64,000 nucleotides of DNA from a candidate division BRC1 bacterium HGW-BRC1-1 (GTDB lineage: Bacteria; Sumerlaeota; Sumerlaeia; Sumerlaeales; Sumerlaeaceae): positions 62,001 to 126,000 of the forward strand of contig PHCB01000007.1 in the NCBI GenBank assembly GCA_002842095.1. The letters run 5' to 3'. Positions 1 through 64,000 of the stretch are shown here, one piece after another; positions within the stretch are counted from its first letter, which is position 1, and each line of letters begins with the position of its first letter. The translations under genes were made by a program, and so were the position numbers. The notes beneath the pieces were generated by a model. That model was not told where the DNA came from. It did no database searches and worked only from the letters and a program-made list of their open reading frames with translations.

Positions 1-826
1 GAGGAACCTCCTGCCCACCGTGAAAGAGCCGCCAGGCCGATGGATCGTCCGCCGACGGAGGGAGGTGCAATGTTGCGGCATCGAGACCGTACACACCGGG
101 TTCGTACACCGATAATTTCAGCACCGGCCCGTGGGCCAGGGCGGTGTTCACTCTGGCCGCCCATTCGCGTTGTGGCTCCCAGCGCTCGGGTTTCTCGGGA
201 GGCAGCAGATACGCCCCATCGATTTGCGGATTCAGCAAGTTCGGCGAAACCATCGGATCGAAACTATCGGTTGTTGATGCGGCGGTGGTGGGCGGCGGCC
301 CCAGGTCGATTTCCGTGTCTGCCCAGTCCAGCATCCAATATCCGGCTGTCCCCAGATTGCGTGTGGCGGCTACTTCTCGCGTGAGGCTTAAGCCGTAAAC
401 CTGATGGTTGCGGAAACGCCCTGCTGCGGTGATGCGGAACCATTGTGGCGGAGCAGGACCATCCACCGTGGAGGGTATCACCGAGGTCTCTGCGGTGATA
501 CGTCCGTTCTCCACGTAATAATAATGACCCCGGGTGATTGTCACGTTGGGTTGCTTGCCGGTGGCCCCCGCGATCATGAAAACCGCCGGCCAGGTGCGCG
601 GAGCCGGGCGCGTAGCCTGCGATAAGTTTTCGAATCGAACGCGCAGCACTCCGGAAGTGGCACCGTCTGTGGCAACCCGCACGTCCTGCGACGGGAAATC
701 CGGCGCACCTGCCCCCACTACCTGAAGGGGCAACGGGGCGGGCGAATCAGTTGCCCCGGCGGGCGATCCGCAAAGAGCAATGGCGGCGGCGGCCAGCAAA
801 CCGAAAGTTTTAATGAGGCACGCCAT
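1..826 (-). CDS. Secreted protein, C25-peptidase-like N-terminal region (partial)
   Basis: An open frame runs from an ATG at 826 off the left edge of the window without a stop (275 codons seen). The first residues, MACLIKTFGLLAAAAIALCG, form a signal peptide, so the product is exported. The region near residues 230-275 (VYEPGVYGLDAATL, then WRLFHGGQEVP) resembles the pro-region of gingipain-type C25 proteins, where a 'GVYRV..EDL ... L..GREVP' pattern precedes the protease domain. The catalytic part would lie outside the window, so the family call is an inference. The ATG is 20 bp downstream of the deoB stop on the same strand, so the two may be co-transcribed although their functions are unrelated. 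Confidence 0.6.
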   Translation of the reverse strand, partial: MACLIKTFGLLAAAAIALCGSPAGATDSPAPLPLQVVGAGAPDFPSQDVRVATDGATSGVLRVRFENLSQATRPAPRTWPAVFMIAGATGKQPNVTITRGHYYYVENGRITAETSVIPSTVDGPAPPQWFRITAAGRFRNHQVYGLSLTREVAATRNLGTAGYWMLDWADTEIDLGPPPTTAASTTDSFDPMVSPNLLNPQIDGAYLLPPEKPERWEPQREWAARVNTALAHGPVLKLSVYEPGVYGLDAATLHLPPSADDPSAWRLFHGGQEVP

Positions 827-846
827 CAATTGACGGTCGCCGGTGA

Positions 847-2025
847 TTACTTCCACAACAGCTCCTTCAAAAAGCTTCGCCCCGCTTCGGTGGGTGCGAC
901 ACCAAGAAAATCGGCGCAGGTTGCCCCGATGTCGGCGAAGGTTTTTCGTGTGCCCAGATTCACGCCTGATTTAAAAGCGTGGCTGTACACCAGCAGCGGC
1001 GTGTATTCGCGCGAGTGATCTGAACTGGGCGTGGTCGGGTCGCAGCCGTGGTCCGCTGTGATGATCAGCAGATCCGAGGGCGACAGCGCCTTGATAATCT
1101 TTGGCAGGAACGCATCGAACGTTTCCAGTGCGCGCCGATATCCCACCGTGTCATTGCGGTGGCCGTATAACATGTCCGTATCCACCAGGTTCGTGAAAAT
1201 GAGCCCATCGATGGCTTCGTTGATCTGCAGCAGGGTTGCCACCACGCCGTCATCGTTCGACTTCGTGGGCACTTCTTTCGTCAGGCCCTGATGGGCAAAG
1301 ATGTCGCCGATCTTTCCAACGCCGATAACTTCCAGCCCCGCTTCTTTTACATTATCGAGCAACGTGGGTGCGCCCGGAACCACGCTGTAGTCGTGGCGGT
1401 TGCGCGTGCGTTCATAGGCCCCGCTTGTGCCGATGAACGGGCGCGCGATGACCCGGCCCACCCGGTGTGGCCCGTCCAGAATTTCGCGCGCAATGCGGCA
1501 CATCTCGTACAGCCGTTCCAGTGGCACCACCTCTTCGTGGGCGGCGATCTGGAAGACGCTATCGGCCGACGTATAGACGATGGGGAAACCGGTCGCCACA
1601 TGCTCATCGCCAAGACGTTCGATGATCTCCGTGCCGCTGGCCGTGCAATTGCCCAGCGTGCCCATGCCGATGGCCGCCTCGAAGGCGTTCATCACCTCCG
1701 GCGGAAAACCCTCCGGATAAGTGGGAAACGCCACCGGCGTCACCACCCCGGCAATTTCCCAATGGCCCAGTGTGGTGTCCTTTGCGGGAGACATCTCGGT
1801 GCATTTGCCGAAGCCCCCGGTGGGGTGCGCCTCGGGCGGCGTTCCACGAATTTCAACGATGTTACCCAACCCCAGAGCGCCCATGTTCGGCAGGCGCAGA
1901 CCGTCGTCAAAGGCTCGCGAAAGATTGCCAAGGGTATTGCTACCCTCGTCGCCGAAGTCCGCCGCATCGGGCATCTCGCCCGCGCCCACGCTGTCCAGCA
2001 CAATGATGATCGCCCGCTTTGCCAT
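847..2025 (-). CDS. deoB: Phosphopentomutase
   Basis: Interconverts ribose-1-phosphate/deoxyribose-1-phosphate and the 5-phosphates in nucleoside salvage; a cytosolic metal-dependent enzyme of the alkaline-phosphatase superfamily. The start chosen is the ATG of [20 protein letters not shown] at 2025, giving 392 residues, the usual DeoB length; the longer frame upstream has no family resemblance. The N-terminal Asp in VLDSVG is a metal ligand. The C-terminal ITADHGCDP and [11 protein letters not shown] motifs supply the other metal ligands. TLGHWE and the Thr-rich segment before it match the phosphothreonine nucleophile region. No other deo gene is adjacent in the window. Confidence 0.95.
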
Positions 2026-2210
2026 ATACGCCTGCCTGAGCCTCGGCCCGCTTGCCGATGAAGGGCGGATGCAAGCCCCCTCGCCACCGCGGGCAGGTTT
2101 TGGTTTCACAAAGAATGCACCCGAGCGCGCCAAGCCCATTCAAGCCAGAATCCACGCCAAGTGCAAAGTGGATAAAAACCCGCCCCAAGCGGTACAAGTC
2201 AAGCGGTTGT

Positions 2211-2288
2211 GCCCGCGTAGCTCAGCACGGATAGAGCAGCGGTTTCCTAAACCGTTGGTCGCAGGTTCGAATCCTGCCGTGGGCACCA
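2211..2288 (+). tRNA. tRNA-Arg (anticodon CCU)
   Basis: Complete cloverleaf: acceptor GCCCGCG pairs with CGTGGGC; the D arm is GCTC/GAGC. The anticodon stem GCGGT/ACCGT encloses loop TTCCTAA, anticodon CCT. The T arm is GCAGG-TTCGAAT-CCTGC. The 3' ACCA is encoded. The opposite strand produces the spurious GFEPATN-type peptide typical of antisense tRNA ORFs. The 19 bp at 2261-2279 recur exactly in a tRNA fragment at 20040-20058. Confidence 0.96.
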
Positions 2289-2436
2289 GTTCAACTGCAT
2301 GGTTTCCAGTTCGGGGACTGCCTGCCAATGCACATCCAGTTTGAATGCTCCACTAATGCAGATGCATTCCAGACTAAGTTGTGACGATCAACACGAACAC
2401 TACTTAGATGCACTTCCTTCAGAAACGGAGACTGAT

Positions 2437-3360
2437 GTGACAATATTAGGCGCCTTCGTGAAAAGAGCCGTATTTGCCTCGGCAGCAATGACCTTGGCAG
2501 GTTTCGCCGCTACTGCATCCGCTGCCACGACCACCGCCACGGCAGACACACCGGCGACGTACACGACAGCGATGAACATCGCATACCGTGGCGAACTGCC
2601 CGCCGGCGCGGATGCATACATGGCGGAGCGGTGCCGGTTGGATTTTTATCATCCCACCAATCGCCCCGGCTACGCCACCGTGGTTTGGTTACACGGCGGC
2701 GGGCTTTCCAGCGGAGAAAAGGCGATCCCAGAGCCGCTGAAAGAAAAGGGTTTCGCGGTGGCGGCTGTGAATTACCGGCTTTATCCGAAGGCGAAGTGCC
2801 CTGAGTTTATCGACGACGCTGCGGCTGCCGTGGTGTGGGCGTTGAAGAATGTGGAGACTTACGGAGGCGACCCGTCGCTGGTGTTCGTGTCGGGTTACTC
2901 TGCGGGCGGGTATCTGGCCGACATGGTCGGGCTGGACAAGAGCTACCTGCAAAAATACGACGCCGACGCCAATGCTCTGGCGGGGATCGTGTCGCTTAGC
3001 GGACAGGCCATCACGCACTTTGCCGTGCGCGATGCACACGGCATCCCGGGCACACAACCCGTGGTGGATGAGTATGCGCCGTTGTTCCATGTGCGCAAGG
3101 ATGCGCCGCCATTGGTGCTGATTTCAGGCGACCGGGAACTGGAGATGCTGGGGCGTTACGAGGAAAACGCCTACCTTGCCCGCATGATGAAGGTGGCAGG
3201 CCATACGCAAACGACGCTACTGGAGTTGGATGGTTTCGATCACGGCACCATGCCCGGCCCGGGCTTTGAATTGGCCGTAAAAGAAATAATCGCGCTCAGC
3301 GCAAAGAAGCGCGACAGAAAGTTCGCCCATAAAAGATCAGTTCGTACGGCGAAGGAGTGA
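2437..3360 (+). CDS. Secreted alpha/beta-hydrolase (esterase-like)
   Basis: Probable serine esterase/deacylase of the alpha/beta-hydrolase fold, exported. The GTG at 2437 is preferred because GGAG lies at 2427-2430 with a 6-nt gap, and it opens directly into a signal peptide (VKRAVFASAAMTLAGFAATASA); the protein is then 307 residues. Motifs: HGGG for the oxyanion hole, GYSAGG around the nucleophilic Ser, SGDRE for the acid and DGFDHGTM around the catalytic His, the layout of the BD-FAE/kynurenine-formamidase-like group. The substrate is unknown; acetylated polysaccharide is plausible given the glycosidase genes downstream, but that is inference. It converges with the next gene at 3453. Confidence 0.82.
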   Translation: MTILGAFVKRAVFASAAMTLAGFAATASAATTTATADTPATYTTAMNIAYRGELPAGADAYMAERCRLDFYHPTNRPGYATVVWLHGGGLSSGEKAIPEPLKEKGFAVAAVNYRLYPKAKCPEFIDDAAAAVVWALKNVETYGGDPSLVFVSGYSAGGYLADMVGLDKSYLQKYDADANALAGIVSLSGQAITHFAVRDAHGIPGTQPVVDEYAPLFHVRKDAPPLVLISGDRELEMLGRYEENAYLARMMKVAGHTQTTLLELDGFDHGTMPGPGFELAVKEIIALSAKKRDRKFAHKRSVRTAKE

Positions 3361-3452
3361 GACGAGGAAGAGGGTCTTCACGATCCCAGCAGCCTTGCCT
3401 GCGACTTCGCCCATACTGAGAACAACTGGGATGATTGCGGCGAGCCTGAGTC

Positions 3453-5099
3453 TTATTTGGTGTCGTAGTGGATTCCCTTCAATGTGACTTGGTAACTGGC
3501 GGGTTTGGTTGTGATGTTATTGAACTGAATTCGGAGACCAGCGGTTTGGGCGATGGAGCGTTGGAAGTCGCCGTTTCTGCCCCATTTGTTGAGGCTGGTT
3601 TTTTCGGGGTTGATCCAGCGGATTCCGTCGCGTTCGGGGGTGATGGTGTCGAGACGAGCGTCCCACAGGTCGCCGTCGGTGTCGACGAGGCAGACGTTAA
3701 TTTGCAGAGCGCCTGGGGAAGTGGTGGGTGGGATATCGATGTCGAAACCGATGCGGTGCAGTTGAGACAGATTTGCTGTGGCGGCGAAAACGACGTTCGC
3801 TTGCACGTAGGCGTTTTCCTTGCGGAACTCCATGTCGATGGAGGCGGGGAGTCGCATGGGCATCAGGAGAGCCGGGCGCGGGGAATCGCGGATGGCGGCG
3901 GTGGCTTCGTGCGCGGTGAGGATGAGACGCGCGGTTTTGGTTTCGAAGGTGGTGAGGGGTTGCGACGCGGCGGGCTGCGTGCTGGCAGTGTCGCTGGTAA
4001 GGGCCTCCCAAGGCATTCGAACTTCGTCAAAATAGATCGCGTCGGTACCTGTGGCGAAGGTGGCGGCGGCGAGTCCGAGATCGTGGGCGAAAGGATCGGG
4101 TGCCTGCATTGCAGCGACATAGGCCTGCAGGGCAGAGGTGGATAGTTCGGTGTCAGCACAGACTATGGCGGGCCAGCTCCACCATTGTCCCGCGCTTCGG
4201 GCGTCGGGATTATTATCGAAGAAGTCTCGCTGGAGGCGATCGAGGAACTGGCGTGCGGGAGCGTCGCCGTTGGATGCCCATGAGAGAACCATGAGCTGCG
4301 CGAGGACATCGGGATAGGCGACCTTGAGCTTTCCGCTTACGATGCCAAAGGGGTCGATGGTATAGCCGAAAGCCCCAATGGATGGACGCCAGTAGCGCGG
4401 GATGCTGCGCTGGATCTGCTCGCGGTGGGCGGTTGCATCGGCCACGAGGGTGGCGTCGCCAAGTTCGGTGAAGCAGCGTGTAAAGGCGGCCAGGCCGGCA
4501 GCTACTTCGAGGTTATCCATGAGGTACTTCTCGGGGTAGAGCGGTTTTGCATACGTGAGGCCGTCTTCGTCCATGGTAAGGAGGATGGCTCCATACGCTT
4601 TGGTAAGGGCGGGCTGAAGATTTCGCAGAAGCGAAGTGTCGCCGGAGGCGGTGCGATGGCGCCAGGCGACCATGGCAAAAGTGGCGGGGTAACTGTCGCT
4701 GCTGTCGTAGTCATTCTTGCTCTTCAATGCGCGGGGTGGCCCCTCGAAGTCGTAGATCGTTCCATCGGGATTGAGGTTTGCGGCATACCAGCGCAGCCAG
4801 CGTTCGGTTGCGTCGAGGAATCGGGTGCGTTGTGAGATGTCGGTGGTCACGCGGGCGGCCTCGGTCCAGCCAAGGGCGGCGAGGTTTGAGAAGTAGGGGA
4901 CGAGACGCACGGAGGGGTTGGAGGGAAGATTAAGCAGGATGCGCCCTTCGGGATCCTGATATTTAAGAAGACGCTCGGCGAGAGCGCAGGCGCGGGCGGG
5001 GTCAGGGACGAAATGAGAAGCGGCTGTCTCGCATTGGGCTGGTGAACCACCGCCGGCGAGAGCAGCGAGCAGGAGAATGTTGCGGCTAAAGCGTTTCAT
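3453..5099 (-). CDS. Secreted glycosidase-like protein, helical barrel
   Basis: 548 residues with a signal peptide (MKRFSRNILLLAALAGGGSPA). The central region has the repeated helix pattern of (alpha/alpha)6 glycosidases. It shares blocks with the 700-residue protein encoded at 15245: NPDGTIYDF, YDSSDSY, LTYAKPLYPEKYLMDN. The C-terminal ~150 residues look like a beta-rich carbohydrate-binding domain (VQANVVFAATANLSQLHRIGFDIDI). I cannot place it in a named GH family. Its ATG overlaps the stop of the solute-binding protein gene by 4 bp, so it is the last gene of the transporter operon. It probably trims an oligosaccharide outside the cytoplasm for uptake by the transporter; this is inferred from context. 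Confidence 0.75.
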   Translation of the reverse strand: MKRFSRNILLLAALAGGGSPAQCETAASHFVPDPARACALAERLLKYQDPEGRILLNLPSNPSVRLVPYFSNLAALGWTEAARVTTDISQRTRFLDATERWLRWYAANLNPDGTIYDFEGPPRALKSKNDYDSSDSYPATFAMVAWRHRTASGDTSLLRNLQPALTKAYGAILLTMDEDGLTYAKPLYPEKYLMDNLEVAAGLAAFTRCFTELGDATLVADATAHREQIQRSIPRYWRPSIGAFGYTIDPFGIVSGKLKVAYPDVLAQLMVLSWASNGDAPARQFLDRLQRDFFDNNPDARSAGQWWSWPAIVCADTELSTSALQAYVAAMQAPDPFAHDLGLAAATFATGTDAIYFDEVRMPWEALTSDTASTQPAASQPLTTFETKTARLILTAHEATAAIRDSPRPALLMPMRLPASIDMEFRKENAYVQANVVFAATANLSQLHRIGFDIDIPPTTSPGALQINVCLVDTDGDLWDARLDTITPERDGIRWINPEKTSLNKWGRNGDFQRSIAQTAGLRIQFNNITTKPASYQVTLKGIHYDTK

Positions 5100-6493
5100 G
5101 GTGTTACTCCTTGGGAACCTGAGGTTGTTGTTGTGGGGGGAGGATCGCGGAATACTTCAGCCACGGATGATTGGAAGGTTGTGCGCATGTGCGTGAGTGC
5201 TTGTTGAGGCGTTGCTTCGCCGCTGAGCACCCGCTCTTCCACCTGGTTCATCAGATACATGAACTTGTTGAAGAGGGGCAACTTGATGCCCCGTGCGTTG
5301 GGGCTGTTCACGAGGTCTTTGACGAACCGCCAGTATGGGGTGTCGTAACCCGGGTCGCTCTGCACAGCGCTGGCGGCAGCCATGTCGCCGGGCAGGGGGC
5401 CGACGCGAAACCGGATGGTTTGGGCGGGCGCGGTTATCCATGCGATGAAATCCCACGCTTCCTGCTTGTGGCGGCTGGCAGTGGGGATCGTGAACATGCT
5501 GGCGTTGAGGATGGTGGCGTTGGCGCGGCCGCCGGGTGGGGCGGGGAAAGCAAAGTAACCCCACTCGAAGCCGGGGGGCGCGTACATCTCGATGATCTTC
5601 TTGTACCACTCGCCTACGACGATCATGGTAAGCTGGCCGGTGAGGAAGGGGTTGTTTGGCGAAACCGTGTTGCCGAGGGATGAGAGAAACCCGCGCTGAC
5701 TGCGATAGCCATATTTGTCGACGTTTGTCTTGAGCCATTCGAGAAACTCCACCATTCGCGGCGTGTCTACCAGCACGGTGCGCGTGTTGGGGTCCCAAAA
5801 ATCGACGCCCCAAACAGAGGCCCAACTCATGATCTGCCCGATATAAGCAAAGCCGAGAACCTGAATGCCGTCGCGCGGATTATCGTTACGGTATTTGGTG
5901 AGCTTTTCTGCATAAAGGTCGAACTCGGCCAACGTAGCAGGGGGGCGTTCGGGGTCGAGACCAGCTTCGCGGAAGGCTTGCTTGTTATACATGATGAAGA
6001 ACGAGCCGACGCCCGTGCTGAGAGCGTAGGTGTGGTTGTTGTAGCGGTAGAGCTCCTGCACGGGGGTGGAGTATTCGTCGAGGGAGCGCGTGGATGCAGC
6101 GAGATAGGGGTCCAGGGGAACGATCGCATTGCGTTCTGCGTAGTCGGCCACATCGTCGGCCCAAACGGTGGAGCACACGTCCGGGGTGTCACCGCCCGCG
6201 AAAGCGATGCGCATCTTGTTATAGTCGTTGGCCACGTAGGTCCAGCGGACGAAGGTGTGATCTTGCGAGCGGTTATACTCGTCGATGAGTTTGCGCAGGG
6301 ATTCTAATTCGCGTCCGCCCCAGCCGGTCCAGTAGCTGATTTCAGTGCGACCATCAACGGTGCGGGACTTCGGCCCCGATGCCCAATAGATAAGCACAAT
6401 GGTAGAAATTAGAATGGCCGCAATGAGAAGGTTCAGGTGCAATAATCCGAGGTTGGTGGAACGAGGCGGTTTGGTGGAATTGGGCGAGTTCAT
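5096..6493 (-). CDS. ABC sugar transporter, solute-binding protein
   Basis: Family 1 extracellular solute-binding protein, 465 residues. The start is the ATG at 6493 (MNSPNSTKPP), which overlaps the permease stop as ATGA. A single hydrophobic segment near residues 18-38 (LLHLNLLIAAILISTIVLIYW) acts as an uncleaved anchor or signal; I see no lipobox. The mature part begins TEISYWTGWGGRELESLRKL, and carries the AGGDTPDV motif typical of sugar-binding proteins; a later GQLTMIVVGEWYKK segment also fits. It captures a sugar or oligosaccharide and hands it to the two permeases encoded just upstream. No ATPase gene is in the operon, so a shared MsmX/UgpC-type ATPase elsewhere is likely. Confidence 0.9.
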   Translation of the reverse strand: MNSPNSTKPPRSTNLGLLHLNLLIAAILISTIVLIYWASGPKSRTVDGRTEISYWTGWGGRELESLRKLIDEYNRSQDHTFVRWTYVANDYNKMRIAFAGGDTPDVCSTVWADDVADYAERNAIVPLDPYLAASTRSLDEYSTPVQELYRYNNHTYALSTGVGSFFIMYNKQAFREAGLDPERPPATLAEFDLYAEKLTKYRNDNPRDGIQVLGFAYIGQIMSWASVWGVDFWDPNTRTVLVDTPRMVEFLEWLKTNVDKYGYRSQRGFLSSLGNTVSPNNPFLTGQLTMIVVGEWYKKIIEMYAPPGFEWGYFAFPAPPGGRANATILNASMFTIPTASRHKQEAWDFIAWITAPAQTIRFRVGPLPGDMAAASAVQSDPGYDTPYWRFVKDLVNSPNARGIKLPLFNKFMYLMNQVEERVLSGEATPQQALTHMRTTFQSSVAEVFRDPPPTTTTSGSQGVTP

Positions 6494-7326
6494 GCTTTCA
6501 ACCCCGAGAGATGGATGCCTTCCACAAAGGTTTTCTGCATGAAGAGGAAAAGGAGAATGACGGGAACGATCATGATGGTGGAGGCGGCCATGAGGAGATG
6601 CCACTCGGCAGCGTGTTGGCTTACGAATTGTTGAAGCCCGATAGAGAGGGTGTACATGCGGTCGTCGTTAAGGTAGATTAACGGCCCGAGGAAGTCGTTC
6701 CAGGCGGCCGTGAAGGTGAAGAAGGCAACCACCATGAGGGCCGGGCGTGAGAGGGGAAGGACGAGGCGCCAATAGATGTCGAAATGCGAGCAACCATCGA
6801 TGCGGGCCACGTCGATGAGGTCGCGGGGGATGGTGCGAAAGAACTGCATGAGCAGAAAGACAAAGAACGCGGTGGAAAAAAACGCGGGGATGATGAGCGG
6901 ACGATAACTGCCGACCCATCCCAGATTCTTGAAGATGATGAAAACGGGGATCATGGTGACCTGTCCAGGGAGCATCACTGTGGCGAGCATGACGAGAAAA
7001 AGGGGACGCGACCACCGCCATCGCACCACGGCAAAACCGTAGGCTACCAGAGAGCAGGAAAAGAGTGTGGCGAAAGTCGAGGTTAGTGCTACAAAGATGG
7101 TGTTCCACGCGTAGCGAATGAATGGGATGGTGTTGACGGCCTCCACATAGTTCTGCCAGCAGACAGGACTGGGCAACCAGTTCGGGGAGGACGAAAATAT
7201 CTGAGCGGGGGGTTTGAGTGATGTGCTGACAAGCCACGCGAAGGGTAGCGCAAAGACGATAGACAACGCGAGAAGCGAGGCGTGCCCAGTGACGGAGACG
7301 ATGGCGTCGGCGGAGCGGCGGTTCAT
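6490..7326 (-). CDS. ABC sugar transporter permease (MalG type)
   Basis: Inner-membrane permease of the carbohydrate uptake-1 family, 278 residues from the ATG at 7326 (MNRRSADAIVSVTGHASLLALS). The longer upstream frame is Ser/Pro-rich and overlaps the other permease gene, so it was rejected. About six membrane helices are visible. The EAA loop that contacts the ATPase is LIDVARIDGCSHFDIYWRLVLPLSRPAL. The substrate is unknown beyond 'sugar'. It follows the MalF-like gene by 4 bp and overlaps the binding-protein gene by 4 bp, a tightly coupled operon. Confidence 0.92.
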   Translation of the reverse strand: MNRRSADAIVSVTGHASLLALSIVFALPFAWLVSTSLKPPAQIFSSSPNWLPSPVCWQNYVEAVNTIPFIRYAWNTIFVALTSTFATLFSCSLVAYGFAVVRWRWSRPLFLVMLATVMLPGQVTMIPVFIIFKNLGWVGSYRPLIIPAFFSTAFFVFLLMQFFRTIPRDLIDVARIDGCSHFDIYWRLVLPLSRPALMVVAFFTFTAAWNDFLGPLIYLNDDRMYTLSIGLQQFVSQHAAEWHLLMAASTIMIVPVILLFLFMQKTFVEGIHLSGLKA

Positions 7327-7330
7327 GGTG

Positions 7331-8266
7331 TCAGCCTCCCTGATAGTAGACGCGCCGCGCGCTAACGCGGAACACGATGAGTGTGAGCACGAGAGTAATG
7401 AAGAAGAGAATCCACGCCTGTGCTGATGCGTAGCCCATCCGCCAATGGGGGAAGGCGTTGTTGAAAAGGCTGAGGGCGTAGAACAGTGTGGATTGCTCGG
7501 GCCCCCCGCCTCCGCCGGAAATGACGTAGGCTTGGGTAAAGTATTGGAAGCCGCCAATGAACCCCATGATGCCATTATAAAAAATGACCGGGCTGAGCAT
7601 GGGCAGCGTGATGTGGACCTGGCGGCGCCACCATCCGGCGCCATCGATCTCTGCGGCCTCGTGCAGGGATCGAGGCACATCCTGCAGCCCGGCGAGGAAG
7701 ATAAGCATCGTGCCGCCAACGCCCCACAAGCCCATGATGATGAGCGCGGGCTTGGCCCAGGTGGGATCGCTGAACCAGCCGGGTGCGGGCAGCGAGAGGA
7801 AGCCGAGACCGAGACTGGTAAGCCAGCCGTTGAAACTTCGAATGCCGACGTTGATGAGGCCGTAGTCGGGGTTAAAAAGCCACATCCAAAGAACCGACAT
7901 GGCCACCACCGGGGTGAGGCAGGGCAGATAAATGAGTGTCCGGTAAATGGAAATACCGCGGCGGCGTTGGTTGAGCATCATGGCGAGAGAGAGCGAGAAA
8001 AACAGACTGACGGGTACGCCGATGAGGATGATGTAGAAGGTGTTCTTGAGGCTGACGTAGAACTCCGGGTCGGCGAAAATAGCACGGTAGTTTTGCAGAC
8101 CGATGAACTGAGGCGGGCGCATGCCATCGTATGCGCACAGGCTGAGATAAATTGACGACCCCACGGGATAGACGACCCATAGGAGGAAGCCGAGAATCCA
8201 CGGCCCCACAAATAGGAGGCCGGTGAGATACTCATTATCGATGCTCTGGCGTTTCAACCGCAACAT
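7331..8266 (-). CDS. ABC sugar transporter permease (MalF/UgpA type)
   Basis: Inner-membrane permease, 311 residues, partner of the MalG-like protein. The N-terminus MLRLKRQSIDNEYLTGLLFVGP leads straight into the first membrane helix, as usual for this family. Six helices are visible. The EAA-loop motif is SLHEAAEIDGAGWWRRQVHITLPMLSP. It lies 39 bp downstream of a secreted glycosidase-like gene, consistent with one operon for extracellular cleavage and uptake. Confidence 0.93.
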   Translation of the reverse strand: MLRLKRQSIDNEYLTGLLFVGPWILGFLLWVVYPVGSSIYLSLCAYDGMRPPQFIGLQNYRAIFADPEFYVSLKNTFYIILIGVPVSLFFSLSLAMMLNQRRRGISIYRTLIYLPCLTPVVAMSVLWMWLFNPDYGLINVGIRSFNGWLTSLGLGFLSLPAPGWFSDPTWAKPALIIMGLWGVGGTMLIFLAGLQDVPRSLHEAAEIDGAGWWRRQVHITLPMLSPVIFYNGIMGFIGGFQYFTQAYVISGGGGGPEQSTLFYALSLFNNAFPHWRMGYASAQAWILFFITLVLTLIVFRVSARRVYYQGG

Positions 8267-8305
8267 GGAAAAACTCCGGTGCCGAGAACGTGGGGGAGTT
8301 TCATG

Positions 8306-10543
8306 TCAATGCCCCCGCGGTTGGTATTGAACGACGATGCTATTACGCGAAGTCTGAAGGGTGAGAACCATGAAATCCCCATCGCCCCAATGCGTTAGGG
8401 GGGGAGTCGTGGCGACTTCGTCAATGGTGAGGGTCGCCTCATAGCCGGGGTACACCGGAACGAGAAGAGTGGCGGGCACGGTGGCAGGCGAAGTGCCCGA
8501 GTCGGGCGCGACTACCGCGAACTTCATGCTAAAGGGCGCCGCGAAAGGTGTCGTTCTGTTTGAGGCGAACGGATATTCGATGGTGACGCCGTTGGTATCG
8601 GCGAATGTGATTTCTTCGATATGGGGCAAAACGGGGATGGACTTCGGGAATGCGTAGCGAGATGCGGAGGATTGCGTGTCGATGATTTCAGGCCCGGAGA
8701 TGGCGCGGGCGTGGTTATGGATATTGGCGATCCAGCCCGGTTGCGGTGCGTTTTGCGCGGTGAGGTTCATGGTGGTGGCGCACAGCCAGCCGTTACCCAG
8801 TTTGCGATGCACAAGAACCGGCTGTTGGTTGTCGGCACGTCGCGCGGCCACTTCCCAGCCGGGTGCAATGTGGTCAAAGGCGCGGGTGGTTGATGTCCCC
8901 CACTCGGCGATGCGTGCATTGGTGATGCGCAGCGGCTCCGCCAAAAGTGGCGAAGTGGTGGCGTCCTCGGCGATGCGAACTGCTGCGGGAGGCTGTGGCG
9001 CGGTCCATGTTAGTGCCATTTCTTCGGGTAACCAGGGCAGTTTCGCATCGGCGGTTCCTGTGTCGAGCAGCACGAGGCTGCCGCCTGAACGTACCCAGTT
9101 GATGAGGCGAGCCGACTGCACAGGGAACTCATCGCCCACTTCGCGGTTGGCGATGTAGATGACGCGATAGTTGTCGAGGTCGAGCCTGGTAAGGTCTTCC
9201 ATGGCCCGGATTGGGTTGCGCTCGCCGTAGTAGAGCACGTCGTGGCGATCAATGCCGGCGTCACGGAAGGTGCCCGGCGCTGTGCGCGTGAGTGCGTTGG
9301 GCGTGTAAAATTCGCCCATCACAAGTGTGTCGCCGAGGCGTGTGGGGGTGTCGAGTGTGTTGCGGAAATTGGGGAATATGAACAGATTGTAGTGGGCGAA
9401 ATCGACCATGGGGATAAGGTCGGAGACTTCGAAACCGTTCTCGACGGTGGGAGGCCATTTTTTGCTGTCGAAATAGCTGGCGTAGAGACGATCGCCGTTC
9501 TGCGTCCACTGAGTTTCGTTCATGAAACGCAACAGGTACCAGATCACCCAACCACCGGTTTCGTTGGCGCGTGCGTAGCGTGGCGTTTCCCACCAGCGAT
9601 CGAGGCGCGGGAGGTTTCGGTTGATGGAGCGCATCGCCTTCATCTGGCGGGCTTGCAGCGGTTCGTCGATGAGCCAGCTGTCCAGGTAGAGGTTGGTTGT
9701 GGCTGTGTAGGTATACTCCCAATAGGCCCAGAACGGGTCGACCTTGGGTCGGTCGTCGAGGTAGAACGGCATGAGATAGGTGGGGATTTGGAAGCGGCCG
9801 GACGCGGCATCATGGCGGATGTAGGCCCACTGGGAGAATAGCTCGTGAGGCTCGAACCAACCGAGGTCGAAGGAGTCGCGCCACAGGCGCAGGGTGGCGT
9901 CGTACTTGGCGGCGCGTGCGGTGTCGCCCATGATTTCCATCACTGTTTTGGCGAGGACGAAGCCCTTCCAGTACAGCAGGCGCTCGTGGTTATAGGTGTT
10001 GTTCTGAAAGGGAAAGTGCTGCAGGTGCCAGTCGTAGGCGTCGGCGATGACTGCGTAGTTTTCCTCGATGATGGTGCGGTCGCCGGTAATCATGTAATAG
10101 AGGACGGGGGGGATGATGAAGCTCTGCGCCCAGCAACCGTGGGCATCCATACCATGGTAGACTTCTTCGCCGCATTTGCCAGATATGTATTGGGCGTGGT
10201 GTGGCTCGGCGGAGCGGAGGAAGTCGATGGCCTTCCGCATCACTTTGAGGGCGCGAGGGTCGCCTGTGTAGAGGTAGCAGCGCGCCATGTTTTCGGCCAT
10301 GCCTGCGGGGTGATCAACGAATGAGCTGGGAATGTGGAAATCCGGCGAAACGGGTTTGAAGTACATGTTGCCGTTGGGCCACTGGCATTTTTCGGTGTAG
10401 TCGATGACCGTCTTGAGCACATCGATGGTATTGTTGGCGGGCGGTTGCTGCGGGTTGGGTGCGGCTTGGGCAACCAATGGCAGAATGAGGGCGCATACGG
10501 CTGCCCGTAATCCGGTGGTGAGGCGGGAGGATGATGCCATCAT
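8306..10543 (-). CDS. Large secreted protein, six-hairpin glycosidase-like
   Basis: 745 residues with a signal peptide ending near VAQA-AP. Residues ~35-420 look like an all-helical glycosidase barrel: repeated aromatic/Trp-rich helices such as HPAGMAENMARCYLYTGDPRAL and NNTYNHERLLYWKGF. Residues ~460-560 resemble the class-I glutamine amidotransferase-like domain found in the middle of some glycosidases (DRHDVLYYGERNP, VIYIANREV, INWVRSGGSLVLLDTG), followed by a beta-rich C-terminus. No named family is certain. Position between the Gfo/Idh gene and the permeases ties it to the same sugar pathway. An alternative start is the next Met, one codon in. Confidence 0.7.
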   Translation of the reverse strand: MMASSSRLTTGLRAAVCALILPLVAQAAPNPQQPPANNTIDVLKTVIDYTEKCQWPNGNMYFKPVSPDFHIPSSFVDHPAGMAENMARCYLYTGDPRALKVMRKAIDFLRSAEPHHAQYISGKCGEEVYHGMDAHGCWAQSFIIPPVLYYMITGDRTIIEENYAVIADAYDWHLQHFPFQNNTYNHERLLYWKGFVLAKTVMEIMGDTARAAKYDATLRLWRDSFDLGWFEPHELFSQWAYIRHDAASGRFQIPTYLMPFYLDDRPKVDPFWAYWEYTYTATTNLYLDSWLIDEPLQARQMKAMRSINRNLPRLDRWWETPRYARANETGGWVIWYLLRFMNETQWTQNGDRLYASYFDSKKWPPTVENGFEVSDLIPMVDFAHYNLFIFPNFRNTLDTPTRLGDTLVMGEFYTPNALTRTAPGTFRDAGIDRHDVLYYGERNPIRAMEDLTRLDLDNYRVIYIANREVGDEFPVQSARLINWVRSGGSLVLLDTGTADAKLPWLPEEMALTWTAPQPPAAVRIAEDATTSPLLAEPLRITNARIAEWGTSTTRAFDHIAPGWEVAARRADNQQPVLVHRKLGNGWLCATTMNLTAQNAPQPGWIANIHNHARAISGPEIIDTQSSASRYAFPKSIPVLPHIEEITFADTNGVTIEYPFASNRTTPFAAPFSMKFAVVAPDSGTSPATVPATLLVPVYPGYEATLTIDEVATTPPLTHWGDGDFMVLTLQTSRNSIVVQYQPRGH

Positions 10544-10594
10544 GTGACGTTTCCTTTTATTTGCAGACGGCGGGTGTGCGCCTCTGCGGGTTCG

Positions 10595-11557
10595 TTAAAC
10601 TTGTTGGTAAACCTGGTCGACTACGCGCATCGACTCGATGGCGTCGCGCTCGGTGACTAAAGACTCAACGGCTTCGCCGCGAACGAGGGCGGAGAAATGG
10701 CGGAGTTGATTCGCAAATCGTTCGCCGGCATTTTCCACGGTGATCTCTGTCGAAGAGTTATCTTCTTTTTGCCAGATGACGCGATCGGGATGCGAGTAAT
10801 CGAAACTGAGTGAGCCGCCCGTGCCGTAGACAGCCAGATCGGCGCGGCCATTGGCGACCGCCCAACTGGCGGCGAGGGAACCGAGCACGCCACTCTCGGA
10901 GTGCAGGGTGATGAGGGCGGAGTCTTCCACGTTGATCCCGAAGCCAGCCGAAGTCGTGCTGGAAGTCACTTGAGCGGCATAACCCACCAGAGCATGAAAG
11001 AGGTCGATGGAGTGCACGAGCGTGTCCATCACCACTCCGCCGCCGCTGACTTCAGGGCGCGTGTACCATCGATTCAGGAGCGACTTGGCTGGTCCCCAGA
11101 ACTGATTGTGCACGAAGAGCGGTTCGCCGATGGCGCCCTCGCTGATCATGCGACGCATGCAAACGGTGGAGGCGGCGTGGCGATGGCAGAAACCGGGGAT
11201 AAGGCGCACCCCGGCAGCAGCGGCTTGGGCGAGCATAAAAATGGCCTCCTTTGCATTCATCGCGACGGGCTTTTCGCACAGGACGTGAAGTCCGTGTTGG
11301 AGCGCCTGAAGGGTGCACGATGAATGTGAGGATGGGGGCGTGGCGACGATCACGCACTGGATGTCGTCGCGCGTGAGCAGCCCGGAGAGGTCCGGGTGAG
11401 CCGTGCAATTTGCGGCCGTGGCACCACGTTGCAGGGCCTCGGGGTCAATGTCGTGAACGCCCACTACGCTCATGCCCGGGACACGCTGGATGGCCTCGAG
11501 ATGGACGGCGGCAATCCCGCCATAGCCGATGATGCCGCATCCGATGGTTGTGTTCAC
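10595..11557 (-). CDS. Gfo/Idh/MocA family oxidoreductase
   Basis: NAD(P)-dependent sugar dehydrogenase-like enzyme, 320 residues, cytosolic. The N-terminal Rossmann fold starts CGIIGYGGIAAVHLEA (glycine-rich nucleotide-binding loop), followed by ATPPSSHS and the family hallmark CEKPVAMN containing the catalytic-region Lys. The C-terminal sheet contains GGGVVMDTLVHSIDLFHALVG with the expected D..vH..D. It is the first gene of the leftward operon and probably handles an oxidised or unusual sugar released by the secreted proteins encoded after it; the exact substrate cannot be read from the sequence. Confidence 0.92.
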   Translation of the reverse strand: MNTTIGCGIIGYGGIAAVHLEAIQRVPGMSVVGVHDIDPEALQRGATAANCTAHPDLSGLLTRDDIQCVIVATPPSSHSSCTLQALQHGLHVLCEKPVAMNAKEAIFMLAQAAAAGVRLIPGFCHRHAASTVCMRRMISEGAIGEPLFVHNQFWGPAKSLLNRWYTRPEVSGGGVVMDTLVHSIDLFHALVGYAAQVTSSTTSAGFGINVEDSALITLHSESGVLGSLAASWAVANGRADLAVYGTGGSLSFDYSHPDRVIWQKEDNSSTEITVENAGERFANQLRHFSALVRGEAVESLVTERDAIESMRVVDQVYQQV

Positions 11558-11635
11558 AAGGTGCCTCCTGCTGCGGGGGGTGATGATGGAAACAAGGTGA
11601 ACGGGTGAATCGAGAGGGGAGTCAAGAAATAATTC

Positions 11636-11709
11636 AAGCCCTTGTAATTTTTTGATTGACTACCGTCAGCCGCCTGACGCAATCGGTCTATCCAAGAATT
11701 CAAGGGCTT
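11636..11709. promoter_or_regulatory. Nested inverted repeat between divergent operons
   Basis: The 346-bp gap at 11558-11903 has no gene. In it lies an outer inverted repeat (AAGCCCTTGTAATT at 11636-11649 against AATTCAAGGGCTT at 11697-11709, one bulge) that is nearly concentric with a perfect inner palindrome CGTCAG-CCGC-CTGACG at 11664-11679. The AT-rich flanks could hold promoters in both directions. Candidate operator for the LacI-family protein encoded at 17381, or a transcribed hairpin; the sequence alone does not decide. Confidence 0.5.
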
Positions 11710-11903
11710 TAAATTTTATGTGCCAAGAGCACAATTCGATCGCATTTTTTTGCGGTGGACGGAAGGAGGGACCTGGCCTGACAGCAAAGACGCAGTGTGA
11801 AGTGCCTTTCGTCATGCGGAAGGAATGTTGGAGGCGCGGGAGCAAACGGCTCCCAACCACATCACCCCCTCCTCAGAACAGGGGGCTAAGGAGATTCGGA
11901 AAA

Positions 11904-13079
11904 ATGAAACACCTCTTCGCAACACTTGCAATTACCACACTACTCGCAGCCCCCGCATTGGCATCCAATTGGGAAGTTGTGGCTGCCAGCGGCAACTTCT
12001 CGGCCCCCGCCACGTGGAGCCTCTTGAGCGGCACCGATGTCAACGCCGACGGTCTGCCCGACGCGGGTGATAACGTGACGATCCCGACCGGGAAGAAGTT
12101 GTGGATGAACCAGAGCACGGATTTGGGCGACGTGGTCGTGGATGGCGCTATGTGTGGTGCTCTTAACGGTGCAACGCCCATTGCTTACGTCCACAAGATG
12201 AACAACCTGACAGTGAACGGCAACCTCGAACTGGTAGATGGCCGCGCCCCGGGCACCGTGACGTATGATGTCAACAATCTCATCGTGAATACCGCAGGTG
12301 GCTTGTACAGCTCCCGTTTCGCAGCAGCGACCAAGCCCGAGCAGACCGTTCCGATCCTGAAGATCGGCACCAACTTCACGATGTCGTCGGGAAGAGCATT
12401 CCCCATCTATCCGCTTAATTTCGGCGGCACGTTTTACTCAATGGCTCAGCTTGAATTCTCAGGCGCGGGCGCGGCCACCGTCAACTTCACGATCGCATCA
12501 ACCGTGGAATTTGGCAAGGTCACCGTGCCGGCTGGCAAGTCGGTCACCTTCTCGGGCGTCGGCACAGGTCTTTACGTTGGGAACGATCTCCAGACCAATG
12601 CTCCCAACCCCTTCCTGGTAAAAACCGGCGGCGAAGCGCTGTTTGAGCAGTCGACGCCAGCAACGCTTTGTTTTGCTTGGGGCACCGGCTATCTGGAAAC
12701 TGAAGCCGACGCAATTGTCGGCACTTCGCACCCCGAGGGCTTTACAGGCGGCTGGCAGAAATTCACTGCGTTGGCAGGAACACCCGTCGTCAATGCGAGC
12801 ACAGTCTTTAAGTTCTTCGGTGCGCAGACGCAGGCACTGGGCACGCTCATTGGCGCAAGCGTGTACAAGGTGATCCTCGACAAGACCGGCGGCTCGGTTA
12901 ACATGGAGAAGGACCTCACCGTGGCAAAATTGGCCCTGTTAAACGGCACCATCAACACGGGTGCATTTACCATTACAGGCCCGAACACACTGGCCGATCT
13001 CACGCAGATCAGCGGCAACATCGTTGGCAACTGGGTGAAGCCGTGGCTGGCGAGCGTTGCCGGCTGGGATAAATACTGA
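11904..13079 (+). CDS. Secreted beta-rich (G8-like) surface protein
   Basis: 391 residues from the ATG at 11904, which follows AAGGAG at 11888-11893; the upstream extension of the frame is not protein-like. Signal peptide MKHLFATLAITTLLAAPALA. The mature start (WSLLSGTDVNADGLPDAGDN, then VTIPTGKKLWM) resembles the 'W....P..GD.VTIP.G' opening of G8-type domains. The remainder is a series of short beta strands rich in T, V, N and G, as in right-handed beta-helices. No catalytic motif is visible. It is closely followed by a terminator and then by the prepilin gene. Function unknown; probably extracellular. Confidence 0.65.
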   Translation: MKHLFATLAITTLLAAPALASNWEVVAASGNFSAPATWSLLSGTDVNADGLPDAGDNVTIPTGKKLWMNQSTDLGDVVVDGAMCGALNGATPIAYVHKMNNLTVNGNLELVDGRAPGTVTYDVNNLIVNTAGGLYSSRFAAATKPEQTVPILKIGTNFTMSSGRAFPIYPLNFGGTFYSMAQLEFSGAGAATVNFTIASTVEFGKVTVPAGKSVTFSGVGTGLYVGNDLQTNAPNPFLVKTGGEALFEQSTPATLCFAWGTGYLETEADAIVGTSHPEGFTGGWQKFTALAGTPVVNASTVFKFFGAQTQALGTLIGASVYKVILDKTGGSVNMEKDLTVAKLALLNGTINTGAFTITGPNTLADLTQISGNIVGNWVKPWLASVAGWDKY

Positions 13080-13093
13080 TACCATTCTGACCT

Positions 13094-13126
13094 CCGGGGG
13101 CGCTGCGGCGCTCCCGGGGTATTTTT
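13094..13126 (+). terminator. Rho-independent terminator
   Basis: Stem CCGGGGGCGC (13094-13103), loop TGCG, stem GCGCTCCCGG (13108-13117; one G-T pair), then GGTATTTTT. It closes the secreted beta-protein gene and separates it from the prepilin. Confidence 0.82.
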
Positions 13127-13196
13127 CCGGCCGCTGCCACAAATGCGCTCAAGCACCACGCTCCTGGCAACAGGCCATTTCGAAAGGACCCCTTAA

Positions 13197-13730
13197 ATGA
13201 ATCGCAAAGCTTTTACCCTGATTGAGTTGCTCATCGTCGTAGCGATTATCGCCATCCTCGCCGCCATTGCTGTTCCGAACTTCTTGGAAGCTCAAACGCG
13301 ATCCAAAATGTCGCGCGCCAAAGCCGACATGCGGAGCATCGTGACCGCGATCGAAGCCTACGCGGTGGACTACAACAAGTATCCCCCCGCCAGTACTGCG
13401 GCCAATTGGTATTTCGGTTACTGGGTTGTCTCAACACCCGTGGCATACATCACTTCCGTTCCTCCCGATATCTTCAAGATTACGAACAAGCCTAATAATC
13501 CATACGGCGTCCAGTACGACTTCGCAAGAATTCCTGATGGATACACTGGCTCCTGGACCGCGTACTTCCGCGGATGGGGCAATCCAGTAAATCCTTTCTA
13601 CGAACGCTCATCGATGAGCTGGGAGCTTTCCAGTCCCGGAGTTAATCTCATTTACGATTACTATGATTACCCACCCTACGATGCCACCAACGGTACCATT
13701 AGTCGGGGCGATATTATGGTGGTTAATTAA
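13197..13730 (+). CDS. Prepilin-type (type II pseudopilin-like) protein
   Basis: 177 residues. The N-terminus MNRKAFTLIELLIVVAIIAI is a class III signal. Cleavage is expected between Ala5 and Phe6, with Glu at +5 of the mature protein, followed by a hydrophobic helix. The segment NFLEAQTRSKMSRAKADMRS, then IVTAIEAYAVDYNKYPP is the usual N-terminal helix of PulG-like pseudopilins in these phyla. The C-terminal globular part is Tyr/Pro/Asn-rich. No assembly genes (ATPase, peptidase) are in the window, so this is a lone substrate. AAAGGA lies upstream of the ATG. A strong terminator follows, so it is a single-gene transcript inside the sugar locus. Confidence 0.9.
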   Translation: MNRKAFTLIELLIVVAIIAILAAIAVPNFLEAQTRSKMSRAKADMRSIVTAIEAYAVDYNKYPPASTAANWYFGYWVVSTPVAYITSVPPDIFKITNKPNNPYGVQYDFARIPDGYTGSWTAYFRGWGNPVNPFYERSSMSWELSSPGVNLIYDYYDYPPYDATNGTISRGDIMVVN

Positions 13731-13746
13731 CATGTTGGCAGTGGGT

Positions 13747-13774
13747 CGCACCCTCAAGGGTGCGGCCTTGTTTT
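13747..13774 (+). terminator. Rho-independent terminator
   Basis: Perfect 7-bp stem CGCACCC (13747-13753) / GGGTGCG (13758-13764) with loop TCAA, followed by GCC and TTGTTTT. It ends the prepilin transcript. Confidence 0.88.
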
Positions 13775-13877
13775 ACCCCTTCCCGTCCTAAGCCGGCTGA
13801 GAATCTCACGAGCGAAAGCTGTCAGTTTTTTCAGTAACCATTACTCTCCCTCTTTCTCTGATAAAGGAATTCGCATC

Positions 13878-15248
13878 ATGGACCAATTGTGGCAGCCGCC
13901 CTACGTGCGTTTTGAATTACTCGATGTGCAAACCGAATGGCTTCAATGCGAAGACGAAGGTCGCATTATTCCTCCCGAGGTGAAGGCCGAGTTTGAACGG
14001 TTGCGTGATGAAGGCGTAGAGACCGACGCCAATCAGGAGGCATTTCTTCGGCTGTTGGATGTTACGTGGAGATTGCCGGTCGTTGAGGACTTCCCCTATG
14101 AAGAGCCTTCCGATTTAGAATCGATTCGGGCGGCGCGTCCCACCCCCAGTGATTCAGGTGGTGAAGGCGAAGGTTTGGTAAAAGCGATTCCCGCCTCTGA
14201 GGACCGTATCCGGGGAGCATGGTTAGGTCGCTCGGCAGGATGTTTGTTGGGCACCCCGGTCGAAGGTTGGCCCGGTGTGTGCATCGAGAAAATGCTGCGC
14301 AAGACCGATCGCTGGCCTTTGCGCTCATACATGCGTGGCGACGTGATTGAGGCAATCGAGAAGGAATTTAACTTCAACCCCCTGGCACGCTGGATCGACC
14401 GTGTAAGTCACATGCCTGAGGATGACGACCTCAACTACACGTTGATCGCCCTGCAACTTTTAGGCGAAAAGGGTGGGGATTTCAGTCCTCTGGACGTGGC
14501 AACTCATTGGCTGCGTTTTCTTCCGCCCTGGCGCACATGCACCGCAGAGCGTCTGGCTATACGGAACTTCATGTTGGCGATCCCACCGCCACGGTCGGCT
14601 ATTTATCGCAATCCCTATCGCGAATGGATCGGTGCCCAGATTCGAGCGGACATGTTTGGCTGGGTATGTCCCGGGCGTCCTGAACTGGCGGCTGAATTGG
14701 CGTGGCGTGATGCGAGCATTTCGCACGTGGGCAATGGCATTTACGGCGAGATGTGGGTGGCGGCCATGCTGGCGGCAGCGGTGTCAACCGACGACCCGGG
14801 TGAGGTGATTGCTGCCGGGCTGGCGCAGGTGCCGGCACGCTCGCGCCTTACGGAAGCAGTAACGCGCGTTGTGCAGATGCATGCCGATGGCGCGGCATAC
14901 GAGGATTTTGTGGCGGACCACCGCAATCGGTGGGATGCAGAGAAATTGCACCACTGGGTGCATACGATCAGCAACGCGGAGATTGTGGCGGCGGCGCTGT
15001 TGTGGGGCGCGGGAAACTTTGGTCGCACCATCTGTCTGGCGGTTCAGACAGGCATGGACACCGATTGCAACGGTGCGACGGCGGGGTCGGTGGTGGGTTT
15101 GATGCTCGGCGCTGCCGCGCTGCCGGCCGAGTGGACCGAGCCGCTTGGTGGCAAGGTTACATTCGGCGTGGTGGGGGTGGACACAGTGTCCTTCGACCAG
15201 CTGGTTGCCGATACCATGATAGCCATAAAAAAGGTGGGAAAGCTATGA
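13878..15248 (+). CDS. ADP-ribosylglycohydrolase family protein
   Basis: 456 residues. The DraG/ARH fold is indicated by IRGAWLGRSAGCLLGTPVEGW, by PEDDDLNYTLIALQLL (first metal site, acidic residues plus Thr) and by the C-terminal VQTGMDTDCNGATAGSVVG (second metal site, the family's 'D.D..gA..G' signature). The N-terminal ~110 residues are an extra segment. In this subfamily the substrate may be a ribosyl or nucleoside compound rather than ADP-ribosylated protein; that cannot be told here. AAAGGA precedes the ATG. Its stop overlaps the next start as ATGA, so it is translationally coupled to a secreted glycosidase-like gene, an unexpected partnership. Confidence 0.87.
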   Translation: MDQLWQPPYVRFELLDVQTEWLQCEDEGRIIPPEVKAEFERLRDEGVETDANQEAFLRLLDVTWRLPVVEDFPYEEPSDLESIRAARPTPSDSGGEGEGLVKAIPASEDRIRGAWLGRSAGCLLGTPVEGWPGVCIEKMLRKTDRWPLRSYMRGDVIEAIEKEFNFNPLARWIDRVSHMPEDDDLNYTLIALQLLGEKGGDFSPLDVATHWLRFLPPWRTCTAERLAIRNFMLAIPPPRSAIYRNPYREWIGAQIRADMFGWVCPGRPELAAELAWRDASISHVGNGIYGEMWVAAMLAAAVSTDDPGEVIAAGLAQVPARSRLTEAVTRVVQMHADGAAYEDFVADHRNRWDAEKLHHWVHTISNAEIVAAALLWGAGNFGRTICLAVQTGMDTDCNGATAGSVVGLMLGAAALPAEWTEPLGGKVTFGVVGVDTVSFDQLVADTMIAIKKVGKL

Positions 15249-17347
15249 CGACTAATCGATCTGCGAGTTGCGCCAGACGCGGCATCTTAAATGCAGTGTT
15301 ATGTATTGCGGCGTGGCTCGGCTCGGTCGGTGTCGTCTCTGGCGCGTCCACGGTAACCCTTCATTTGGCGTCGGTCACTTCACAGGAGGATCAGCGATCG
15401 GTGACGCTTATCTTCACGGGCGCACTGAGTGCTACAACCGCTGCGTCGCCAGCGAACTACGGCTTTATCCCGGCCCGAACGATCGAGTCGATCCAAGTGG
15501 ATGGCGTAACAAGCAACATCGTATACCTGCGTCTGGCTGCCGCTTCGCCCCTCATCGCAGGGACTAATTATCAGGCGCGCGTGCTGGGGGGGAAGGACGC
15601 ATGGGGGGAGACCCTTTCGGTGTCGTCGGCAACCTTCACCGCCCATAGCGTGCAGACCGAGGCGGTCCGTATCAAACGGGCACAACTGCCTGATGGTGCC
15701 ATTTCGCTGTCGGGTCCACCCTCGGGCACATGGGTGAATGGCAACCCTGTTCGCATCGTGCCGTATTTCGCGTGCCATGCCGTGGAGGGTCTGGTGAGCG
15801 CGTGGCGCATGACGGGCGATCGATCGAACCTGGAGTCGGCCCGGCTCTATTTTAACTGGCATGCGTCGCACATGAATCCCGATTCGACAATTTATGACTA
15901 TACGGGGACTTACCCCAACTACAGTTCCACGGGTGACTATGACTCGACGGACTCTTACGGGGCATTGTTTTTGATGGCCTTGTGGCACTACTACGTTGCC
16001 ACGGGCGACACAGACTTTGTGGCGGGCAAGTGGGCGGCCATCGGCAAAGCGGCAGCAGCGATGGATCTGACACTGCAATCGGACAACCTCACCTGGGCCA
16101 AACCGACGTACCAGATCAAGTACACCATGGATAATTGCGAGGTCTTTCAGGGCTATTTTGCAGCCGCACGGCTGGCTGAAACACTCGGACACGCGGGGGA
16201 GTACCAGGATTGGATCAGCAAATCTGAAGCTGTGAAAACGGCCCTTCGCGCCGACATGTGGCGCGGCAGTGATTCACCTCCGCGCTATGCGGTGCACAAG
16301 GGTCAGGGCTTGGGGGAATACTGGAACGCCTATTACCCGGGTGGCATGGCCAACGATTTCGCGACCATGTATGTCCATGAGCCGTCCGACGCGCGTGTGC
16401 AAGCGGCGTGGCAAGCCACGCGGGATCAATTCCTTCCCGGCTACGTTCCCGATTCGGGTGTAACGGTTTTCGCTGCTTTTGCGGCGCTTCGAGCAGGCGA
16501 TCCGGCGGGGTATGCGGCGGCTTTCGCGTCTACGCAAAAGAGGCTGCGCCAGTCGGGATATACCAACGAGGCGGGGCTGATGCTGCAACTCGCCGCAGAG
16601 ACCCGTGGCGCCGCCGCTGTGGTTCCCGTGGTTCAATCTGAACCGGTGATTGACGGTTTGTTGAATGAAGCAGCGTGGCAACAGGCAGGGCGACTTTGGT
16701 TTCATCGCTATGGTGTGATGGTGGGTGCGGATAACCGCGAGACCTACGACTTTCCGGGCAACGCCATTGATCCCGACGGCAGCACCGAGTTGTCCTTCGT
16801 GAATCTCGGGCGCCGGTTGTTTGTCGGCATTACCTCGCATGACCGCTATCTGACGAGCGGCGAATCGCGCGCCGATTCCGACGGACTTAGCCACCTGTAC
16901 ATTCGTGATCCGGTAAACACCACCACGCTGCATGATGTCTCTTACACGTTTTTTACGGATGGGGGAGTACCTGTCACGGCTCCGACCGCGGGGGGAGCGC
17001 TTGCGGCACTACCGTCAAGTTTTGCGGAATTCACTTTCCTGCCGGGAACCAACTCGGTGAACCAATCCTCCGACGTTGACAGCGGCTACCGGATGGAATT
17101 GAAATTAGATTTGGGCGACCCTGCCCTGGGTGCATTCCCAGCGGGGCCGTCGTTGGATCTGACGTTCGGTTTGCGTATCGCAGACATGGATGGAACTCCG
17201 GCTCAGCCCTGGCCTTGGAGCAACGGGGCTTATGGCACAATGATGCAGTTATCACCCGGCTTGGCGGCGGCGGACTATAGTCGCGACATGTTACGGCTGC
17301 CAGTGACTACCGAGCCATCCGGCGTCGGTGACTGGATACTTTTCTAA
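15245..17347 (+). CDS. Secreted multidomain glycosidase-like protein
   Basis: 700 residues from the ATG overlapping the previous stop; longer frames upstream are shadows. Signal peptide (RRGILNAVLCIAAWLGSVGV). Residues ~33-125 form an Ig-like strand-rich domain (VTLIFTGALSATTAASPANY). Residues ~130-445 are a helical barrel sharing blocks with the protein at 3453 (NPDSTIYDY, DYDSTDSYGALF, LTWAKPTYQIKYTMDN). Residues ~455-700 resemble a family-9 carbohydrate-binding module (EPVIDGLLNEAAWQQAGRLW). Likely acts on a polysaccharide outside the cell. It has no assigned GH family that I recognise. The LacI gene follows 33 bp later. Confidence 0.77.
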   Translation: MTTNRSASCARRGILNAVLCIAAWLGSVGVVSGASTVTLHLASVTSQEDQRSVTLIFTGALSATTAASPANYGFIPARTIESIQVDGVTSNIVYLRLAAASPLIAGTNYQARVLGGKDAWGETLSVSSATFTAHSVQTEAVRIKRAQLPDGAISLSGPPSGTWVNGNPVRIVPYFACHAVEGLVSAWRMTGDRSNLESARLYFNWHASHMNPDSTIYDYTGTYPNYSSTGDYDSTDSYGALFLMALWHYYVATGDTDFVAGKWAAIGKAAAAMDLTLQSDNLTWAKPTYQIKYTMDNCEVFQGYFAAARLAETLGHAGEYQDWISKSEAVKTALRADMWRGSDSPPRYAVHKGQGLGEYWNAYYPGGMANDFATMYVHEPSDARVQAAWQATRDQFLPGYVPDSGVTVFAAFAALRAGDPAGYAAAFASTQKRLRQSGYTNEAGLMLQLAAETRGAAAVVPVVQSEPVIDGLLNEAAWQQAGRLWFHRYGVMVGADNRETYDFPGNAIDPDGSTELSFVNLGRRLFVGITSHDRYLTSGESRADSDGLSHLYIRDPVNTTTLHDVSYTFFTDGGVPVTAPTAGGALAALPSSFAEFTFLPGTNSVNQSSDVDSGYRMELKLDLGDPALGAFPAGPSLDLTFGLRIADMDGTPAQPWPWSNGAYGTMMQLSPGLAAADYSRDMLRLPVTTEPSGVGDWILF

Positions 17348-17380
17348 GCTTCCGGGAAAATAGGGACAAGGAATATAATC

Positions 17381-18478
17381 ATGGCCAATAAAGCGAAATA
17401 CGAGATAAAAAACCAGTCGATACCCGAACCCGAGGAGGGTGTGCGCTACCGCACGCTGGCTGAGGTGGCCCGGACCCTGGAAGTGGACGCCTCGACGGTT
17501 TCGCTGGTGCTGTCGGGTAGTGATCGTGTGAACAAGTTCACGCGAGACCGCGTGATGGCGTTCTGCGAGCGTGTTAACTATCGCCCGAACCCATTGGCGA
17601 GGGCATTGTCACGGGGGCGTTCCAATCTGTGGGGCGTGCTTTTCCCCGACATTGTTTCGTCATTTTTCCCCGCCATTCTGGAGGGAATCGAAACCGTGGC
17701 CAATGAACAAGAATGCACATCATTTCTGGCCTTATCGAGATACGATCCCGAACAGATGGCTGCGCAAATCATCGCCATGGAGTCCCGTTACGTTGATGGG
17801 ATTCTGCTGGTGCCAACTGGCCAACCGGGGGAAAAAAAGATACTGGCGCCTCTCCTCAAAGAGACGGCTTTTGTTCCACTGGTCCAACCCCTTGCAGGCG
17901 ATTCACTTCGCACCTGCGTGCATGTAGACGATGAGTATGGATTGTGGTTGGGAACAAACCACCTTATTTCCCTTGGGCACCGCCGTATTGCATTGATCGG
18001 AGGGTTGGGCGAAACCGATGCCTGTAACCGCCGCCGCAATGGCTGGGTTCGGGCTCTCACTGAGCATGGTATCCATCCCTCCAAGCGCCTTCTGCAAGGC
18101 GATCACTTTGGTCGTGAATGCGGTTACGATTCGATGCTCAAGCTTCTAAAAACTTCCCCGCCACCCACGGCGCTAATAGCTGTTTCCGATTATGCCGCAC
18201 TGGGCGCCATGGAGGCTATCCTCGAGGTGGGATTACGGCCCGGCGAAGACATTGCCGTGGTCGGGTTCGACAATATTTGTTGCGCCCATTATAGCCCGGT
18301 TCCCCTGACCACCATCAGCCAACCCAAAGAAGAACTGGGTGAAGCCGCCGCTCGGGCATTGGTGGAGCGCATAGCGGGCCGTCGCCCACGCCTGCCCACC
18401 CTGTTGCCCCAGCTGGTGATCCGGCGCTCATGCGGGGCTTACAAAGTTTCGTCTGAAGAAGCCGCCAGAAACAACTGA
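17381..18478 (+). CDS. LacI-family transcriptional regulator
   Basis: 365 residues. The helix-turn-helix is near residues 24-50 (RTLAEVARTLEVDASTVSLV), then the hinge region VNYRPNPLARALSRGRSNLWGV. The periplasmic-binding-like sensor domain shows GTNHLISLGHRRIALIGG and VVGFDNICCAHYSPVPLTTI, both typical. The ~23 residues before the HTH are unusual and charged. It most likely senses a sugar derived from the surrounding locus and controls the divergent operons, perhaps at the inverted repeat at 11636-11709; this link is inferred. DUF4434-like gene follows after 14 bp with a GAGGA site. Confidence 0.94.
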   Translation: MANKAKYEIKNQSIPEPEEGVRYRTLAEVARTLEVDASTVSLVLSGSDRVNKFTRDRVMAFCERVNYRPNPLARALSRGRSNLWGVLFPDIVSSFFPAILEGIETVANEQECTSFLALSRYDPEQMAAQIIAMESRYVDGILLVPTGQPGEKKILAPLLKETAFVPLVQPLAGDSLRTCVHVDDEYGLWLGTNHLISLGHRRIALIGGLGETDACNRRRNGWVRALTEHGIHPSKRLLQGDHFGRECGYDSMLKLLKTSPPPTALIAVSDYAALGAMEAILEVGLRPGEDIAVVGFDNICCAHYSPVPLTTISQPKEELGEAAARALVERIAGRRPRLPTLLPQLVIRRSCGAYKVSSEEAARNN

Positions 18479-18492
18479 AACAAGAGGAATAT

Positions 18493-19836
18493 ATGCAAAC
18501 GCTTTACCACGGACTGACACTTTTGCCTCCCTCGCCCATAAGCACCAAGGCGACGGTGGAACTTAGAATTGGCATACTGCCGGAGCCCACTTCGACCGGC
18601 CAATGGGAGCTATGCTTGTATCTGGACGAGGTAAGCCCCGCCGGATTACTTGCGCAGTGGCGGCGCGACTCGCACGACGGCGCGCCCATCGCGGCTACGC
18701 ATGTTCTTCATGCTCATGGCTTGGAAGGCGCCCATCGCATTATTGCTGTAGTGACCCCTCCCGATGGGGAAGCATTGCAGATCGAAAAGCCGCTAGAAAT
18801 TTTGGAGCGCGACACGCGTTCCACCGGCACGATCGACGGGGCCTTCTCCGGCTTTTATCATTGGAGCGAAAAAGAAGGGCGTTTGTGGAACGCGGACATT
18901 GCACAAATGACCGAGGCCGACTGGTGCCATCTTATGCGCACGCAGCATGATCTGGGAATGAGTGTTGTGGTCCCGCAGGAAGCATTCCGCAACGAGTGCT
19001 ATGTGGGGCGCCACACTCTGGAGAAGGACGGGTACCGGGGGAGCGCCTATTACCCGTCGCGTTTGGTGACGGGGCGCATGCCTATCGCCTGCAGCGACCC
19101 TCTCGAAACAATGCTCGCCTGCGCGGACGACCTGGGGATGCAGGTGTTCCTGCCCGTGGGGCTTTACGCGTGGTTCGATTTCACGCCCGCCTCCCTCGCC
19201 TGGCACAAAGAGGTCACGCGCGAGCTTTGGGAACGCTACGGTCATCATCCCTCAGTCTATGGATTTTACGTGGGCGAGGAGATCGGTGGCGACCTTGGGA
19301 CGAACGACTCGCGACGCGATGAGATTGTCGCGTTCTTCCGCGAGTACACCCCCTTCGCGCGCTCGCTCGCGCCTGACAAACCCGTGATGCTGGCGTCGAA
19401 TTGCCATAACGTGACCGCGGGTTTGAAATGGTATCCACGCCTGCTCGAGAATCTCGATATCCTCTGCCCCTTTGCCTTCCATCGTATGCCACCCTTTGAC
19501 CAAACCGGCGAGAAGGCGGCAGTGATGCTGCAGGAACTTTGCGATAATTCTGGATGCCACCTGTGGATGGATCTGGAAGCGTTTTTCTTTCAACCCGACG
19601 GCGCCCTATATCCCTGCCCATTGGACCATCTGGTGGACAATCTTGAACGCTTCACGATGTTCGAGAAGATCATCTGCTACCAGTTCCCCGGTCTGTTCAA
19701 CGCACCCGGTTCTCGCCTCACACCCGGTGGCCCGGCCACAGTCCGGTTGTTCAACGAGTATCAAGAATATCTGGCGAAATGCCAGACATCCGACTCCACA
19801 GATTGTAAGCAGGCACAAGCCACTATTAAGCAATAG
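18493..19836 (+). CDS. DUF4434-like TIM-barrel protein
   Basis: 447 residues, no signal peptide. Residues ~1-110 are a beta-sandwich-like domain. Residues ~115-420 look like a glycosidase-type TIM barrel: GAFSGFYHWSEKEGRLWNAD, MTEADWCHLMRTQHDLGMSV, YGFYVGEEIGGDL with paired Glu residues at the end of a strand. This order matches DUF4434/glycosyl-hydrolase-like barrels, which begin with a 'W....D W...l..m..lGm' pattern. A cytosolic role on an imported sugar fits the operon. Last gene of the plus-strand arm; no terminator is evident after it. Confidence 0.65.
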   Translation: MQTLYHGLTLLPPSPISTKATVELRIGILPEPTSTGQWELCLYLDEVSPAGLLAQWRRDSHDGAPIAATHVLHAHGLEGAHRIIAVVTPPDGEALQIEKPLEILERDTRSTGTIDGAFSGFYHWSEKEGRLWNADIAQMTEADWCHLMRTQHDLGMSVVVPQEAFRNECYVGRHTLEKDGYRGSAYYPSRLVTGRMPIACSDPLETMLACADDLGMQVFLPVGLYAWFDFTPASLAWHKEVTRELWERYGHHPSVYGFYVGEEIGGDLGTNDSRRDEIVAFFREYTPFARSLAPDKPVMLASNCHNVTAGLKWYPRLLENLDILCPFAFHRMPPFDQTGEKAAVMLQELCDNSGCHLWMDLEAFFFQPDGALYPCPLDHLVDNLERFTMFEKIICYQFPGLFNAPGSRLTPGGPATVRLFNEYQEYLAKCQTSDSTDCKQAQATIKQ

Positions 19837-20039
19837 TGGCCTTCGCGAAATGCTGGGAGGCAAAGGGTGATTCTGGGGTTTCCGACTACTTGATCGGAAA
19901 TCAAAAGTTTCGCTGTGGTTGCAATGAAAGCGACTGATTCAGCGTCCCAATGCATCCTGCACGGAAAGAACCCGACCTTGACGGTGATGCTACCGGAGTT
20001 AAATCGCTATCGTTGGTTAGAAGGCCTGAACTGTTTATA

Positions 20040-20067
20040 GCAGGTTCGAATCCTGCCGGGCGCACCA
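20040..20067 (+). other. tRNA 3'-end fragment
   Basis: T stem GCAGG, loop TTCGAAT, stem CCTGC, acceptor strand CGGGCGC and ACCA are intact. No matching GCGCCCG acceptor strand, D arm or anticodon arm occurs in the preceding ~100 bases. Its first 19 bases equal 2261-2279 of the tRNA-Arg(CCU). Such a fragment is what integration into, or recombination at, a tRNA 3' end leaves behind. Confidence 0.6.
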
Positions 20068-20105
20068 ATCCCAATTCTTTAATGTATTGGTTATTACCGG
20101 GCCGC

Positions 20106-20134
20106 CCCCTTGCTCCGGCCACCGGCCCAAGGGG
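20106..20134. other. Stem-loop
   Basis: CCCCTTG (20106-20112) pairs with CAAGGGG (20128-20134), with an inner CCGG/CCGG helix. No T tract follows on either side, so a terminator is not supported. Confidence 0.45.
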
Positions 20135-20240
20135 ACAACCTACAATTTTCGCAAACGTCAAAGTCCGAAGCGGTAGAAGATTATTTAGCAGTCTCTTTTT
20201 CCCTTTGAGTCGCTTTCTCATCCCAGATATTAGTTGAATT

Positions 20241-20295
20241 GCAACCGGCGTGCAACCGGCGTGCAACCGGTGTGCAACCGGTGTGCAACCGGTGT
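20241..20295 (+). repeat. Tandem repeat, 11 bp x 5
   Basis: Five contiguous copies of GCAACCGGYGT: two with C then three with T at the ninth base. The 11-bp period is close to one DNA turn, so bound proteins would face the same side. No replication or partition gene lies nearby. It may equally be a plain microsatellite-like expansion. Confidence 0.9.
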
Positions 20296-20450
20296 GCAAG
20301 ACCTCTTTAACGCCCATCGGGATAACGCCTTACAGATAGCTGCTGCGTTCTCTGAGAAGTCTTGTCTGGTGGGTGAACTTGGGCCTCTTGATTATGGATA
20401 TCATCGACTTCATCCCACAAGACCACCCGGCGCAGTCTTTGGGCGCTATT

Positions 20451-20518
20451 GATGGGTGTTTGGCTATGACGCAAGGACAACTTGGTTCGTGAAGAGAGGC
20501 GCGGCGCGGCGGGTGCTG
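20451..20518 (+). pseudogene. RHS coding remnant, left edge
   Basis: The stretch encodes VFGYDA and, after frame changes, a decayed copy of the same RHS segment present at 29396-29455. The two can be aligned by eye with small gaps (GATGGG..TGTTTGG.TA.GA.GC). No start or open frame remains. It marks the left limit of RHS homology. Confidence 0.6.
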
Positions 20519-20557
20519 AGACCGGATGCCTGTCAGTAAGCACTCTCCCCAGGCGTT

Positions 20558-20629
20558 GGGCGCGTAGCTCAGCGGTAGAGCAGCGGACTTCTAAGGTGTT
20601 GGTCCTGGGTTCGAATCCCAGCGTGCCCA
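20558..20629 (+). tRNA. tRNA-Arg(UCU)-like gene with defective anticodon stem
   Basis: Acceptor GGGCGCG/CGTGCCC, D arm GCTC/GAGC and T arm CTGGG-TTCGAAT-CCCAG are all good. The 17-nt anticodon arm reads GCGGA-CTTCTAA-GGTGT. The loop gives anticodon UCU, but the stem has two mismatches next to the loop (A-G, G-G) plus two G-T pairs. CCA is not encoded. Possibly a decayed tRNA or one needing an unusual fold; a one-base shift would read CUA but pairs no better overall. Confidence 0.65.
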
Positions 20630-20766
20630 GCACTACCGCCAAAATTATACAAGTCCTGCATCTTCACCCGTAAACACGAGATTATTAAACGGTCCAAAAT
20701 TATGTTGACATCTCGGAATTGACCCTTCAAACGTTTTAATCCAAATGACTACGGTTCAACGGCTCG

Positions 20767-22539
20767 GTGATGCGTACGTCCACCTACACCTACAACGCGC
20801 TCAATCAGCTTGCATCGCTGCTGGGCGTGGCCCAAGGCGAGCGCTATGATGTGCAGTATGACGCCAACGGCAATCTTGTCTACTACGCGCTCGATCACAA
20901 GGGCGAGGCCGGAATGACCTACTCGTGGACCATCGACGACCGCCTGGCATCGGCGCGCGTGTCCGAAGACGGCTCGCCCGACGCTACTGTCAGCTATGCC
21001 TACGACGCTTCCGGCGCGCGCATCCTGCGCCGGGCACCCGACGGCACGCGCCAGCGCTATTTCTTCCACGGTCTTACAGAGGAAGTGACCAAGCAGAGCG
21101 TCCCCGGTGTGGCGAGTGACACGGCGTCTGCCTGCACGCGTGTGCTGGACGGGTCATTCATCCCCGCGCAGTGGATTGCGCCCTCGGGTAATGTGGCCGG
21201 CGCGTGGAACACCGCCCGGCGCAGTGAAGCTGTGTCGGTGGCGGGCAACACGTATGCCATCCACGGACGCGACTATCGCGGCGGTGGTGCAATGTCGTAT
21301 GACTACAGCGTCACGGGCAAACGCGTGATGAGCGCCTGGGTGCGCAGCGCGGGCGATGCGGAGTTCATCGTGACGGTGCAGAGCAACCAGCAGTTGCGAG
21401 GCCTGCGCTATTGCATGTTCACGAGTAGTAACGATGCGGTGCCGTTCGTCTATTGGCCCAATCTGGCGCTGTTTGGCAGCACGTTGCGGCCCGACGGTGC
21501 ATGGCATCGCATCGAGCGCGACCTCGCGGCGGACCTCGCGGCGGCGTGGCCGGGGGAGACGCTGGTGGCCGTGCGCGGCACCACCTACGCCGCCTACACG
21601 GCAGCGCCGGTGTTAGTCGACGACATCGCTTTCAGCAACGCCATCACCGTGGAGCACAACGTCCTCGGCCCCGGCGAGGTCGCCCACATCCTGCGCACCC
21701 GCACCACCACCGGCCCCGCTGGCGGCTATGCGGCAACCGACGCATGGTACGCCTTCAACCAAGTGGGCAGCGTGCTGAACCACAGCAACTCCAGCGGCGC
21801 CATGACACAGGCGATCGACATGGACGCTTGGGGAATTCCCACAAACGGTACTAACGGATCCTGGAATTCAACCGAGTTATACAGAACCCTGAACAGCAAA
21901 CGGTTCGAATCAAATGCATCGACCGTGTTTTTCTGGCAAAGATGGGCTGACCCGTCCATCGGAATGTTCCTGTCTCAAGACCCGGTAGTTAAGACACGTA
22001 ATCGGACAACGCTGCTTGAGGGTTCACCGGTTATCAACCTGGATCCAAAGGGACTGGACGTATTGGCACTGTTTGATCCAGCTGCGGAAGTTGCTGGAAT
22101 ACAATGCGGTCATCCGGCCGTGATTGTTTGCATGGAAGGGGTGGGGTGTTTTTATTTCTCGTGGGCTGCAAACGATCGGACCACACCGGATGACAACCTT
22201 ACAATTAGATATTACTGTTCGCTTGACGATGCAAAAGCGGACCCTGACCTTGAGAGATACAAGGAGTATAGAAAGTGGACGCGGGGTCGCCGCCAAGATA
22301 TGGCGGCTATTTTGGCTGGTTTATCGTTCAATGGTAAAGAATACGAAATCGCCGGGCGTAACTGTAGCGATTTGCTTTACGTTATGCTTCGCGCTGGTGG
22401 CGTCTCCCCCGCTCAAGTTAAGGACAATTGGAGGCCATCCGATGATTGGAATGCTTTAACCAATCCAGATACCGGCGGATGGTCAAGACCTTGGCCTGGG
22501 CAGCCTAGCGGGTATCCGAAGCAATGTTGCAAACCGTAA
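20767..22539 (+). CDS. Orphan RHS tip 1 with permuted-papain-like C-terminus
   Basis: 590 codons. The frame opens after a TGA at 20746 with no convincing ribosome site, so this is the 3' end of an RHS gene cut from its 5' part. Residues ~1-110 carry YD-type repeats (YDANGNLVYYALD, SYAYDASGARILRR). Residues ~145-305 are a beta-sandwich insert shared with the other tips. RHS core ends around QRWADPSIGMFLSQDP and LDPKGLD. The distinct C-terminal ~155 residues have GHPAVIV, then YFSWA, then GRNCSDLLYVMLRAGGV. A His early and an N-C pair late is the order seen in permuted papain-fold (LRAT/NlpC-like) enzymes; this is inference. The tip is visibly more AT-rich than the core. Confidence 0.75.
   Translation: MMRTSTYTYNALNQLASLLGVAQGERYDVQYDANGNLVYYALDHKGEAGMTYSWTIDDRLASARVSEDGSPDATVSYAYDASGARILRRAPDGTRQRYFFHGLTEEVTKQSVPGVASDTASACTRVLDGSFIPAQWIAPSGNVAGAWNTARRSEAVSVAGNTYAIHGRDYRGGGAMSYDYSVTGKRVMSAWVRSAGDAEFIVTVQSNQQLRGLRYCMFTSSNDAVPFVYWPNLALFGSTLRPDGAWHRIERDLAADLAAAWPGETLVAVRGTTYAAYTAAPVLVDDIAFSNAITVEHNVLGPGEVAHILRTRTTTGPAGGYAATDAWYAFNQVGSVLNHSNSSGAMTQAIDMDAWGIPTNGTNGSWNSTELYRTLNSKRFESNASTVFFWQRWADPSIGMFLSQDPVVKTRNRTTLLEGSPVINLDPKGLDVLALFDPAAEVAGIQCGHPAVIVCMEGVGCFYFSWAANDRTTPDDNLTIRYYCSLDDAKADPDLERYKEYRKWTRGRRQDMAAILAGLSFNGKEYEIAGRNCSDLLYVMLRAGGVSPAQVKDNWRPSDDWNALTNPDTGGWSRPWPGQPSGYPKQCCKP
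21205..21534 (+). repeat. RHS module R1, copy A
   Basis: 330 bp closely matching 25149-25478 with constant offset 3944 and no indels. It encodes NTARRSEAVSVAGNTYAIHG through GAWHRIERDLAAD, the first half of the beta-sandwich insert. It is the point at which tip 3 joins the shared core. Confidence 0.9.
21524..21833 (+). repeat. RHS module R2, copy A
   Basis: 310 bp closely matching 23637-23946 with constant offset 2113. It encodes AADLAAAWPGETLVAVRGTT through MTQAIDMDAWG, the second half of the insert plus an RHS repeat. Similarity ends exactly where tips 1 and 2 diverge. Confidence 0.9.
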
Positions 22540-22635
22540 TGTCATTTGGGCGGCCTTTTGGGACGGACCATTAGCTCGTGCTGAATCATTCTCGTTTTGT
22601 TGCCGTCGTCGTGGCAACGATTGGAGGTATATAGC

Positions 22636-23451
22636 GTGGGTCGGTTAGGCGTTCAGTTGGCGCATGCGGTGCTTGGTGTCTCACTGTTTGTGGCTGTCGC
22701 ACTTTGTCTGCTGATGGTGCATTTTCCCATCGGTTTTGGCTTGGGTGCGGTTAGTTACGCGATCGTGGTTTTGTCGCTGAAACGGACTTTCGAGCGGAGT
22801 GGGGAAGAGCGTGGCATTCTGCACTCGAAGGCATGGTTCTTCGTTATTTATCTGGCTTTGCTCTTTGTTGCCTATTGGCGTTTACCTGCGGCTGCCATCG
22901 GTCCAAACTCAGCGGTCATAGGGGCTTTTGGTACACCTGCGAGCGCAAGCGCAACCGTTCGCGGTTTACTCGATCTGCTGCTCCTGCTTGCGGCAGTTCA
23001 GTTCTTCCTTTGGATTTCAAGTCGGAACACCCATAGAGGCGTTTCTCCTGCGGCAAGGACTAGTCTGGCATTCTTTGTGGTGTTTGGGATTATCGAAGCG
23101 TCCCTCTTATTCGGCGGGCTTACCGACTATGGTTTTGAAACCACGTCTCTGTGGTTGTTCTTTATTATCTATGCGGCTCTCCCCGAGGGTTGTGTCGCTT
23201 TGCTCCTCCAAAATCCCCCGCCATTGACGGACAGGATTGGTTTAGAACAGCGGGTCGGTTTAGCCTCAGGCGCGGCGCTTCTGGTGGCGATTACATTGAA
23301 CATGAATCCTGGGTTGTATGGCATTAATGAGAAGTTCAAAGATGCAACGGTCGTCTACGCTATTGCGGGCATTCAAATCGTAATCTGGGCGGTTCTTGCT
23401 CTGGTAAAGAATCTTCTGGCCTCACTCCGCACGCGGCATCTGCAAGGATGA
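22636..23451 (+). CDS. Polytopic membrane protein, candidate immunity to tip 1
   Basis: 271 residues from a GTG at 22636 with GGAGG at 22623-22627 (8-nt gap); this is better supported than starts further upstream. Seven or eight hydrophobic helices (VLGVSLFVAVALCLLMVHFP, GLLDLLLLLAAVQFFLWIS, TSLWLFFIIYAALPEGCVAL and others). No family recognised. It sits directly behind RHS tip 1, the usual place for a cognate immunity gene. An eight-helix immunity protein would be unusual for a soluble cytosolic toxin and hints at a membrane or periplasmic target. The role is inferred from position. Confidence 0.6.
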   Translation: MGRLGVQLAHAVLGVSLFVAVALCLLMVHFPIGFGLGAVSYAIVVLSLKRTFERSGEERGILHSKAWFFVIYLALLFVAYWRLPAAAIGPNSAVIGAFGTPASASATVRGLLDLLLLLAAVQFFLWISSRNTHRGVSPAARTSLAFFVVFGIIEASLLFGGLTDYGFETTSLWLFFIIYAALPEGCVALLLQNPPPLTDRIGLEQRVGLASGAALLVAITLNMNPGLYGINEKFKDATVVYAIAGIQIVIWAVLALVKNLLASLRTRHLQG

Positions 23452-23455
23452 GGCT

Positions 23456-24607
23456 TTGGGTTGGCGTGGGAATTTACTTTACTCCAACAGCACGTGCGCT
23501 GAGGATGCTTTGGATGGCTACGACCATCTGAACAGTTTGGTGAACCGTGCGGTTGACGGAGGTTTGATTTCGCCGTTGAACAATAACTATGACGCAGTGG
23601 GAAACATTATGCGGATTGGTCTGCCGGACGATAGTATCGCGGCGGATCTCGCCGCAGCGTGGCCGGGCGAGACGCTGGTGGCCGTGCGCGGCACCACCTA
23701 TGCCGCCTACACCGCAGCGCCCGTGTTTGTCGACGACATCGCTTTCAGCAACGCCATCACCGTGGAGCACAACGTCCTCGGGCTTGGCGAAGTGGCCCAC
23801 ATACTGCGCACCCGCACCGCCACCGGCCCCGCCGGCGGCTATGCGGCAACCGACGCATGGTACGCCTTCAACCAAGTGGGCAGCGTGATGAACCACAGTA
23901 ACTCCAGCGGCGCCATGACACAGGCGATCGACATGGACGCCTGGGGCAACACGCTCGCAGAAAATGGTTCATGGGTCGCCATGGAGCCAGCGGGTCGCTT
24001 TTATCAAAGCAAGGCGCACGATCCCTTCGCTAATTGCAATTATCACTTGAATCGATGGTATCAGCCGCAACTGGGTACATGGACCGCTTCAGATCTAATC
24101 GGGCGCCAAGGGGGTAACAATCTCTACCAGTTCTGCTTATCAGACCCGATTCACTTAGTGGACTACGACGGACTTTGCCCCGAAAGCGAGAAATGTGTGG
24201 CGATGATCTTGCGAGTGTACCAAACACATTGGGCTGCCGTTAATGCCAAGGCTAATGCAGACAGAATTGTTGCAAAAGAGAGCTTAGCAACATGTACTAA
24301 AAATGCGTTGATTGGGTTTAGGAACTGCTTGTTGTGGGGAGGTGCATCAACCGTAACCGTCGGTGTTGGCACACGCGCGGCTAAGCTTATTGTTCGTTCA
24401 ACAGCGACTACTTTAGGTGCTGGTATTAGTGTATTGGGCTGTGCTGCCGGGCTCAACAGCGCCTTGTCACAATGTCAAGATAGCTACTATCTGTCTAATG
24501 AAAGAATAAACAACTGGCAGGACGCAGAACGCCATCGGTTATTTAGGGGTCGGATTCAGGAAGAGGCAAACTGTGAGACGCTTTGCACGGAGACCTGTCC
24601 GAAATGA
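23456..24607 (+). CDS. Orphan RHS tip 2 with Cys-rich hydrophobic C-terminus
   Basis: 383 codons opening at a TTG four bases after the membrane-protein stop; the start is uncertain. Residues ~1-60 hold RHS repeat traces (NNNYDAVGNIMRIG). Residues ~61-165 are the shared R2 module. The RHS boundary is HLNRWYQPQLGTWTASDLIG to VDYDGLC. The last ~135 residues form a separate domain with a glycine/alanine-rich hydrophobic stretch (TLGAGISVLGCAAGLNSALS) and several Cys, ending ANCETLCTETCPK. A membrane-active toxin is possible but unproven. The stop overlaps the next ATG (ATGA). Confidence 0.65.
   Translation: MGWRGNLLYSNSTCAEDALDGYDHLNSLVNRAVDGGLISPLNNNYDAVGNIMRIGLPDDSIAADLAAAWPGETLVAVRGTTYAAYTAAPVFVDDIAFSNAITVEHNVLGLGEVAHILRTRTATGPAGGYAATDAWYAFNQVGSVMNHSNSSGAMTQAIDMDAWGNTLAENGSWVAMEPAGRFYQSKAHDPFANCNYHLNRWYQPQLGTWTASDLIGRQGGNNLYQFCLSDPIHLVDYDGLCPESEKCVAMILRVYQTHWAAVNAKANADRIVAKESLATCTKNALIGFRNCLLWGGASTVTVGVGTRAAKLIVRSTATTLGAGISVLGCAAGLNSALSQCQDSYYLSNERINNWQDAERHRLFRGRIQEEANCETLCTETCPK
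23637..23946 (+). repeat. RHS module R2, copy B
   Basis: Second copy of the 310-bp module at 21524-21833. It is joined on its left to a different RHS repeat and on its right to a different tip, as expected if recombination takes place inside it. Confidence 0.9.
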
Positions 24608-25137
24608 AGATTCCCTGGTTTCAATACGAGCTGAGAGGACGCAAACTCGCGTTCTGGGTGGTGGTGTTACCGCTGCTATTTTTCGCGGGGCCGTATGGCG
24701 CTTCCATTCCCGACCGGGTGCGCCTTAGATGGTTTCTGGGCGAGCTGGCAGAAACGCGCTCGGCCAGCGAGATGAACGCCGTATATGACCGTGCGGCCGC
24801 ACAATTCACCATGTTGCAACCACCTGTTAGCCGTCCGGCAATTGCCGCATTTCGAAAGCAGTTGGTAGGCCATCGCTTGAGCGAGGCGCAACGCGTCTTT
24901 CTACTCCACAAGCTCGAAACAATCGGGGACATTCAGGCCGATCCGGGCATTTATGCCCAGATGGCGGAGGACCTTTCCTTGGCTGATGTTTACAAAAGGA
25001 ACCAATTTACTGTGGCAGATGATAACGTCGGGTTCGAAATCTATCAGCTTTTAATGTGGCATAATCGCGCTTTTCAGCAGCTTTACCCTGACTTACTTCC
25101 TGAGAGGAAAGGGGAAGGGATCGGAACTTTCTGGTGA
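24604..25137 (+). CDS. Single-pass membrane protein, candidate immunity to tip 2
   Basis: 177 residues; the ATG at 24604 overlaps the stop of RHS tip 2. One N-terminal membrane helix (LAFWVVVLPLLFFAGPYG, about residues 17-34) is followed by a charged helical domain (LGELAETRSASEMNAVYDRA, QMAEDLSLADVYKRNQF). No family recognised. Translational coupling to the toxin-like gene makes immunity the best guess. Its stop overlaps the first codons of tip 3, so the whole set forms a closely packed transcript. Confidence 0.6.
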   Translation: MKIPWFQYELRGRKLAFWVVVLPLLFFAGPYGASIPDRVRLRWFLGELAETRSASEMNAVYDRAAAQFTMLQPPVSRPAIAAFRKQLVGHRLSEAQRVFLLHKLETIGDIQADPGIYAQMAEDLSLADVYKRNQFTVADDNVGFEIYQLLMWHNRAFQQLYPDLLPERKGEGIGTFW

Positions 25138-26915
25138 TGGAAAACTTTTGGAACACCGCCCGGCGCAGTGAAGCCGTGTCGGTGGCGGGCAACACGTATG
25201 CCATCCACGGGCGCGACTACCGCGGCGGTGGTGCAATGTCGTATGACTACAGCGTCACGGGCAAACGCGTGATGAGCGCCTGGGTGCGCAGCGCGGCCGA
25301 CGCGGAGTTCATCGTGACGGTGCAGAGCAACCAGCAGTTGCGAGGGTTGCGTTATTGCATGTTCACGAGTAGTAACGATGCGGTGCCGTTCGTCTATTGG
25401 CCCAATCTGGCGCTGTTTGGCAGTTCGCTGCGCCCCGACGGCGCGTGGCATCGCATCGAGCGCGACCTCGCGGCGGACATCACTGTGCGTGCGACAACTG
25501 CCCAGGGAGCTGTTTCTGAGGCGGGCGGACATGCATTCGTGCCGAAAACCCCTGAACTGTTCGTGCACGACGATGACGGCAATCTCATCTCAGACGGGCG
25601 CTGGGCGTATACGTGGGACGGTGAAAACCGTTTGAACCGCATGGAGCCGCTTAGGGGTGCAGGCTATCCGGTGTCTCCCGTTGCACGCATCCAATACGCG
25701 TACGACTATAAGGGGCGTCGGGCACGGATGCAGGTTTATGGTCCAGACAACGATCCCCTTTGCTTTGACAAACCTCTGTCGGACATCTGCTATGTGTGGG
25801 ACGGTTGGAATCTTGCGGCCGAGCTCTCCCCGGTGGATGGCTCTACGGTGCGGCGTTACCTGTGGAATACGGCCAAGGGGCACAAGAGCCTTGGGGCGGT
25901 GCGGATGGGCGGCGGCTTTGGCGCAGCCTCGCCCCCCGCGCAGTTCGCCATTGTGGACGGCAACGATAACGTGAGCCTACTGCTCAACGGTGCGTCGGAT
26001 GGGGCGGGCGGGGGTGCGCCCGAGATGAGCGCCGAGTACGAGTACGGCCCCTTCGGCGAACCCCTGCGCGCCACCGGACCCCTGGCCAAGGCCAACCCCG
26101 TGCGCTTCAGCAGCGAACTGCTCGACACCGCCACCGGATGCTACTACTACGGATACCGCTACTACAATCCGGATACGGGAAGGTGGCTGAGCAGGGATCC
26201 GATCGGGGAGGACTTCGAGCCTATTCTCTACAGGTTTTCTGGGAACAATCCTGTTTCTATTGTGGATCATATGGGGCTGCTAATCGCCAATTGTATATGG
26301 GAGCCTGGAACTCAACCCGATCCTTGGCCATTTGACTCAGACGATGCACCGTACAAATCTGCTCGTCCAACAATGGGAGATTATAGCAGATACCATTATG
26401 TTGCTACCGTGTCCGAAATCCCCGGTCTTGGTTTATTAAGACCCAATGCCAAGGCAGCACTTAGACATTACATGATAGCGACTGGGCATGACAAGTCCTT
26501 TGACGCACGCAAGATGCTACGGGAAACGCCCGGGGCTTTTAACACAGTAAACGGTCAAGTATTGGGGGGGGTGAAGTGGTTGAAAGCAAACCGGGGCGTG
26601 CGCCAATTTGTTGCACACTCTCCACTTCCAGAATCCAATAAAGATGGGCCGTTTACAGCTTCCGGAAATGAGGACTGGTACACGGCCGTTGGAGGTTATT
26701 TTATGAGAATCCAGGGTACGGCGGTCTCTTCATGCCACCCGACAGCTCAAGGAAAACGCAAGGTTTACATGTCCATTGAAATCGCAGATCGATACAATTT
26801 CCATAATACCGGGGCGTCCACTGTTTTTGGAATTCCAGACGATGATTTCGCAAGGTTTCATAAAGGGACCTCTGAATTTTCACTTCTGTCATCTGGATGC
26901 TTCCTGCTGACGTAA
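25137..26915 (+). CDS. Orphan RHS tip 3 with unassigned C-terminal domain
   Basis: 592 codons from the ATG at 25137. The frame starts inside module R1, so it has no RHS N-terminus of its own. It then has RHS repeats (DDDGNLISDGRWAYTWDGEN, SAEYEYGPFGEP) and the classical RHS boundary (YYYGYRYYNPDTGRWLSRDP, then VDHMGLL). The last ~205 residues are a distinct domain with LRPNAKAALRHYMIATGHDK and VYMSIEIADRYNFHNTGAST. I cannot name its family. No immunity gene follows; a 68-bp gap leads to an IS element. Confidence 0.7.
   Translation: MENFWNTARRSEAVSVAGNTYAIHGRDYRGGGAMSYDYSVTGKRVMSAWVRSAADAEFIVTVQSNQQLRGLRYCMFTSSNDAVPFVYWPNLALFGSSLRPDGAWHRIERDLAADITVRATTAQGAVSEAGGHAFVPKTPELFVHDDDGNLISDGRWAYTWDGENRLNRMEPLRGAGYPVSPVARIQYAYDYKGRRARMQVYGPDNDPLCFDKPLSDICYVWDGWNLAAELSPVDGSTVRRYLWNTAKGHKSLGAVRMGGGFGAASPPAQFAIVDGNDNVSLLLNGASDGAGGGAPEMSAEYEYGPFGEPLRATGPLAKANPVRFSSELLDTATGCYYYGYRYYNPDTGRWLSRDPIGEDFEPILYRFSGNNPVSIVDHMGLLIANCIWEPGTQPDPWPFDSDDAPYKSARPTMGDYSRYHYVATVSEIPGLGLLRPNAKAALRHYMIATGHDKSFDARKMLRETPGAFNTVNGQVLGGVKWLKANRGVRQFVAHSPLPESNKDGPFTASGNEDWYTAVGGYFMRIQGTAVSSCHPTAQGKRKVYMSIEIADRYNFHNTGASTVFGIPDDDFARFHKGTSEFSLLSSGCFLLT
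25149..25478 (+). repeat. RHS module R1, copy B
   Basis: Second copy of 21205-21534. Right of it the sequence passes into a different RHS segment (DITVRATTAQGAVSEAGGHA) instead of module R2. Confidence 0.9.
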
Positions 26916-26983
26916 TTTTCAAATGTAACTTGGGGGTGAGGCGCCGCATTCGGTGATGATGGCGGCCGTGCAAGGGGGCGCAT

Positions 26984-28155
26984 GGGGGTGCTGATCCGGG
27001 CGAAAGTGCCCGCGCAAGGGGCTTTTCAGGCCGTTTTCACTTCCGCTTCGTTGGTCAGGCACACCTGCCCCTTTCGAGGGCCACGGCTCGCGTGAGGTTG
27101 AAGGCCATCACGCCCATGGTCATTTGCATCATCACGCGGTCCATGCCGCGGTAGACTGCCCGCGCGCATCCGCGCCAGCGTTTGAGGCAGGCATTGGCCC
27201 CTTCGATGAAGCCGCGCATGCGCGCAATCGAGCGGTTGCGCCCGCGCTGCCACGGGGTCAGTTCCCTGCCCGGCCTGGCTCGGCGCATGATGGAGGCCCG
27301 GGCGCCGCGGCTGCGCACCAGTTCGCGCGCCGCGCGGCTGTCGTAGCCCTTGTCGGCCAGCACCTCGCCCTCCGTGCCGTCCACCAGATCGGCAAACATC
27401 TGTGAGTCATGGACGCTGGCCGCCGTCAGCACATGGTTGGTGATCAGGCCCGTCTCGCGGTCCTGCCCCAGGTGCAGTTTGAAGCCGTAGTGGGGCTTGC
27501 CGTTTTTGACCGTGAAGTCCGCGTCGGGGTCCAGGGGCGCCTTGGGCTGCCGCTCGGGCCCGTCACCGCCCTCGCCATCAGCAGCCCTGGGCTTGCGCGG
27601 CGGGCGGACGGCGGCATCCACCAGCGTCGCGTCGACAAGCTTGATGTGCCCCTTGCGCACCCCGATGCCCTGCTGCTCAAGCTGCACCGTCACCTCGGCG
27701 AACAGATCGTCGAGCAGCCCCGCCTCGCGAATGCGGCGCCGGAACACCACCACCGTCGTGTCATCGGGAACATTGTCGCCCGCCCCAAGACCCAGAAACT
27801 GCCGGAACGACAGCGAGTCGCGCGCCATCCAAACCGCATCGCGGTCGCTCAACTGGTAGAAACGCTCGAGCAGCAGGAGCTTGAACAGCATCACCGGATC
27901 CACCGGCTCGCGGCCCGCCCCGCCAAACTTGTACGCCTGCTCCAGACAGCCACGCAGTCGCTCCCAGTCGATCAACGTCGCCAACCGCTCAAGCACCTCG
28001 CTCTTGGGCGGCGCCGCCAGAAAACTGGAGAAAAAATCGGGGGAAGAAGTGCAAGACTTGCGGGCCATCGGAGAACCTTTCGTGCGCGGAGAGAATGACC
28101 CTAAACAAAAGCAAACATCATGCCGGAAACGGCGGGATGATTCTTCAGCAGTCCC
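26984..28155 (-). mobile_element. IS5-like insertion sequence
   Basis: One transposase gene bounded by short imperfect inverted ends: GGGGGTGCTGA at 26984 and, read inward from the right, GGGACTGCTGA ending at 28155 (9 of 11 match). The right end continues as AGAAT, like many IS5-group ends. I could not establish a target duplication with confidence. The element separates RHS tip 3 from a beheaded toxin at 28156, so insertion was probably accompanied by deletion. Confidence 0.7.
27055..28068 (-). CDS. IS5-family transposase
   Basis: 337 residues from the ATG at 28068 (MARKSCTSSPDFF). The N-terminal DUF772-type domain reads PVDPVMLFKLLLLERFYQLS with DRDAVWMARDSLSFRQFLGL. The DDE domain follows: first Asp in HIKLVDATLVDAAV, second in EVLADKGYDSRAARELV, and the Glu in MRGFIEGANACLKRWRGCAR, which corresponds to the family's Y(2)R(3)E-like region. 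The frame appears intact, so the element could still be active. Confidence 0.93.
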   Translation of the reverse strand: MARKSCTSSPDFFSSFLAAPPKSEVLERLATLIDWERLRGCLEQAYKFGGAGREPVDPVMLFKLLLLERFYQLSDRDAVWMARDSLSFRQFLGLGAGDNVPDDTTVVVFRRRIREAGLLDDLFAEVTVQLEQQGIGVRKGHIKLVDATLVDAAVRPPRKPRAADGEGGDGPERQPKAPLDPDADFTVKNGKPHYGFKLHLGQDRETGLITNHVLTAASVHDSQMFADLVDGTEGEVLADKGYDSRAARELVRSRGARASIMRRARPGRELTPWQRGRNRSIARMRGFIEGANACLKRWRGCARAVYRGMDRVMMQMTMGVMAFNLTRAVALERGRCA

Positions 28156-28295
28156 ATAAAGTTGGATTGTCTCGGGCATTCAATCACTATGGACTCAAAT
28201 CTATAAATCTTGTATTCGATGATATCAATGGCTACATTGATGGTCATAACGTAGATTATTCATTGCGGCAAGCTGTTGGTGCAGGTGCCAAGTGA
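28156..28295 (+). pseudogene. 3' remnant of an RHS toxin tip
   Basis: An open frame emerging from the IS end encodes KVGLSRAFNHYGLKSINLVF, then DDINGYIDGHNVDYSLRQAV and GAGAK before a TGA that overlaps the GTG of the next gene. It has no start of its own. The overlap with a membrane-anchored candidate immunity gene shows it is the tail of a former toxin gene. Confidence 0.6.
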
Positions 28296-28909
28296 GTAGA
28301 CCTACACTGACAATGAGGGGTTGCGCTATCAGTTCTTTGCGAGCCACGTTACGGTTTCTGGTTATTGCTAGCATTGGGGCGATGGCTTTCTATCTTGTAC
28401 AGTGTAATGCCGGGTTGCGAAAAGAACTCGCCAAGCTCGATAAGCCGCGCACGATCGTGGAGCCTGTCAGTGATGATCTGTTGCTTTATAGGGTTCTCGG
28501 CCTTCCCAAATCGGAAGGGTTACAGATTGAAAAAATCCATGTACCGGAATTACGATTCACCAACACGGTATCGATCCAGTTCCTCGATTTCAATGGTGTG
28601 ATGCCATCGAAACTTAAACAGGGACGCTGGGAGTATTCCCCGAATGACTTGATGTCCGCAGTGTCCACTCCACCCCCGCGCTGGGCCGCAGGAATTGTGT
28701 GGGAGGGAGAGGATTACTATCAGCGTTGGATGCCCATACGCCTGATGCGTCATGTATCAAAGGGTATTGCGATAGTAGAAGACACGAGTGTGTCGGTGAC
28801 ATTAACCAAATTACAAGGTGATGGTATTGAGAACAAGTGGTGTGTGTTTTTTGAATCAACACTTGTATCGAAAGAATGGCACGAGATATGCTGTACAGAA
28901 AATAATTAG
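28292..28909 (+). CDS. Membrane-anchored protein, candidate immunity of lost toxin
   Basis: 205 residues from a GTG at 28292 that overlaps the stop of the truncated toxin (GTGA). An N-terminal helix (FLVIASIGAMAFYLVQCNAG, about residues 21-41) is followed by a beta-rich soluble part. No family recognised. The gene is distinctly AT-richer than the RHS cores. It survives although its toxin has been beheaded, as an 'orphan antidote'. Confidence 0.6.
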   Translation: MSRPTLTMRGCAISSLRATLRFLVIASIGAMAFYLVQCNAGLRKELAKLDKPRTIVEPVSDDLLLYRVLGLPKSEGLQIEKIHVPELRFTNTVSIQFLDFNGVMPSKLKQGRWEYSPNDLMSAVSTPPPRWAAGIVWEGEDYYQRWMPIRLMRHVSKGIAIVEDTSVSVTLTKLQGDGIENKWCVFFESTLVSKEWHEICCTENN

Positions 28910-28989
28910 CCTTGAACGGGAGATCAACTAAGGTGGGGAGGAGCAAATGATTGCATTATACTTCACGATTCGCTACGAGTGCGTCTGCA

Positions 28990-29376
28990 ATGACAAGAAT
29001 TAGCACCATCGTGCCTCCCAACACTCGGACAACTCTGGGGTGGTTTGCGCTCGTCGTTGGCGTTCTTGTCAACCTGTGGGTACTGTGGGTAGTGCTTCCG
29101 GAAGTTGGCAAGGAGATGTTCCGTTTCGGTCGTGTGCCGGACGTTTCGTCGGGCGTCGGTCTTATTGGGTGGCTCAAGCACGTCTTGACGCTCGGCTGGC
29201 TTCCCGCGGAAGCAGTTCACATCCATCTCGTCCGCAAAATCACGTTGGCGGCGGGAAACGCGGTTGTCCTCGCGGTAGTCGCTTCCGCACTTGGACGGCG
29301 CCCGGCATTTGCCGTCGGCGTTCTTGTGGTGGTGACGCTGGCCCTTCTGTTTAGCCCGGCGGTTGGGAATCTCTGA
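28990..29376 (+). CDS. Small polytopic membrane protein
   Basis: 128 residues from the ATG at 28990; a TTG at 28951 would add 13 residues. Three or four helices (LGWFALVVGVLVNLWVLWVV, ITLAAGNAVVLAVVASALG, FAVGVLVVVTLALLF). No family recognised. GGGGAGGAG at 28935-28943 is placed for an ATG at 28947, which opens an 18-codon frame ending in TAG; this frame may be a leader or the scar of an older gene. Position suggests another immunity-like passenger of the RHS island. Confidence 0.5.
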   Translation: MTRISTIVPPNTRTTLGWFALVVGVLVNLWVLWVVLPEVGKEMFRFGRVPDVSSGVGLIGWLKHVLTLGWLPAEAVHIHLVRKITLAAGNAVVLAVVASALGRRPAFAVGVLVVVTLALLFSPAVGNL

Positions 29377-29390
29377 ACCGGATCGCGGCC

Positions 29391-29566
29391 GGTGATGGGT
29401 TGGGTGTTTGGTTACGATGCGCAGGACCGCCTCTCGTGCGAGGAGCGGCGCGGCTGATGAGGTGCTGTGGTATCGCCTCTACCAGTACGACCCGGCGGGC
29501 AACCGCACGCGGCTCGACTGGTTCAACGGCTCGTTGATGGCGTCGCCCCTCTGCCTTGCAATGTAA
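29391..29566 (+). pseudogene. RHS coding remnant, right edge
   Basis: One frame gives WVFGYDAQDRLSCEERRG and a stop. One base over it continues as DEVLWYRLYQYDPAGNRTRL, then DWFNGSLM, ending TAA at 29566. YDPAGNR is a textbook RHS repeat. FNGSLM corresponds to FNGSVMR just before tip 1 (20755), so this scrap is the segment that should precede tip 1. Confidence 0.75.
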
Positions 29567-29605
29567 AGTTTCGCTGCATTGCATACGTTTGCGTTTGTGC
29601 CATAT

Positions 29606-29620
29606 ACTTCTATCAGAAGT
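29606..29620. promoter_or_regulatory. Short palindrome upstream of the 1668-aa gene
   Basis: Perfect inverted repeat ACTTCT-ATC-AGAAGT, 63 bp before the ATG at 29683. Possible operator or small hairpin; nothing else supports a specific role. Confidence 0.35.
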
Positions 29621-29682
29621 TGGGACATGCTCTTTTATTGGGGCACTCGCGTTTTCACACCGAAAGGAATTTTTGATCTCTC

Positions 29683-32600
29683 ATGCCATCTATTTTCGGC
29701 TTTTCTCTGAAATCTTGCAGGACCCATTTATTGGCGGTTTGCGCGCTGGCGGTTGGTGCTGCCGGTTTTGCCGCGGAGACAGGCGTTGCTCCGAGCGCGG
29801 AGGATGCTTACAAGCCTGCTGCCGGGCTGGCCTCTGTGGTGTTCGCCACGGATGACGGTGCGTGGTCGGTGCCCCGCGATGCGGCTGCCATGGCGCGGTC
29901 CGTTAATGGCGATATGGCCTCCACTTCCACGCGGGCGCGGGTAAAGGTTCAGGCGATCGTCGAGGGACCCACACCGCAGGAGAAGGCCGGTGGAATCTCG
30001 GCGGCTCTTCCTGTCGGAACGTCGCTGGTCAGCATGGACCTCTCCGAGGACAACGCTCTTCAGGTGGTCTTGCAGTTGCCCGAAGGCTTTGTGCGGTCGG
30101 CCAACTTTGGTCCGTCTGTCGTGGAGAACACGGCGCGCCAGTTCCATGGAACGTTTATGAATGACCGCTTGAGCGCCATCGAGTTGAGCTTGCAGGACGG
30201 TCCCAACGGCGAAACGCGCCCGATCCGCGATTGGCTGCCGGCCCCGCCCGTCTTCGAGCGCGAGTCCGACAACGCGCTGACCGACGGCACTCCTCCGGCC
30301 CCCAAGCCAGACCCCAACGCACCGCGGACCAACGCGGTTTCGCCGACGGCTAATCCGGGTCCCATCACCGGCGTCCTGTCGGGCAAGACCGTTATTCTGA
30401 ACCAGGCCCACGGATGGTTCCAGGATGGTAGTTGGAAAGTGCAGCGGACGCTTCTCTACGAGCAAATCGAAGATCTGGCTCCGGCGGAGTTCATCACCAA
30501 TTTTGTTATTCCCATGCTTCAAAACGCCGGAGCCGAAATCCAGACGGTGCGCGAAAGCGACAGCCAGACCCAGATGGTCATCGTGGATAACGCCCAGTCT
30601 GCCCCCACCTACGTGGAAAGCGGTTCGTGGTCGAATTCGTCCGCCAATGGTTTCGTAAACAAGGCCGGAGCTACGTGGAACGGTGTGGACGTTAATCCCT
30701 TCGGCAGCGCAAGCGCCACGCGCTATACCACTTCAGTTATCGGCAGCCCCACCGCCACGACCACGTATGCCCCCACAATCCCCGTCGATGGTTACTATAA
30801 CGTCTACATCAGTTATTCCTCCGGAAGTAACCGCACCACGTCTGCGCATTGGCAGGTGCATCACGCTGGCGGAGTTACAGATTTTCGCGTGAACGAGCAA
30901 CGCAATGGCGCCACGTGGAACCTGTTGGGAAATTTCTATTTCAAGGCTGGGCAATCAGCCAACGCCAAGGTGTTGGTGCTGAACGATGCGCCAACTGTCG
31001 GGGCCATTGTTTCGTGCGATGCCGTGCGCTTCGGCGGTGGCATGGGCGATGTGGTGCGGCGTACGTCTGTTTCCGGCAAAGAGCGCTGGCAGGAAGAAGC
31101 GCTGAACTACATGAATTACCTTGGTGCATCCGTCTCCGGTGGTCCCCTGGCCAACGATGATACGGTCACCTACAACGACATGCAGCTCGGGTGGAGCAAT
31201 CGCCCCGCTTATGCAAGCTGGGAACAGGCTCGTGATGGCGAAGGTGACAACACCATTTATGTGGGCCTTCACACCAATGCTTTCAACGGCACCTGCGTTA
31301 GCGGCGTCGAGCAGGCCGGCACGGCCCGGGGCATGGGCACATTCCGCGATGTGGACGCCGACGCCACAGCCGGTTCAATAGCGCTTACTTCCGCTCTGCA
31401 TACTGCGTCCATTAACGGCATCAAGAAATTTTACGATTCGACCTGGTCCGATCGCGGCATTACCGCCAGCAACAGTTATGGCGAATGTAGCCAGGGTAAT
31501 CTCGGCAGTGTGGCCGGTTGTTTCTTCGAGGCCATGATGGCCGATAACCCCGCTGATCAATATTCCTGGCGCGACCCGAAGTTCCGCGTCGTGTATGCAC
31601 GCGCCATCCAGCAGGGAATCATCACTTACTTCGGCGGAACTGTTTTCCCGCCGGAAGCTCCCGAGAAATTCCGCATTAAGAATATCGGCAGTGGTCAGGT
31701 TCGTCTTGATTGGACTGCCGGACCGGTGCGCACAGCGGCGCTGCCCTATGGTAGTGCAGCGACAAGCTACCGGGTTTATCGCAGCGCCAATGGTTACGGG
31801 TTCGACAATGGCACCGTGGTTGCGTCCAACACCGCAACCGTAACTGTTACCCCGGGCGAGGTGGCCTTCTTCCGCGTGGTTGCGGCGAACAGTTCCGGCG
31901 TTTCCATCCCCACCGAAACCCTCGGTGTGGGTGCCACTTCAGCGGCCCAGGCTCCGGCATTGATCGTCAACGGCTCGCACCGTTTCGACATGAACCTTCC
32001 GAAGCTGGTCTCCACTTCCGGATCCTGCTCCAGCGGCAAGGTGCGCAAGATTGATCCGCGCACTTTCCAAAGCTTCAACTACATTATCCAACACGGTCTG
32101 GCTCTGGGAGCCACCGGCACGGGATTTGATTCCTGCACGGATGCATGCATTGAGAGTTCCATTGTTTCTCTCACCGCCTATAACATGGTGGATTGGATCG
32201 GCGCGCAGGAGGCCGAGTCTACCACCGAGTTGATGAACACCGACGACACGGCCATCAAGCCAACGTCGCGCACTGCATTGGGTCTGTATCTGAAAAACGG
32301 CGGACGCGTCTTCATGAGCAATGCCGAACTGGCGTGGGATTTTGGACGCTCGGGCGTCGCTGCCGACAAGACCGCATTCCTCAATAGTTATATGAAGGCA
32401 GCCTACTCTGCCGACGATGCGAACACCTTTGCGGCAGTCCCTGCGGCCGGCGGCATTTTCGCGGGCTTGTCATCGCTGACCTTCGACAACGGAACCGGCC
32501 CCACCTATGAGGTCCGCTTCCCTGACGTTCTCACCGCTTTCGGTGGGTCCACCGCGGCCCTCAACTACTCGGGCGGCACGGGAGGTATTGCGGCAGTGCA

Positions 32601-34689
32601 GTACGCCGGCACCTTCGACAGCGGTTCCGCCACGGGTAAAGTGGTCATGATGGGCTTCGGTTTCGAGACCATCTTGTCTTCTTCTATCAGGGCTCAGATG
32701 ATGCAGCGGATCGTCGACTATTTCGCACCGGCGCCACCTCCGGCCGGATCGCTCACGGTTACGATTCAACCTGCGGCGGCAGTATCGGCCGGAGCCCAGT
32801 GGCGTCGCGTGGATACCAGTCCGTGGTTTAACAGTGGTGCTACCGAGACAGGTATCACCCCGCTGCCTTACAACGTTGAATTTAAACCCATCGCGGGCTG
32901 GACCGCTCCGGGTTATGCGGCAGTCACCATCTATGATGGACAAACCGCCACCGCCGGAGGAACCTACGTGCAGAACACCGGGTCACTCGTCGTGACGATC
33001 ATCCCCGGTGAAGTGGTAACAGCCGGGGGGCAATGGCGCCTGGATGGAGGAGCCTGGCAGGACAGTGGCAGCGCTCTGACAGACGTTCTGGCAGGGTCTC
33101 ACACGGTCTCTTTCAAACCCGTTGTGAACTATACAACTCCTGATGATATCACCGCTAACGTCCTGGCGGGCCAGACATCCGTGCTGTTGGGGACGTATGT
33201 TTCTTCTGTCGATTATGTTCTGGAATCCGCCGACTTTAATCCGGGTTCATCCACTCCGGTTCAGCCCGGGGGAATCCTCGATGTGACCTGGTCTGTCAGC
33301 GGTTCCTCGCCGGCAACAGTCTGGGCTGAGTTGTTCTTATCCAAGACCGGCGGCTTCGATTCCTGGCGCGGTGGCGCTACTCTCACCAACTCGTCGCAAT
33401 GGGAATTCCCCGGCGGCACCGAGGATCACACGCCAGGCAATCAGGTCGTCAACTACGTGCCCGATGGCTCTTATACCATCATCCCCATGTTCAACCGCGC
33501 CGGCACTGGCGGACCCACCGAAAGCAATTACATTAACAACTGGGCCCCCATCGCCGGTAAACGCATCCTCATCCGAAACAACCAGGCCGCCACGTCCGAT
33601 CTGGCCTGGTCGGGAAACCCCACTTTCACGGTTAACGGCCAGAATGTGAGTGTGTCGGGTACCCTCATTAACCTCAGCGGAAACACTCCAGTCTATGGTT
33701 TCTGGGTTGAGACGATGTACGGCACCTTTACCGATGAAGGCTTGTTCCTGCAGGAAGGATTCATCTCTGGAGGCACGAAGTATTCGGTGTCCCTGGGACC
33801 CAACGAAACGGCATTCTTCAACCAATCCGGCATCGCGCCGGCGGGTAAAGACCTGGTGGTGGTGGTCGACTCGACCGACATCATCTCCGAGACCGAAGAA
33901 CGCAACAACAGCGCTTCTTACCGTGTTTCAACTCCCGTTGGACGTGGCACCCTGGACCTGACCGTAACCGACGCAGCATTCTCTGCGGCCCAGCTTGCTC
34001 CGGCAGAGCAAAGCCCCTCCGGAATGCTGCAATGGTCCGTCACCATTCGTAATAACAGCACCCAACCCACGGGCGAATTCTGGGTCGAGTTGTTCCACTC
34101 GAACAACGGTGGCATCGGCACGATGAAGTCCGGCATCACCCTCACGCAATCCGAGAGGGTTTCCCTCGCTGCGTCGGAGACGAAGACGTTCAATCTCAAT
34201 CAGCCCTTCAACCAGATCACCGACGGAATCTATTCGGCGGTGGCGGTTGTTAACCGCAACTCGGTGGGCATAAACCCCGGTGACACAAACCCGTCCGATA
34301 ACAGCCTGACCCTTCCCGGTCGGGTGGTGCTGATTAATTCCACCGAACCACAGGCGAATCTTGTCTGGAACAGTACACCCGTTGTCACACGGACCGGAAA
34401 CGCGATTTCCATAACCGGTCGCGTGACAAACATTGGCACCGCAGCGACTGGTGGGGCCTCATGGGTTGAAGCCTTTTATGGCACCATGGATGTCGCGGGG
34501 CGTTACTTCCCGGACAACGTGGTTGCGGGCGGCGTTCTGGTAACCGCGCTGGCTTCCGGTGCGGGTCAGGACATCACCATAAACGGTGTAGTGCCCAATG
34601 GAAGTTGGGTGGTGGGCGTGATAACAGACTCAACCGACCTCGTGCCCGAAACCAACGAAACCGATAACTATACGTATCACCCCGAGTAA
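29683..34689 (+). CDS. Giant secreted protein: amidase_3-like, golvesin-like, PEGA-like and CARDB domains
   Basis: 1668 residues with a signal peptide (LLAVCALAVGAAGFAAETG). Residues ~228-305 start like an N-acetylmuramoyl-L-alanine amidase (VILNQAHGW, then a Glu-rich helix and TVRESDSQTQM). A golvesin-type beta domain follows (GYYNVYISYSSGSNRTTSAH). The amidase resumes at ~525 (IYVGLHTNAFNG, GITASNSYGECSQGN), so the catalytic fold appears split by an insert. Then come a fibronectin-III-like domain (~655-745), a Rossmann-like/GATase-like region (~770-1015), two PEGA-like repeats (SLTVTIQPAAAVSAGAQWRR, SLVVTIIPGEVVTAGGQWRL), and three CARDB-like domains ending in DSTDLVPETNETDN. Probably cell-wall or surface associated. 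Confidence 0.75.
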   Translation: MPSIFGFSLKSCRTHLLAVCALAVGAAGFAAETGVAPSAEDAYKPAAGLASVVFATDDGAWSVPRDAAAMARSVNGDMASTSTRARVKVQAIVEGPTPQEKAGGISAALPVGTSLVSMDLSEDNALQVVLQLPEGFVRSANFGPSVVENTARQFHGTFMNDRLSAIELSLQDGPNGETRPIRDWLPAPPVFERESDNALTDGTPPAPKPDPNAPRTNAVSPTANPGPITGVLSGKTVILNQAHGWFQDGSWKVQRTLLYEQIEDLAPAEFITNFVIPMLQNAGAEIQTVRESDSQTQMVIVDNAQSAPTYVESGSWSNSSANGFVNKAGATWNGVDVNPFGSASATRYTTSVIGSPTATTTYAPTIPVDGYYNVYISYSSGSNRTTSAHWQVHHAGGVTDFRVNEQRNGATWNLLGNFYFKAGQSANAKVLVLNDAPTVGAIVSCDAVRFGGGMGDVVRRTSVSGKERWQEEALNYMNYLGASVSGGPLANDDTVTYNDMQLGWSNRPAYASWEQARDGEGDNTIYVGLHTNAFNGTCVSGVEQAGTARGMGTFRDVDADATAGSIALTSALHTASINGIKKFYDSTWSDRGITASNSYGECSQGNLGSVAGCFFEAMMADNPADQYSWRDPKFRVVYARAIQQGIITYFGGTVFPPEAPEKFRIKNIGSGQVRLDWTAGPVRTAALPYGSAATSYRVYRSANGYGFDNGTVVASNTATVTVTPGEVAFFRVVAANSSGVSIPTETLGVGATSAAQAPALIVNGSHRFDMNLPKLVSTSGSCSSGKVRKIDPRTFQSFNYIIQHGLALGATGTGFDSCTDACIESSIVSLTAYNMVDWIGAQEAESTTELMNTDDTAIKPTSRTALGLYLKNGGRVFMSNAELAWDFGRSGVAADKTAFLNSYMKAAYSADDANTFAAVPAAGGIFAGLSSLTFDNGTGPTYEVRFPDVLTAFGGSTAALNYSGGTGGIAAVQYAGTFDSGSATGKVVMMGFGFETILSSSIRAQMMQRIVDYFAPAPPPAGSLTVTIQPAAAVSAGAQWRRVDTSPWFNSGATETGITPLPYNVEFKPIAGWTAPGYAAVTIYDGQTATAGGTYVQNTGSLVVTIIPGEVVTAGGQWRLDGGAWQDSGSALTDVLAGSHTVSFKPVVNYTTPDDITANVLAGQTSVLLGTYVSSVDYVLESADFNPGSSTPVQPGGILDVTWSVSGSSPATVWAELFLSKTGGFDSWRGGATLTNSSQWEFPGGTEDHTPGNQVVNYVPDGSYTIIPMFNRAGTGGPTESNYINNWAPIAGKRILIRNNQAATSDLAWSGNPTFTVNGQNVSVSGTLINLSGNTPVYGFWVETMYGTFTDEGLFLQEGFISGGTKYSVSLGPNETAFFNQSGIAPAGKDLVVVVDSTDIISETEERNNSASYRVSTPVGRGTLDLTVTDAAFSAAQLAPAEQSPSGMLQWSVTIRNNSTQPTGEFWVELFHSNNGGIGTMKSGITLTQSERVSLAASETKTFNLNQPFNQITDGIYSAVAVVNRNSVGINPGDTNPSDNSLTLPGRVVLINSTEPQANLVWNSTPVVTRTGNAISITGRVTNIGTAATGGASWVEAFYGTMDVAGRYFPDNVVAGGVLVTALASGAGQDITINGVVPNGSWVVGVITDSTDLVPETNETDNYTYHPE

Positions 34690-34729
34690 ATAACTGCCCC
34701 CGTTTATGGGGATGCAGATGCGTTAAAAT

Positions 34730-34772
34730 GGAGTGTTCCGCGCCGGGATGGGCGGAGCACTCCTTTCTTTTT
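34730..34772 (+). terminator. Strong terminator between convergent genes
   Basis: 12-bp stem GGAGTGTTCCGC (34730-34741) / GCGGAGCACTCC (34752-34763) with one G-T pair, followed by TTTCTTTTT. On the other strand AAAA precedes the stem, so it may also work for the convergent transporter gene that ends at 34791. Confidence 0.92.
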
Positions 34773-34790
34773 CACGGGTTGTTTCAGACT

Positions 34791-36023
34791 TCAGTCAGAA
34801 CCATTTTCGGTGGATTCCATCGACAATGGGCGGGATTTTTCTGCGGCTTCTTCAGCCACCTTATTGTCCCACCAGAATTCCTTAACCAACACGCGGACAA
34901 TCACCATGGTGGGAACCGCGAGGATCAGGCCGCCCAGTCCAAACTGAGCCCCCACCAGCAGCGCAAGGATGACCGCCACGGGATGGAGGTTAGCGCTTTT
35001 GCCAACAATGCGGGGCTGGAAAAAGAAACCATCGAGACTTTGGATGGTGACCGAAAGCAGCAGCACAGCGCCAATTGCCAGCATCTTTTCATTCCCCGTG
35101 TCGTAATGTTCGCTGAAGAGCACCCAAATAGCGGTGGGCACCCCGCCCACAATGGGGCCGAAATAGGGGATCAGGTTTCCGAAACCCGCCAACAGCCCGA
35201 TGAGGACGGCGTATTGCTTCATTCCCAATAGAACCAGGGCGATCGTATACATGATGGAGATCAATACGCAGACGATGAGCTGGCCACGCAGGAGCCCTCC
35301 CAGTGCCTCGTCCACCTTATGCCACGTGGAGAAAACCTTTCGCTCCAGATGCAACGGGAGAATGGTGCGCACGATGCGGTTGATATTGCCGTAGTCGAGC
35401 AGGAAGTAAAACGTGATCATGAGAACGAAAGTTATGAAGGCGATGCCGCCAATCAGTAACGATATGCCCACGACGGTCCACTTCGCCGCGATCCCCGCCC
35501 AGTCCATCGCCTGGTTATAAATACCCTGCGCGATCGGCCCGGCTTTCGTCGCCATGTCGTCAACATCAATGCGACCCTTGAACAATTGCTTCAGTTGGTC
35601 GAGATCTTCAGATCGCAAACGCAGCCGCATTCGGTCGGCGGCGCTGTCGATCATGTCCGGCATTTTCTGAATGCCGCTGCGCACTCCCTGAACGCCCGCG
35701 CTGAACTGTTCATAAACAATGGGGGCAAGAATGGCGACGCCCGCAACCGTGACGCATATAATAATGAAATACGTGATCAGCACGGCTCCCATCCGTCCCA
35801 GCCTCAAATGCCATTGGAGCAGGCGCACCAGGGGATTGGCGATGTACGCAATGGTGAGGGCGACGATGAAGGGGAGGAGAACGTTCAATACCAACGAAAT
35901 GGCCGGCTGCAGAGCGCGCACGAAAAACAACGCGCCCGCCGCGATGGCCATGTAGACCAGAATGGTAAGTCCGCGCCGCAGCGCACGATCCTGCATGAGG
36001 GGAGAAAGGGGTTCAGGGTTCAT
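34791..36023 (-). CDS. AI-2E family transporter (PerM-like)
   Basis: 410-residue membrane protein. N-terminal helices (LTILVYMAIAAGALFFVRAL, VLNVLLPFIVALTIAYIANP with the family's 'PF..A...AY...P' motif), a soluble middle (~70-160), then five or so helices including LLAGFGNLIPYFGPIVGGVP, the family signature. The charged tail after VLVKEFWWDN is cytosolic. Members export autoinducer-2 or act as sodium/proton antiporters; the substrate here is unknown. Confidence 0.92.
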   Translation of the reverse strand: MNPEPLSPLMQDRALRRGLTILVYMAIAAGALFFVRALQPAISLVLNVLLPFIVALTIAYIANPLVRLLQWHLRLGRMGAVLITYFIIICVTVAGVAILAPIVYEQFSAGVQGVRSGIQKMPDMIDSAADRMRLRLRSEDLDQLKQLFKGRIDVDDMATKAGPIAQGIYNQAMDWAGIAAKWTVVGISLLIGGIAFITFVLMITFYFLLDYGNINRIVRTILPLHLERKVFSTWHKVDEALGGLLRGQLIVCVLISIMYTIALVLLGMKQYAVLIGLLAGFGNLIPYFGPIVGGVPTAIWVLFSEHYDTGNEKMLAIGAVLLLSVTIQSLDGFFFQPRIVGKSANLHPVAVILALLVGAQFGLGGLILAVPTMVIVRVLVKEFWWDNKVAEEAAEKSRPLSMESTENGSD

Positions 36024-36286
36024 AAGTTGGCCCAGAAGATGCCCGAACTTTAAGAAACCTCAAGCATTATGAATCTGGTTGCGGGGCGAATGCAGCCGGG
36101 TAGGTCGGTGAGCGACCAGCATTTCACTCGCAGGGCAGGAGAATGGGTCGGCAAGCAAATCGTACTAATTAAGTCTTGATTTCGTGGGCCTGATTATTTC
36201 AGGCTCAAAGCGTGTCGTTTAAACATGGCATCCCGTGCCTGTTACCGGCCCCGGATCCATGCAGTAATCGGAAGAGGTAATCTCAA

Positions 36287-38134
36287 ATGGCTCGAATTCT
36301 TTTTGTCTGCTTGTACGGCGAGTTTGGTCTCGGCGTTCGTCAGTTGGTTTCGAATGTGCGTAAGGCCGGGCATCAGGCCGACTTGTTGTGCCTGAAGCAA
36401 TATAAGAAGCGCGTGCTGGACGACGACGAGAAGCCTCGCGTGGAGTGGCAGGTTGAGCTGATGGCCAACGGCAAGCGCTCGGTGTTGTGCTACCCTTTTG
36501 AAATCACCACCTGCGAGCGCCAGCTTGTGACCGACCTCATGCGCCAGCTCGACCCTGATGTCGTGGGCATTTCCGCCTACACCCCCCAGCTTGTGAGTTG
36601 CATCGAGGTGACAGAGTTGGTGCGCGAAGCCCTGCCGGACACGACCCTGATCTGGGGCGGTCCCCACGCGACCCTCGACCCGGTGGGGTCATCCCACCAT
36701 GCCGATTACGTCATGATGGGCGAGTGCGATTACACCATCATCGAGCTGATGGAAGCCCTGGACAAGGGCGGAGATCTCGGCGCGCTTTCCAGCATGTGCC
36801 ACCGCAAGGACGGCAAGTTGGTGCGCAACCCCATTGGTCCCGTGCCGCAAAATCTCGACGAGCTGCCCTTCACCTATCACGGCACGGAGGGTGTGTATTA
36901 CTGCGACAACGACACGCTGACCGAGGGAGTTCCCTTCCCCACGAGCGATTTGTGGACCTCTCACAAGATCATGACCAGCCGTGGGTGCCCATACTCCTGC
37001 AGCTATTGCATGCTTTCCTACCAGAAAGAGGTCATGCCCGATTCAACCAAGTTGCGCTATCGCAGCATTAACCATGTGATCGACGAACTGGCCGGTGTGC
37101 TGGAGCGGCGCGGCAATTATTTCTGCGAAATCGAAGACGATATTTTCACCATGCGGCCCGAACGTATGGAGGATTTTTTCGACGAGTACAAAGCCCGCGT
37201 CGACATGCCCTTCTGGTGTTACACGCACCCGCAGTATGCCCGCGATAGCATGCTTTCGCTGCTTCGGGAGAACAATGCCCAGTTCGTGGTGATGGGCATC
37301 GAGAGCGGATCGAACCGCGTGGCCAACGAGGTGTTCAATCGCAAGACCAACATGCAGTCGGTCATCGAGGCCGCGCATCGGATCAAAGCCAATGGCTTGC
37401 GGGTTTTTTACGATTTCATCTCCAACAACCCATTCGAGACCGATGAGGATAAGACCGAGACTTTCCACCTCATTCGCGCCCTGCCCAAGCCCTTCGAGGT
37501 GCAGGTCGGCTCGTTGAACTTTTATCCGAACATCCACATCGATCGCATGCGCAAAGCCCAGGGGTTACCCGCCGAAACGGACTTCAACGAAAACCGTTTC
37601 TGGAACTCCTTGTATCACCTGGCATCAGCCATCGATATTTCGGATGAGGATGCGAACCATTACCTCACCGAACCCTTCTTCCAAAGCCATCCTGAGTTCA
37701 TGGAAGGTCTGGCAGCAGAGGCCAAGCGCCTCGCCCACGGCATGAACAACGCCGAGTTGCTCTGCCGCAATATGGAGTTGGAAGTGCAGCGTCAGGCCAA
37801 GCGTGCCGGCGACGCCGAAAATGCGTTGGTCTACGCCACACACCGGCGTGGCTTCTCACAGTTCGTGGCCGTGTCGGAATCCCTGCGGCGCATGAAGCTG
37901 AATCTCGTCGGGGACGGCCCAAAGAATGGTTCGTCAAATGGTGTTGACGCCGACGCCCAGGCAGCGGCCTGCGCAGCTCAAGCAGCCATTTTACCCAAGG
38001 CGAGCAATCGTCGCATGGGCCATGACGACATCGTTGTTGAGGTGACGCGTCCGCTCGATTTTCGCGATGCCGAGGAAGATTTCCGCGACCGCGCCAAGCC
38101 CCGCGAAAAGGCAATTATCGCACCCGAATCCTAA
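36287..38134 (+). CDS. B12-binding radical SAM protein
   Basis: 615 residues. Residues ~1-150 form a cobalamin-binding Rossmann domain, including VGISAYTPQLVSC and LIWGGPHATLDP, the usual 'GGP/H' motif. The radical SAM domain has C234-PYS-C238-SY-C241, binding the 4Fe-4S cluster that cleaves SAM. VVMGIESGSNRVANEVFNRK is the conserved 'GxES' SAM-contact strand. The C-terminal ~150 residues are helical and charged, without known motif. The substrate cannot be told; many such enzymes methylate or rearrange lipids or peptides. No obvious partner gene is adjacent. Confidence 0.9.
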   Translation: MARILFVCLYGEFGLGVRQLVSNVRKAGHQADLLCLKQYKKRVLDDDEKPRVEWQVELMANGKRSVLCYPFEITTCERQLVTDLMRQLDPDVVGISAYTPQLVSCIEVTELVREALPDTTLIWGGPHATLDPVGSSHHADYVMMGECDYTIIELMEALDKGGDLGALSSMCHRKDGKLVRNPIGPVPQNLDELPFTYHGTEGVYYCDNDTLTEGVPFPTSDLWTSHKIMTSRGCPYSCSYCMLSYQKEVMPDSTKLRYRSINHVIDELAGVLERRGNYFCEIEDDIFTMRPERMEDFFDEYKARVDMPFWCYTHPQYARDSMLSLLRENNAQFVVMGIESGSNRVANEVFNRKTNMQSVIEAAHRIKANGLRVFYDFISNNPFETDEDKTETFHLIRALPKPFEVQVGSLNFYPNIHIDRMRKAQGLPAETDFNENRFWNSLYHLASAIDISDEDANHYLTEPFFQSHPEFMEGLAAEAKRLAHGMNNAELLCRNMELEVQRQAKRAGDAENALVYATHRRGFSQFVAVSESLRRMKLNLVGDGPKNGSSNGVDADAQAAACAAQAAILPKASNRRMGHDDIVVEVTRPLDFRDAEEDFRDRAKPREKAIIAPES

Positions 38135-38281
38135 CGGGGTTTTAAGCAACGCCCTTCACATGGCTGCGTGGTTTCACTTGCCTGAAGGCCCTTTTGCGGG
38201 AATGAAGGCATTGGTGTTCAGACGCACCTGAACCGCGTGGATGTTTGCTGCGGTTTGAAAAACCTTCGGGAGGCGATCTCC

Positions 38282-39718
38282 GTGAAATTGCGAGTTGCAG
38301 CAGTGATGATGGCAGTGCTGGTCGGAGCGCAATTCTCTGCCCATGGCAGGAGCGCGCTGCCCGATGCCGTGACCACGACGGTGCCTTCCACCATGGACGG
38401 AAGACCCATCACCATCTTCGCCTCATACGAGGCCTTGCTGTCCAGCCGCACAACCGGTTTGGAACGCTCAGCTTTTCAGAAGAAATTGGATGAGGAAAAC
38501 CTGAAGGAGTACGTGAAACAGCCTCCTTCGCAGGAAAATTTGAAAAACTGGAGCGGGGCCATGTGGGCCATGAGACTCCTTTATCGAAACACGAACGAAA
38601 CTCGTCGGGCCATGCGACGGGCGTTCCGAACTTACGGCAAGCTCGACTCTGATTTCGACCGCGAGATGCTCGAAACGGTTTACGCAACTTTCCCCCGCGA
38701 ATTTTCGCGCGAGGTTGAGCGTGCCGCGAAGGTGACCACCAGCCCCAAGCAGTTCGCCATGGCGGCTCACTACTTGATGCGCTCCATGCCGCGGGTTGAT
38801 ACACGTCGGGAACTTCTGCAGGTCATGAATCGCAAGTTTCCCGATCTGCAAGCGAAGGACGATCCAACCACGGGGCCCCACCCGATCCTGACCATGTTGC
38901 GCCACGATCTGACCAATTCTCGAGTGCGAGAAATTCAGAAACGTCCTCCGCTGGAACCGCTACTCTCGAAAGACTTCTTATCCAGTCACACGGTCATTTA
39001 CAGCTTTCAGCGTTTGGATCGCCGCCAGCCCGGTTTGGCGCTGGTGCGTGGAGGCGATGGCCGCTTTGTGCGGCAGCCCGATGGTACGCTGTTCAATGTG
39101 CCGCACCTTGCCATGGCCCTCGATAACCTGCCCGGTTACCTCACCAATTCGAACACGCCCCAGGGGCTGTTTTCGGTGCTGGGGGTGGATGTGACCCGCA
39201 ACCTTTTCATAGGCACGACACCCTTTCTTCACACGGCGGTTCCCTTCGAAGTTCCGCCCGATGAATTCTTTCACGACGCAGCTCTGAAGGGCTCGACCTG
39301 GACATTGGAAATGATTACGTCGCGGCTGCCCGATACGACAGCCACGGCGAAGCGCGCAGCGTGGAAGGATTACTTCTCCATCCGCGAAACCTACTACGCC
39401 GGTCAGGCCGGCCGCACCGAAATGCTGGCTCACGGCACAACTGCCGATCCGGAACCCTACCGGGGTGCAACCTACTTCCCCAACACCCCATCGTTGGGCT
39501 GCATGACCGCCCAGGAACTATGGTCGCCGGCGGATGGACGCGCCATGGCCAGCGATCAACTCGCGCTGGTGAACGCCTTCCTTTCCACGGACGCAGGACA
39601 GGGATTCCTCATCGTGGTGGAAATCGACAATGCAGATCGTCCGGTAAATCTTCTGGATGTTCGTCTGGACGTTCTCTTGAGCGACGACGCGGCACGACTT
39701 TCTTCGCCGCAGGAATGA
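38282..39718 (+). CDS. Secreted L,D-transpeptidase-like protein
   Basis: 478 residues from a GTG at 38282 with GGGAGG at 38268-38273 (8-nt gap). Signal peptide VKLRVAAVMMAVLVGAQFSAHG. Residues ~30-240 are helical and unrecognised. The C-terminal half has features of the YkuD fold: TPQGLFSVLGVD (cf. 'TP.G.f.v'), then MLAHGTT (His384) and NTPSLGCMT (Cys407). YkuD proteins normally have S/T-H-G-C before the nucleophile; here the His is replaced by Leu (SLGC), so the activity may be altered. Probable role in peptidoglycan cross-linking. It converges closely on the histidine kinase gene (4 bp apart). Confidence 0.65.
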   Translation: MKLRVAAVMMAVLVGAQFSAHGRSALPDAVTTTVPSTMDGRPITIFASYEALLSSRTTGLERSAFQKKLDEENLKEYVKQPPSQENLKNWSGAMWAMRLLYRNTNETRRAMRRAFRTYGKLDSDFDREMLETVYATFPREFSREVERAAKVTTSPKQFAMAAHYLMRSMPRVDTRRELLQVMNRKFPDLQAKDDPTTGPHPILTMLRHDLTNSRVREIQKRPPLEPLLSKDFLSSHTVIYSFQRLDRRQPGLALVRGGDGRFVRQPDGTLFNVPHLAMALDNLPGYLTNSNTPQGLFSVLGVDVTRNLFIGTTPFLHTAVPFEVPPDEFFHDAALKGSTWTLEMITSRLPDTTATAKRAAWKDYFSIRETYYAGQAGRTEMLAHGTTADPEPYRGATYFPNTPSLGCMTAQELWSPADGRAMASDQLALVNAFLSTDAGQGFLIVVEIDNADRPVNLLDVRLDVLLSDDAARLSSPQE

Positions 39719-39722
39719 GTGT

Positions 39723-42700
39723 TCAGCTCAAGGCCCGATAAACGGCTTCCACAAAAGTGTCAGCATGGTAGGGTTTGTGGAGAAAGCCCGAAATCTTCTC
39801 GCCGGCAAACGGCGCGGTGGCATCGTGCTCGTTGTATCCGCTGGTCAGGATAATCTTAATGTTTGGGCGGATGGAACGGATGATGCGGCAGACTTCCAGG
39901 CCATTCAACTGGGGCATGGTGATGTCCAACAGCACAAGGGTGATGCGCGACGCTTCGAGCTGAAAAATCTCCACGGCCTCACGCCCGTCGGATGCCGCGA
40001 GAACCTCGAAACCCATTCGTTCGAAAAGACGTCGCGCCAGACGTCGCACTGATGGTTCATCATCTGCCACCAGGACCGTTCCCTTGCTCAGGGGTGGTGC
40101 GTTCTTGTGGGTGGGAGTGATGTCATCGAACAGGAAAAGTCCGGGTGGAGTTGGTTGTCCCATCTGGGGTTCAATCGTGGGCAAAATCACGGTGAACGTG
40201 GTTCCCTTGCCGTGTTCACTGGCGACATAAATGGAACCCGAGTGACTTTGAATGATGCCCAATGTGGCCGCCAGACCGAGTCCCCGTCCGGCAAATTTCG
40301 TCGTAAAGAATGGCTCGAAGAGACGCTGCCGCGTTTCGTCTGTCATGCCTTCGCCCATGTCCTGAACTTCGAGATGCACGTATTCGCCGGGAGGCAGGAC
40401 TTCATCACCGGGGGATTCGGGACGCAGGGGAGCGTCGTAGCGCTGCATGAAGGTTCGGATAATTACGGTGCCACGATGTCCACCAAGAGCTTCGGAGGCG
40501 TTGATGACGAGGTTCATCAGGATCTGACGCAGTTGGCTCTCATCTCCCTCGATGATCGGCAGCTTGTCATCCAGTTCCAGAATGAGCTCGGTTTTCTTTG
40601 AAATGGATATTTCGAGAAGTTGAAGGGTCTCCCGGATCAGGGAATTGAGATCGACATCGGAGACAAAAAATTTCCCCTTGCCTGAGTAGGCCAGCATCTG
40701 GCGGGTGAGGTCCGCCGCCCGCTTGGCTGCGGTTTCAATTTCCGCAAGTATCTCCTGCGCGGGAGAATCCGGGGGAAGCTCCTCCTGCGCCAAGCCTGCA
40801 TTGCCGAGTATGGTAACGAGGATGTTGTTGAAATCATGGGCGATACCCCCCGCGAGCACTCCCAGGCTTTCCAGCTTTTGAGAGTGGAGGATTTCTGTTT
40901 CGAGATCGAGACGTTGCTGTTCCGAATACCGACGCTCAAAGGCGTGGGCAAGCGAATCGGTGGCCGCGCGCAGCAGGTTGATCTCTTCCCCGGCCCAGGT
41001 ACGTTTTTCCAGACAATCATGAAATCCGATGAAACCGCTGAACTTGCCGGTGATGAAGATGGGGAGAACCAACTGAGACTTAACATTATATGGCGCCAGA
41101 AGAGCCGCCAGGGCCGGAGTCATTTCATCGTCGCTGAGATTGATAACCCCGCCCGAGGATAACAGGTTATATCCACCCGGAAGCAATACCTCATAGGGGA
41201 GCGCTGACATTGTTTCGCTGGAACGTGGTTTGCAGAACCTCTCATCGAACCACTCAGCCCTTTGGCAGGCTATAATATCTCCGTTGGAATCCCGCTTGTT
41301 TTCGAACCAATAACACCGGTGAGCAGAGGCGGCCTGTCCGAGGATTTTTAACACGGCATCAATGGCGTCATCCGGGTCCGTGGTGGTCAGCATCAGCGAG
41401 GTGACCCTGGCTACAGCCGTGAGGTAACCGGTTATTCGCTGGCGGTTTAACTCGTCAGCCTTCCGCGAACTCATATCGAAACATGTGCCCACATAGCCGG
41501 CAAACTCACCATCCTGATTGAAACGCGGATTTCCTCCCGTGAGCAACCAAACCGGTTCTTCATACGAAGGCAGACTGCATTCCACCTCCATCTGAAACAT
41601 TTTACGTTCTGAGAAAAACGATCGCACCGTTTTGACGTATTTTGTCCGTTGATCCGGATGAAGGTATCGGCACCATTGATTACCGAGAACATCATCGATT
41701 TCCAGATCGAGATGAATCAGTCCCGGACGACTGACAAACGTGCACCATCCGTTTTTATCGGTCATCCAGATGAGGATGGGAGCGGCCTCGGTCAGAAGTC
41801 GGAACCTGCTTTCGGATTCCCGCAAAGCTGACTCGGCGATGGTGCGTGCCGTCACATCGTGCATAATTCCGAGGAGAATGGTTGGTTCGCCATTTTCGTC
41901 GGTTGTCAGAACGGATGAATCCGCCAGAAAGAGAGTTCGGCCATCGCGGGTACGAATGCGATAGTCAGCTTGCCACCGTTCCATTTTATTTGTTTGGGCC
42001 AGCTTGACGGCTTCCCCATGAGGCATTCCTTCTGCTTCTCCGCGCATGGTCACTTGTTCGATTATTTCATCGAGCAGGGTCGTGCTGAACTCCTCCGGCT
42101 TGATACCCAGCAACTCTTCGATGTTCGGACTGACATAATCGTATTTTTTATCGCGGATGTGGCGACGATACACGATGGATTGGGAATGACGAATAGTTTC
42201 GCGATAATAGGCTTCGGTCTGCGCAGTGCGTTGTTCTGCTTTCTGGCGTTGGGCGATGATGGAACCAACGCCCAGCGAAGTGAAGATGATGACGAAGAGG
42301 AAGATCCATAAAGCCGGATAATTGATCAATATGGAATCGAGTTCCAACATGGCGAAAGGCCCATGACCGTGGGTGGAAAGCCAGACGGTGGGCAACGAAA
42401 GAACCAACGCACCCACGGCGGCGCCCCGTTGCTCAAATCGCAGGGCCAACCATAACATTAATGGGATGGAGAGATATAGGCGGGGATGTGTGTTTTGGGA
42501 GGCTTCAGACGTATTCCAAAACACCCATATTGTTGCCACCCAGAGAGCCAGTACGACGGCTATAATTTCAAAACAGCGGTGCCTGTTGATGCTGCAGGAA
42601 GCCTGGCTGCGTCCGAATGTCAGGATCACGGGGGCGAGCGCAAGCGTCCCGAGGGACGAAGAAAGCACCCAGGTCACCCATGGCATCAGGGTGATTTGAT

Positions 42701-43175
42701 CGCTATCGGGCAGGATGAAAAGAGACGTCAGAGCGCCACTGATCGCCGGCATGAGCAGACAGGGAATTAACGCGAAAAGGAGCGTTTGAGACAGATTGGA
42801 AAAAGCAAACTTGCCGCCCCCGACACGACGCAAAATTAACGCGCTTAACAGGCAGCCAACCGATTCGATAAGGCCAAAACCGACGCCATATAACGGAGTG
42901 ATATTATAAAGAAGATTCGTCGGAATGGCGGATACGACCGACCCTGCCAGGATGGCAGTCCAGCACGTTGCTGGCATGCGCATAAAGAGCCCAAGAAGAA
43001 CCCCCGCCGGAAGCCAGAAGGATGAAAAATCCCTCTCCGGATCAAAAAATGCCAGCCCTGCAAAGCCACCAAGAAAGTACAGTAACCCGCTTCCGAAGAA
43101 CACGAGCAATTGCACAGGCCACGTTGTGCAGGAAGTGCCCTGGAAAAACTGAGCTATGGAAAGTTTATCGCGCAT
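39723..43175 (-). CDS. MASE1 hybrid sensor histidine kinase
   Basis: 1150 residues from the ATG at 43175. Residues ~15-300 make about eight membrane helices starting LLVFFGSGLLYFLGGFAGLA and FWLPAGVLLGLFMRMP, a MASE1 sensor. Two PAS domains follow (~325-455 and ~460-590; YRIRTRDGRTLFLADSS marks a PAC end), then a GAF domain (~610-765). The kinase core has the phosphoacceptor His in GGIAHDFNNILV and an ATPase domain (NLVINASEALGG, GLGLAATLGIIQSHSG). A C-terminal receiver holds VLVADDEPSVRRLA and LVLLDITMP with the phosphorylated Asp. HDFNN-type kinases often pass phosphate to an unlinked regulator. Its signal is unknown. Confidence 0.94.
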   Translation of the reverse strand: MRDKLSIAQFFQGTSCTTWPVQLLVFFGSGLLYFLGGFAGLAFFDPERDFSSFWLPAGVLLGLFMRMPATCWTAILAGSVVSAIPTNLLYNITPLYGVGFGLIESVGCLLSALILRRVGGGKFAFSNLSQTLLFALIPCLLMPAISGALTSLFILPDSDQITLMPWVTWVLSSSLGTLALAPVILTFGRSQASCSINRHRCFEIIAVVLALWVATIWVFWNTSEASQNTHPRLYLSIPLMLWLALRFEQRGAAVGALVLSLPTVWLSTHGHGPFAMLELDSILINYPALWIFLFVIIFTSLGVGSIIAQRQKAEQRTAQTEAYYRETIRHSQSIVYRRHIRDKKYDYVSPNIEELLGIKPEEFSTTLLDEIIEQVTMRGEAEGMPHGEAVKLAQTNKMERWQADYRIRTRDGRTLFLADSSVLTTDENGEPTILLGIMHDVTARTIAESALRESESRFRLLTEAAPILIWMTDKNGWCTFVSRPGLIHLDLEIDDVLGNQWCRYLHPDQRTKYVKTVRSFFSERKMFQMEVECSLPSYEEPVWLLTGGNPRFNQDGEFAGYVGTCFDMSSRKADELNRQRITGYLTAVARVTSLMLTTTDPDDAIDAVLKILGQAASAHRCYWFENKRDSNGDIIACQRAEWFDERFCKPRSSETMSALPYEVLLPGGYNLLSSGGVINLSDDEMTPALAALLAPYNVKSQLVLPIFITGKFSGFIGFHDCLEKRTWAGEEINLLRAATDSLAHAFERRYSEQQRLDLETEILHSQKLESLGVLAGGIAHDFNNILVTILGNAGLAQEELPPDSPAQEILAEIETAAKRAADLTRQMLAYSGKGKFFVSDVDLNSLIRETLQLLEISISKKTELILELDDKLPIIEGDESQLRQILMNLVINASEALGGHRGTVIIRTFMQRYDAPLRPESPGDEVLPPGEYVHLEVQDMGEGMTDETRQRLFEPFFTTKFAGRGLGLAATLGIIQSHSGSIYVASEHGKGTTFTVILPTIEPQMGQPTPPGLFLFDDITPTHKNAPPLSKGTVLVADDEPSVRRLARRLFERMGFEVLAASDGREAVEIFQLEASRITLVLLDITMPQLNGLEVCRIIRSIRPNIKIILTSGYNEHDATAPFAGEKISGFLHKPYHADTFVEAVYRALS

Positions 43176-43264
43176 CGGCGGATTTTTAAATGTATGCCGA
43201 GCATCAGTTATGGTGTGACACGCAAAAAGCAAACGAAGATGCGCGGGGTCGGGCGGAAGTTGCG

Positions 43265-43297
43265 GTAGGGTGGAAGCCTGAGAGGGGTCCACCCTAC
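43265..43297. other. Inverted repeat between ettA and the kinase gene
   Basis: Perfect 10-bp arms GTAGGGTGGA (43265-43274) and TCCACCCTAC (43288-43297). No T tract follows in either direction; it could slow transcription from ettA into the kinase gene or be an RNA-processing hairpin. Confidence 0.5.
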
Positions 43298-43307
43298 AGC
43301 AACTGAA

Positions 43308-44981
43308 TCAGTGGCTGGGAAGCCTGCGGTAGCGCGCCCGACGGTTTTCCATTGCTGCATCGCCGAATTCGCGACGGCGCCAGACTTCGTAATCTTCGTA
43401 ATTGCCTTCGAACCACCTCACCGAGGCGTCGCCTTCAAATACCAGCAGGTGTGTACAAATACGGTTAAGGAAGAAGCGATCGTGGGTGATGACCATCACA
43501 CAACCGCCGAAACCATTGATGGCATCCTCCAGCATGCGCAACGTGCTCACGTCGAGGTCGTTTGTCGGTTCGTCCAACAACAGCACGTTCCCGCCGGACT
43601 TCAGCAATTTCGCCAGAAAGACGCGGTTGCGCTCGCCACCGGATAGATTCCCCACCAGTTTCTGCTGATCGCTGCCACGGAAATTAAACCGCGAAACATA
43701 ACTGCGCGCAGGGATGGACCGCTTGCCGAAGGGAATCTCTTCGCAGCCTTCTCTGATCTCGTCGTACACCGTTTTGCTCCCCACGAGGGAATCGCGGTGC
43801 TGGTCGACGTGGGCGAGATGCACGGTGGAGCCAATCACCAACTCGCCCGAGTCGGGCTTTTCCTGACCCGTTATCATGCGGAAGAGGGTCGTCTTGCCGG
43901 TACCGTTGGGGCCGATGATACCCACGACCGCGCCCTTGGGCAGATTGAAGCTGAGGTTCTTGATGAGCGGATTCTCACCATAGCCCTTGGTCACATTGTG
44001 AAGCTCGATGACCTGGTCACCCAGATGTTCGGCGGGCGCGATCTGGATGACGTTGAGGTCATCGCTGACGGCGCGCTCCTCCGCCACCAGACGTTCGTAA
44101 TCGCCCATGCGCGTGCGACTCATCTCGCGATGCTCCGCAGTGTTCATCTTAATCCAGCGCAGCTCGCTTTCAAGGCTCTTGCGGCGGGGCGATTTCGTCT
44201 TCTCCTGCTGCGTCAGAATTTCCAGCTTCTGTCCCAGCCACGAGGAATAGTTCCCCTCGAACGGAATGCCGCGTCCGCCCTCCAACTCCAAAATCCACTT
44301 GGTCACGTTGTCGAGGAAGTAGCGGTCGTGGGTTGAGATGATGACGGTTCCCGGATACTCGCGCAATTGCGCTTCCAGCCACGAGATGGTTTCCGCGTCC
44401 AGGTGGTTGGTGGGTTCGTCGAGCAGCAGCATGTCGGGCTGCTCCAAAAGTACGCGGCCCAGCGCCACACGACGCCGCTCGCCGCCCGAGAGCACCTTCA
44501 CATCTGTTTCGTCCGGCGGTAGCACGAGTGCGTTGGCGGCCATGTTCAGGCGTGTATCGAGGTTCCAACCGTCTGCGGCTTCGATCTTGTCTTGGAGGGA
44601 TGCCATGCGGTCCATGGCCTTCTCCATGGCGTCGCCATCCAACTCACCCAGATTGGCAGTCACCTCGTCGTAGTCCTTCAGCAGACTCACAATCTCGCCG
44701 AAGGCCATCTCCAGATTTTCCTTCACGTTTTTGTCGGGATCGAGTTGCGGTTCCTGCTGCACGAACCCGATGCGGACGTTGCGGGCTGGCTCGGCGTGGC
44801 CATCGAAATCCTTGTCCATGCCCGCCATGATGCGCAGCAGCGTGCTCTTGCCCGATCCGTTGTCGCCGACGATTCCAATTTTCGCGCCGGGATAGAAGGA
44901 GAGGTTGATGTCTTTCAGAACCTGCTTCTGACCGTAGTTTTTGTTGAGCTTGTAAATCGTGAAAATGAACTGTTCTGCCAT
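43308..44981 (-). CDS. ettA: Energy-dependent translational throttle EttA (ABC-F)
   Basis: 557 residues from the ATG at 44981 (MAEQFIFTIYKLNKNYGQKQ). Two ATP-binding cassettes are present: Walker A at residues 39-47 (GDNGSGKST) and later GPNGTGKTT. Signatures are LSGGERRRVALGR and LSGGERNRVFLAK, Walker B LLLDEPTNHLD and LLLDEPTNDLD. The arm and linker regions and the C-terminal RYRRLPSH match the EttA subgroup, which binds the ribosomal E site and gates the first elongation steps by ATP/ADP ratio. It is divergent from hflX with a 153-bp shared upstream region. Confidence 0.93.
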   Translation of the reverse strand: MAEQFIFTIYKLNKNYGQKQVLKDINLSFYPGAKIGIVGDNGSGKSTLLRIMAGMDKDFDGHAEPARNVRIGFVQQEPQLDPDKNVKENLEMAFGEIVSLLKDYDEVTANLGELDGDAMEKAMDRMASLQDKIEAADGWNLDTRLNMAANALVLPPDETDVKVLSGGERRRVALGRVLLEQPDMLLLDEPTNHLDAETISWLEAQLREYPGTVIISTHDRYFLDNVTKWILELEGGRGIPFEGNYSSWLGQKLEILTQQEKTKSPRRKSLESELRWIKMNTAEHREMSRTRMGDYERLVAEERAVSDDLNVIQIAPAEHLGDQVIELHNVTKGYGENPLIKNLSFNLPKGAVVGIIGPNGTGKTTLFRMITGQEKPDSGELVIGSTVHLAHVDQHRDSLVGSKTVYDEIREGCEEIPFGKRSIPARSYVSRFNFRGSDQQKLVGNLSGGERNRVFLAKLLKSGGNVLLLDEPTNDLDVSTLRMLEDAINGFGGCVMVITHDRFFLNRICTHLLVFEGDASVRWFEGNYEDYEVWRRREFGDAAMENRRARYRRLPSH

Positions 44982-45082
44982 GGAATTTGCGCGCGCCTTT
45001 GTCTGATTGGTCGATTTTGTTGGGACTCTGCGGGCGCGGGCGGAGGGGTGCAAGGGCCGAATGCGAAATGAGAAGCCAACAC

Positions 45083-45111
45083 TTGGCACACTCGCTTGTA
45101 GTGGTTACAGA
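45083..45111 (+). promoter_or_regulatory. Weak candidate promoter for hflX
   Basis: TTGGCA, 17-bp spacer, TACAGA, placed 23 bp before the TTG start with its AAGGAG site. The -10 match is poor (three of six), so this is tentative. Confidence 0.3.
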
Positions 45112-45134
45112 CCATTGAAACCAAGGAGTTTTGT

Positions 45135-46460
45135 TTGCACGAGATCACATCCACCGCCGAAAAGCCGCTTGCAGGATATCTCGTGGGCCTTCGCCCCTCG
45201 GGCATGGCAGAGCGCGAGGCGCGCGAACATCTCGATGAACTGGAACAACTGGCCTTCACCTTCGGCGTGCCCGTGGTGGGGAGCGAAGTGGTTCCCTGGC
45301 GCGAACCCCACGCCACCTATCTGGTGGGTTCTGGCAAGGCGAAGGAAATCAAAATGGCCGCAACGGCGGCCGACGCCGATGTGATTATTTTCGACGACGA
45401 CCTTTCACCCTCCCAACAGCGCAACTGGGAGAAGCTGACCGGGCTGGCAGTGATTGATCGCCGCGAGGTTATTTTGGGCATCTTTGGCGACCGCGCGCAA
45501 ACGCGCGAGGCCCGGTTGCAGGTCGGGCTGGCCCGGGCGGAGTACTCGTTGCCGCGCCTGACCCGCGCATGGACGCACCTCGAACGTCAGCGCGGCGGCG
45601 GCAGCTTCCGCGGCGGCGCCGGCGAGGCGCAGATCGAGGTCGACCGCCGCATCGTGCGTTTGCAGATCACCCGTCTGAAGGCTGAACTGAAACATGTGCG
45701 CCAGGTGCGCGCCACCCAGCGCAAGGCGCGTCTCGAAATTCCACTGCCCACCGCCGCCTTGGTGGGTTACACGAACGCCGGGAAAAGTTCGCTGCTGAAT
45801 GCGCTGACCGGAGCCGAGGTGCTGGAGGCCGACAAACTTTTCGCAACCCTCGATCCCACCACGCGCCGCCTGACGCTATCCAACAAGCAGGTGGTGTTGC
45901 TGTCAGACACCGTGGGATTCATCCGCAAACTACCGCACACATTGGTCGCGGCGTTCAAGGCGACTCTGGAAGAGGCGCAACTCTCCACAATGCTCGTGCA
46001 CGTGGTGGACGCGAGCCATCCTGCGGTGATGCATCACCGCCGCGCCACCGAGGACGTACTGGCGGAACTGGGGTCGAAAGATAAAACCACGGTACTGGTG
46101 CTGAACAAGATTGATCTGGTCGCTCCCGAGGAGCGTGACGAGGTCATTCAACGGCTGGGCGAGGGGTGCGATCATGTGGTGGCGGTAAGCGCCGTGACGG
46201 GTGACGGCCTCGAAGAACTGGCCGCCGCGATCGGCGAACTGGCCGGTCTCAGCCTGCAACGCGTACGACTGCGCATCCCGCCCGACCGCGGCGACATCGT
46301 CTCGCTGGTGCATCGTGAGGGCCGCGTGGAGGACACAAGCTACGACGAAGAAACGACTGTGTTGGAAGCAGTAATCCCGCGCCGCTTGAGCAAAAAACTG
46401 GAGCAGTTTATGTCGGCAAGTAAGGCTAAAGAAATTATGGAGAATAGTACCGAACGATGA
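45135..46460 (+). CDS. hflX: Ribosome-splitting GTPase HflX
   Basis: 441 residues. A TTG start at 45135 with AAGGAG at 45123-45128 (6-nt gap) places the N-terminus properly (LAGYLVGLRPSGMAEREARE). HflX hallmarks: GSGKAKEI, the Gly-rich ERQRGGGSFRGGAGEAQIEV, DRRIVRLQI, G1 GYTNAGKSS near residue 211, FATLDPTTRR (switch I), DTVGFIRKLPH (G3) and LNKIDL (G4). It splits stalled or heat-damaged 70S ribosomes. Its stop overlaps the following SGNH-hydrolase start (ATGA). Confidence 0.95.
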   Translation: MHEITSTAEKPLAGYLVGLRPSGMAEREAREHLDELEQLAFTFGVPVVGSEVVPWREPHATYLVGSGKAKEIKMAATAADADVIIFDDDLSPSQQRNWEKLTGLAVIDRREVILGIFGDRAQTREARLQVGLARAEYSLPRLTRAWTHLERQRGGGSFRGGAGEAQIEVDRRIVRLQITRLKAELKHVRQVRATQRKARLEIPLPTAALVGYTNAGKSSLLNALTGAEVLEADKLFATLDPTTRRLTLSNKQVVLLSDTVGFIRKLPHTLVAAFKATLEEAQLSTMLVHVVDASHPAVMHHRRATEDVLAELGSKDKTTVLVLNKIDLVAPEERDEVIQRLGEGCDHVVAVSAVTGDGLEELAAAIGELAGLSLQRVRLRIPPDRGDIVSLVHREGRVEDTSYDEETTVLEAVIPRRLSKKLEQFMSASKAKEIMENSTER

Positions 46461-47125
46461 GCAACGAGACGACCCTTGACGGGCCTTCGCAACCCGAGCC
46501 GGTAGTCATTGAATGGAACGCCATGGCTCACTATCACAACCGGCTGGACCAAATTGAGGCCGACGTGGACGCTGCTCTGCAAGATGGCCGTCCGCGGTTG
46601 GTGCTCCTCGGCGATTCAATCTCAGAGGGCCATCCGGCGAAAGAGATTGCCGGGTTTCGCGTGGTGAACATGGGGATAAGTGGTGACAAAATTGCCATGG
46701 AACCCGACGGGGGAGTGTTGCGCCGGTTGGACGTGGTCGCCCGGGCGAAACCCGCGCATGTATTCCTTATGGTCGGGGTGAACGATTTCTGGCACACGCC
46801 GCCGAAGCCTGTAGCCGACGCCAAAGCCGACTATTCGAAATTGGCGGAGGCGCTGGCAAACGCTCTGCCGGATTCAAAGCTGTGGATGTTATCCACATTC
46901 CCCACGGCAGGAAACCACGCGGACTTCAACCCGTTGGTGAAAGAACTTAACGAACGGGTGCGTGCCCAGGCCGAACTGCATGGAACCGAATACGTGGACC
47001 TCCACCCCGTGCTCGCAGACCCGAAGGGCGAACTACGCACCGAGTTTACGAGCGACGGAATTCATCTGACGCCGCAAGGCTACGACGCATGGACGAGCGA
47101 AATGGAACGGCTGCTAAACGGCTGA
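46457..47125 (+). CDS. SGNH/GDSL-type hydrolase
   Basis: 222 residues, no clear signal peptide, so probably cytosolic. Block I VLLGDSISEG contains the nucleophilic Ser, block II the Gly in MGISGD, block III GVNDFW contains the oxyanion Asn, and block V DGIHLTPQGYD contains the catalytic Asp/His. Ester substrate unknown; related proteins act as platelet-activating-factor-like or sugar acetylesterases. Translationally coupled to hflX, although no functional tie is known. Confidence 0.9.
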   Translation: MSNETTLDGPSQPEPVVIEWNAMAHYHNRLDQIEADVDAALQDGRPRLVLLGDSISEGHPAKEIAGFRVVNMGISGDKIAMEPDGGVLRRLDVVARAKPAHVFLMVGVNDFWHTPPKPVADAKADYSKLAEALANALPDSKLWMLSTFPTAGNHADFNPLVKELNERVRAQAELHGTEYVDLHPVLADPKGELRTEFTSDGIHLTPQGYDAWTSEMERLLNG

Positions 47126-47340
47126 GGAATCGAAGGCGGGGGCCAGCGGGGCATCTCGAGAGGGGTGGCGCGAAACAATCGTTGGAAATAGAACCGATTT
47201 AATCCACTTTCTTCTTGCATTCGGTTTTTTTTGCTGAAACGCTGCGCTCCCTCGGTTGCGTACCTTCCTCGAATCACCCCATAAGGGACTGATCCATGGC
47301 TCCGCATCCGGATGACATTTAAGACATGGAGCATAGAAGC

Positions 47341-49314
47341 ATGAAGACGAATCTGAGTGGAAAAAATGTAACATTGGCGGCGGTATTTGCGATAGCGTTT
47401 GCAGCCATGCCCGCATGGGCGGGGGATCTTTTCCCGCCCCCGGGCGCACCGGCGTCGACAATGAAAAGGCTCGACAAGATCGACTCAAGCGTGTGCATCG
47501 ATTCCCTCCCCTTCAGCATCACGGCACCAGGAGTTTACCGCGTATGCGGTTCTCTCACGGGCGTTGCGGGCCAACCGGGCATTACGATCATGGCGAGTGA
47601 TGTGACGATAGACGGATGTGACCGGACCCTGACCGGTGTGCCGGGCTCGCTGCAAGGCGTGCTGGTGGAGGGCCTCAGGAAGAATGTGGTTATCCGCAAC
47701 CTCAGCGTCCACGGCTGGGGTGGGCATGGCTTGGATGCTTCATTCTCCGAACCAGCATGTGTGTCGGTGCGTTGCGACAATAATGGAGGCGACGGCTTCC
47801 GGATGAAACAGGGTAGTCTTACTGATTGCGTGGCAACGGATAATATGGGCAACGGAGTCCACTCACAGAGCAAAGAGTTTACGGGCCATGTTACCGTGTT
47901 AAAGCGATGCGAGTCCAGCCGCAATGGTGCGAGTGGCGTTGTGTTGGTGGCTGGCCCGGACGAGGACTGTGACGGCGACGTTGATGACTGCGTTTTTAAC
48001 GGGAACGGTGTGGATGGTATCAGCGTGCAACCTGGAAGCGCGACCAATTACACCGTTCGCCTGACGGTGCGCGGTAGTGTTTGCCACGACAACAAGGGCG
48101 TGGGTGTGCATTTCGATGGGCTGGCGTCCTCGGGTAATTACCGGTTGGATCTGCGTGATACGTCGGCAAGCGGTAACGGGGCGGAAGGCATGCGCAGCTC
48201 AGGCGGTGGGGGCGCCGGAAAGGTGAGCTTGCAGGACTTCCACTTTGTGCGCAACGCTGGACCGGGGATGCATGTGACGTGCCCTGACGGCGGAGGCGGT
48301 GTGCTGGCTCGCGTGGATGTGGACGTGTGTCGTGGCAGCTTGGATTCTAACACGGGCGACGGCGCGTTGCTCCGCACTCGTGGCAGGGCGACCATGCAGG
48401 ACATGTCCTTCCGTAATAACTCGGGTAACGGATTGTCCATGAATTGCCCTGGCACCCTCGAGTCATGCGATTCCTCGAGCAATGGCCTGCTGGGTGTGGA
48501 GTATAAACACACGAAAACGGGGCACGTCTCGCTACTGAAGCGGGTCGCGGCCATAAACAACAGCGCGGGCGGAGTCCTCGTTACTTCGGATGAGGCAGAC
48601 ACGACGGCGTCGGTGCTTTTCAACGACTCGGTTTGCAGTTCGAATGGTGGTCCCGGAATCGAGATTCGTGCGGCGCACACCGGTGTTGCTACTTCGGTGG
48701 AGTTACGCGCGTGCGATGCCGACAATAACGGCGGAGCGGGCCTGCTTATCTCTCCCATCGCAATGGACAAGGGACTTCGGTTCCGCGTGAGCGGTGGCAG
48801 CTATGGCGGCAACACACTGGAAGGAATTTCCGTTTCCGGTGGTGATGCGGGCGTGGCTTATATTGGGACGTGCGATGCAAGCCGCAACGGCGGTGCTGGC
48901 ATCTCGGTGCGCGCGTCGAGCCTGCAAGTTGAACGCTGCAGTTCTGCGGGCAACGGTGGCGATGGCATATCGCTGTCAGGTGCAGGCGGAAGCGTTTGCG
49001 ATAACGTGTGCAGTAGTAACAACGGCCGCGGCATCACGATCAATACCAGCCATGTGGAATATGCCACTAACCGCTGTTCATCCAATGGTGGCGACGGGTT
49101 TGATGTGGCTTCGGGATCGGGCAACGTGCTGCGGGGCAACTTCGTATCTGGCAATTCGGGCAACGGCGTGTCAATGCGCAGCAGCGGCAACCCATTGTTC
49201 GAGAGCAGCAGCGGGTCTGGCGCAAATCCTTTATTTACAGACGCTGGCGTGATCAGCGACATCGCTCCCGCCTCTACAGCAGCCGCAGGCGGCCCGCCCA
49301 ACTTGGGCTTTTAA
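47341..49314 (+). CDS. Secreted right-handed beta-helix protein
   Basis: 657 residues from the ATG at 47341 (GGAG at 47328). Signal peptide ending FAAMPAWA-GD. The opening (ITAPGVYRVCGSLTG, ITIMASDVTIDGCDRTLTG) is the typical NosD/pectate-lyase-like start. About twenty coils follow, with recurring C..NGGDG(F/I) and S.NGG.GI steps, e.g. CDNNGGDGFRMKQ, CSSNGGPGIEIR, CSSAGNGGDGISLSG. Such proteins bind or cleave polysaccharides or serve as surface adhesins. No catalytic residues could be assigned. Eleven bases separate it from the next secreted-protein gene. Confidence 0.85.
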   Translation: MKTNLSGKNVTLAAVFAIAFAAMPAWAGDLFPPPGAPASTMKRLDKIDSSVCIDSLPFSITAPGVYRVCGSLTGVAGQPGITIMASDVTIDGCDRTLTGVPGSLQGVLVEGLRKNVVIRNLSVHGWGGHGLDASFSEPACVSVRCDNNGGDGFRMKQGSLTDCVATDNMGNGVHSQSKEFTGHVTVLKRCESSRNGASGVVLVAGPDEDCDGDVDDCVFNGNGVDGISVQPGSATNYTVRLTVRGSVCHDNKGVGVHFDGLASSGNYRLDLRDTSASGNGAEGMRSSGGGGAGKVSLQDFHFVRNAGPGMHVTCPDGGGGVLARVDVDVCRGSLDSNTGDGALLRTRGRATMQDMSFRNNSGNGLSMNCPGTLESCDSSSNGLLGVEYKHTKTGHVSLLKRVAAINNSAGGVLVTSDEADTTASVLFNDSVCSSNGGPGIEIRAAHTGVATSVELRACDADNNGGAGLLISPIAMDKGLRFRVSGGSYGGNTLEGISVSGGDAGVAYIGTCDASRNGGAGISVRASSLQVERCSSAGNGGDGISLSGAGGSVCDNVCSSNNGRGITINTSHVEYATNRCSSNGGDGFDVASGSGNVLRGNFVSGNSGNGVSMRSSGNPLFESSSGSGANPLFTDAGVISDIAPASTAAAGGPPNLGF

Positions 49315-49325
49315 GGGCTGAAATC

Positions 49326-49844
49326 ATGACAACACAACGCAATTTCACGCGTTTGGGTGTGGTGCTATTGTTTGGCGCTTTGATGTTGGGCGCCAAACCA
49401 GCACCGGCACAATCGACCATCGACCCGACCAAGGCGTTTGCCTGGTCGGAGAACCTCGGCTGGGTCAACTTCCTTCCTGATCCGACAAACGGCGTAGCAG
49501 TTACGGCGACCTCTTTGAGTGGTTTCGCTTGGAGCGAGAACGCAGGCTGGATCCATTTCGGATCCGGTCCTGCCGTCGGCACCAGCTACTCACAAGTGGC
49601 CCCGGACGTGGGAGTAAACCTTAGCGTCTCGGGCGCGTTGGATGGATTTGCCTGGGGCGAGAACATCGGGTGGATCGTGTTCACCACCGATGCTTCCCTC
49701 GTCCCCCGAGCTACCATCGCACCGGATGGGTCGTTCCAGGGTTACGCCTGGGGCGAGAACGTGGGTTGGATTAATCTAAACACCGGCAACGGTGTCCGCA
49801 CGATTCTCCCCGCCGCCAAAGTGGCGGATTGGAGCGTGTACTAA
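49326..49844 (+). CDS. Secreted protein with four GW(I/V) repeats
   Basis: 172 residues with a signal peptide (FTRLGVVLLFGALMLGAKPA). The mature protein consists of four repeats of the pattern (F/Y)AW(S/G)EN.GW(V/I).(F/L): FAWSENLGWVNF, FAWSENAGWIHF, FAWGENIGWIVF, YAWGENVGWINL, each followed by a short strand-turn. It looks like a small beta-propeller-like or solenoid surface domain. Repeats of this type are seen in secreted proteins of uncultured phyla, with no known role. Probably co-transcribed with the beta-helix gene. Confidence 0.8.
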   Translation: MTTQRNFTRLGVVLLFGALMLGAKPAPAQSTIDPTKAFAWSENLGWVNFLPDPTNGVAVTATSLSGFAWSENAGWIHFGSGPAVGTSYSQVAPDVGVNLSVSGALDGFAWGENIGWIVFTTDASLVPRATIAPDGSFQGYAWGENVGWINLNTGNGVRTILPAAKVADWSVY

Positions 49845-49887
49845 CGCAGTGTGGGCGCGGGGTTTCGTTGAGAGAACCTCCCGGATT

Positions 49888-50364
49888 TCAGGAATGCTTG
49901 GAATTCGCGGTAACTTCTCTCAGCGTTACCTTGTGCCTGTATGCGAACATGCGCTTGAGGCGTGGGCGCACGAGCCAGGGGTCGAGTATCCGCCCGATGA
50001 TTCCGCCCGGGGGGTGATACTCCACTTCGTCTCGCAACATGGTGCCGCCGTTGCGGGCGAGGAACTTGTGGCGGTGACGCCAGAGCTTGAAGGGGCCGCG
50101 CAGCATTTCATCTTCGAAGTAGCGATTGCGCTCGTGCGAAATGTGGCGCGCCAGAATGGTCATCCAGATGCCGGGAAAGATTCGCGTGCGAAGCTCGACT
50201 ACGGTTCCCGGTTCCAGACTCGTGGGCGGGCGTATCACGCGCGTTTTTTCGAAGGGCGGGATGAGAAGCTGCAGCGCATCCGGGCGCGTGTGAAAGGCGT
50301 ACACCTCTTCGGGTGACGCGGGTATGAATGTCTCCGCCACGAACTGCAGCGGCGGCAGCTTCAT
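49888..50364 (-). CDS. SRPBCC-domain (START-like) protein
   Basis: 158 residues from the ATG at 50364 (MKLPPLQFVAETFIPASPEE). Typical coenzyme-Q-binding/cyclase-like fold: VEVYAFHTRPDALQLLIPPF, PGTVVELRTRI, then LWRHRHKFLARNGGTMLRDE and EYHPPGGIIGRI. A hydrophobic ligand cavity is expected; ligand unknown. Many relatives sit beside oxidoreductases, as here, where the aldo/keto reductase stop lies 7 bp upstream. Cytosolic. Confidence 0.87.
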   Translation of the reverse strand: MKLPPLQFVAETFIPASPEEVYAFHTRPDALQLLIPPFEKTRVIRPPTSLEPGTVVELRTRIFPGIWMTILARHISHERNRYFEDEMLRGPFKLWRHRHKFLARNGGTMLRDEVEYHPPGGIIGRILDPWLVRPRLKRMFAYRHKVTLREVTANSKHS

Positions 50365-50371
50365 GGCATTC

Positions 50372-51301
50372 TCACCAAGTCTTTGCTTCGAGGGTGCGGG
50401 CGTAATCGCGCACGCGAGTAGCCAATTCCGACGACAGAGCGCCGCGCTCTGCCGACGCAAGATTCGCTTCCAGCGTCGCTGCGTGGCGTGTGCCGAGGAT
50501 GATGGTCGACACCTCCTTGCGCGTTAGCAGGTAGCGGATCCCCAACTCGGCCAGCGTGGCGGGCGCGTCGGTGTCAGCGTCCTTCGCGGCCAGAAACTGC
50601 ATGAACCCGGCGATCTGCGCTTTCAGCGTTTCGTCTGCAAGCCGCTCGTGCTTGTCTGTCAGCTTGCCACCGGCCAGAGCGCGCATCAGGATGACGCCGA
50701 CACCCTTGCCGTGGGCCGTCGCAAGCAACTCATCCTCCGCCGCAAGCGCCAGCAGATTGTAGGGCACCTGCACGGTTTCGTAACCACCGATTTCAATGGC
50801 GCGCAGCGCTTCCTTCACGCCGCCGGTCATGCCGATGTGGAGCACCTTTCCGGCGTCGCGGGCCTGCTGCATCGCGGCCAGTGTTTCGCCCTTCTCAAGC
50901 ACATCGAGGCTCGCCGAGTGGATCTGGAGCAGGTCGATGTGGTCGGTCTTCAGCCGCTCCAGACTGCGGTCGATAAACGCCAGCGTGGCCGGGCCGGAGT
51001 AGTCGTACATGGAACCGCTGCGGTCGCATTGCTCGCCCACCTTGGTGGCGAGAATGTACTCGCTGCGACGATGGGCGATGCCGGCCCCAATGAACTCTTC
51101 CGACGACCAATACGCCGGTGCGGTGTCGATGAAGTTCACACCCAGATCCAGCAGGCGGTTCAGCACGCGCCCCGCGTCCTCCTGCGAGGGATGCGATGGA
51201 TCCGGATTCACGTCCGGCGCCCAGTCGCGCCCGATCTCCAACGCGCCGAAGCCGATTTCTGAAACCTGCAATCCGGTGCTGCCGAGGGGACGTAGTTGCA
51301 T
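50372..51301 (-). CDS. Aldo/keto reductase
   Basis: 309 residues. A TIM-barrel NADPH-dependent reductase: the start MQLRPLGSTGLQVSEIGFGA, the catalytic Asp and Tyr in FIDTAPAYWSSE, the Lys in ILATKVGEQ and the His in DLLQIHSAS are all present. The C-terminal IRYLLTRKEVSTIILGTRHA is the cofactor-binding segment. Substrate not predictable. It probably forms a two-gene operon with the SRPBCC protein. Confidence 0.93.
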   Translation of the reverse strand: MQLRPLGSTGLQVSEIGFGALEIGRDWAPDVNPDPSHPSQEDAGRVLNRLLDLGVNFIDTAPAYWSSEEFIGAGIAHRRSEYILATKVGEQCDRSGSMYDYSGPATLAFIDRSLERLKTDHIDLLQIHSASLDVLEKGETLAAMQQARDAGKVLHIGMTGGVKEALRAIEIGGYETVQVPYNLLALAAEDELLATAHGKGVGVILMRALAGGKLTDKHERLADETLKAQIAGFMQFLAAKDADTDAPATLAELGIRYLLTRKEVSTIILGTRHAATLEANLASAERGALSSELATRVRDYARTLEAKTW

Positions 51302-51356
51302 GGGTGCCTATCTCCTTGGAGGGCCCCAATCGGGACCAATAAAATTGGGCTTAGCC

Positions 51357-52973
51357 TTACCGCCGACCGCCGCGGCGGCTGCGTTTGCGTTCGCCTTCGG
51401 CGCTGTGCGCGCCTCCGCGCTTTTCGTCGCGGGGGCGATCGCTGCTGCGCTCGCGTGCACGCGGTGGTCCACCAGGGCCGCCACGATCGCTCGTTTTGCG
51501 CCCCGGTGCGCGCTGCACGCGTTCGTGCACCTCCGGCACCTTGAAGATACCGTGGAGAGCATCCTGATAGTAGTCGTCGAGGAGCATCGCCAGAAGCTGC
51601 ACTTCCTCGTCGCTTTCGATCAGGGATTTCACAAGCGGCACGAACCGTTGCATGCGCTCGATCTGCAGGCGGTCGCGGTCTCGCATTTTGGCTTCCATCA
51701 ACACCGTCGTACGCTCTGCCACCACCGCTGACACGTCCTCGTCGGTGGGCACGGGCTTCTGGATCATGTTGATGTTGAAGCGCTTCTCGGCGCGGTTGAG
51801 GTCGCCGGTTTCGGTGAGGGCCACCAGCGAGATCGCCGTGCCGCCCGCGCCGGCGCGGGCTGTGCGCCCTGCCCGGTGGATGTAGCTTTCGGGGTCGTCG
51901 GGGAAGTCATACAGAAACACGTGCGACAGCCCTGGAATATCGATGCCGCGGGCCGCCACGTCGGTCGCAATCAGGAACCGAAGGTCGCCCTGGCGCACGC
52001 GCTCCAGCACCTTCTCGCGGGCGTTTTGCGCCAGATCGGCGGTCAGTTGATCGGCGTCATAGCCGAACCGTTGCAGCACCGTGCAGACGTAATTCACCTT
52101 GTCCTTCGTGTTGCAGAAGACCATGGCCGAGGCCGGATTCTCCAGTTCGATCACGCGCACGAGGCAGCGGTCTTTGTCCATGGCCGGCACTTCGTACCAG
52201 ATGTGTTCCATCCCGGCGATGTGCACCGAGCCCTGGCTGAGGCTGAGGAATTCCGGTTGATCCATGAACTGGCGCGCAAGGCGCATCACGATTTCGGGGA
52301 AGGTGGCGGAGAACATGAACGCGCATTTTTCCACCGGCAGGAAGCGTTGCAGCGCCACCATGTCGGGATAGAAACCCATGCTCATCATGCGGTCGGCTTC
52401 GTCGAAGATGATGAAGTCGAGGTCGCGCAGTTTGAAGGCGTTGTTGAGCAGCAGATCGAGCAGACGCCCGGGGGTGCCCACCACAATGTGCGCGCCCTCG
52501 TTCAGCGCGTCGCGCTGGGCGCCGTAGCCCACGCCGCCGTACACGGCCACCACGCGCACGCCCGTGCCCTCGGCCAGGGCGGTTGCCTCGCGGCTCACCT
52601 GGAGGCACAATTCGCGGGTCGGGACCAGAATGAGTCCCTGACATTCGTTCAGTTTGGGGTCGATAAGGGTAAGGATGGGCAGCACGAAGGCGCCCGTTTT
52701 GCCGCTGCCGGTGCGGGCCTGAACCATGGCATCGCGGCCCTGCAAAAGGTAGGGCATCGAGCGCGCCTGCACGGGCATGAGCGAGGTCCAACCCATGGCG
52801 CGGGTCGATGCTTGAAGGTTGGCGGGAAGGTCCTCGTAGCGAGCTTCCGGAAGGAGCGGTTCGCCGGATCCGGTGGTGGCGGTTTCGTCGTCGCTGGTTG
52901 CGGTGGCGGCGGGTTCGTCGCCGGAAAGCGGGGCCGGAGATTCGGCCGGAGTGGTTTCGTTTTCATTGATCAT
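51357..52973 (-). CDS. DEAD-box RNA helicase
   Basis: 538 residues. Motif I ARTGSGKT, Ia VPTREL, Ib GTPGRLLD, II as FDEADRM, III as FSATFPE, and VI HRAGRTARAG are in order, with ARGIDIPGLSHVF (motif V). The ~45-residue N-terminal tail is rich in E, T, P and A. The C-terminal ~60 residues are an R/G/E-rich RNA-binding tail (RGGPGGPPRARERSSDRPRD). Remodels RNA, probably rRNA or mRNA during cold or stress. A specific ortholog (RhlE, CsdA) is not assigned. Confidence 0.94.
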   Translation of the reverse strand: MINENETTPAESPAPLSGDEPAATATSDDETATTGSGEPLLPEARYEDLPANLQASTRAMGWTSLMPVQARSMPYLLQGRDAMVQARTGSGKTGAFVLPILTLIDPKLNECQGLILVPTRELCLQVSREATALAEGTGVRVVAVYGGVGYGAQRDALNEGAHIVVGTPGRLLDLLLNNAFKLRDLDFIIFDEADRMMSMGFYPDMVALQRFLPVEKCAFMFSATFPEIVMRLARQFMDQPEFLSLSQGSVHIAGMEHIWYEVPAMDKDRCLVRVIELENPASAMVFCNTKDKVNYVCTVLQRFGYDADQLTADLAQNAREKVLERVRQGDLRFLIATDVAARGIDIPGLSHVFLYDFPDDPESYIHRAGRTARAGAGGTAISLVALTETGDLNRAEKRFNINMIQKPVPTDEDVSAVVAERTTVLMEAKMRDRDRLQIERMQRFVPLVKSLIESDEEVQLLAMLLDDYYQDALHGIFKVPEVHERVQRAPGRKTSDRGGPGGPPRARERSSDRPRDEKRGGAHSAEGERKRSRRGGRR

Positions 52974-53042
52974 GGGGACAATTCTGAAACGGGTGTTTTT
53001 CCGGATACAAGCGCAAACTCGGGCGCGGCGCCCGCCGGCGAA

Positions 53043-54629
53043 TCATTGTTGGGCGTGCAGCAGCGCGCAATCGTCGCAGGTGAGGGCGTTGTTGGCGCAG
53101 CAATCGTGGAACACGTGTAGCAGCGCCTGGGTTGATTTCTCGAAGCGCGGGTTCATCCATTGCGATCCGTTGCCCGCGCCGAAGAGCCGCTGGCGCATGT
53201 ACTTCGCCAGCGAGTTATCGCCCAGCGCGGGGAAGTTTTCGAACAGCCGCCACGCGAACGCTTCCAGCGGGGCGTCGCCGGATTTGCGCGCCTGCAGGAT
53301 GGCCATGGGCAGCAGGATGTTGAACGTGAGCGACCGTGCGCGGTCGGCGCCGATGAGGTTCAGCGGCGCGGGGATCGGCTTGCCGCCCAGCGTGTAGCGG
53401 CGCGACCAATAGCTCTGGCCGCCGGGCTCGAACAGCGCCGCCAGTTGCAGCAGTTCGCGGCGGAAATCGCGGGCCGAGCGTGGGTCGTGGTCCATGGCCA
53501 GGCGCACCCGGGCGAGGCAGGTCTGCGTCAGCCCCGCGCGAAAATCCAGCCCGGCCAGCACCCGCGCCATTCCCGCCAGACGCCGCGACGGGAAACTCAC
53601 CGGACGCACGCCGCTGTGCCAGCGTTTGGTGGGCGGCATGATGCGGTCCTCGTAGTAACCCGCCAGGCGGCTCCACCACGCCTGCATGCCGTTCAGATAT
53701 TCCTGCGTCTCGTCGTCCATGGGCGCGCCCGTGCAAACCGCACCCTCGCGCGCATCGGCCGGCGGCAGCAGATTGGCGACGTTCAGCAGCACCGCTTCCA
53801 GCGCATCCACCAGTTGGCCGCCCGAGGCGTCGCGCGTGAAGGCTTTCAGTTCCTCGATGGGCGCGCGCCGCGCCAGCAGGAAGAAGAGCGTCTTGGTGGC
53901 CTTGTGCCCCAGCGCCGTCATCAGCCCCTGATAGAGCACCTGGTCGGCGGAGTCCGTGCGAAGCTGCACTTCCAGCCGCCGGATTTTCTCCTCCATGCGA
54001 CGCCGCGCCGCAGCCGCGAAGAACCGCGACACAAGGTCGCCGTCCATGGTTTCCAGCGCCAGCTTACACCGGCCCGATTCCGCCTCCTGCGGTTGCAGAT
54101 AATCCTCCGCCTGAAGGCTGCGCAGCACCGAGTCGAGGTCGGGGTTGACGAACGGCGCCAGTTCCAGCCGCTCGACGCTGGTTCCATTGTGCAGTTGTTC
54201 CATGTTCGCGCGGTCGGTGCGATGGAGAAACGCGTGGAGAATGACGTGGTTATACTCGAAATCCTGCGCATGGCGGTGGCGGTCCCAGTCGGCGGAATCG
54301 ACATGAATCTCCACGTCGCCCCTCATGCGACGCCCGCCCACCTCGATCTCCGCATTACGAAAATCCGGACCCGCGCTAAGGTTCCAGCGCCCCGGCTCAA
54401 TCACCCGCAAAGGCCGCCGCGAGCAGGTCTCCAGACGATCGCCGAAAAGCAGCTGCTCATGCCATATAGCCTGCACCAGCTTCTCGTCCACCCGAGCCCC
54501 CCCGCCCGAAAACGCCGACAAGGCCTCCCCAGCCCGCAACGCCCCGCCAGAAGCCGCCAACCGCAAAGCCTCGCGCAGCTCCTCGTAAGACTCCGCCGAT
54601 CCAGATTTAGCCCCTTTAGCGGCGCTCAT
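53043..54629 (-). CDS. DUF2851 family protein
   Basis: 528 residues from the ATG at 54629, which has GGAGGTG just upstream; the longer frame is not homologous-looking. The core matches DUF2851: LVQAIWHEQLLFGDRL, RWNLSAGPDFRNAEIEVGGR, RGDVEIHVDSADWDRHRHAQ, YNHVILHAFLH. Paired Asp/Glu/His residues in the GPDF.NA and GDVEIH motifs look like a nuclease- or hydrolase-type site. The C-terminus ends with a Cys cluster (CCANNALTCDDCALLHAQQ) that could bind metal. The function of the family is unknown. Confidence 0.85.
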   Translation of the reverse strand: MSAAKGAKSGSAESYEELREALRLAASGGALRAGEALSAFSGGGARVDEKLVQAIWHEQLLFGDRLETCSRRPLRVIEPGRWNLSAGPDFRNAEIEVGGRRMRGDVEIHVDSADWDRHRHAQDFEYNHVILHAFLHRTDRANMEQLHNGTSVERLELAPFVNPDLDSVLRSLQAEDYLQPQEAESGRCKLALETMDGDLVSRFFAAAARRRMEEKIRRLEVQLRTDSADQVLYQGLMTALGHKATKTLFFLLARRAPIEELKAFTRDASGGQLVDALEAVLLNVANLLPPADAREGAVCTGAPMDDETQEYLNGMQAWWSRLAGYYEDRIMPPTKRWHSGVRPVSFPSRRLAGMARVLAGLDFRAGLTQTCLARVRLAMDHDPRSARDFRRELLQLAALFEPGGQSYWSRRYTLGGKPIPAPLNLIGADRARSLTFNILLPMAILQARKSGDAPLEAFAWRLFENFPALGDNSLAKYMRQRLFGAGNGSQWMNPRFEKSTQALLHVFHDCCANNALTCDDCALLHAQQ

Positions 54630-55158
54630 AAACCCACCTCCGCATGCAAGAAAGTGAGAGATGAAAAAGGGGAGCGATGGGGAAAAGCCAATGGAAAAAA
54701 GCGCGGTGGATGAGATTTTAGAATGGCTACTTAAGGGCACTGAACTGTCTCTGCCCGCAACCGGATGCGTCCTGTTGACGGCTTTTTTCAAGGGTTAGTC
54801 ATGGGTAACTCGTTGCGATCGGAGGTATTGGGAGCCATGCTAGGCGTCCTATGTGGATGCTATGCGGGGCCGGGAGGCGCGGAAACTCAGATCGCAAACT
54901 GTGTGACAAAAGCGCTAAGAGGCCTATTTTTAGCTATAGCATCATGAGGGGTGAACAGGTAGCGCTATGGCTTGCCGCTGTTAGCGGCCGGGTGGTAGGT
55001 GGCGTGGTTATACCAAGTGACCACAGCGTCTCGTTAAGATATTACTTCAGGCCTCTGCATCATCTCCGGCCGGTCGCGAATTAGGGACAGCCCTAACGAA
55101 TTCTCAACGCTACCATCTTAATGTGCAAATGGGAAACCGGTTTATAAGGTGGATCGAA
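54630..55158. other. Intergenic region without a recognised gene
   Basis: About 530 bp between the DUF2851 start and the defence-like patch. The short frames here have no family resemblance or convincing ribosome sites. Base composition becomes more AT-rich to the right, which fits a junction with acquired DNA. I see no terminator, tRNA or clear repeat. Confidence 0.5.
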
Positions 55159-55341
55159 TTAGTTGCACTTTACATTGCCCGTAAACTCGGCCTTCAGCGC
55201 CTTGACCGATAGCAGGTTGTCTCTGTTAATGAGGATGTTATTGAAGATGTCGATGCCACTGATCCGGAGTGCCGCATGGTAGAATTGTTCTGCCTTCTCC
55301 ACCAGCACGCGCGGATCTAGTTTCGGGCGGTGGGCGGTCAT
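55159..55341 (-). CDS. Small hypothetical protein behind the AAA/Toprim pair
   Basis: 60 residues if started at the ATG at 55341 (MTAHRPKLDPRVLVEKAEQF). The sequence VEKAEQFYHAALRISGIDIF, then NNILINRDNLLSVKALKAEF is plausible for a small folded helical protein. It starts 19 bp after the DUF4276 stop on the same strand, so it could be a third operon member or the tail of a lost gene. No family recognised. Confidence 0.35.
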   Translation of the reverse strand: MTAHRPKLDPRVLVEKAEQFYHAALRISGIDIFNNILINRDNLLSVKALKAEFTGNVKCN

Positions 55342-55360
55342 ACTGAGGACACCGATGATC

Positions 55361-55918
55361 CTACTTGGAGCACTGGAGTACGGCCTGCACAAAGACACGG
55401 AAACTGTTTGAGCGGGTATTCGTTGGGTCCAGATGCTGCCCGATTAGCCTCGAACCGCCCACCTTCTGGTATTGGGGCGCGAGCGCCGTGAGTTCACGGG
55501 ATGGGGATGCCAGGGCATCGGGGGTGCGGTACTTGCGCTGGTTCTGATACGCAGCCAAGCCATGGCGCTCTAAAGCCTTCTCCACGGCGGCGAGGTCGGC
55601 GAGATACCAACTCTCGAGCTCGTGACAGGCGATGCGGACGACGGCTTCGGGATGCCCGGCGTTTGTGCACTTCTGTGCAAGCGTGGCTTTTGTGTTTATG
55701 CACGGCGCCGCGTCCTTGTCGCGGAGCACGATGAACTTGGCGTGGGGGTTGAGGTAACCACGCAACTTGCGTTCCAGCCGCTTCTCCAAGTCTTGTTTGC
55801 CCTCAAAGACGATGAACCGCGTAACGATCTCAGGAGGGAGAATCCGCGGGAGCAGAACGCTCAGGAGGGATTCTGCGGAACGCTCCTCGAGAAAGAACAC
55901 AATTTCGGCGCCGTTCAC
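55361..55918 (-). CDS. DUF4276 / Toprim-like nuclease-type protein
   Basis: 185 residues from a GTG at 55918 that overlaps the stop of the AAA gene (GTGA). Toprim-like metal motifs are visible: Glu11-Glu12 in VFFLEERSAES and the Asp67-x-Asp69 pair in VLRDKDAAP. FEGKQDLEKRL and ELESWYLADLAAVEKAL are the family-defining segments of DUF4276 (RloB-like). Such proteins act as nucleases beside an ABC-type ATPase in anti-phage or stress modules (RloAB, AbiL, PARIS-like designs). The role here is inferred. Confidence 0.83.
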   Translation of the reverse strand: MNGAEIVFFLEERSAESLLSVLLPRILPPEIVTRFIVFEGKQDLEKRLERKLRGYLNPHAKFIVLRDKDAAPCINTKATLAQKCTNAGHPEAVVRIACHELESWYLADLAAVEKALERHGLAAYQNQRKYRTPDALASPSRELTALAPQYQKVGGSRLIGQHLDPTNTRSNSFRVFVQAVLQCSK

Positions 55919-57108
55919 TTCGGGTCGGCCCCCTTGAAGAAGCCCTCCTTCCAAAGATAGCCCAATTGATCGCCGTCTTTGACGTACCGGGCAATTTGCT
56001 TGTCATCTTTTGCACGGTGAACAGACGAGTACCCCTTGACCTTCGTCAGCCAGAACACTTCGTCGAGTTCTGCGGCGTTCAGAAAATCGGGTGAGTGGGT
56101 TGATACAAAGACTTGGCCCCCGCCCCGTGAATAGGCACGAAATTCCTCCGCGAGTTCCGGAAGCAGCTTCGGATACAGTTGGTTCTCCGGTTCCTCGACA
56201 CAAAGAAGGGGATGAGGGGAAGGATCATACAGCAACACCAGATAGGCGAGCATCTTGATGGTGCCATCCGAGACATGGCGGGCCAGGAAGGGATCGTGGA
56301 AGGCTCCGTCCTTGAAACGGAGAAGGACACGGCCCTCCTCGGTTGTCTTGGCCTCAACTTGTTCGACGCCTGGAACGCGGTGTTTCAGTTGTTCGAGGAT
56401 CTTGTCAAAGCGGTCTCTGTGGTTCTTGTACAGATACTCGACCACGAGAGAGAGGTTTTCGCCTTCGCGCGAAAGATGCTCGGCGTATCCGGCTTCCTGT
56501 TCGGGGCGTGCGCGCTGGATGTGGAAATCTGACACATGCCATCGCTCGATGAGATTGGCCAGGGCCTTGCTGGCCGGAAAGCGCTCGAACTGGGCAAGTC
56601 CCTTGACTGCGAGGATGTCGGGTGACCGGAGGGTGTAAGGTTCACGCTTTAGGTCTGCCTCGCGCTTTACTTCCTCATCGGGTTCATTTTGAACGGCGGT
56701 ACCAATGCCCATAGTAAAGTCGAGGAAGTGCCATGGTTTCCCCTTGCTCCCGCGGCGGTACTTAAGAAGTTCGTGCTCGACGACGGGTTGGCCGTCTTTT
56801 TCGTTCACTGCGAGCAAATAGGTAATCAAGGGGGACAGGGGGGGGGCTTCGCGGAACTTGATCTCGATCTCTATGGGGCCGGTGCTGTCCCGGCTCCGGA
56901 CCTCGGCAATCCCGCGACTTCCGCCCAGTCTGGTAATTGCGGTTCTCACATTGTCGGTCAGGGCATCCTTGAGAAATCCGAAGACACTGAAAAGGGTGGA
57001 CTTCCCGGAACCGTTTGCCCCGACAAGAATACAGAAGCTCGGAATATCGCGCAGTTCGACATTCTTGAAGGTCTTGAAATTCCGAAGACGAATGGACTCG
57101 ATTTTCAT
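55915..57108 (-). CDS. AAA_15/AAA_21-type ATPase (OLD/RloA-like)
   Basis: 397 residues. It begins MKIESIRLRNFKTFKNVELR, the usual SMC/OLD-like start, with Walker A at residues 30-38 (GANGSGKST). A helical middle follows. The D-loop region is ARHVSDGTIKMLAYLVLLYD, Walker B LLCVEEPENQLYPKLLPELA, and the switch His is in VFVSTHSPDF. It ends FKGADPK, where the DUF4276 gene overlaps by 4 bp. The pair is a typical two-component defence or toxin-like module in which the ATPase senses a cue and controls a nuclease partner; the trigger is unknown. Confidence 0.88.
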   Translation of the reverse strand: MKIESIRLRNFKTFKNVELRDIPSFCILVGANGSGKSTLFSVFGFLKDALTDNVRTAITRLGGSRGIAEVRSRDSTGPIEIEIKFREAPPLSPLITYLLAVNEKDGQPVVEHELLKYRRGSKGKPWHFLDFTMGIGTAVQNEPDEEVKREADLKREPYTLRSPDILAVKGLAQFERFPASKALANLIERWHVSDFHIQRARPEQEAGYAEHLSREGENLSLVVEYLYKNHRDRFDKILEQLKHRVPGVEQVEAKTTEEGRVLLRFKDGAFHDPFLARHVSDGTIKMLAYLVLLYDPSPHPLLCVEEPENQLYPKLLPELAEEFRAYSRGGGQVFVSTHSPDFLNAAELDEVFWLTKVKGYSSVHRAKDDKQIARYVKDGDQLGYLWKEGFFKGADPK

Positions 57109-57222
57109 TCCTGAATCTCCAGAGTGGATTGATTTCTCACGGGCGCGATCCTGCCACGGGGAGACATCTACTGGACTAGGACTTGACAGCCCTTGGTTGC
57201 CCGATGGTGCTGATGTTAACGC

Positions 57223-57629
57223 TTACAATAGGAGCCACTGCAAGTAGAGAATGGCGGGTTCGGTGGTTAGTTGGGTCATGTGGGACTCGATCTCAACGAT
57301 AAGCTGCTCCAGCTGCTAGTCGAGGTAGTACTGGGAATCGAACAATGAACGGCGGCTATCATGCAGTGAGTCTCGAATCCTCGGATTTGTTTCTGTGCCG
57401 CTAGTTTATCCTCGAGCAGGAGTATGGTCACGGTGCCGCGGCGTGTTTCGCGGACATGCCGATCGAGATCCTTGCTCTCCCGTTCGAGGCCGTGCTTGAG
57501 GTCTTCCCCCCAGTCATCGAGCTTTATGGCTTCGACATCAAAGAAGCGTACATTTTGTTCGAATACGGCGCGCTGAATTGCTTGGCGGTGAGGATTTTCT
57601 TCGGCGGCCGCTGTTCGTCCCCCTTGCAA
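57223..57629 (-). pseudogene. SNF2-type helicase C-terminal remnant, frameshifted
   Basis: The right part reads RQAIQRAVFEQNVRFFDVEA, then IKLDDWGEDLKHGLERESKD and EDKLAAQKQIRGFE, close to the C-terminal helical region of large SNF2/DEAD-like helicases found in DISARM-type and restriction-like loci. Near 57360 the frame shifts. The next frame carries on as DSLHDSRRSLFDSQYYLD, a TAG stop, then QLEQLIVEIESHMTQLTTEP and AILYLQWLLL with TAA at 57223. The N-terminal ~800 residues are missing. A dead piece of a defence gene; the exact system is inferred. Confidence 0.7.
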
Positions 57630-57696
57630 TAGCGATTTGTTCGTGGATGATTGTACGAAATTTGATGATGCGCGAATGGGTCAGGACGGAAACGGA

Positions 57697-57891
57697 ATGC
57701 GGAAATTAGTGATGGCTTTGGTTGTGGCTGCGGCGGCTTTGGCGTTGCAGGGGTGTTGCACGAGCGGGGTGGTGGATCACGTTATGGATGGGTCGTGGGA
57801 GCGTGTGCCGCAGTATTATCCGGTGGACATGCATCCGCCGTATCCGGACAGCCGCACTATGTGGGGACGCAGCATGGAGCATTGCCGCTGA
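57697..57891 (+). CDS. Small lipoprotein
   Basis: 64 residues from the ATG at 57697. A lipoprotein signal MRKLVMALVVAAAALALQGC with lipobox LQGC; Cys20 would be lipidated. The mature part is short, with WERVPQYYPVDMHPPYP and MWGRSMEHCR. No family recognised. It converges with the YqeY-like gene, 19 bp apart. Confidence 0.7.
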   Translation: MRKLVMALVVAAAALALQGCCTSGVVDHVMDGSWERVPQYYPVDMHPPYPDSRTMWGRSMEHCR

Positions 57892-57910
57892 GCGACGCTT
57901 TCGTGGGGCG

Positions 57911-58336
57911 TTATTTCAGCCCCATGGCGTCGAGCACTGTGGTGGCGCGGCGGCCGTCCAGGGCGTTGCCGTGCTTTTCCTTGAGCGCCTTCATGACGAG
58001 ACCCTTGCGGGTTTCTCCGGCCTCGACGATCTCGGCGGCCGAGGCGCGGATTTCATCGTCGGTCATCTGCTGCGGCAGATACGCCGCTAGGTAGCCAATC
58101 TCGCGGGTGTATTTGTCGGCGGTGTCGGGGTGCACGGCGCCGTGGGAATCGATAAACTCGCGTAGCGATTTGATGTAAGCCACCAGGATGGCCGCGGCGA
58201 AGTCGCCCTTGGCGTGGGGATCCTTTTCCTTTTTCTGGATCTCGCCGAGCACGTAATCGAGCACCGCTTTGCGTTCGCTTTCGCCGGCGCGCAGGGCGGC
58301 GATGCGGTCCTTCTGAACCTGCTCTTTGATGTCCAT
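57911..58336 (-). CDS. GatB/YqeY domain protein
   Basis: 141 residues. Typical YqeY sequence: an N-terminal helical part (MDIKEQVQKDRIAALRAGES, VLDYVLGEIQKKEKDP) and the C-terminal GatB/YqeY tail domain (YLAAYLPQQMTDDEIRASAA, GLVMKALKEKHGNALDGR). The C-terminal domain resembles the tRNA-contacting tail of GatB; a role linked to tRNA amidation is suspected but not proved. It lies 30 bp downstream of nanE. Confidence 0.9.
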   Translation of the reverse strand: MDIKEQVQKDRIAALRAGESERKAVLDYVLGEIQKKEKDPHAKGDFAAAILVAYIKSLREFIDSHGAVHPDTADKYTREIGYLAAYLPQQMTDDEIRASAAEIVEAGETRKGLVMKALKEKHGNALDGRRATTVLDAMGLK

Positions 58337-58366
58337 GGAAGCGATGTCCTTTTTCGGGCGGGGCGT

Positions 58367-59056
58367 TTACTTCAGGGTGGGTGCGATGAAATCTACAAAC
58401 CGCTTGGTGATTTCTTGCGGGCGCGTGATGGCTCCGCCCACAACGACGGCGTGGGCACCCATCTTGAGCGCCCGGGCGACGTGCTCGGGGGTGTGGTAGC
58501 GGCCCTCGGCAATGACGGGGACCTTGACCGCGGCGAGAACTTTCTCGAGCATGTCGAAGTCGGGGCCGACCAGCTTGGGGCTGTAGGGCGTGTAGCCCGA
58601 GAGCGTGCTGCTGACCACGTCGCAACCGAGGTCGGCGGCGTGGATGGCCTCTTCCGGGGTGGAGCAGTCGGCCATGACGAGGACGTTGAGTTCGTCGTGG
58701 ATGCGCTTCACGAGGTCGGCGAGGGTTTCCCCGTTGGGGCGCGGGCGGGGGGTGGCGTCGAGGGCCACCATGTCGGAGCCGGCGTCGGCCACGGCCCTGG
58801 CGGTCTCAAAGGTGGGCGTGATAAAGACGTCGAAGCCGTCGTGGTCTTGCTTGAAAATGCCGATGACGGGCAGATCGACGGCGGCCTTGATGGCGCGGAT
58901 GTCCTGCGCCGTGTTGGCGCGGATGCCGATGGCCCCGCTCATCTGCGCGGCGCGCGCCATGCGGGCCATGATGTCGGAGCCATGAAGTGGTTCGTGGGGA
59001 AGGGCCTGACAGGAAACAATGAGGCCGCGGGGAAAGATTTCGGTAACAGTTTTCAT
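58367..59056 (-). CDS. nanE: N-acetylmannosamine-6-phosphate 2-epimerase
   Basis: 229 residues, TIM barrel. Converts ManNAc-6-P to GlcNAc-6-P in sialic acid and amino-sugar catabolism. Recognisable blocks: GLIVSCQALPHEPLHGSDIM, GAIGIRANTAQDI, VIGIFKQDHDG (catalytic Lys), MVALDATPRPRP, VLVMADCSTPEEA and VIAEGRYHTPE, VVVGGAITRPQEIT. No other nan gene is in the window, though a GH94 phosphorylase lies close by. The start MKTVTEIFPRG fits family length. Confidence 0.94.
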   Translation of the reverse strand: MKTVTEIFPRGLIVSCQALPHEPLHGSDIMARMARAAQMSGAIGIRANTAQDIRAIKAAVDLPVIGIFKQDHDGFDVFITPTFETARAVADAGSDMVALDATPRPRPNGETLADLVKRIHDELNVLVMADCSTPEEAIHAADLGCDVVSSTLSGYTPYSPKLVGPDFDMLEKVLAAVKVPVIAEGRYHTPEHVARALKMGAHAVVVGGAITRPQEITKRFVDFIAPTLK

Positions 59057-59115
59057 GGGGTGTATGGTCGGGGAGTGGGCGGGTTGCGCAAGGGGGAAGT
59101 TTGGGGGTGGGGGGG

Positions 59116-59157
59116 ATGGACTATATGGACACTATGGACGATATGGACGATATGGAC
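59116..59157 (+). repeat. 9-bp tandem repeat, ATGGAC x 5
   Basis: ATGGAC recurs at 59116, 59125, 59134, 59143 and 59152, exactly every nine bases, separated by TAT, ACT or GAT triplets. The inverse set (GTCCAT x 5, same period) is at 59738-59779, so the two arrays flank the four-helix-bundle gene as an inverted pair. Confidence 0.9.
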
Positions 59158-59246
59158 GGAGGGGGACAGATTTTGGGTTGAGAGTGGGGAGTTGGTGGGG
59201 CCGGGAGTGGCGGTGATTTGTGTAATGCGATTTGGGAGTGATTTTC

Positions 59247-59927
59247 GTGGCTAATTACAAGTCAGGTAAGCTGGACGATTCTCAGCCTTTGATTCGTGCT
59301 CATGGGGGATATCGCAAGCTTCGGAGTTTTCAGATCGCGCAGTTGGTTTATGATGTGACCGTTCGGTTTTGCGAGAAGTTCATCGACCGCCGGAGCCGTA
59401 CTTGCGACCAGATGGTTCAAGCTGCGCGCAGCGGGGTTCAGAATATTGCCGAGGGGAGTCAGGCGAGCGGGACGTCCAAGAAGACTAAACTCAAACTGAC
59501 CAATGTGGCCCGGGCATCGCTTGAAGAACTGCGGTTGGATTACGAGGATTTTCTGAGGCAGCGCGGATACGCAATCTGGTCCAACGACGATCCACGCCGC
59601 AAGGAACTGGTCAGCCTGCGCCCTCAAACCGTGGATGATGTGGCGAAGTGGTCTAAGTTGGTCCTGGACCGGAAACTTGCTTCGCCCGATTACCAACCAA
59701 CCTCCGTTGCGCCAACCGCTCCCTCGCCCGATCCAAAGTCCATACCGTCCATATCGTCCATAGAGTCCATATCGTCCATCGCCGCCAACGCCACGCTGGT
59801 TCTCATTGGTGTCGCGGTCTCCCTCCTCGATCGCCAGATACGCTCCCAGGCCTGCGAATTCGAGCACGACGGCGGCTTCACCGAGCGGCTCTATCAAACG
59901 CGAAAAACCCGGCGCCAGAATCCCTGA
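59247..59927 (+). CDS. Four-helix-bundle 'suffix' family protein
   Basis: 226 residues from a GTG at 59247 with GGGAG at 59234-59238. The N-terminal region is the family's four-helix bundle, related to the 23S rRNA intervening-sequence protein (LRSFQIAQLVYDVTVRFCEK, then CDQMVQAARSGVQNIAEGSQ, LTNVARASLEELRLDYEDF). The C-terminal part is a low-complexity SIPSISSIESISSI stretch encoded by the GTCCAT repeat, then a hydrophobic patch (ATLVLIGVAVSLLDRQI) that may be a helix. Family function unknown. Its 3' end overlaps a terminator used by the convergent gene. Confidence 0.82.
   Translation: MANYKSGKLDDSQPLIRAHGGYRKLRSFQIAQLVYDVTVRFCEKFIDRRSRTCDQMVQAARSGVQNIAEGSQASGTSKKTKLKLTNVARASLEELRLDYEDFLRQRGYAIWSNDDPRRKELVSLRPQTVDDVAKWSKLVLDRKLASPDYQPTSVAPTAPSPDPKSIPSISSIESISSIAANATLVLIGVAVSLLDRQIRSQACEFEHDGGFTERLYQTRKTRRQNP
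59738..59779 (+). repeat. 9-bp tandem repeat, GTCCAT x 5 (inverse of 59116 array)
   Basis: GTCCAT occurs at 59738, 59747, 59756, 59765 and 59774, within the coding sequence; the nine-base step keeps the reading frame and yields a Ser/Ile-rich stretch. The unit is the reverse complement of the intergenic array 0.6 kb upstream. Confidence 0.9.
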
Positions 59928-59934
59928 CGCCGGG
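59902..59934 (-). terminator. Terminator for the GH94 gene
   Basis: Perfect 7-bp arms CCCGGCG (59908-59914) / CGCCGGG (59928-59934) with AAAAA at 59903-59907, which reads as a U tract on the minus strand. It lies within the end of the convergent four-helix-bundle gene. Confidence 0.8.
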
Positions 59935-59974
59935 TGTTGGTTGTTCGTGTTTTTGGTTCAGGCGGTCCCTTCGC

Positions 59975-62392
59975 TTACCCCATCACTACCTCCACTTTTA
60001 CCACTTCGGGTTTGCGGGAGGACTTGGCGGTTTCTTTCACTTCGATCACGTTGCCGTCGAGCTTGGCGCCGTTCACGGTGATGCTTTCCACGCCCTTGCT
60101 CACGCCCTTGGGATTGCTGAAGGTGAACTCGTAATTACGCCCGCGGAATTTGCGGGTCATTTTGAAGTTCTTCCAGTCCTTGGGCACGCAGGGGTCAACC
60201 ACGAGGCCGTCGTAGTTGGGGCGCACGCCGATGATGTAGTCGATCACGTCGCGCAGCATCCACGTGCTTGAGCCCGTCAGCCACGCGTGGCTGGCCTGAC
60301 CAAAGGTCGGGTGGTCGGGGCTGGTCACGTACTCGCTGTACACGTACGGCTCCATCTCGTAGCGGTCGATGTCCACCACGGGGTTCATGGGCAGCGCCTT
60401 CTTGTAATACTCGTAGGCCTGGTCGCCGTTGCCCAGCATCGCCTCGGCCAGAACCGCCCAGCTAACGGGGTGGTTGAACACGGCTGCGTTTTCCTTCTTG
60501 CCGGGCACGCAGCGCGTGGCCAGACCGATGTTCTCATTCACCGTGCGGAAGGCGGGATCCAGCAACTTCGGCCCCTTGGGTGTGTCGAGATACTTCTTCG
60601 CCGACGCCATGGCCTTCGCTGCCCGCTCGGGGGAGGCGACGCCACTCATCACGGCCCAGGTCTGCGTGTTCAGGTAGATTTTGCACTCTTTGTTCTTCTT
60701 GCTCCCCACTTCTTCGCGCAGGTCGTTCGTGCCCACGATGTACCATTCGCCATCCCAGCACAGATCGTTGATGGCCTTGGCAACCTTGTCGTAGGCGGCC
60801 TGATAGCGTTTCGCCGCGGCCTTGTCGCCGATGCGCTTGGCCAGTTCCACGATGTCGCGCAGCACGTAGCACAGGCACTGGGCGTTCCACACGCTCTCGC
60901 CCTTGCCCTTGCGCCCCATGTAGTCCAGCGTGTCGTTCCAGTCGCCGGGGCCGAACTTCGGCAGGTTGCGCTCGGTCAGGTTTTTCAGCGTGAAGTCGAG
61001 GGTCCCGTAAATGTGCTTCAGGATCGTCGCCTCGCCCTCGTCCTGATAGGGCGTCACGTCGTCGAGGAAGGCGTAGTCGCCTGTCTCGCGCAGATACATG
61101 GTCACGGCCATGGGCAGCCACAGGGGGGTGTCGCTGTGGCCCGTGCGGGCGTAACCGCCGGACACGGGGAAGTAGCAGTGGACCACGCTACCGTCCTTGA
61201 ACTGGTGCGTGCTCATTTCGGACAGCCGCTGGCGCACCCACTCGGGGCGGGTCATGAGGGGGCCGAAGGTGTCCTGACAGCTATCGCGGAAACCGCGGCC
61301 GAACAACAGGCCGCCGTGGTAATAGCCGGCATCGCGCGAGAAGCGGAACGTGCAGGCGGTCTGCCACTGGTTCCATACGTTGATCATCGTGTTCAGGTTC
61401 TTGTCGGGCGTTTCCACCTTCACGCATGAGATGTAGTCGCGCCAGTCGTTGACCAGCTTCTCATAGGCGGCGTCCGTGTTTTTCAGGTCGCGGTACTTCT
61501 TCACCAACTTGGCGGCGTCGCGCTTGTAGTGCTCGCGTGGCACGAGGCCCAGCATGATGACAAATTCTTTCGACTCGCCGGGTTTCAGGTCGAGGGGCAA
61601 CTGGAGCGCTGCCACAGCGTCGCCGGCCGTGATGGCCGTGTTGCCGCACTTGCCCTTCTCCACGGCTTCGGGGTTCTCTTCACTGCGCCAGCGGCCGATG
61701 AACTCGTTCTTACTGCCATCGAAGGCCGAGACGTTCAGGTCCGACGCGAAGAAATAGTAGCGGTCGTAGGAGACGTTGCTTTGCTCCACGGTGGCGCTGC
61801 CGAAGGTGTTCCAGTAGCGCTTGGTGGCGTAGAGGATCTGGCTGTCGTCGTCGAGGAAGACGTCGTTGAAGTGCTGATCGTTCGCCTGGTTGACGAGATC
61901 GTTTAGGGCGTTGCCGATGCACAGTTCCACGTAGGGAAAGAAATCGAGGGACTTCTTTTCCTTGGTGGTGTTGGTGGCGGTTACGCGCCAGAGTTCGAGG
62001 TCGTCGCCCTCGGGCACGAAGGTCAGCACGCTGACTTCCACGCCGCCCTGCTGGCCGGTGATGCGCGTGTAGTTCAGGCCGTGGCGGCATTCGTACTTGT
62101 CCAGCTTGGTGGCGCAGGGCTGCCAGCTGGGGCTCCAGTAGTCGCCGGTCTTGCGGTCGCGCACGTAGAGGTAATGGCCGGGGCGATCGACAGGCATGGA
62201 ATTGTAACGGTGGCGGGTGATGCGATGCAGGCGCGGGGTTTGCCAGTAGGCGTAGCCGCCGCCGGTGTTGGAGATGAGACGCGTGTATTTTCCGTTGGAT
62301 GTGAAATTAATCCACGGGGCAGGCGTGTCGGGGCGATCGATGATGAACTCTAAATCGTCTTCCGAGAAACGTCCGTATTTTTCCATGCTCAT
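59975..62392 (-). CDS. GH94 phosphorylase (cellobiose/chitobiose phosphorylase-like)
   Basis: 805 residues, the usual GH94 length, no signal peptide: a cytosolic enzyme that phosphorolyses a beta-linked disaccharide to a sugar 1-phosphate plus free sugar. N-terminal beta-sandwich (PAPWINFTSNGKYTRLISNT, GGGYAYWQTPRLHRITRHRY), then a helical barrel with GRGFRDSCQDTFG, SDTPLWLPMA and the general-acid region GDWND (residues 483-487). FNHPVSWAVLAEAMLGNGDQ and SSTWMLRDVIDYIIGVRPNY are typical C-terminal blocks. Whether it takes cellobiose, chitobiose or another sugar is not settled; nanE 0.9 kb away makes an amino-sugar plausible. Confidence 0.92.
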   Translation of the reverse strand: MSMEKYGRFSEDDLEFIIDRPDTPAPWINFTSNGKYTRLISNTGGGYAYWQTPRLHRITRHRYNSMPVDRPGHYLYVRDRKTGDYWSPSWQPCATKLDKYECRHGLNYTRITGQQGGVEVSVLTFVPEGDDLELWRVTATNTTKEKKSLDFFPYVELCIGNALNDLVNQANDQHFNDVFLDDDSQILYATKRYWNTFGSATVEQSNVSYDRYYFFASDLNVSAFDGSKNEFIGRWRSEENPEAVEKGKCGNTAITAGDAVAALQLPLDLKPGESKEFVIMLGLVPREHYKRDAAKLVKKYRDLKNTDAAYEKLVNDWRDYISCVKVETPDKNLNTMINVWNQWQTACTFRFSRDAGYYHGGLLFGRGFRDSCQDTFGPLMTRPEWVRQRLSEMSTHQFKDGSVVHCYFPVSGGYARTGHSDTPLWLPMAVTMYLRETGDYAFLDDVTPYQDEGEATILKHIYGTLDFTLKNLTERNLPKFGPGDWNDTLDYMGRKGKGESVWNAQCLCYVLRDIVELAKRIGDKAAAKRYQAAYDKVAKAINDLCWDGEWYIVGTNDLREEVGSKKNKECKIYLNTQTWAVMSGVASPERAAKAMASAKKYLDTPKGPKLLDPAFRTVNENIGLATRCVPGKKENAAVFNHPVSWAVLAEAMLGNGDQAYEYYKKALPMNPVVDIDRYEMEPYVYSEYVTSPDHPTFGQASHAWLTGSSTWMLRDVIDYIIGVRPNYDGLVVDPCVPKDWKNFKMTRKFRGRNYEFTFSNPKGVSKGVESITVNGAKLDGNVIEVKETAKSSRKPEVVKVEVVMG

Positions 62393-62634
62393 GATATGTA
62401 ACGGTTTCCTTACAGGTATTTTCAGTTACTGGGATCGAGTTTCTTTGAGGGAGCGGGCACATTGGCAATCGTTTTTTACAAGGTTAAAGAATAACATTTT
62501 CGTGATCGCTTTTGGCCCGCAGACGTATGATCAGTGAAATGAGCAACTTCTGCCCTTTGCCCGTGTCATAAGTGCAGGTGGCGCAGAGAGACTTTGCTCA
62601 GCCGCATCAAACAACGGAGGCATGACAACTAAAG

Positions 62635-63144
62635 ATGGATGCAATGAAGGCTATTCTCACCCGGCGCAGCGTGCGCGAGTTTAAGCAGGGAACCATCGAG
62701 CGCGAAAAGATTGAACAGATTCTGGCGGCGGGCATGTCGGCCCCCTCGGCGCACAATGAGCAGCCGTGGTGTTTTTTGGTCATCGACGACCGCGAGGTAT
62801 TGAGCAAGCTGGCTGCAACGGCGTCCCACGTGGAGATGGCCGCCACCGCCGGTGCCGCCATTGTGGTTTGCGGTGATCTGGATCTCGAACTGACGCCCGG
62901 CTCCTGGGTGCAGGATTGTTCGGCTGCAACCCAGAACATTCTGCTGGCGGCCCATGCGTTGGGTTTGGGAGCCGTATGGACCCATTGTCATCCGGACCCG
63001 GTTATGCAGCGCGAAGTGACGGACCTTTTCAAGCTGGCTGACAACATCAAGCCATTGGCGATCGTGGTCATGGGAGAGCCGGCTGTTGAGGTCGCGCCCA
63101 AAGACAACTATCTGGCCGAGCGGGTACACTTTAACAAATGGTAA
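62635..63144 (+). CDS. Nitroreductase family protein
   Basis: 169 residues. FMN-dependent reductase fold: AILTRRSVREFKQGTIEREK (Arg residues bind the FMN phosphate), APSAHNEQPWCFLVIDD, AATQNILLAAHALGLGAVWT and a C-terminal IVVMGEP. Electron acceptor unknown. Divergent from the GH94 gene across a 242-bp region with no clear promoter. The closest ribosome site (GGAGG near 62615) is far from the ATG, so the start may be a few codons off. Confidence 0.9.
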   Translation: MDAMKAILTRRSVREFKQGTIEREKIEQILAAGMSAPSAHNEQPWCFLVIDDREVLSKLAATASHVEMAATAGAAIVVCGDLDLELTPGSWVQDCSAATQNILLAAHALGLGAVWTHCHPDPVMQREVTDLFKLADNIKPLAIVVMGEPAVEVAPKDNYLAERVHFNKW

Positions 63145-63176
63145 ACGCTGCCAGGTTCTGAGCCCGGTAAGGCGGT

Positions 63177-63239
63177 AAAAAGACTGGCGGCGAAAACGCT
63201 TCCGAGACATCGGATTTGCGTTTTCGCCGCCTTTATTTT
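63177..63239 (+). terminator. Bidirectional terminator
   Basis: Perfect 14-bp arms GGCGGCGAAAACGC (63186-63199) and GCGTTTTCGCCGCC (63218-63231), then TTTATTTT; AAAAAGA precedes it, giving a U tract on the other strand as well. It sits between the convergent nitroreductase and phosphohexomutase genes. Confidence 0.92.
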
Positions 63240-63253
63240 GCGGGTGGCGTAAG

Positions 63254-64000
63254 CTATTTTTTAAACAGCACCTTTTTTCCCGCAGCGAGAATCTTGGCGA
63301 CTTTCTCGTCTGCGTCGCTGCCCACATAAATGCGGCCCAGTGGCTCGGTGTCGCTGCGGCGCATGAGCATCCAACTGTTGTCTTTGAAATAGAACTTGAT
63401 GCCGTCGACGGTACTCACGCGATCCACGGCGATGCCGCCAAACTTGGCGGGGGGTGAGGCCAGCAGCGCGTCGAAGTTCGAACGCAGCAATCCGGTGGGG
63501 AAGTGATGATCGATCCGCCCGTAAGCGAAGGGTCCGGTTTCTTTGCGCAGTTTGGCAACGGCCTGTTTGATGGTCTGACCCGTGGCCGCAAGCATCTCGA
63601 CGAGCAGCAGGCAGGAGAGCACGCCGTCGCGCTCGGGCATGTGGTTCAGGTAGCCGAATCCGCCGCTCTCCTCGCCGCCGATGAGCACCGGATCACTGAT
63701 CATTCGCTCGCTCACGTTTTTGAATCCGACAGGAACCTCGACCACATTGCGCCCCATCTTTGCGGCCACCCGGTCGATGGTGTTGTGCATGCTGGTCGTG
63801 CGAACCACGTCGCCCTCCCAGCCGCGGCTTTCCACGAGGTAGCGGAAAAGCAGCGGCATGAGATCGTGCAACTGCACGAAACGTCCGTCGCCGTCGAGCA
63901 CACCGAAGCGGTCGGCGTCGCCGTCGGTAGCCAGCCCGAGGTTCGCTTTGAGTTCGCGTAATACCGCCACCTGATCGGCGAGGTTGTCGAGGATAGGCTC
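63254..64000 (-). CDS. Phosphoglucomutase/phosphomannomutase (C-terminal part, cut by window edge)
   Basis: 248 codons seen; the N-terminal half with the phosphoserine lies beyond the right edge, and the reading frame is open to base 64000 (EPILDNLADQV). Metal loop ATDGDADRFGV, sugar-binding loop GGEESGGFGY and the C-terminal phosphate loop RRSDTEPLGRIY are present; the usual RxSGTEP has Asp for Gly. It interconverts hexose 6- and 1-phosphates, a fitting partner for the sugar 1-phosphate made by the GH94 phosphorylase. Confidence 0.93.
   Translation of the reverse strand, partial: EPILDNLADQVAVLRELKANLGLATDGDADRFGVLDGDGRFVQLHDLMPLLFRYLVESRGWEGDVVRTTSMHNTIDRVAAKMGRNVVEVPVGFKNVSERMISDPVLIGGEESGGFGYLNHMPERDGVLSCLLLVEMLAATGQTIKQAVAKLRKETGPFAYGRIDHHFPTGLLRSNFDALLASPPAKFGGIAVDRVSTVDGIKFYFKDNSWMLMRRSDTEPLGRIYVGSDADEKVAKILAAGKKVLFKK

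What the first reader, a model, noticed from the sequence alone, without database searches (positions are those of the whole stretch)
21205..25478. A beta-sandwich insert in the RHS shell serves as the shuffling point
Modules R1 (330 bp, 21205/25149) and R2 (310 bp, 21524/23637) are near-identical without indels, adjoin and overlap by 11 bp in tip 1, and occur singly in tips 3 and 2. Tip 1 therefore looks like the parent of both. Each duplicate ends exactly where sequences diverge. The encoded region (SVAGNTYAIHGRDYRGGGAM ... DGAWHRIERDLAAD ... FVDDIAFSN) looks like a jelly-roll/lectin-type domain rather than RHS repeats, which is unusual inside a toxin shell.
Basis: partly seen in the sequence, partly recalled or inferred. 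Interest (0 to 1): 0.6.

Follow-up and report, generated by a model that had tools for sequence, protein, structure and literature searches.

The report
Sandwich domain inside orphan Rhs tips
Three broken-off toxin-gene ends from a little-known uncultured bacterium share pieces of a sugar-binding-like domain that sits inside the toxin's shell; the pieces are ordinary leftovers of Rhs tip exchange, but a domain planted in the shell at this spot is a variant we did not find described.

Summary
R1 (21205-21534 / 25149-25478, 95.8% identical) and R2 (21524-21833 / 23637-23946, 93.9%) are gapless, end abruptly, meet at a 12-bp tandem repeat in tip 1, and occur nowhere else in this probable Sumerlaeota genome. 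The encoded insert is a self-standing beta-sandwich by prediction: AlphaFold pTM 0.79, closest to the beta-sandwich of glucuronyl C5-epimerase and to CFAP20, then to carbohydrate-binding modules. It is absent from a second Rhs array in the same genome (15 aa where tip 1 has 183). It sits at the same place in Rhs genes of four families of the class, once in a long Rhs protein with a signal-like N-terminus.

"Shuffling point" is only partly supported. The inner breakpoint cuts the domain in its single helix, so tips 2 and 3 each carry part of a domain. The insert-free array shows a 340-bp, 92% repeat at the same shell position, so exchange does not need the insert. This fits the known displacement of Rhs tips by homologous recombination, leaving orphan tips with core fragments of variable length. 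Tip 1 as parent of both is not shown; one second copy split at the helix is at least as good. The draft genome shows no full-length Rhs gene.

The parts
20767..22539 (+). Tip 1: 590-aa orphan Rhs C-terminal gene (RHS/YD repeats, beta-sandwich insert, end of Rhs core with DPKGL, variable C-terminus)
21142..21654 (+). Insert domain, about residues 126-296 of tip 1: beta-sandwich with one helix (GLCE/CFAP20 type); absent from the C9 Rhs of the same genome
21205..21534 (+). R1, reference copy (first two thirds of the insert)
25149..25478 (+). R1 copy at the start of tip 3, 95.8% identical
21524..21833 (+). R2, reference copy (last third of the insert plus RHS strands up to DAWG)
23637..23946 (+). 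R2 copy in tip 2, 93.9% identical
21520..21544 (+). 12-bp tandem repeat (GACCTCGCGGCG x2.1) encoding RDLAADLAA; R1/R2 breakpoint, in the domain's single helix
22597..23451 (+). 284-aa hydrophobic protein after tip 1, by position the immunity gene (inferred)
   Evidence: no family match
23456..24607 (+). Tip 2: orphan Rhs tip, short RHS piece, then R2, Rhs core, another C-terminus
24583..25137 (+). 184-aa protein after tip 2, by position the immunity gene (inferred)
25134..26915 (+). Tip 3: orphan Rhs tip whose frame opens 15 bases before R1, then a different Rhs core lineage (Q) and another C-terminus
25476..25630 (+). Start of Q in tip 3; homology to the C5 orphan tip begins at GACATCACTG, at the end of R1
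26021..26210 (+). 190-bp patch of tip 3 that is 94% identical to the C5 orphan tip, ending at DPIGE

Best explanation
The locus is an array of three orphan Rhs tips with probable immunity genes, derived from an Rhs lineage of this class whose shell carries a GLCE/CFAP20-type beta-sandwich inserted in a hairpin about 130 residues before the tip boundary. Shown: the insert (by comparison and prediction), its conserved position in four families, and that R1/R2 are mosaic homology arms. Inferred: the arms were left by homologous recombination between Rhs core sequences (tip displacement, probably through a circular intermediate), and crossovers fell inside the insert because it is part of the shared core there, in this case at a GC-rich 12-bp direct repeat. 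A second complete copy of the insert was most likely split, its C-terminal part going with tip 2 and its N-terminal part with tip 3. In intact Rhs proteins the sandwich probably sits on the outside of the shell as a binding or adhesion module (inferred from fold only).
For: Repeats and edges. Insert vs no insert: tip 1 residues 117-299 correspond to 15 aa in the C9 Rhs. Same position in G026, G029, G008, G031 and in a 1324-aa Rhs frame of G034 whose start looks like a signal peptide. Fold: domain model pLDDT 78.5, pTM 0.79; Foldseek TM 0.69-0.71 to GLCE and 0.6-0.7 to CFAP20, then CBM16 and CBM11; PF21174 matched by 14 of 16 members, best 2e-12. Mosaic arms elsewhere: C9 340 bp 92%, C5 190 bp 94% and 155 bp 78%, G029 548 bp 88% and 196 bp 93% with one tip starting inside the insert. 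All six Rhs cores in the genome lie in open frames of 267-603 aa. Published precedent: S. Typhimurium main/orphan rhs share 522 bp at 95% and recombine there (PMC3967940); tip displacement through circular intermediates with core fragments of variable length (PMC2935791); orphan modules retain variable amounts of upstream sequence (PMC3150448).
Against: No second strain or same-genus genome was available, so no exchange is seen directly. The C-termini and the small genes between them match no toxin or immunity family. The left context of Q in its C5 relative is not the left part of tip 2, so a simple circle insertion between them is unproven. Tip 1's own match to PF21174 is below the curated cut-off (E 0.015). 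The genome is a draft of 34 contigs, so a full-length Rhs could be missing. How the insert packs on the shell is not modelled reliably.
Confidence: 0.72

Rival explanations
1. Two independent copyings from tip 1: R1 was copied into tip 3 and R2 into tip 2 by duplication or gene conversion.
For: Only tip 1 holds both modules next to each other and a complete domain.
Against: The two inner ends coincide within 11 bp, which two independent 310-330-bp copyings would give in about 3% of random draws (post hoc). Divergence is nearly all synonymous, which is more easily explained if the second copy diverged while still an intact, used domain.
Confidence: 0.25
2. The insert is a dedicated exchange cassette: the domain or its 12-bp repeat is recognised by a site-specific system that shuffles tips.
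For: The breakpoint lies on a perfect 12-bp tandem; in another family an orphan tip also begins inside the insert.
Against: The G029 breakpoint is roughly 10-15 codons away from the window's. The insert-free C9 array shows the same kind of repeat. Breakpoints cut the domain. No recombinase was recognised among the ORFs examined next to the array other than a transposase.
Confidence: 0.06
3. The array is decaying debris: broken Rhs ends with no present function, not used for tip replacement.
For: No full-length Rhs in the draft genome; tips 2 and 3 hold partial domains; a transposase gene and a toxin-like remnant follow tip 3.
Against: All three tips and the small genes between them are open over their whole length; substitutions show purifying selection at some time.
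Confidence: 0.3

Closest known systems
Orphan rhs-CT/rhsI arrays and C-terminal tip displacement in Enterobacteriaceae (PMC2935791, PMC3150448, PMC3967940)
   Same: Tandem tips, each with a fragment of Rhs core of variable length and a following small gene; near-identical arms of a few hundred bp; abrupt edges.
   Different: Arms here include an inserted beta-sandwich and are patchworks (R1 alone, R2 alone); no full-length Rhs gene lies next to the array or elsewhere in the draft genome.
D-glucuronyl C5-epimerase beta-sandwich domain (PF21174)
   Same: Best curated profile for the domain family (2e-12 for the best member) and TM 0.69-0.71 at 2.3-3.2 A for the tip 1 model.
   Different: No epimerase catalytic domain; sits inside an Rhs chain; tip 1 itself is below the Pfam cut-off.
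CFAP20 / CFA20 domain
   Same: Whole-length fold match, TM 0.60-0.70.
   Different: Ciliary eukaryotic protein; about 15% sequence identity.
YD-repeat protein of an unrelated bacterial family (L067)
   Same: Same domain family planted inside an RHS/YD-repeat protein.
   Different: Elsewhere in the chain, beside a second sandwich-like segment; not an orphan tip.

Membership tests
Orphan Rhs tip array | Several Rhs C-terminal fragments in tandem with unrelated C-termini after the Rhs core | tested here: met
   Rhs_assc_core in tips 1-3, over the curated cut-off in tips 2 and 3, below it in tip 1 (26.8 vs 32.5 bits); C-termini show no convincing alignment to each other
Orphan Rhs tip array | Fragments share near-identical core DNA that ends abruptly | tested here: met
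   also C9, C5, G029
Orphan Rhs tip array | A full-length Rhs gene upstream | tested here: not met
   A tRNA and a DUF4434 gene lie upstream; all Rhs cores in the genome are in open frames of at most 603 aa. Draft assembly, so absence is provisional; the array is filed as tip-like remnants, not as a complete rhs locus
Orphan Rhs tip array | Each tip encodes a toxin neutralised by the next gene | not testable with these tools
   No family match for C-termini or small genes
Glce_b_sandwich (PF21174) | Profile score above the curated cut-off | tested here: inconclusive
   Tip 1 15.9 bits vs cut-off 27; 14 of 16 family members match at E<=0.1, best 2e-12
Glce_b_sandwich (PF21174) | Beta-sandwich fold | tested here: met
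   Predicted model, Foldseek TM 0.69-0.71 to GLCE
Carbohydrate-binding module | Binds a glycan | not testable with these tools
   Only weak fold similarity to CBM16 and CBM11

The most novel reading that the evidence does not exclude
Rhs shells of this class carry a surface binding domain planted in the RHS barrel near the tip boundary, and because it is part of the exchanged region, tip exchange can also swap or split the binding domain, so that toxin and target recognition are reshuffled together.
Probability: 0.12. Interest if true: 0.6.

Novelty: new variant of a known kind. Interest (0 to 1): 0.33.

Why it matters
Structures of Rhs effectors show a closed shell; a separate sandwich domain inserted in a shell hairpin would be a natural place for receptor or surface binding in bacteria where no Rhs delivery route is known. 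If confirmed it would suggest how such Rhs proteins attach to targets. The repeat mosaic itself is a further example of the known exchange of Rhs tips, in an uncultured phylum.

Tried and rejected
Close relatives of the insert: none in genome contigs by single sequence, in IMG/VR, in phages or in plasmids. Single circle insertion of 23637-25478 into a contiguous tip 2-left/tip 3-right target: in frame and attractive, but the C5 relative of Q has a different left neighbour and no relative linking the two flanks was found, so left as a possibility. The first fold of the whole Rhs part (430 aa) had low confidence outside the insert, so nothing is claimed about how the insert packs on the shell. 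Papers: no report of a GLCE/CFAP20-type insert in Rhs surfaced in the searches made, which is weak evidence of absence.

Full report
Observation. The two modules are as described. R1 is 330 bp with 14 differences and R2 310 bp with 19, both without indels and with no matching base beyond any edge. In tip 1 they overlap by 11 bp at 21524-21534. The overlap lies on a perfect 12-bp tandem, GACCTCGCGGCG, at 21520-21544. The whole genome holds only these copies. Most differences are synonymous.

Where it is. The window lies in a 3.77-Mb draft genome. That is an inference; the genome itself is unnamed. Tip 1, a hydrophobic protein, tip 2, a small protein and tip 3 follow each other tightly on the + strand. 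Six Rhs core ends occur in the genome, all in open frames of 267-603 aa, on contigs C2 (this array), C9 and C5. No full-length Rhs gene is seen.

The insert. Against the Rhs gene on C9, tip 1 residues 4-116 and 300-449 align, leaving 183 residues in tip 1 against 15 in C9. The inserted stretch alone is predicted to fold as a beta-sandwich of about ten strands and one helix with pLDDT 78.5 and pTM 0.79. Foldseek places it with glucuronyl C5-epimerase (TM 0.69-0.71, down to 2.3 A) and CFAP20, then CBM16 and CBM11. Pfam's Glce_b_sandwich is matched by 14 of 16 family members, best 2e-12, but tip 1 itself is below the cut-off. The same domain occurs in tandem in large Campylobacterota proteins, in an FG-GAP-like giant protein and in a YD-repeat protein of an unrelated family.

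Conserved place. Between 'YFF.GLTEE..K.S..G...DT.F' and 'E(R/H)N.L.PG.(I/V)' the insert is present in G026, G029, G034 and (contig end) G031, and in diverged form in G008: four families with the window's own. In G034 it sits in a 1324-aa Rhs frame that begins with a signal-peptide-like stretch and runs off the contig (signal peptide by eye only). So it is an old part of one Rhs lineage, not a recent oddity of this array.

Shuffling. The R1/R2 boundary falls in the domain's single helix (RDLAADLAA), so tips 2 and 3 hold complementary parts and neither holds a whole domain. In the G029 contig three tips share 548 bp at 88% and 196 bp at 93%, and one tip begins inside the insert a little upstream of the window's breakpoint. 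In the window's own genome the insert-free C9 array shares 340 bp at 92% beginning just after 'YYYDG', the spot that corresponds to the insert. Tip 3 and the C5 orphan share 155 bp at 78% and 190 bp at 94%. Arms of a few hundred bp in a patchwork are thus the rule with or without the insert. This is what is known from Salmonella, where main and orphan rhs share 522 bp at 95% and recombine there (PMC3967940), and from the tip-displacement model with circular intermediates and core fragments of variable length (PMC2935791).

Parent. Tip 1 could have given both copies. But the two inner ends coincide within 11 bp (about 3% by chance for independent events, post hoc), tips 2 and 3 together hold one complete second copy, and that copy has diverged mainly at synonymous sites, as if it had been an intact domain while diverging. 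A single second copy split by one rearrangement explains these together. It is not proven.

Verdict. Observation confirmed; the domain claim holds as far as prediction goes; 'the shuffling point' should be weakened to 'part of the exchanged core'. The beta-sandwich insert in an Rhs shell is the more interesting half. Its function as a binding module is inferred from fold only.

Noticed in passing
20557-20631 (+): tRNA gene directly upstream of tip 1; ARAGORN calls it Pyl (cta), Rfam confirms a tRNA (55 bits). The loop TTCTAA suggests a shifted reading of an Arg (TCT) anticodon rather than pyrrolysine.
   Followed up: partly
19990-20068 (+): A second tRNA-like 3' end (GGTTCGAATCCTGCCGGGCGCACCA) 500 bp upstream that neither ARAGORN nor Rfam reports; possibly an integration-site remnant next to the array.
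   Followed up: no
20240-20299: 11-bp tandem repeat TGCAACCGGTG, 5.5 copies, between the two tRNA-like sequences.
   Followed up: no
27055-28179 (-): DDE transposase gene (DUF772, IS5-like) just after tip 3; no clear terminal inverted repeats found.
   Followed up: partly
28122-28296 (+): Open frame ending SHKVGLSRAFNHYGLKSINLVFDDINGYIDGHNVDYSLRQAVGAGAK, which looks like the end of another tip, directly before a 205-aa gene at 28292; suggests a fourth tip cut by the transposon.
   Followed up: partly
L043 (G000:C9) 8619-12673 (-): Second Rhs array of the same genome, without the insert, with a 340-bp 92% repeat between its two tips.
   Followed up: yes
L060 (G000:C5) 7020-8327 (-): Orphan tip related to tip 3's second half but lacking about 125 residues in its middle; patches of 78% and 94% identity.
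   Followed up: partly
L040 4312-5769 (+): Orphan Rhs tip with the insert whose N-terminus (MARIVLAGVPYHVTHRGNQR) looks like the start of a REP-associated transposase gene, from memory.
   Followed up: no
L031, L033, L034: Campylobacterota MAG proteins with the same sandwich domain in two to five tandem copies per open reading frame.
   Followed up: partly

Follow-up and report, generated by a model that had tools for sequence, protein, structure and literature searches.

By analogy, the closest characterised system to the locus described here is the Tox-Act1/Imm-Act1 pair. Tox-Act1 is a T6SS effector of Salmonella with a permuted NlpC/P60 domain whose His and Cys are both needed for toxicity; it cleaves PG and PE and acts in the periplasm, and its immunity protein Imm-Act1 has two TM helices (PMC12994826, in the parts of the article available to us). 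The same article, as far as available, places three clades, TseH, DUF4105 (Lnb) and YiiX, together with Tox-Act1 and LRAT in permuted NlpC/P60, and describes the T6SS effector TseH as having the permuted order and phospholipase activity. Another membrane-associated case is the staphylococcal LnsA/LnsB pair, in which LnsB is a CPBP-like membrane protein that is only remotely similar to CPBP (PMC7387801, available sections).

The DNA analysed here, referred to as the window, is a stretch of 64,000 nucleotides from the candidate division BRC1 bacterium HGW-BRC1-1 (contig PHCB01000007.1, positions 62,001 to 126,000). An open reading frame on its forward strand (20767-22539, frame 1, 590 codons) opens within an Rhs core, passes through the core end and continues into a tip, tip-1. 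The core fragment (20767-22056, + strand, the frame opening at about 20749) contains YD repeats up to the core end LDPKGL. In NCBIfam, this ORF scored 19.3 bits with the YD repeat model (above the cut-off of 15.8) and 23.4 bits with TIGR03696 (E 6e-5, under the cut-off of 32.5); TIGR03696 was above the cut-off in ORFs 2 and 3 of the array, with a score of 76.9 bits for the third-cassette ORF. Rhs polymorphic toxins are recognised by a variable tip that immediately follows the end of the Rhs-associated core; ORF 20767-22539 shows this arrangement, and the relatives of tip-1 share the position.

Tip-1 is followed by two further cassettes on the same strand. The 3' core segment recurs at 23637-23936 (94% identical to 21524-21823) and leads there into tip-2, whose ORF ends at 24607; the 5' core segment recurs at 25149-25448 (95% identical to 21205-21504), where it starts the third cassette, whose tip-3 ORF ends at 26915. 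The gene behind tip-2 (24607-25137, + strand, listed as ORF 24583-25137) encodes one N-terminal hydrophobic segment. The G+C content of the array is mosaic, with 62-66% in the core and 48-53% in the tips and the membrane gene; within the first cassette it is 65% at 20767-21862 (core) versus 51% in tip-1. The N-terminal delivery domain and the full cocoon are absent, the ORF 20767-22539 starting inside the core and the window containing no Rhs N-terminus. A 104-residue core segment occurs in two copies in the whole assembly (94.8% complete), both within the array. From these two observations, the array as it stands consists of orphan cassettes, and the product of ORF 20767-22539 may not be made or delivered since its Rhs N-terminus is missing. 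A DDE transposase is encoded at 27055-28179. The flanks of the array are ordinary and encode an ADP-ribosylglycohydrolase, a LacI-type regulator, a DUF4434 protein, a Golvesin/CARDB protein, an AI-2E transporter and a radical SAM protein.

The tip-1 domain (22057-22536, + strand, 160 aa, stop codon 22537-22539) is predicted to be a permuted NlpC/P60-like toxin domain. The sequence-only reading had already placed a tip here, and its presence was borne out; its start had to be moved from 22070 to 22057, 13 bases earlier, directly after LDPKGL. The two motifs named in that reading, GHPAVIV early and GRNCSDLL late, were located in frame 1 at 22108-22128 and, for the Asn-Cys pair, at 22360-22365 (RNCSDLL). 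They provide two residues of the tip: His-19 (codon 22111-22113), which is putatively catalytic, and Cys-103, the putative nucleophile. The His-then-NC arrangement occurred in 4 of 200,000 shuffles of tip-1 and in one of the 356 stop-to-stop frames of at least 80 aa in the window, namely tip-1 itself, with a pattern that was picked after the tip-1 motif had been seen. Tip-1 alone had no match in Pfam, NCBIfam (E up to 10) or PADLOC and a single one in PHROGs (function unknown, E 0.4); among solved structures the one match listed was an antibody domain (E 0.65). No publication on this tip family was among those listed by the literature searches.

Ten relatives of tip-1, all of them Rhs tips, were collected from viral contigs, plasmids and genomes. 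Searches with tip-1 alone gave no real relative among 193 genomes, among the 40 genomes from its phylum (a set that overlaps the first), or in viral contigs, genome contigs and PLSDB plasmids (best E 2); four weak matches among the 193 genomes (L002-L005) were inspected and judged to be chance. Apart from the window, a DNA pattern for GH-x-A ... Y-x5-NC-x-D matched two sites in 386 genomes, both dismissed as chance on the evidence of the match list. Fourteen matches (12 genome contigs and 2 viral contigs) came from a fixed DNA pattern around NC, and one of them was a real relative: none of the 12 genome-contig matches was an Rhs tip with an upstream GH motif, and the real one, from a viral contig (L026/L028), is an Rhs tip directly after GYIDPSGLN. 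The Haliovirga abyssi plasmid pHIC carries two copies, detected by TBLASTN with this tip. A three-row profile (A1) matched 5 of 345 Bacteroidota genomes at E 0.01, of which two were real (three loci) and three (L033-L035) were judged to be chance, and TBLASTN with one of the Bacteroidota tips found a relative on Asticcacaulis excentricus pASTEX02. A seven-row profile added L055 in one further genome of 164 and L057, L058 and L059 in three further genomes of 123; at L057 and L058 the tips also lie in arrays. Profile A1 had no match at E 1e-3 in 299 Pseudomonadota genomes, nothing new came from viral contigs when A1, A2 and one more pattern were used, and a search of phages with the tip from Haliovirga was negative. 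A standalone ORF of Xenorhabdus innexi (L030, GHAAIYIG ... NC), matched by A1 at E 0.003, was kept out of the family.

Because L026 was picked via tip-1's own motif, the collection involves some circularity, which is answered in part by a leave-one-out profile. Built from the other ten tips, this profile found tip-1 with E 1.3e-8 and 32.3 bits, the best of 2,555 decoys (2,200 tip shuffles and 355 other window frames of at least 80 aa) reaching 11.6 bits. An earlier profile of five relatives without tip-1 found it with E 9e-8. In the same leave-one-out test, the other ten members scored 56.5 to 128 bits versus 32.3 for tip-1, and the IGNDxTGW stretch of most members is absent from tip-1. Five residues do not vary among the 11 tips: His-19, Gly-30, Asp-81, Tyr-96 and Cys-103 (alignment A8). 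By sequence comparison, tip-1 is a true member of the family, and the most divergent of the eleven.

The family was compared by hhalign with the Lnb_N domain (PF13387), represented by 14 domains of 16 loci fetched, two having been missed by the motif filter. The profile of 11 tips aligned with Lnb_N over 96 columns, which extend from GH to NC and pair the two His with each other and likewise the two Cys; the score of 28.05 was reached by none of 200 column shuffles (best 19.8). The ten tips without tip-1 scored 30.3 (best of 300 shuffles 22.7, reversed control 11.1), and the 11 tips scored 15.1 against an unrelated family. With eight tips in local mode the comparison was not significant, 10 of 200 shuffles reaching the score, so the Lnb_N link rests on the deeper sets of 11 and 10 tips. 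Pfam matches of the members were weak and concerned TseH (2/11, best E 0.024), Lnb_N (1/11, E 0.019) and Peptidase_C92 (1/11, E 0.11); one member matched the unrelated PF16450 better (E 6e-4) than the papain-type models. Neither TseH (PF25218) nor Lnb_N reached its Pfam cut-off, tip-1 having no match to either model. Searched against PDB sequences, the 11-tip profile had one match below E 0.01, the 'Cysteine hydrolase' 6v98_A (E 0.003), which we take to be TseH; the match spans 25 residues round the Cys only. Single-sequence structure models were of low confidence (pLDDT 52.7 for tip-1 and 35.5 for the L028 tip) and consisted of strands followed by helices, one helix starting at the Cys; Foldseek and VIA-align found no papain-like chain with the tip-1 model, whose pLDDT was that low.

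In all 11 tips the His precedes the Cys, which is the permuted order if these residues are, as predicted, catalytic. The permuted papain assignment of the sequence-only reading held up, being consistent with the leave-one-out E value, the invariant His and Cys and the in-register alignment with Lnb_N. Judged from these alignments, the tip family very probably belongs to the permuted NlpC/P60 (permuted papain) superfamily and very probably represents a new variant of permuted NlpC/P60 Rhs toxin tips. Most likely, tip-1 stands for an uncatalogued family of predicted enzymes related to lipid-acting permuted papains.

Behind tip-1 lies a predicted immunity gene (22636-23451, + strand, 271 aa) with a GTG start at 22636, a stop at 23451 and a GGAGG ribosome-binding site at 22623-22627, 8 bases before the GTG, as the sequence-only reading had said of this start. 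It had also called the product an eight-helix membrane protein. Kyte-Doolittle analysis (window 19) gave eight hydrophobic segments at a threshold of at least 1.3 and six at 1.6 or more, and the eight segments make this a fair description; by this prediction there is little of the protein outside the membrane. No family match was found in Pfam or NCBIfam (E up to 10), PADLOC or PHROGs. CPBP (Abi/CAAX) proteins are expected to carry an EExxxR motif; this motif is absent, and Pfam gave no CPBP match up to E 10. Against 193 genomes the protein had two other matches, a transporter-like protein at L008 (E 0.004) and a sequence with internal stops (E 0.009), both judged to be chance.

At 11 of the 12 loci, a membrane protein is predicted from the gene next to the tip; the exception is L059, where no membrane gene adjoins it. 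Five of these partners are polytopic, with 3 to 8 segments (the window, L028, both Haliovirga copies and Asticcacaulis, where the gene is unannotated), and six have a single N-terminal segment and about 150-180 further residues (L031, L036, L032, L055, L057 and L058). The single-pass partners of L032, L055, L057 and L058 are homologous to one another and that of L031 is homologous to that of L036, whereas the polytopic partners share no BLASTP similarity except for the two Haliovirga genes. As a control, 10 records from environmental species were picked by hand, one of them via its match in a separate search, out of 86 plasmid records that carry other Rhs core ends. Eight of the 10 had a next gene behind the tip, and 3 of these 8 were predicted membrane genes (two with one segment, one with two), the other five having no segment. 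One of the five segment-free control genes appeared lipoprotein-like by eye. The contrast of 11/12 versus 3/8, in small numbers, is suggestive; tip-2 of the array, too, is followed by a gene with one segment. The sequence-only reading had argued from the polytopic partner that the target may be lipid or the periplasmic wall. The recurrent membrane pairing supports action at the membrane or in the periplasm, and that reading is very probably right about the site. With these recurrent membrane partners, which fall into several unrelated kinds, it can be tested directly whether such toxins have to be countered from within the membrane.

We infer enzymatic activity, toxicity, a lipid substrate, immunity and delivery for the tip-1 system, and we consider it probable that tip-1 is a lipid-acyl-cleaving toxin of an orphan Rhs cassette with membrane immunity encoded behind it, the array being a store of tips. 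His-19 would activate Cys-103, which would attack an acyl bond via an acyl-enzyme. Judged by the relationship to Lnb, TseH and Tox-Act1, the likeliest substrate would be an acyl chain, carried by a phospholipid or a lipoprotein, where the target membrane faces the periplasm. On the basis of alignment and analogy, the best-supported enzyme type is an acyl-hydrolase or acyltransferase with a catalytic cysteine that would work on lipid acyl chains from the periplasmic side. The eight-helix protein would be the cognate immunity protein, located in the membrane where the damage occurs, and may block the enzyme or shield its substrate. The array, with its core piece, tip, immunity gene and two further cassettes, would hold alternative tips that could recombine onto a full-length Rhs gene via the 94-95% identical core pieces.

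That the cassette has decayed, its tip once a permuted papain and now an orphan no longer expressed or active, is rather unlikely. The missing Rhs N-terminus in the window, the two copies of the core segment in the assembly, the nearby transposase (27055-28179) and the divergence of tip-1 would all fit decay; however, 590 codons have stayed open, His, Cys, Asp-81 and Tyr-96 are retained, the frame and the ribosome-binding site of the membrane gene are intact, and array tips are equally found at L057 and L058. A distinctly unlikely reading keeps the fold and has tip-1 act on peptidoglycan, as a peptidase or an amidase; the membrane protein would then be a periplasm-facing immunity protein. Canonical-order NlpC/P60 toxins are predicted wall hydrolases (PMC3482391, available part), and the single-pass partners at 6 of the 12 loci combine an N-terminal TM with a domain that could lie on the periplasmic side, but the order His before Cys is the permuted one, which PMC12994826, in its available parts, ties to lipid substrates; moreover, Lnb_N is the only family joined significantly to the tips and 5 of the 12 partners are polytopic.

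Two further readings give the membrane protein an enzymatic part. It is improbable that the polytopic partners confer immunity by repair, for example as enzymes that put acyl chains back onto lysophospholipid or lipoprotein; if this were true, toxin and membrane partner would each carry out one half of a cycle of acyl transfer, which LnsA and LnsB may do as well. Even less probably, the pair is a two-component acyltransferase like staphylococcal LnsA and LnsB, secondarily fused to an Rhs core. In LnsAB, an integral membrane protein does work together with a permuted NlpC/P60 enzyme (PMC7387801, available sections), and the tip family is kin to Lnb_N, which carries the Pfam name of a lipoprotein N-acyltransferase; yet the membrane protein lacks a Pfam match (E up to 10) and EExxxR, all 11 tips are Rhs tips, and the partners differ between loci, as immunity genes would and an enzyme subunit would not, which makes this reading unlikely. 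Finally, a motif present by chance in an unrelated toxin, with a coincidental membrane-bound partner, would suit the lack of any name for tip-1 alone in libraries or solved structures, but in view of the homology to ten Rhs tips with invariant His and Cys it is very improbable.

The preferred reading, a lipid-acting toxin with membrane immunity, was compared with the described systems. Like Tox-PL1 and other papain-like polymorphic toxins, tip-1 would be a cysteine enzyme domain at a toxin tip, but the Tox-PL1 signature NC-H-DxQ has the Cys before the His and tip-1 the His before the Cys (PMC3482391, available part). LnsA/LnsB resembles the pair in joining an NlpC/P60 enzyme to an integral membrane protein and differs in its function, lipoprotein N-acylation, in its two noncontiguous genes and in having no Rhs, according to the available sections of PMC7387801. 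Lnb_N (PF13387, formerly DUF4105, the lipoprotein N-acyltransferase of Bacteroides) shares profile-profile similarity from GH to NC; it is not an Rhs tip, however, and tip-1 itself has no PF13387 match. The likeness to TseH (PF25218) lies in two of the 11 tips, which match weakly and below significance (best E 0.024), tip-1 not being one of them. Imm-Act1 has two TM helices versus the eight predicted for the tip-1 partner, and activity was shown for Tox-Act1 and is predicted for tip-1. With Tox-Act1, as published, tip-1 shares the His early and the Cys late, the setting as a predicted toxin domain of a conflict system and a partner that spans the membrane.

The second variable toxin domain of the array, tip-2 (window 24170-24604), was hydrophobic and rich in Gly, Ala and Val, and no Pfam match was found for it; it is perhaps a membrane-active candidate. 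Tip-3 (26283-26912), likewise with no Pfam match, contains the sequence DRYNF, which is reminiscent of the DxYD motif found in colicin M-like lipid II hydrolases. Immediately after tip-3 no following gene was detected, and the DDE transposase gene comes next. Beyond the transposase lie two small genes, one encoding a single hydrophobic segment (28292-28909) and the other encoding three (28951-29376), which are possibly immunity genes displaced from the tip array.

Just upstream of the array, ARAGORN called a tRNA-Pyl with anticodon cta (20557-20631). Inspected by eye, this sequence resembles a tRNA-Arg(TCT) whose anticodon stem is damaged. A stretch resembling the 3' half of a tRNA (GTTCGAATCCTGCCGGGCGCACCA) was observed at approximately 20045-20070. 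Because of this stretch and the tRNA call, the array may be located at a tRNA integration site. Also upstream of the array, at 20240-20300, the sequence ccggtgtgcaa forms a short direct repeat, about 11 bases long.

In Xenorhabdus innexi (locus L030, 1192-1869), a standalone protein encoded outside any Rhs gene carries GHAAIYIG and KNCATM and is, as judged from its sequence, permuted-papain-like. On plasmid pASTEX02 of Asticcacaulis excentricus (locus L037), an unannotated ORF of about 145 amino acids with three strong hydrophobic segments (approximately 4474-4908) sits between the Rhs tip and an IS5 element. Two Bacteroidota loci with tips related to tip-1 (L057 and L058) show the same array plan as the window, namely a core, a tip, a predicted immunity gene, a core fragment and a second tip.
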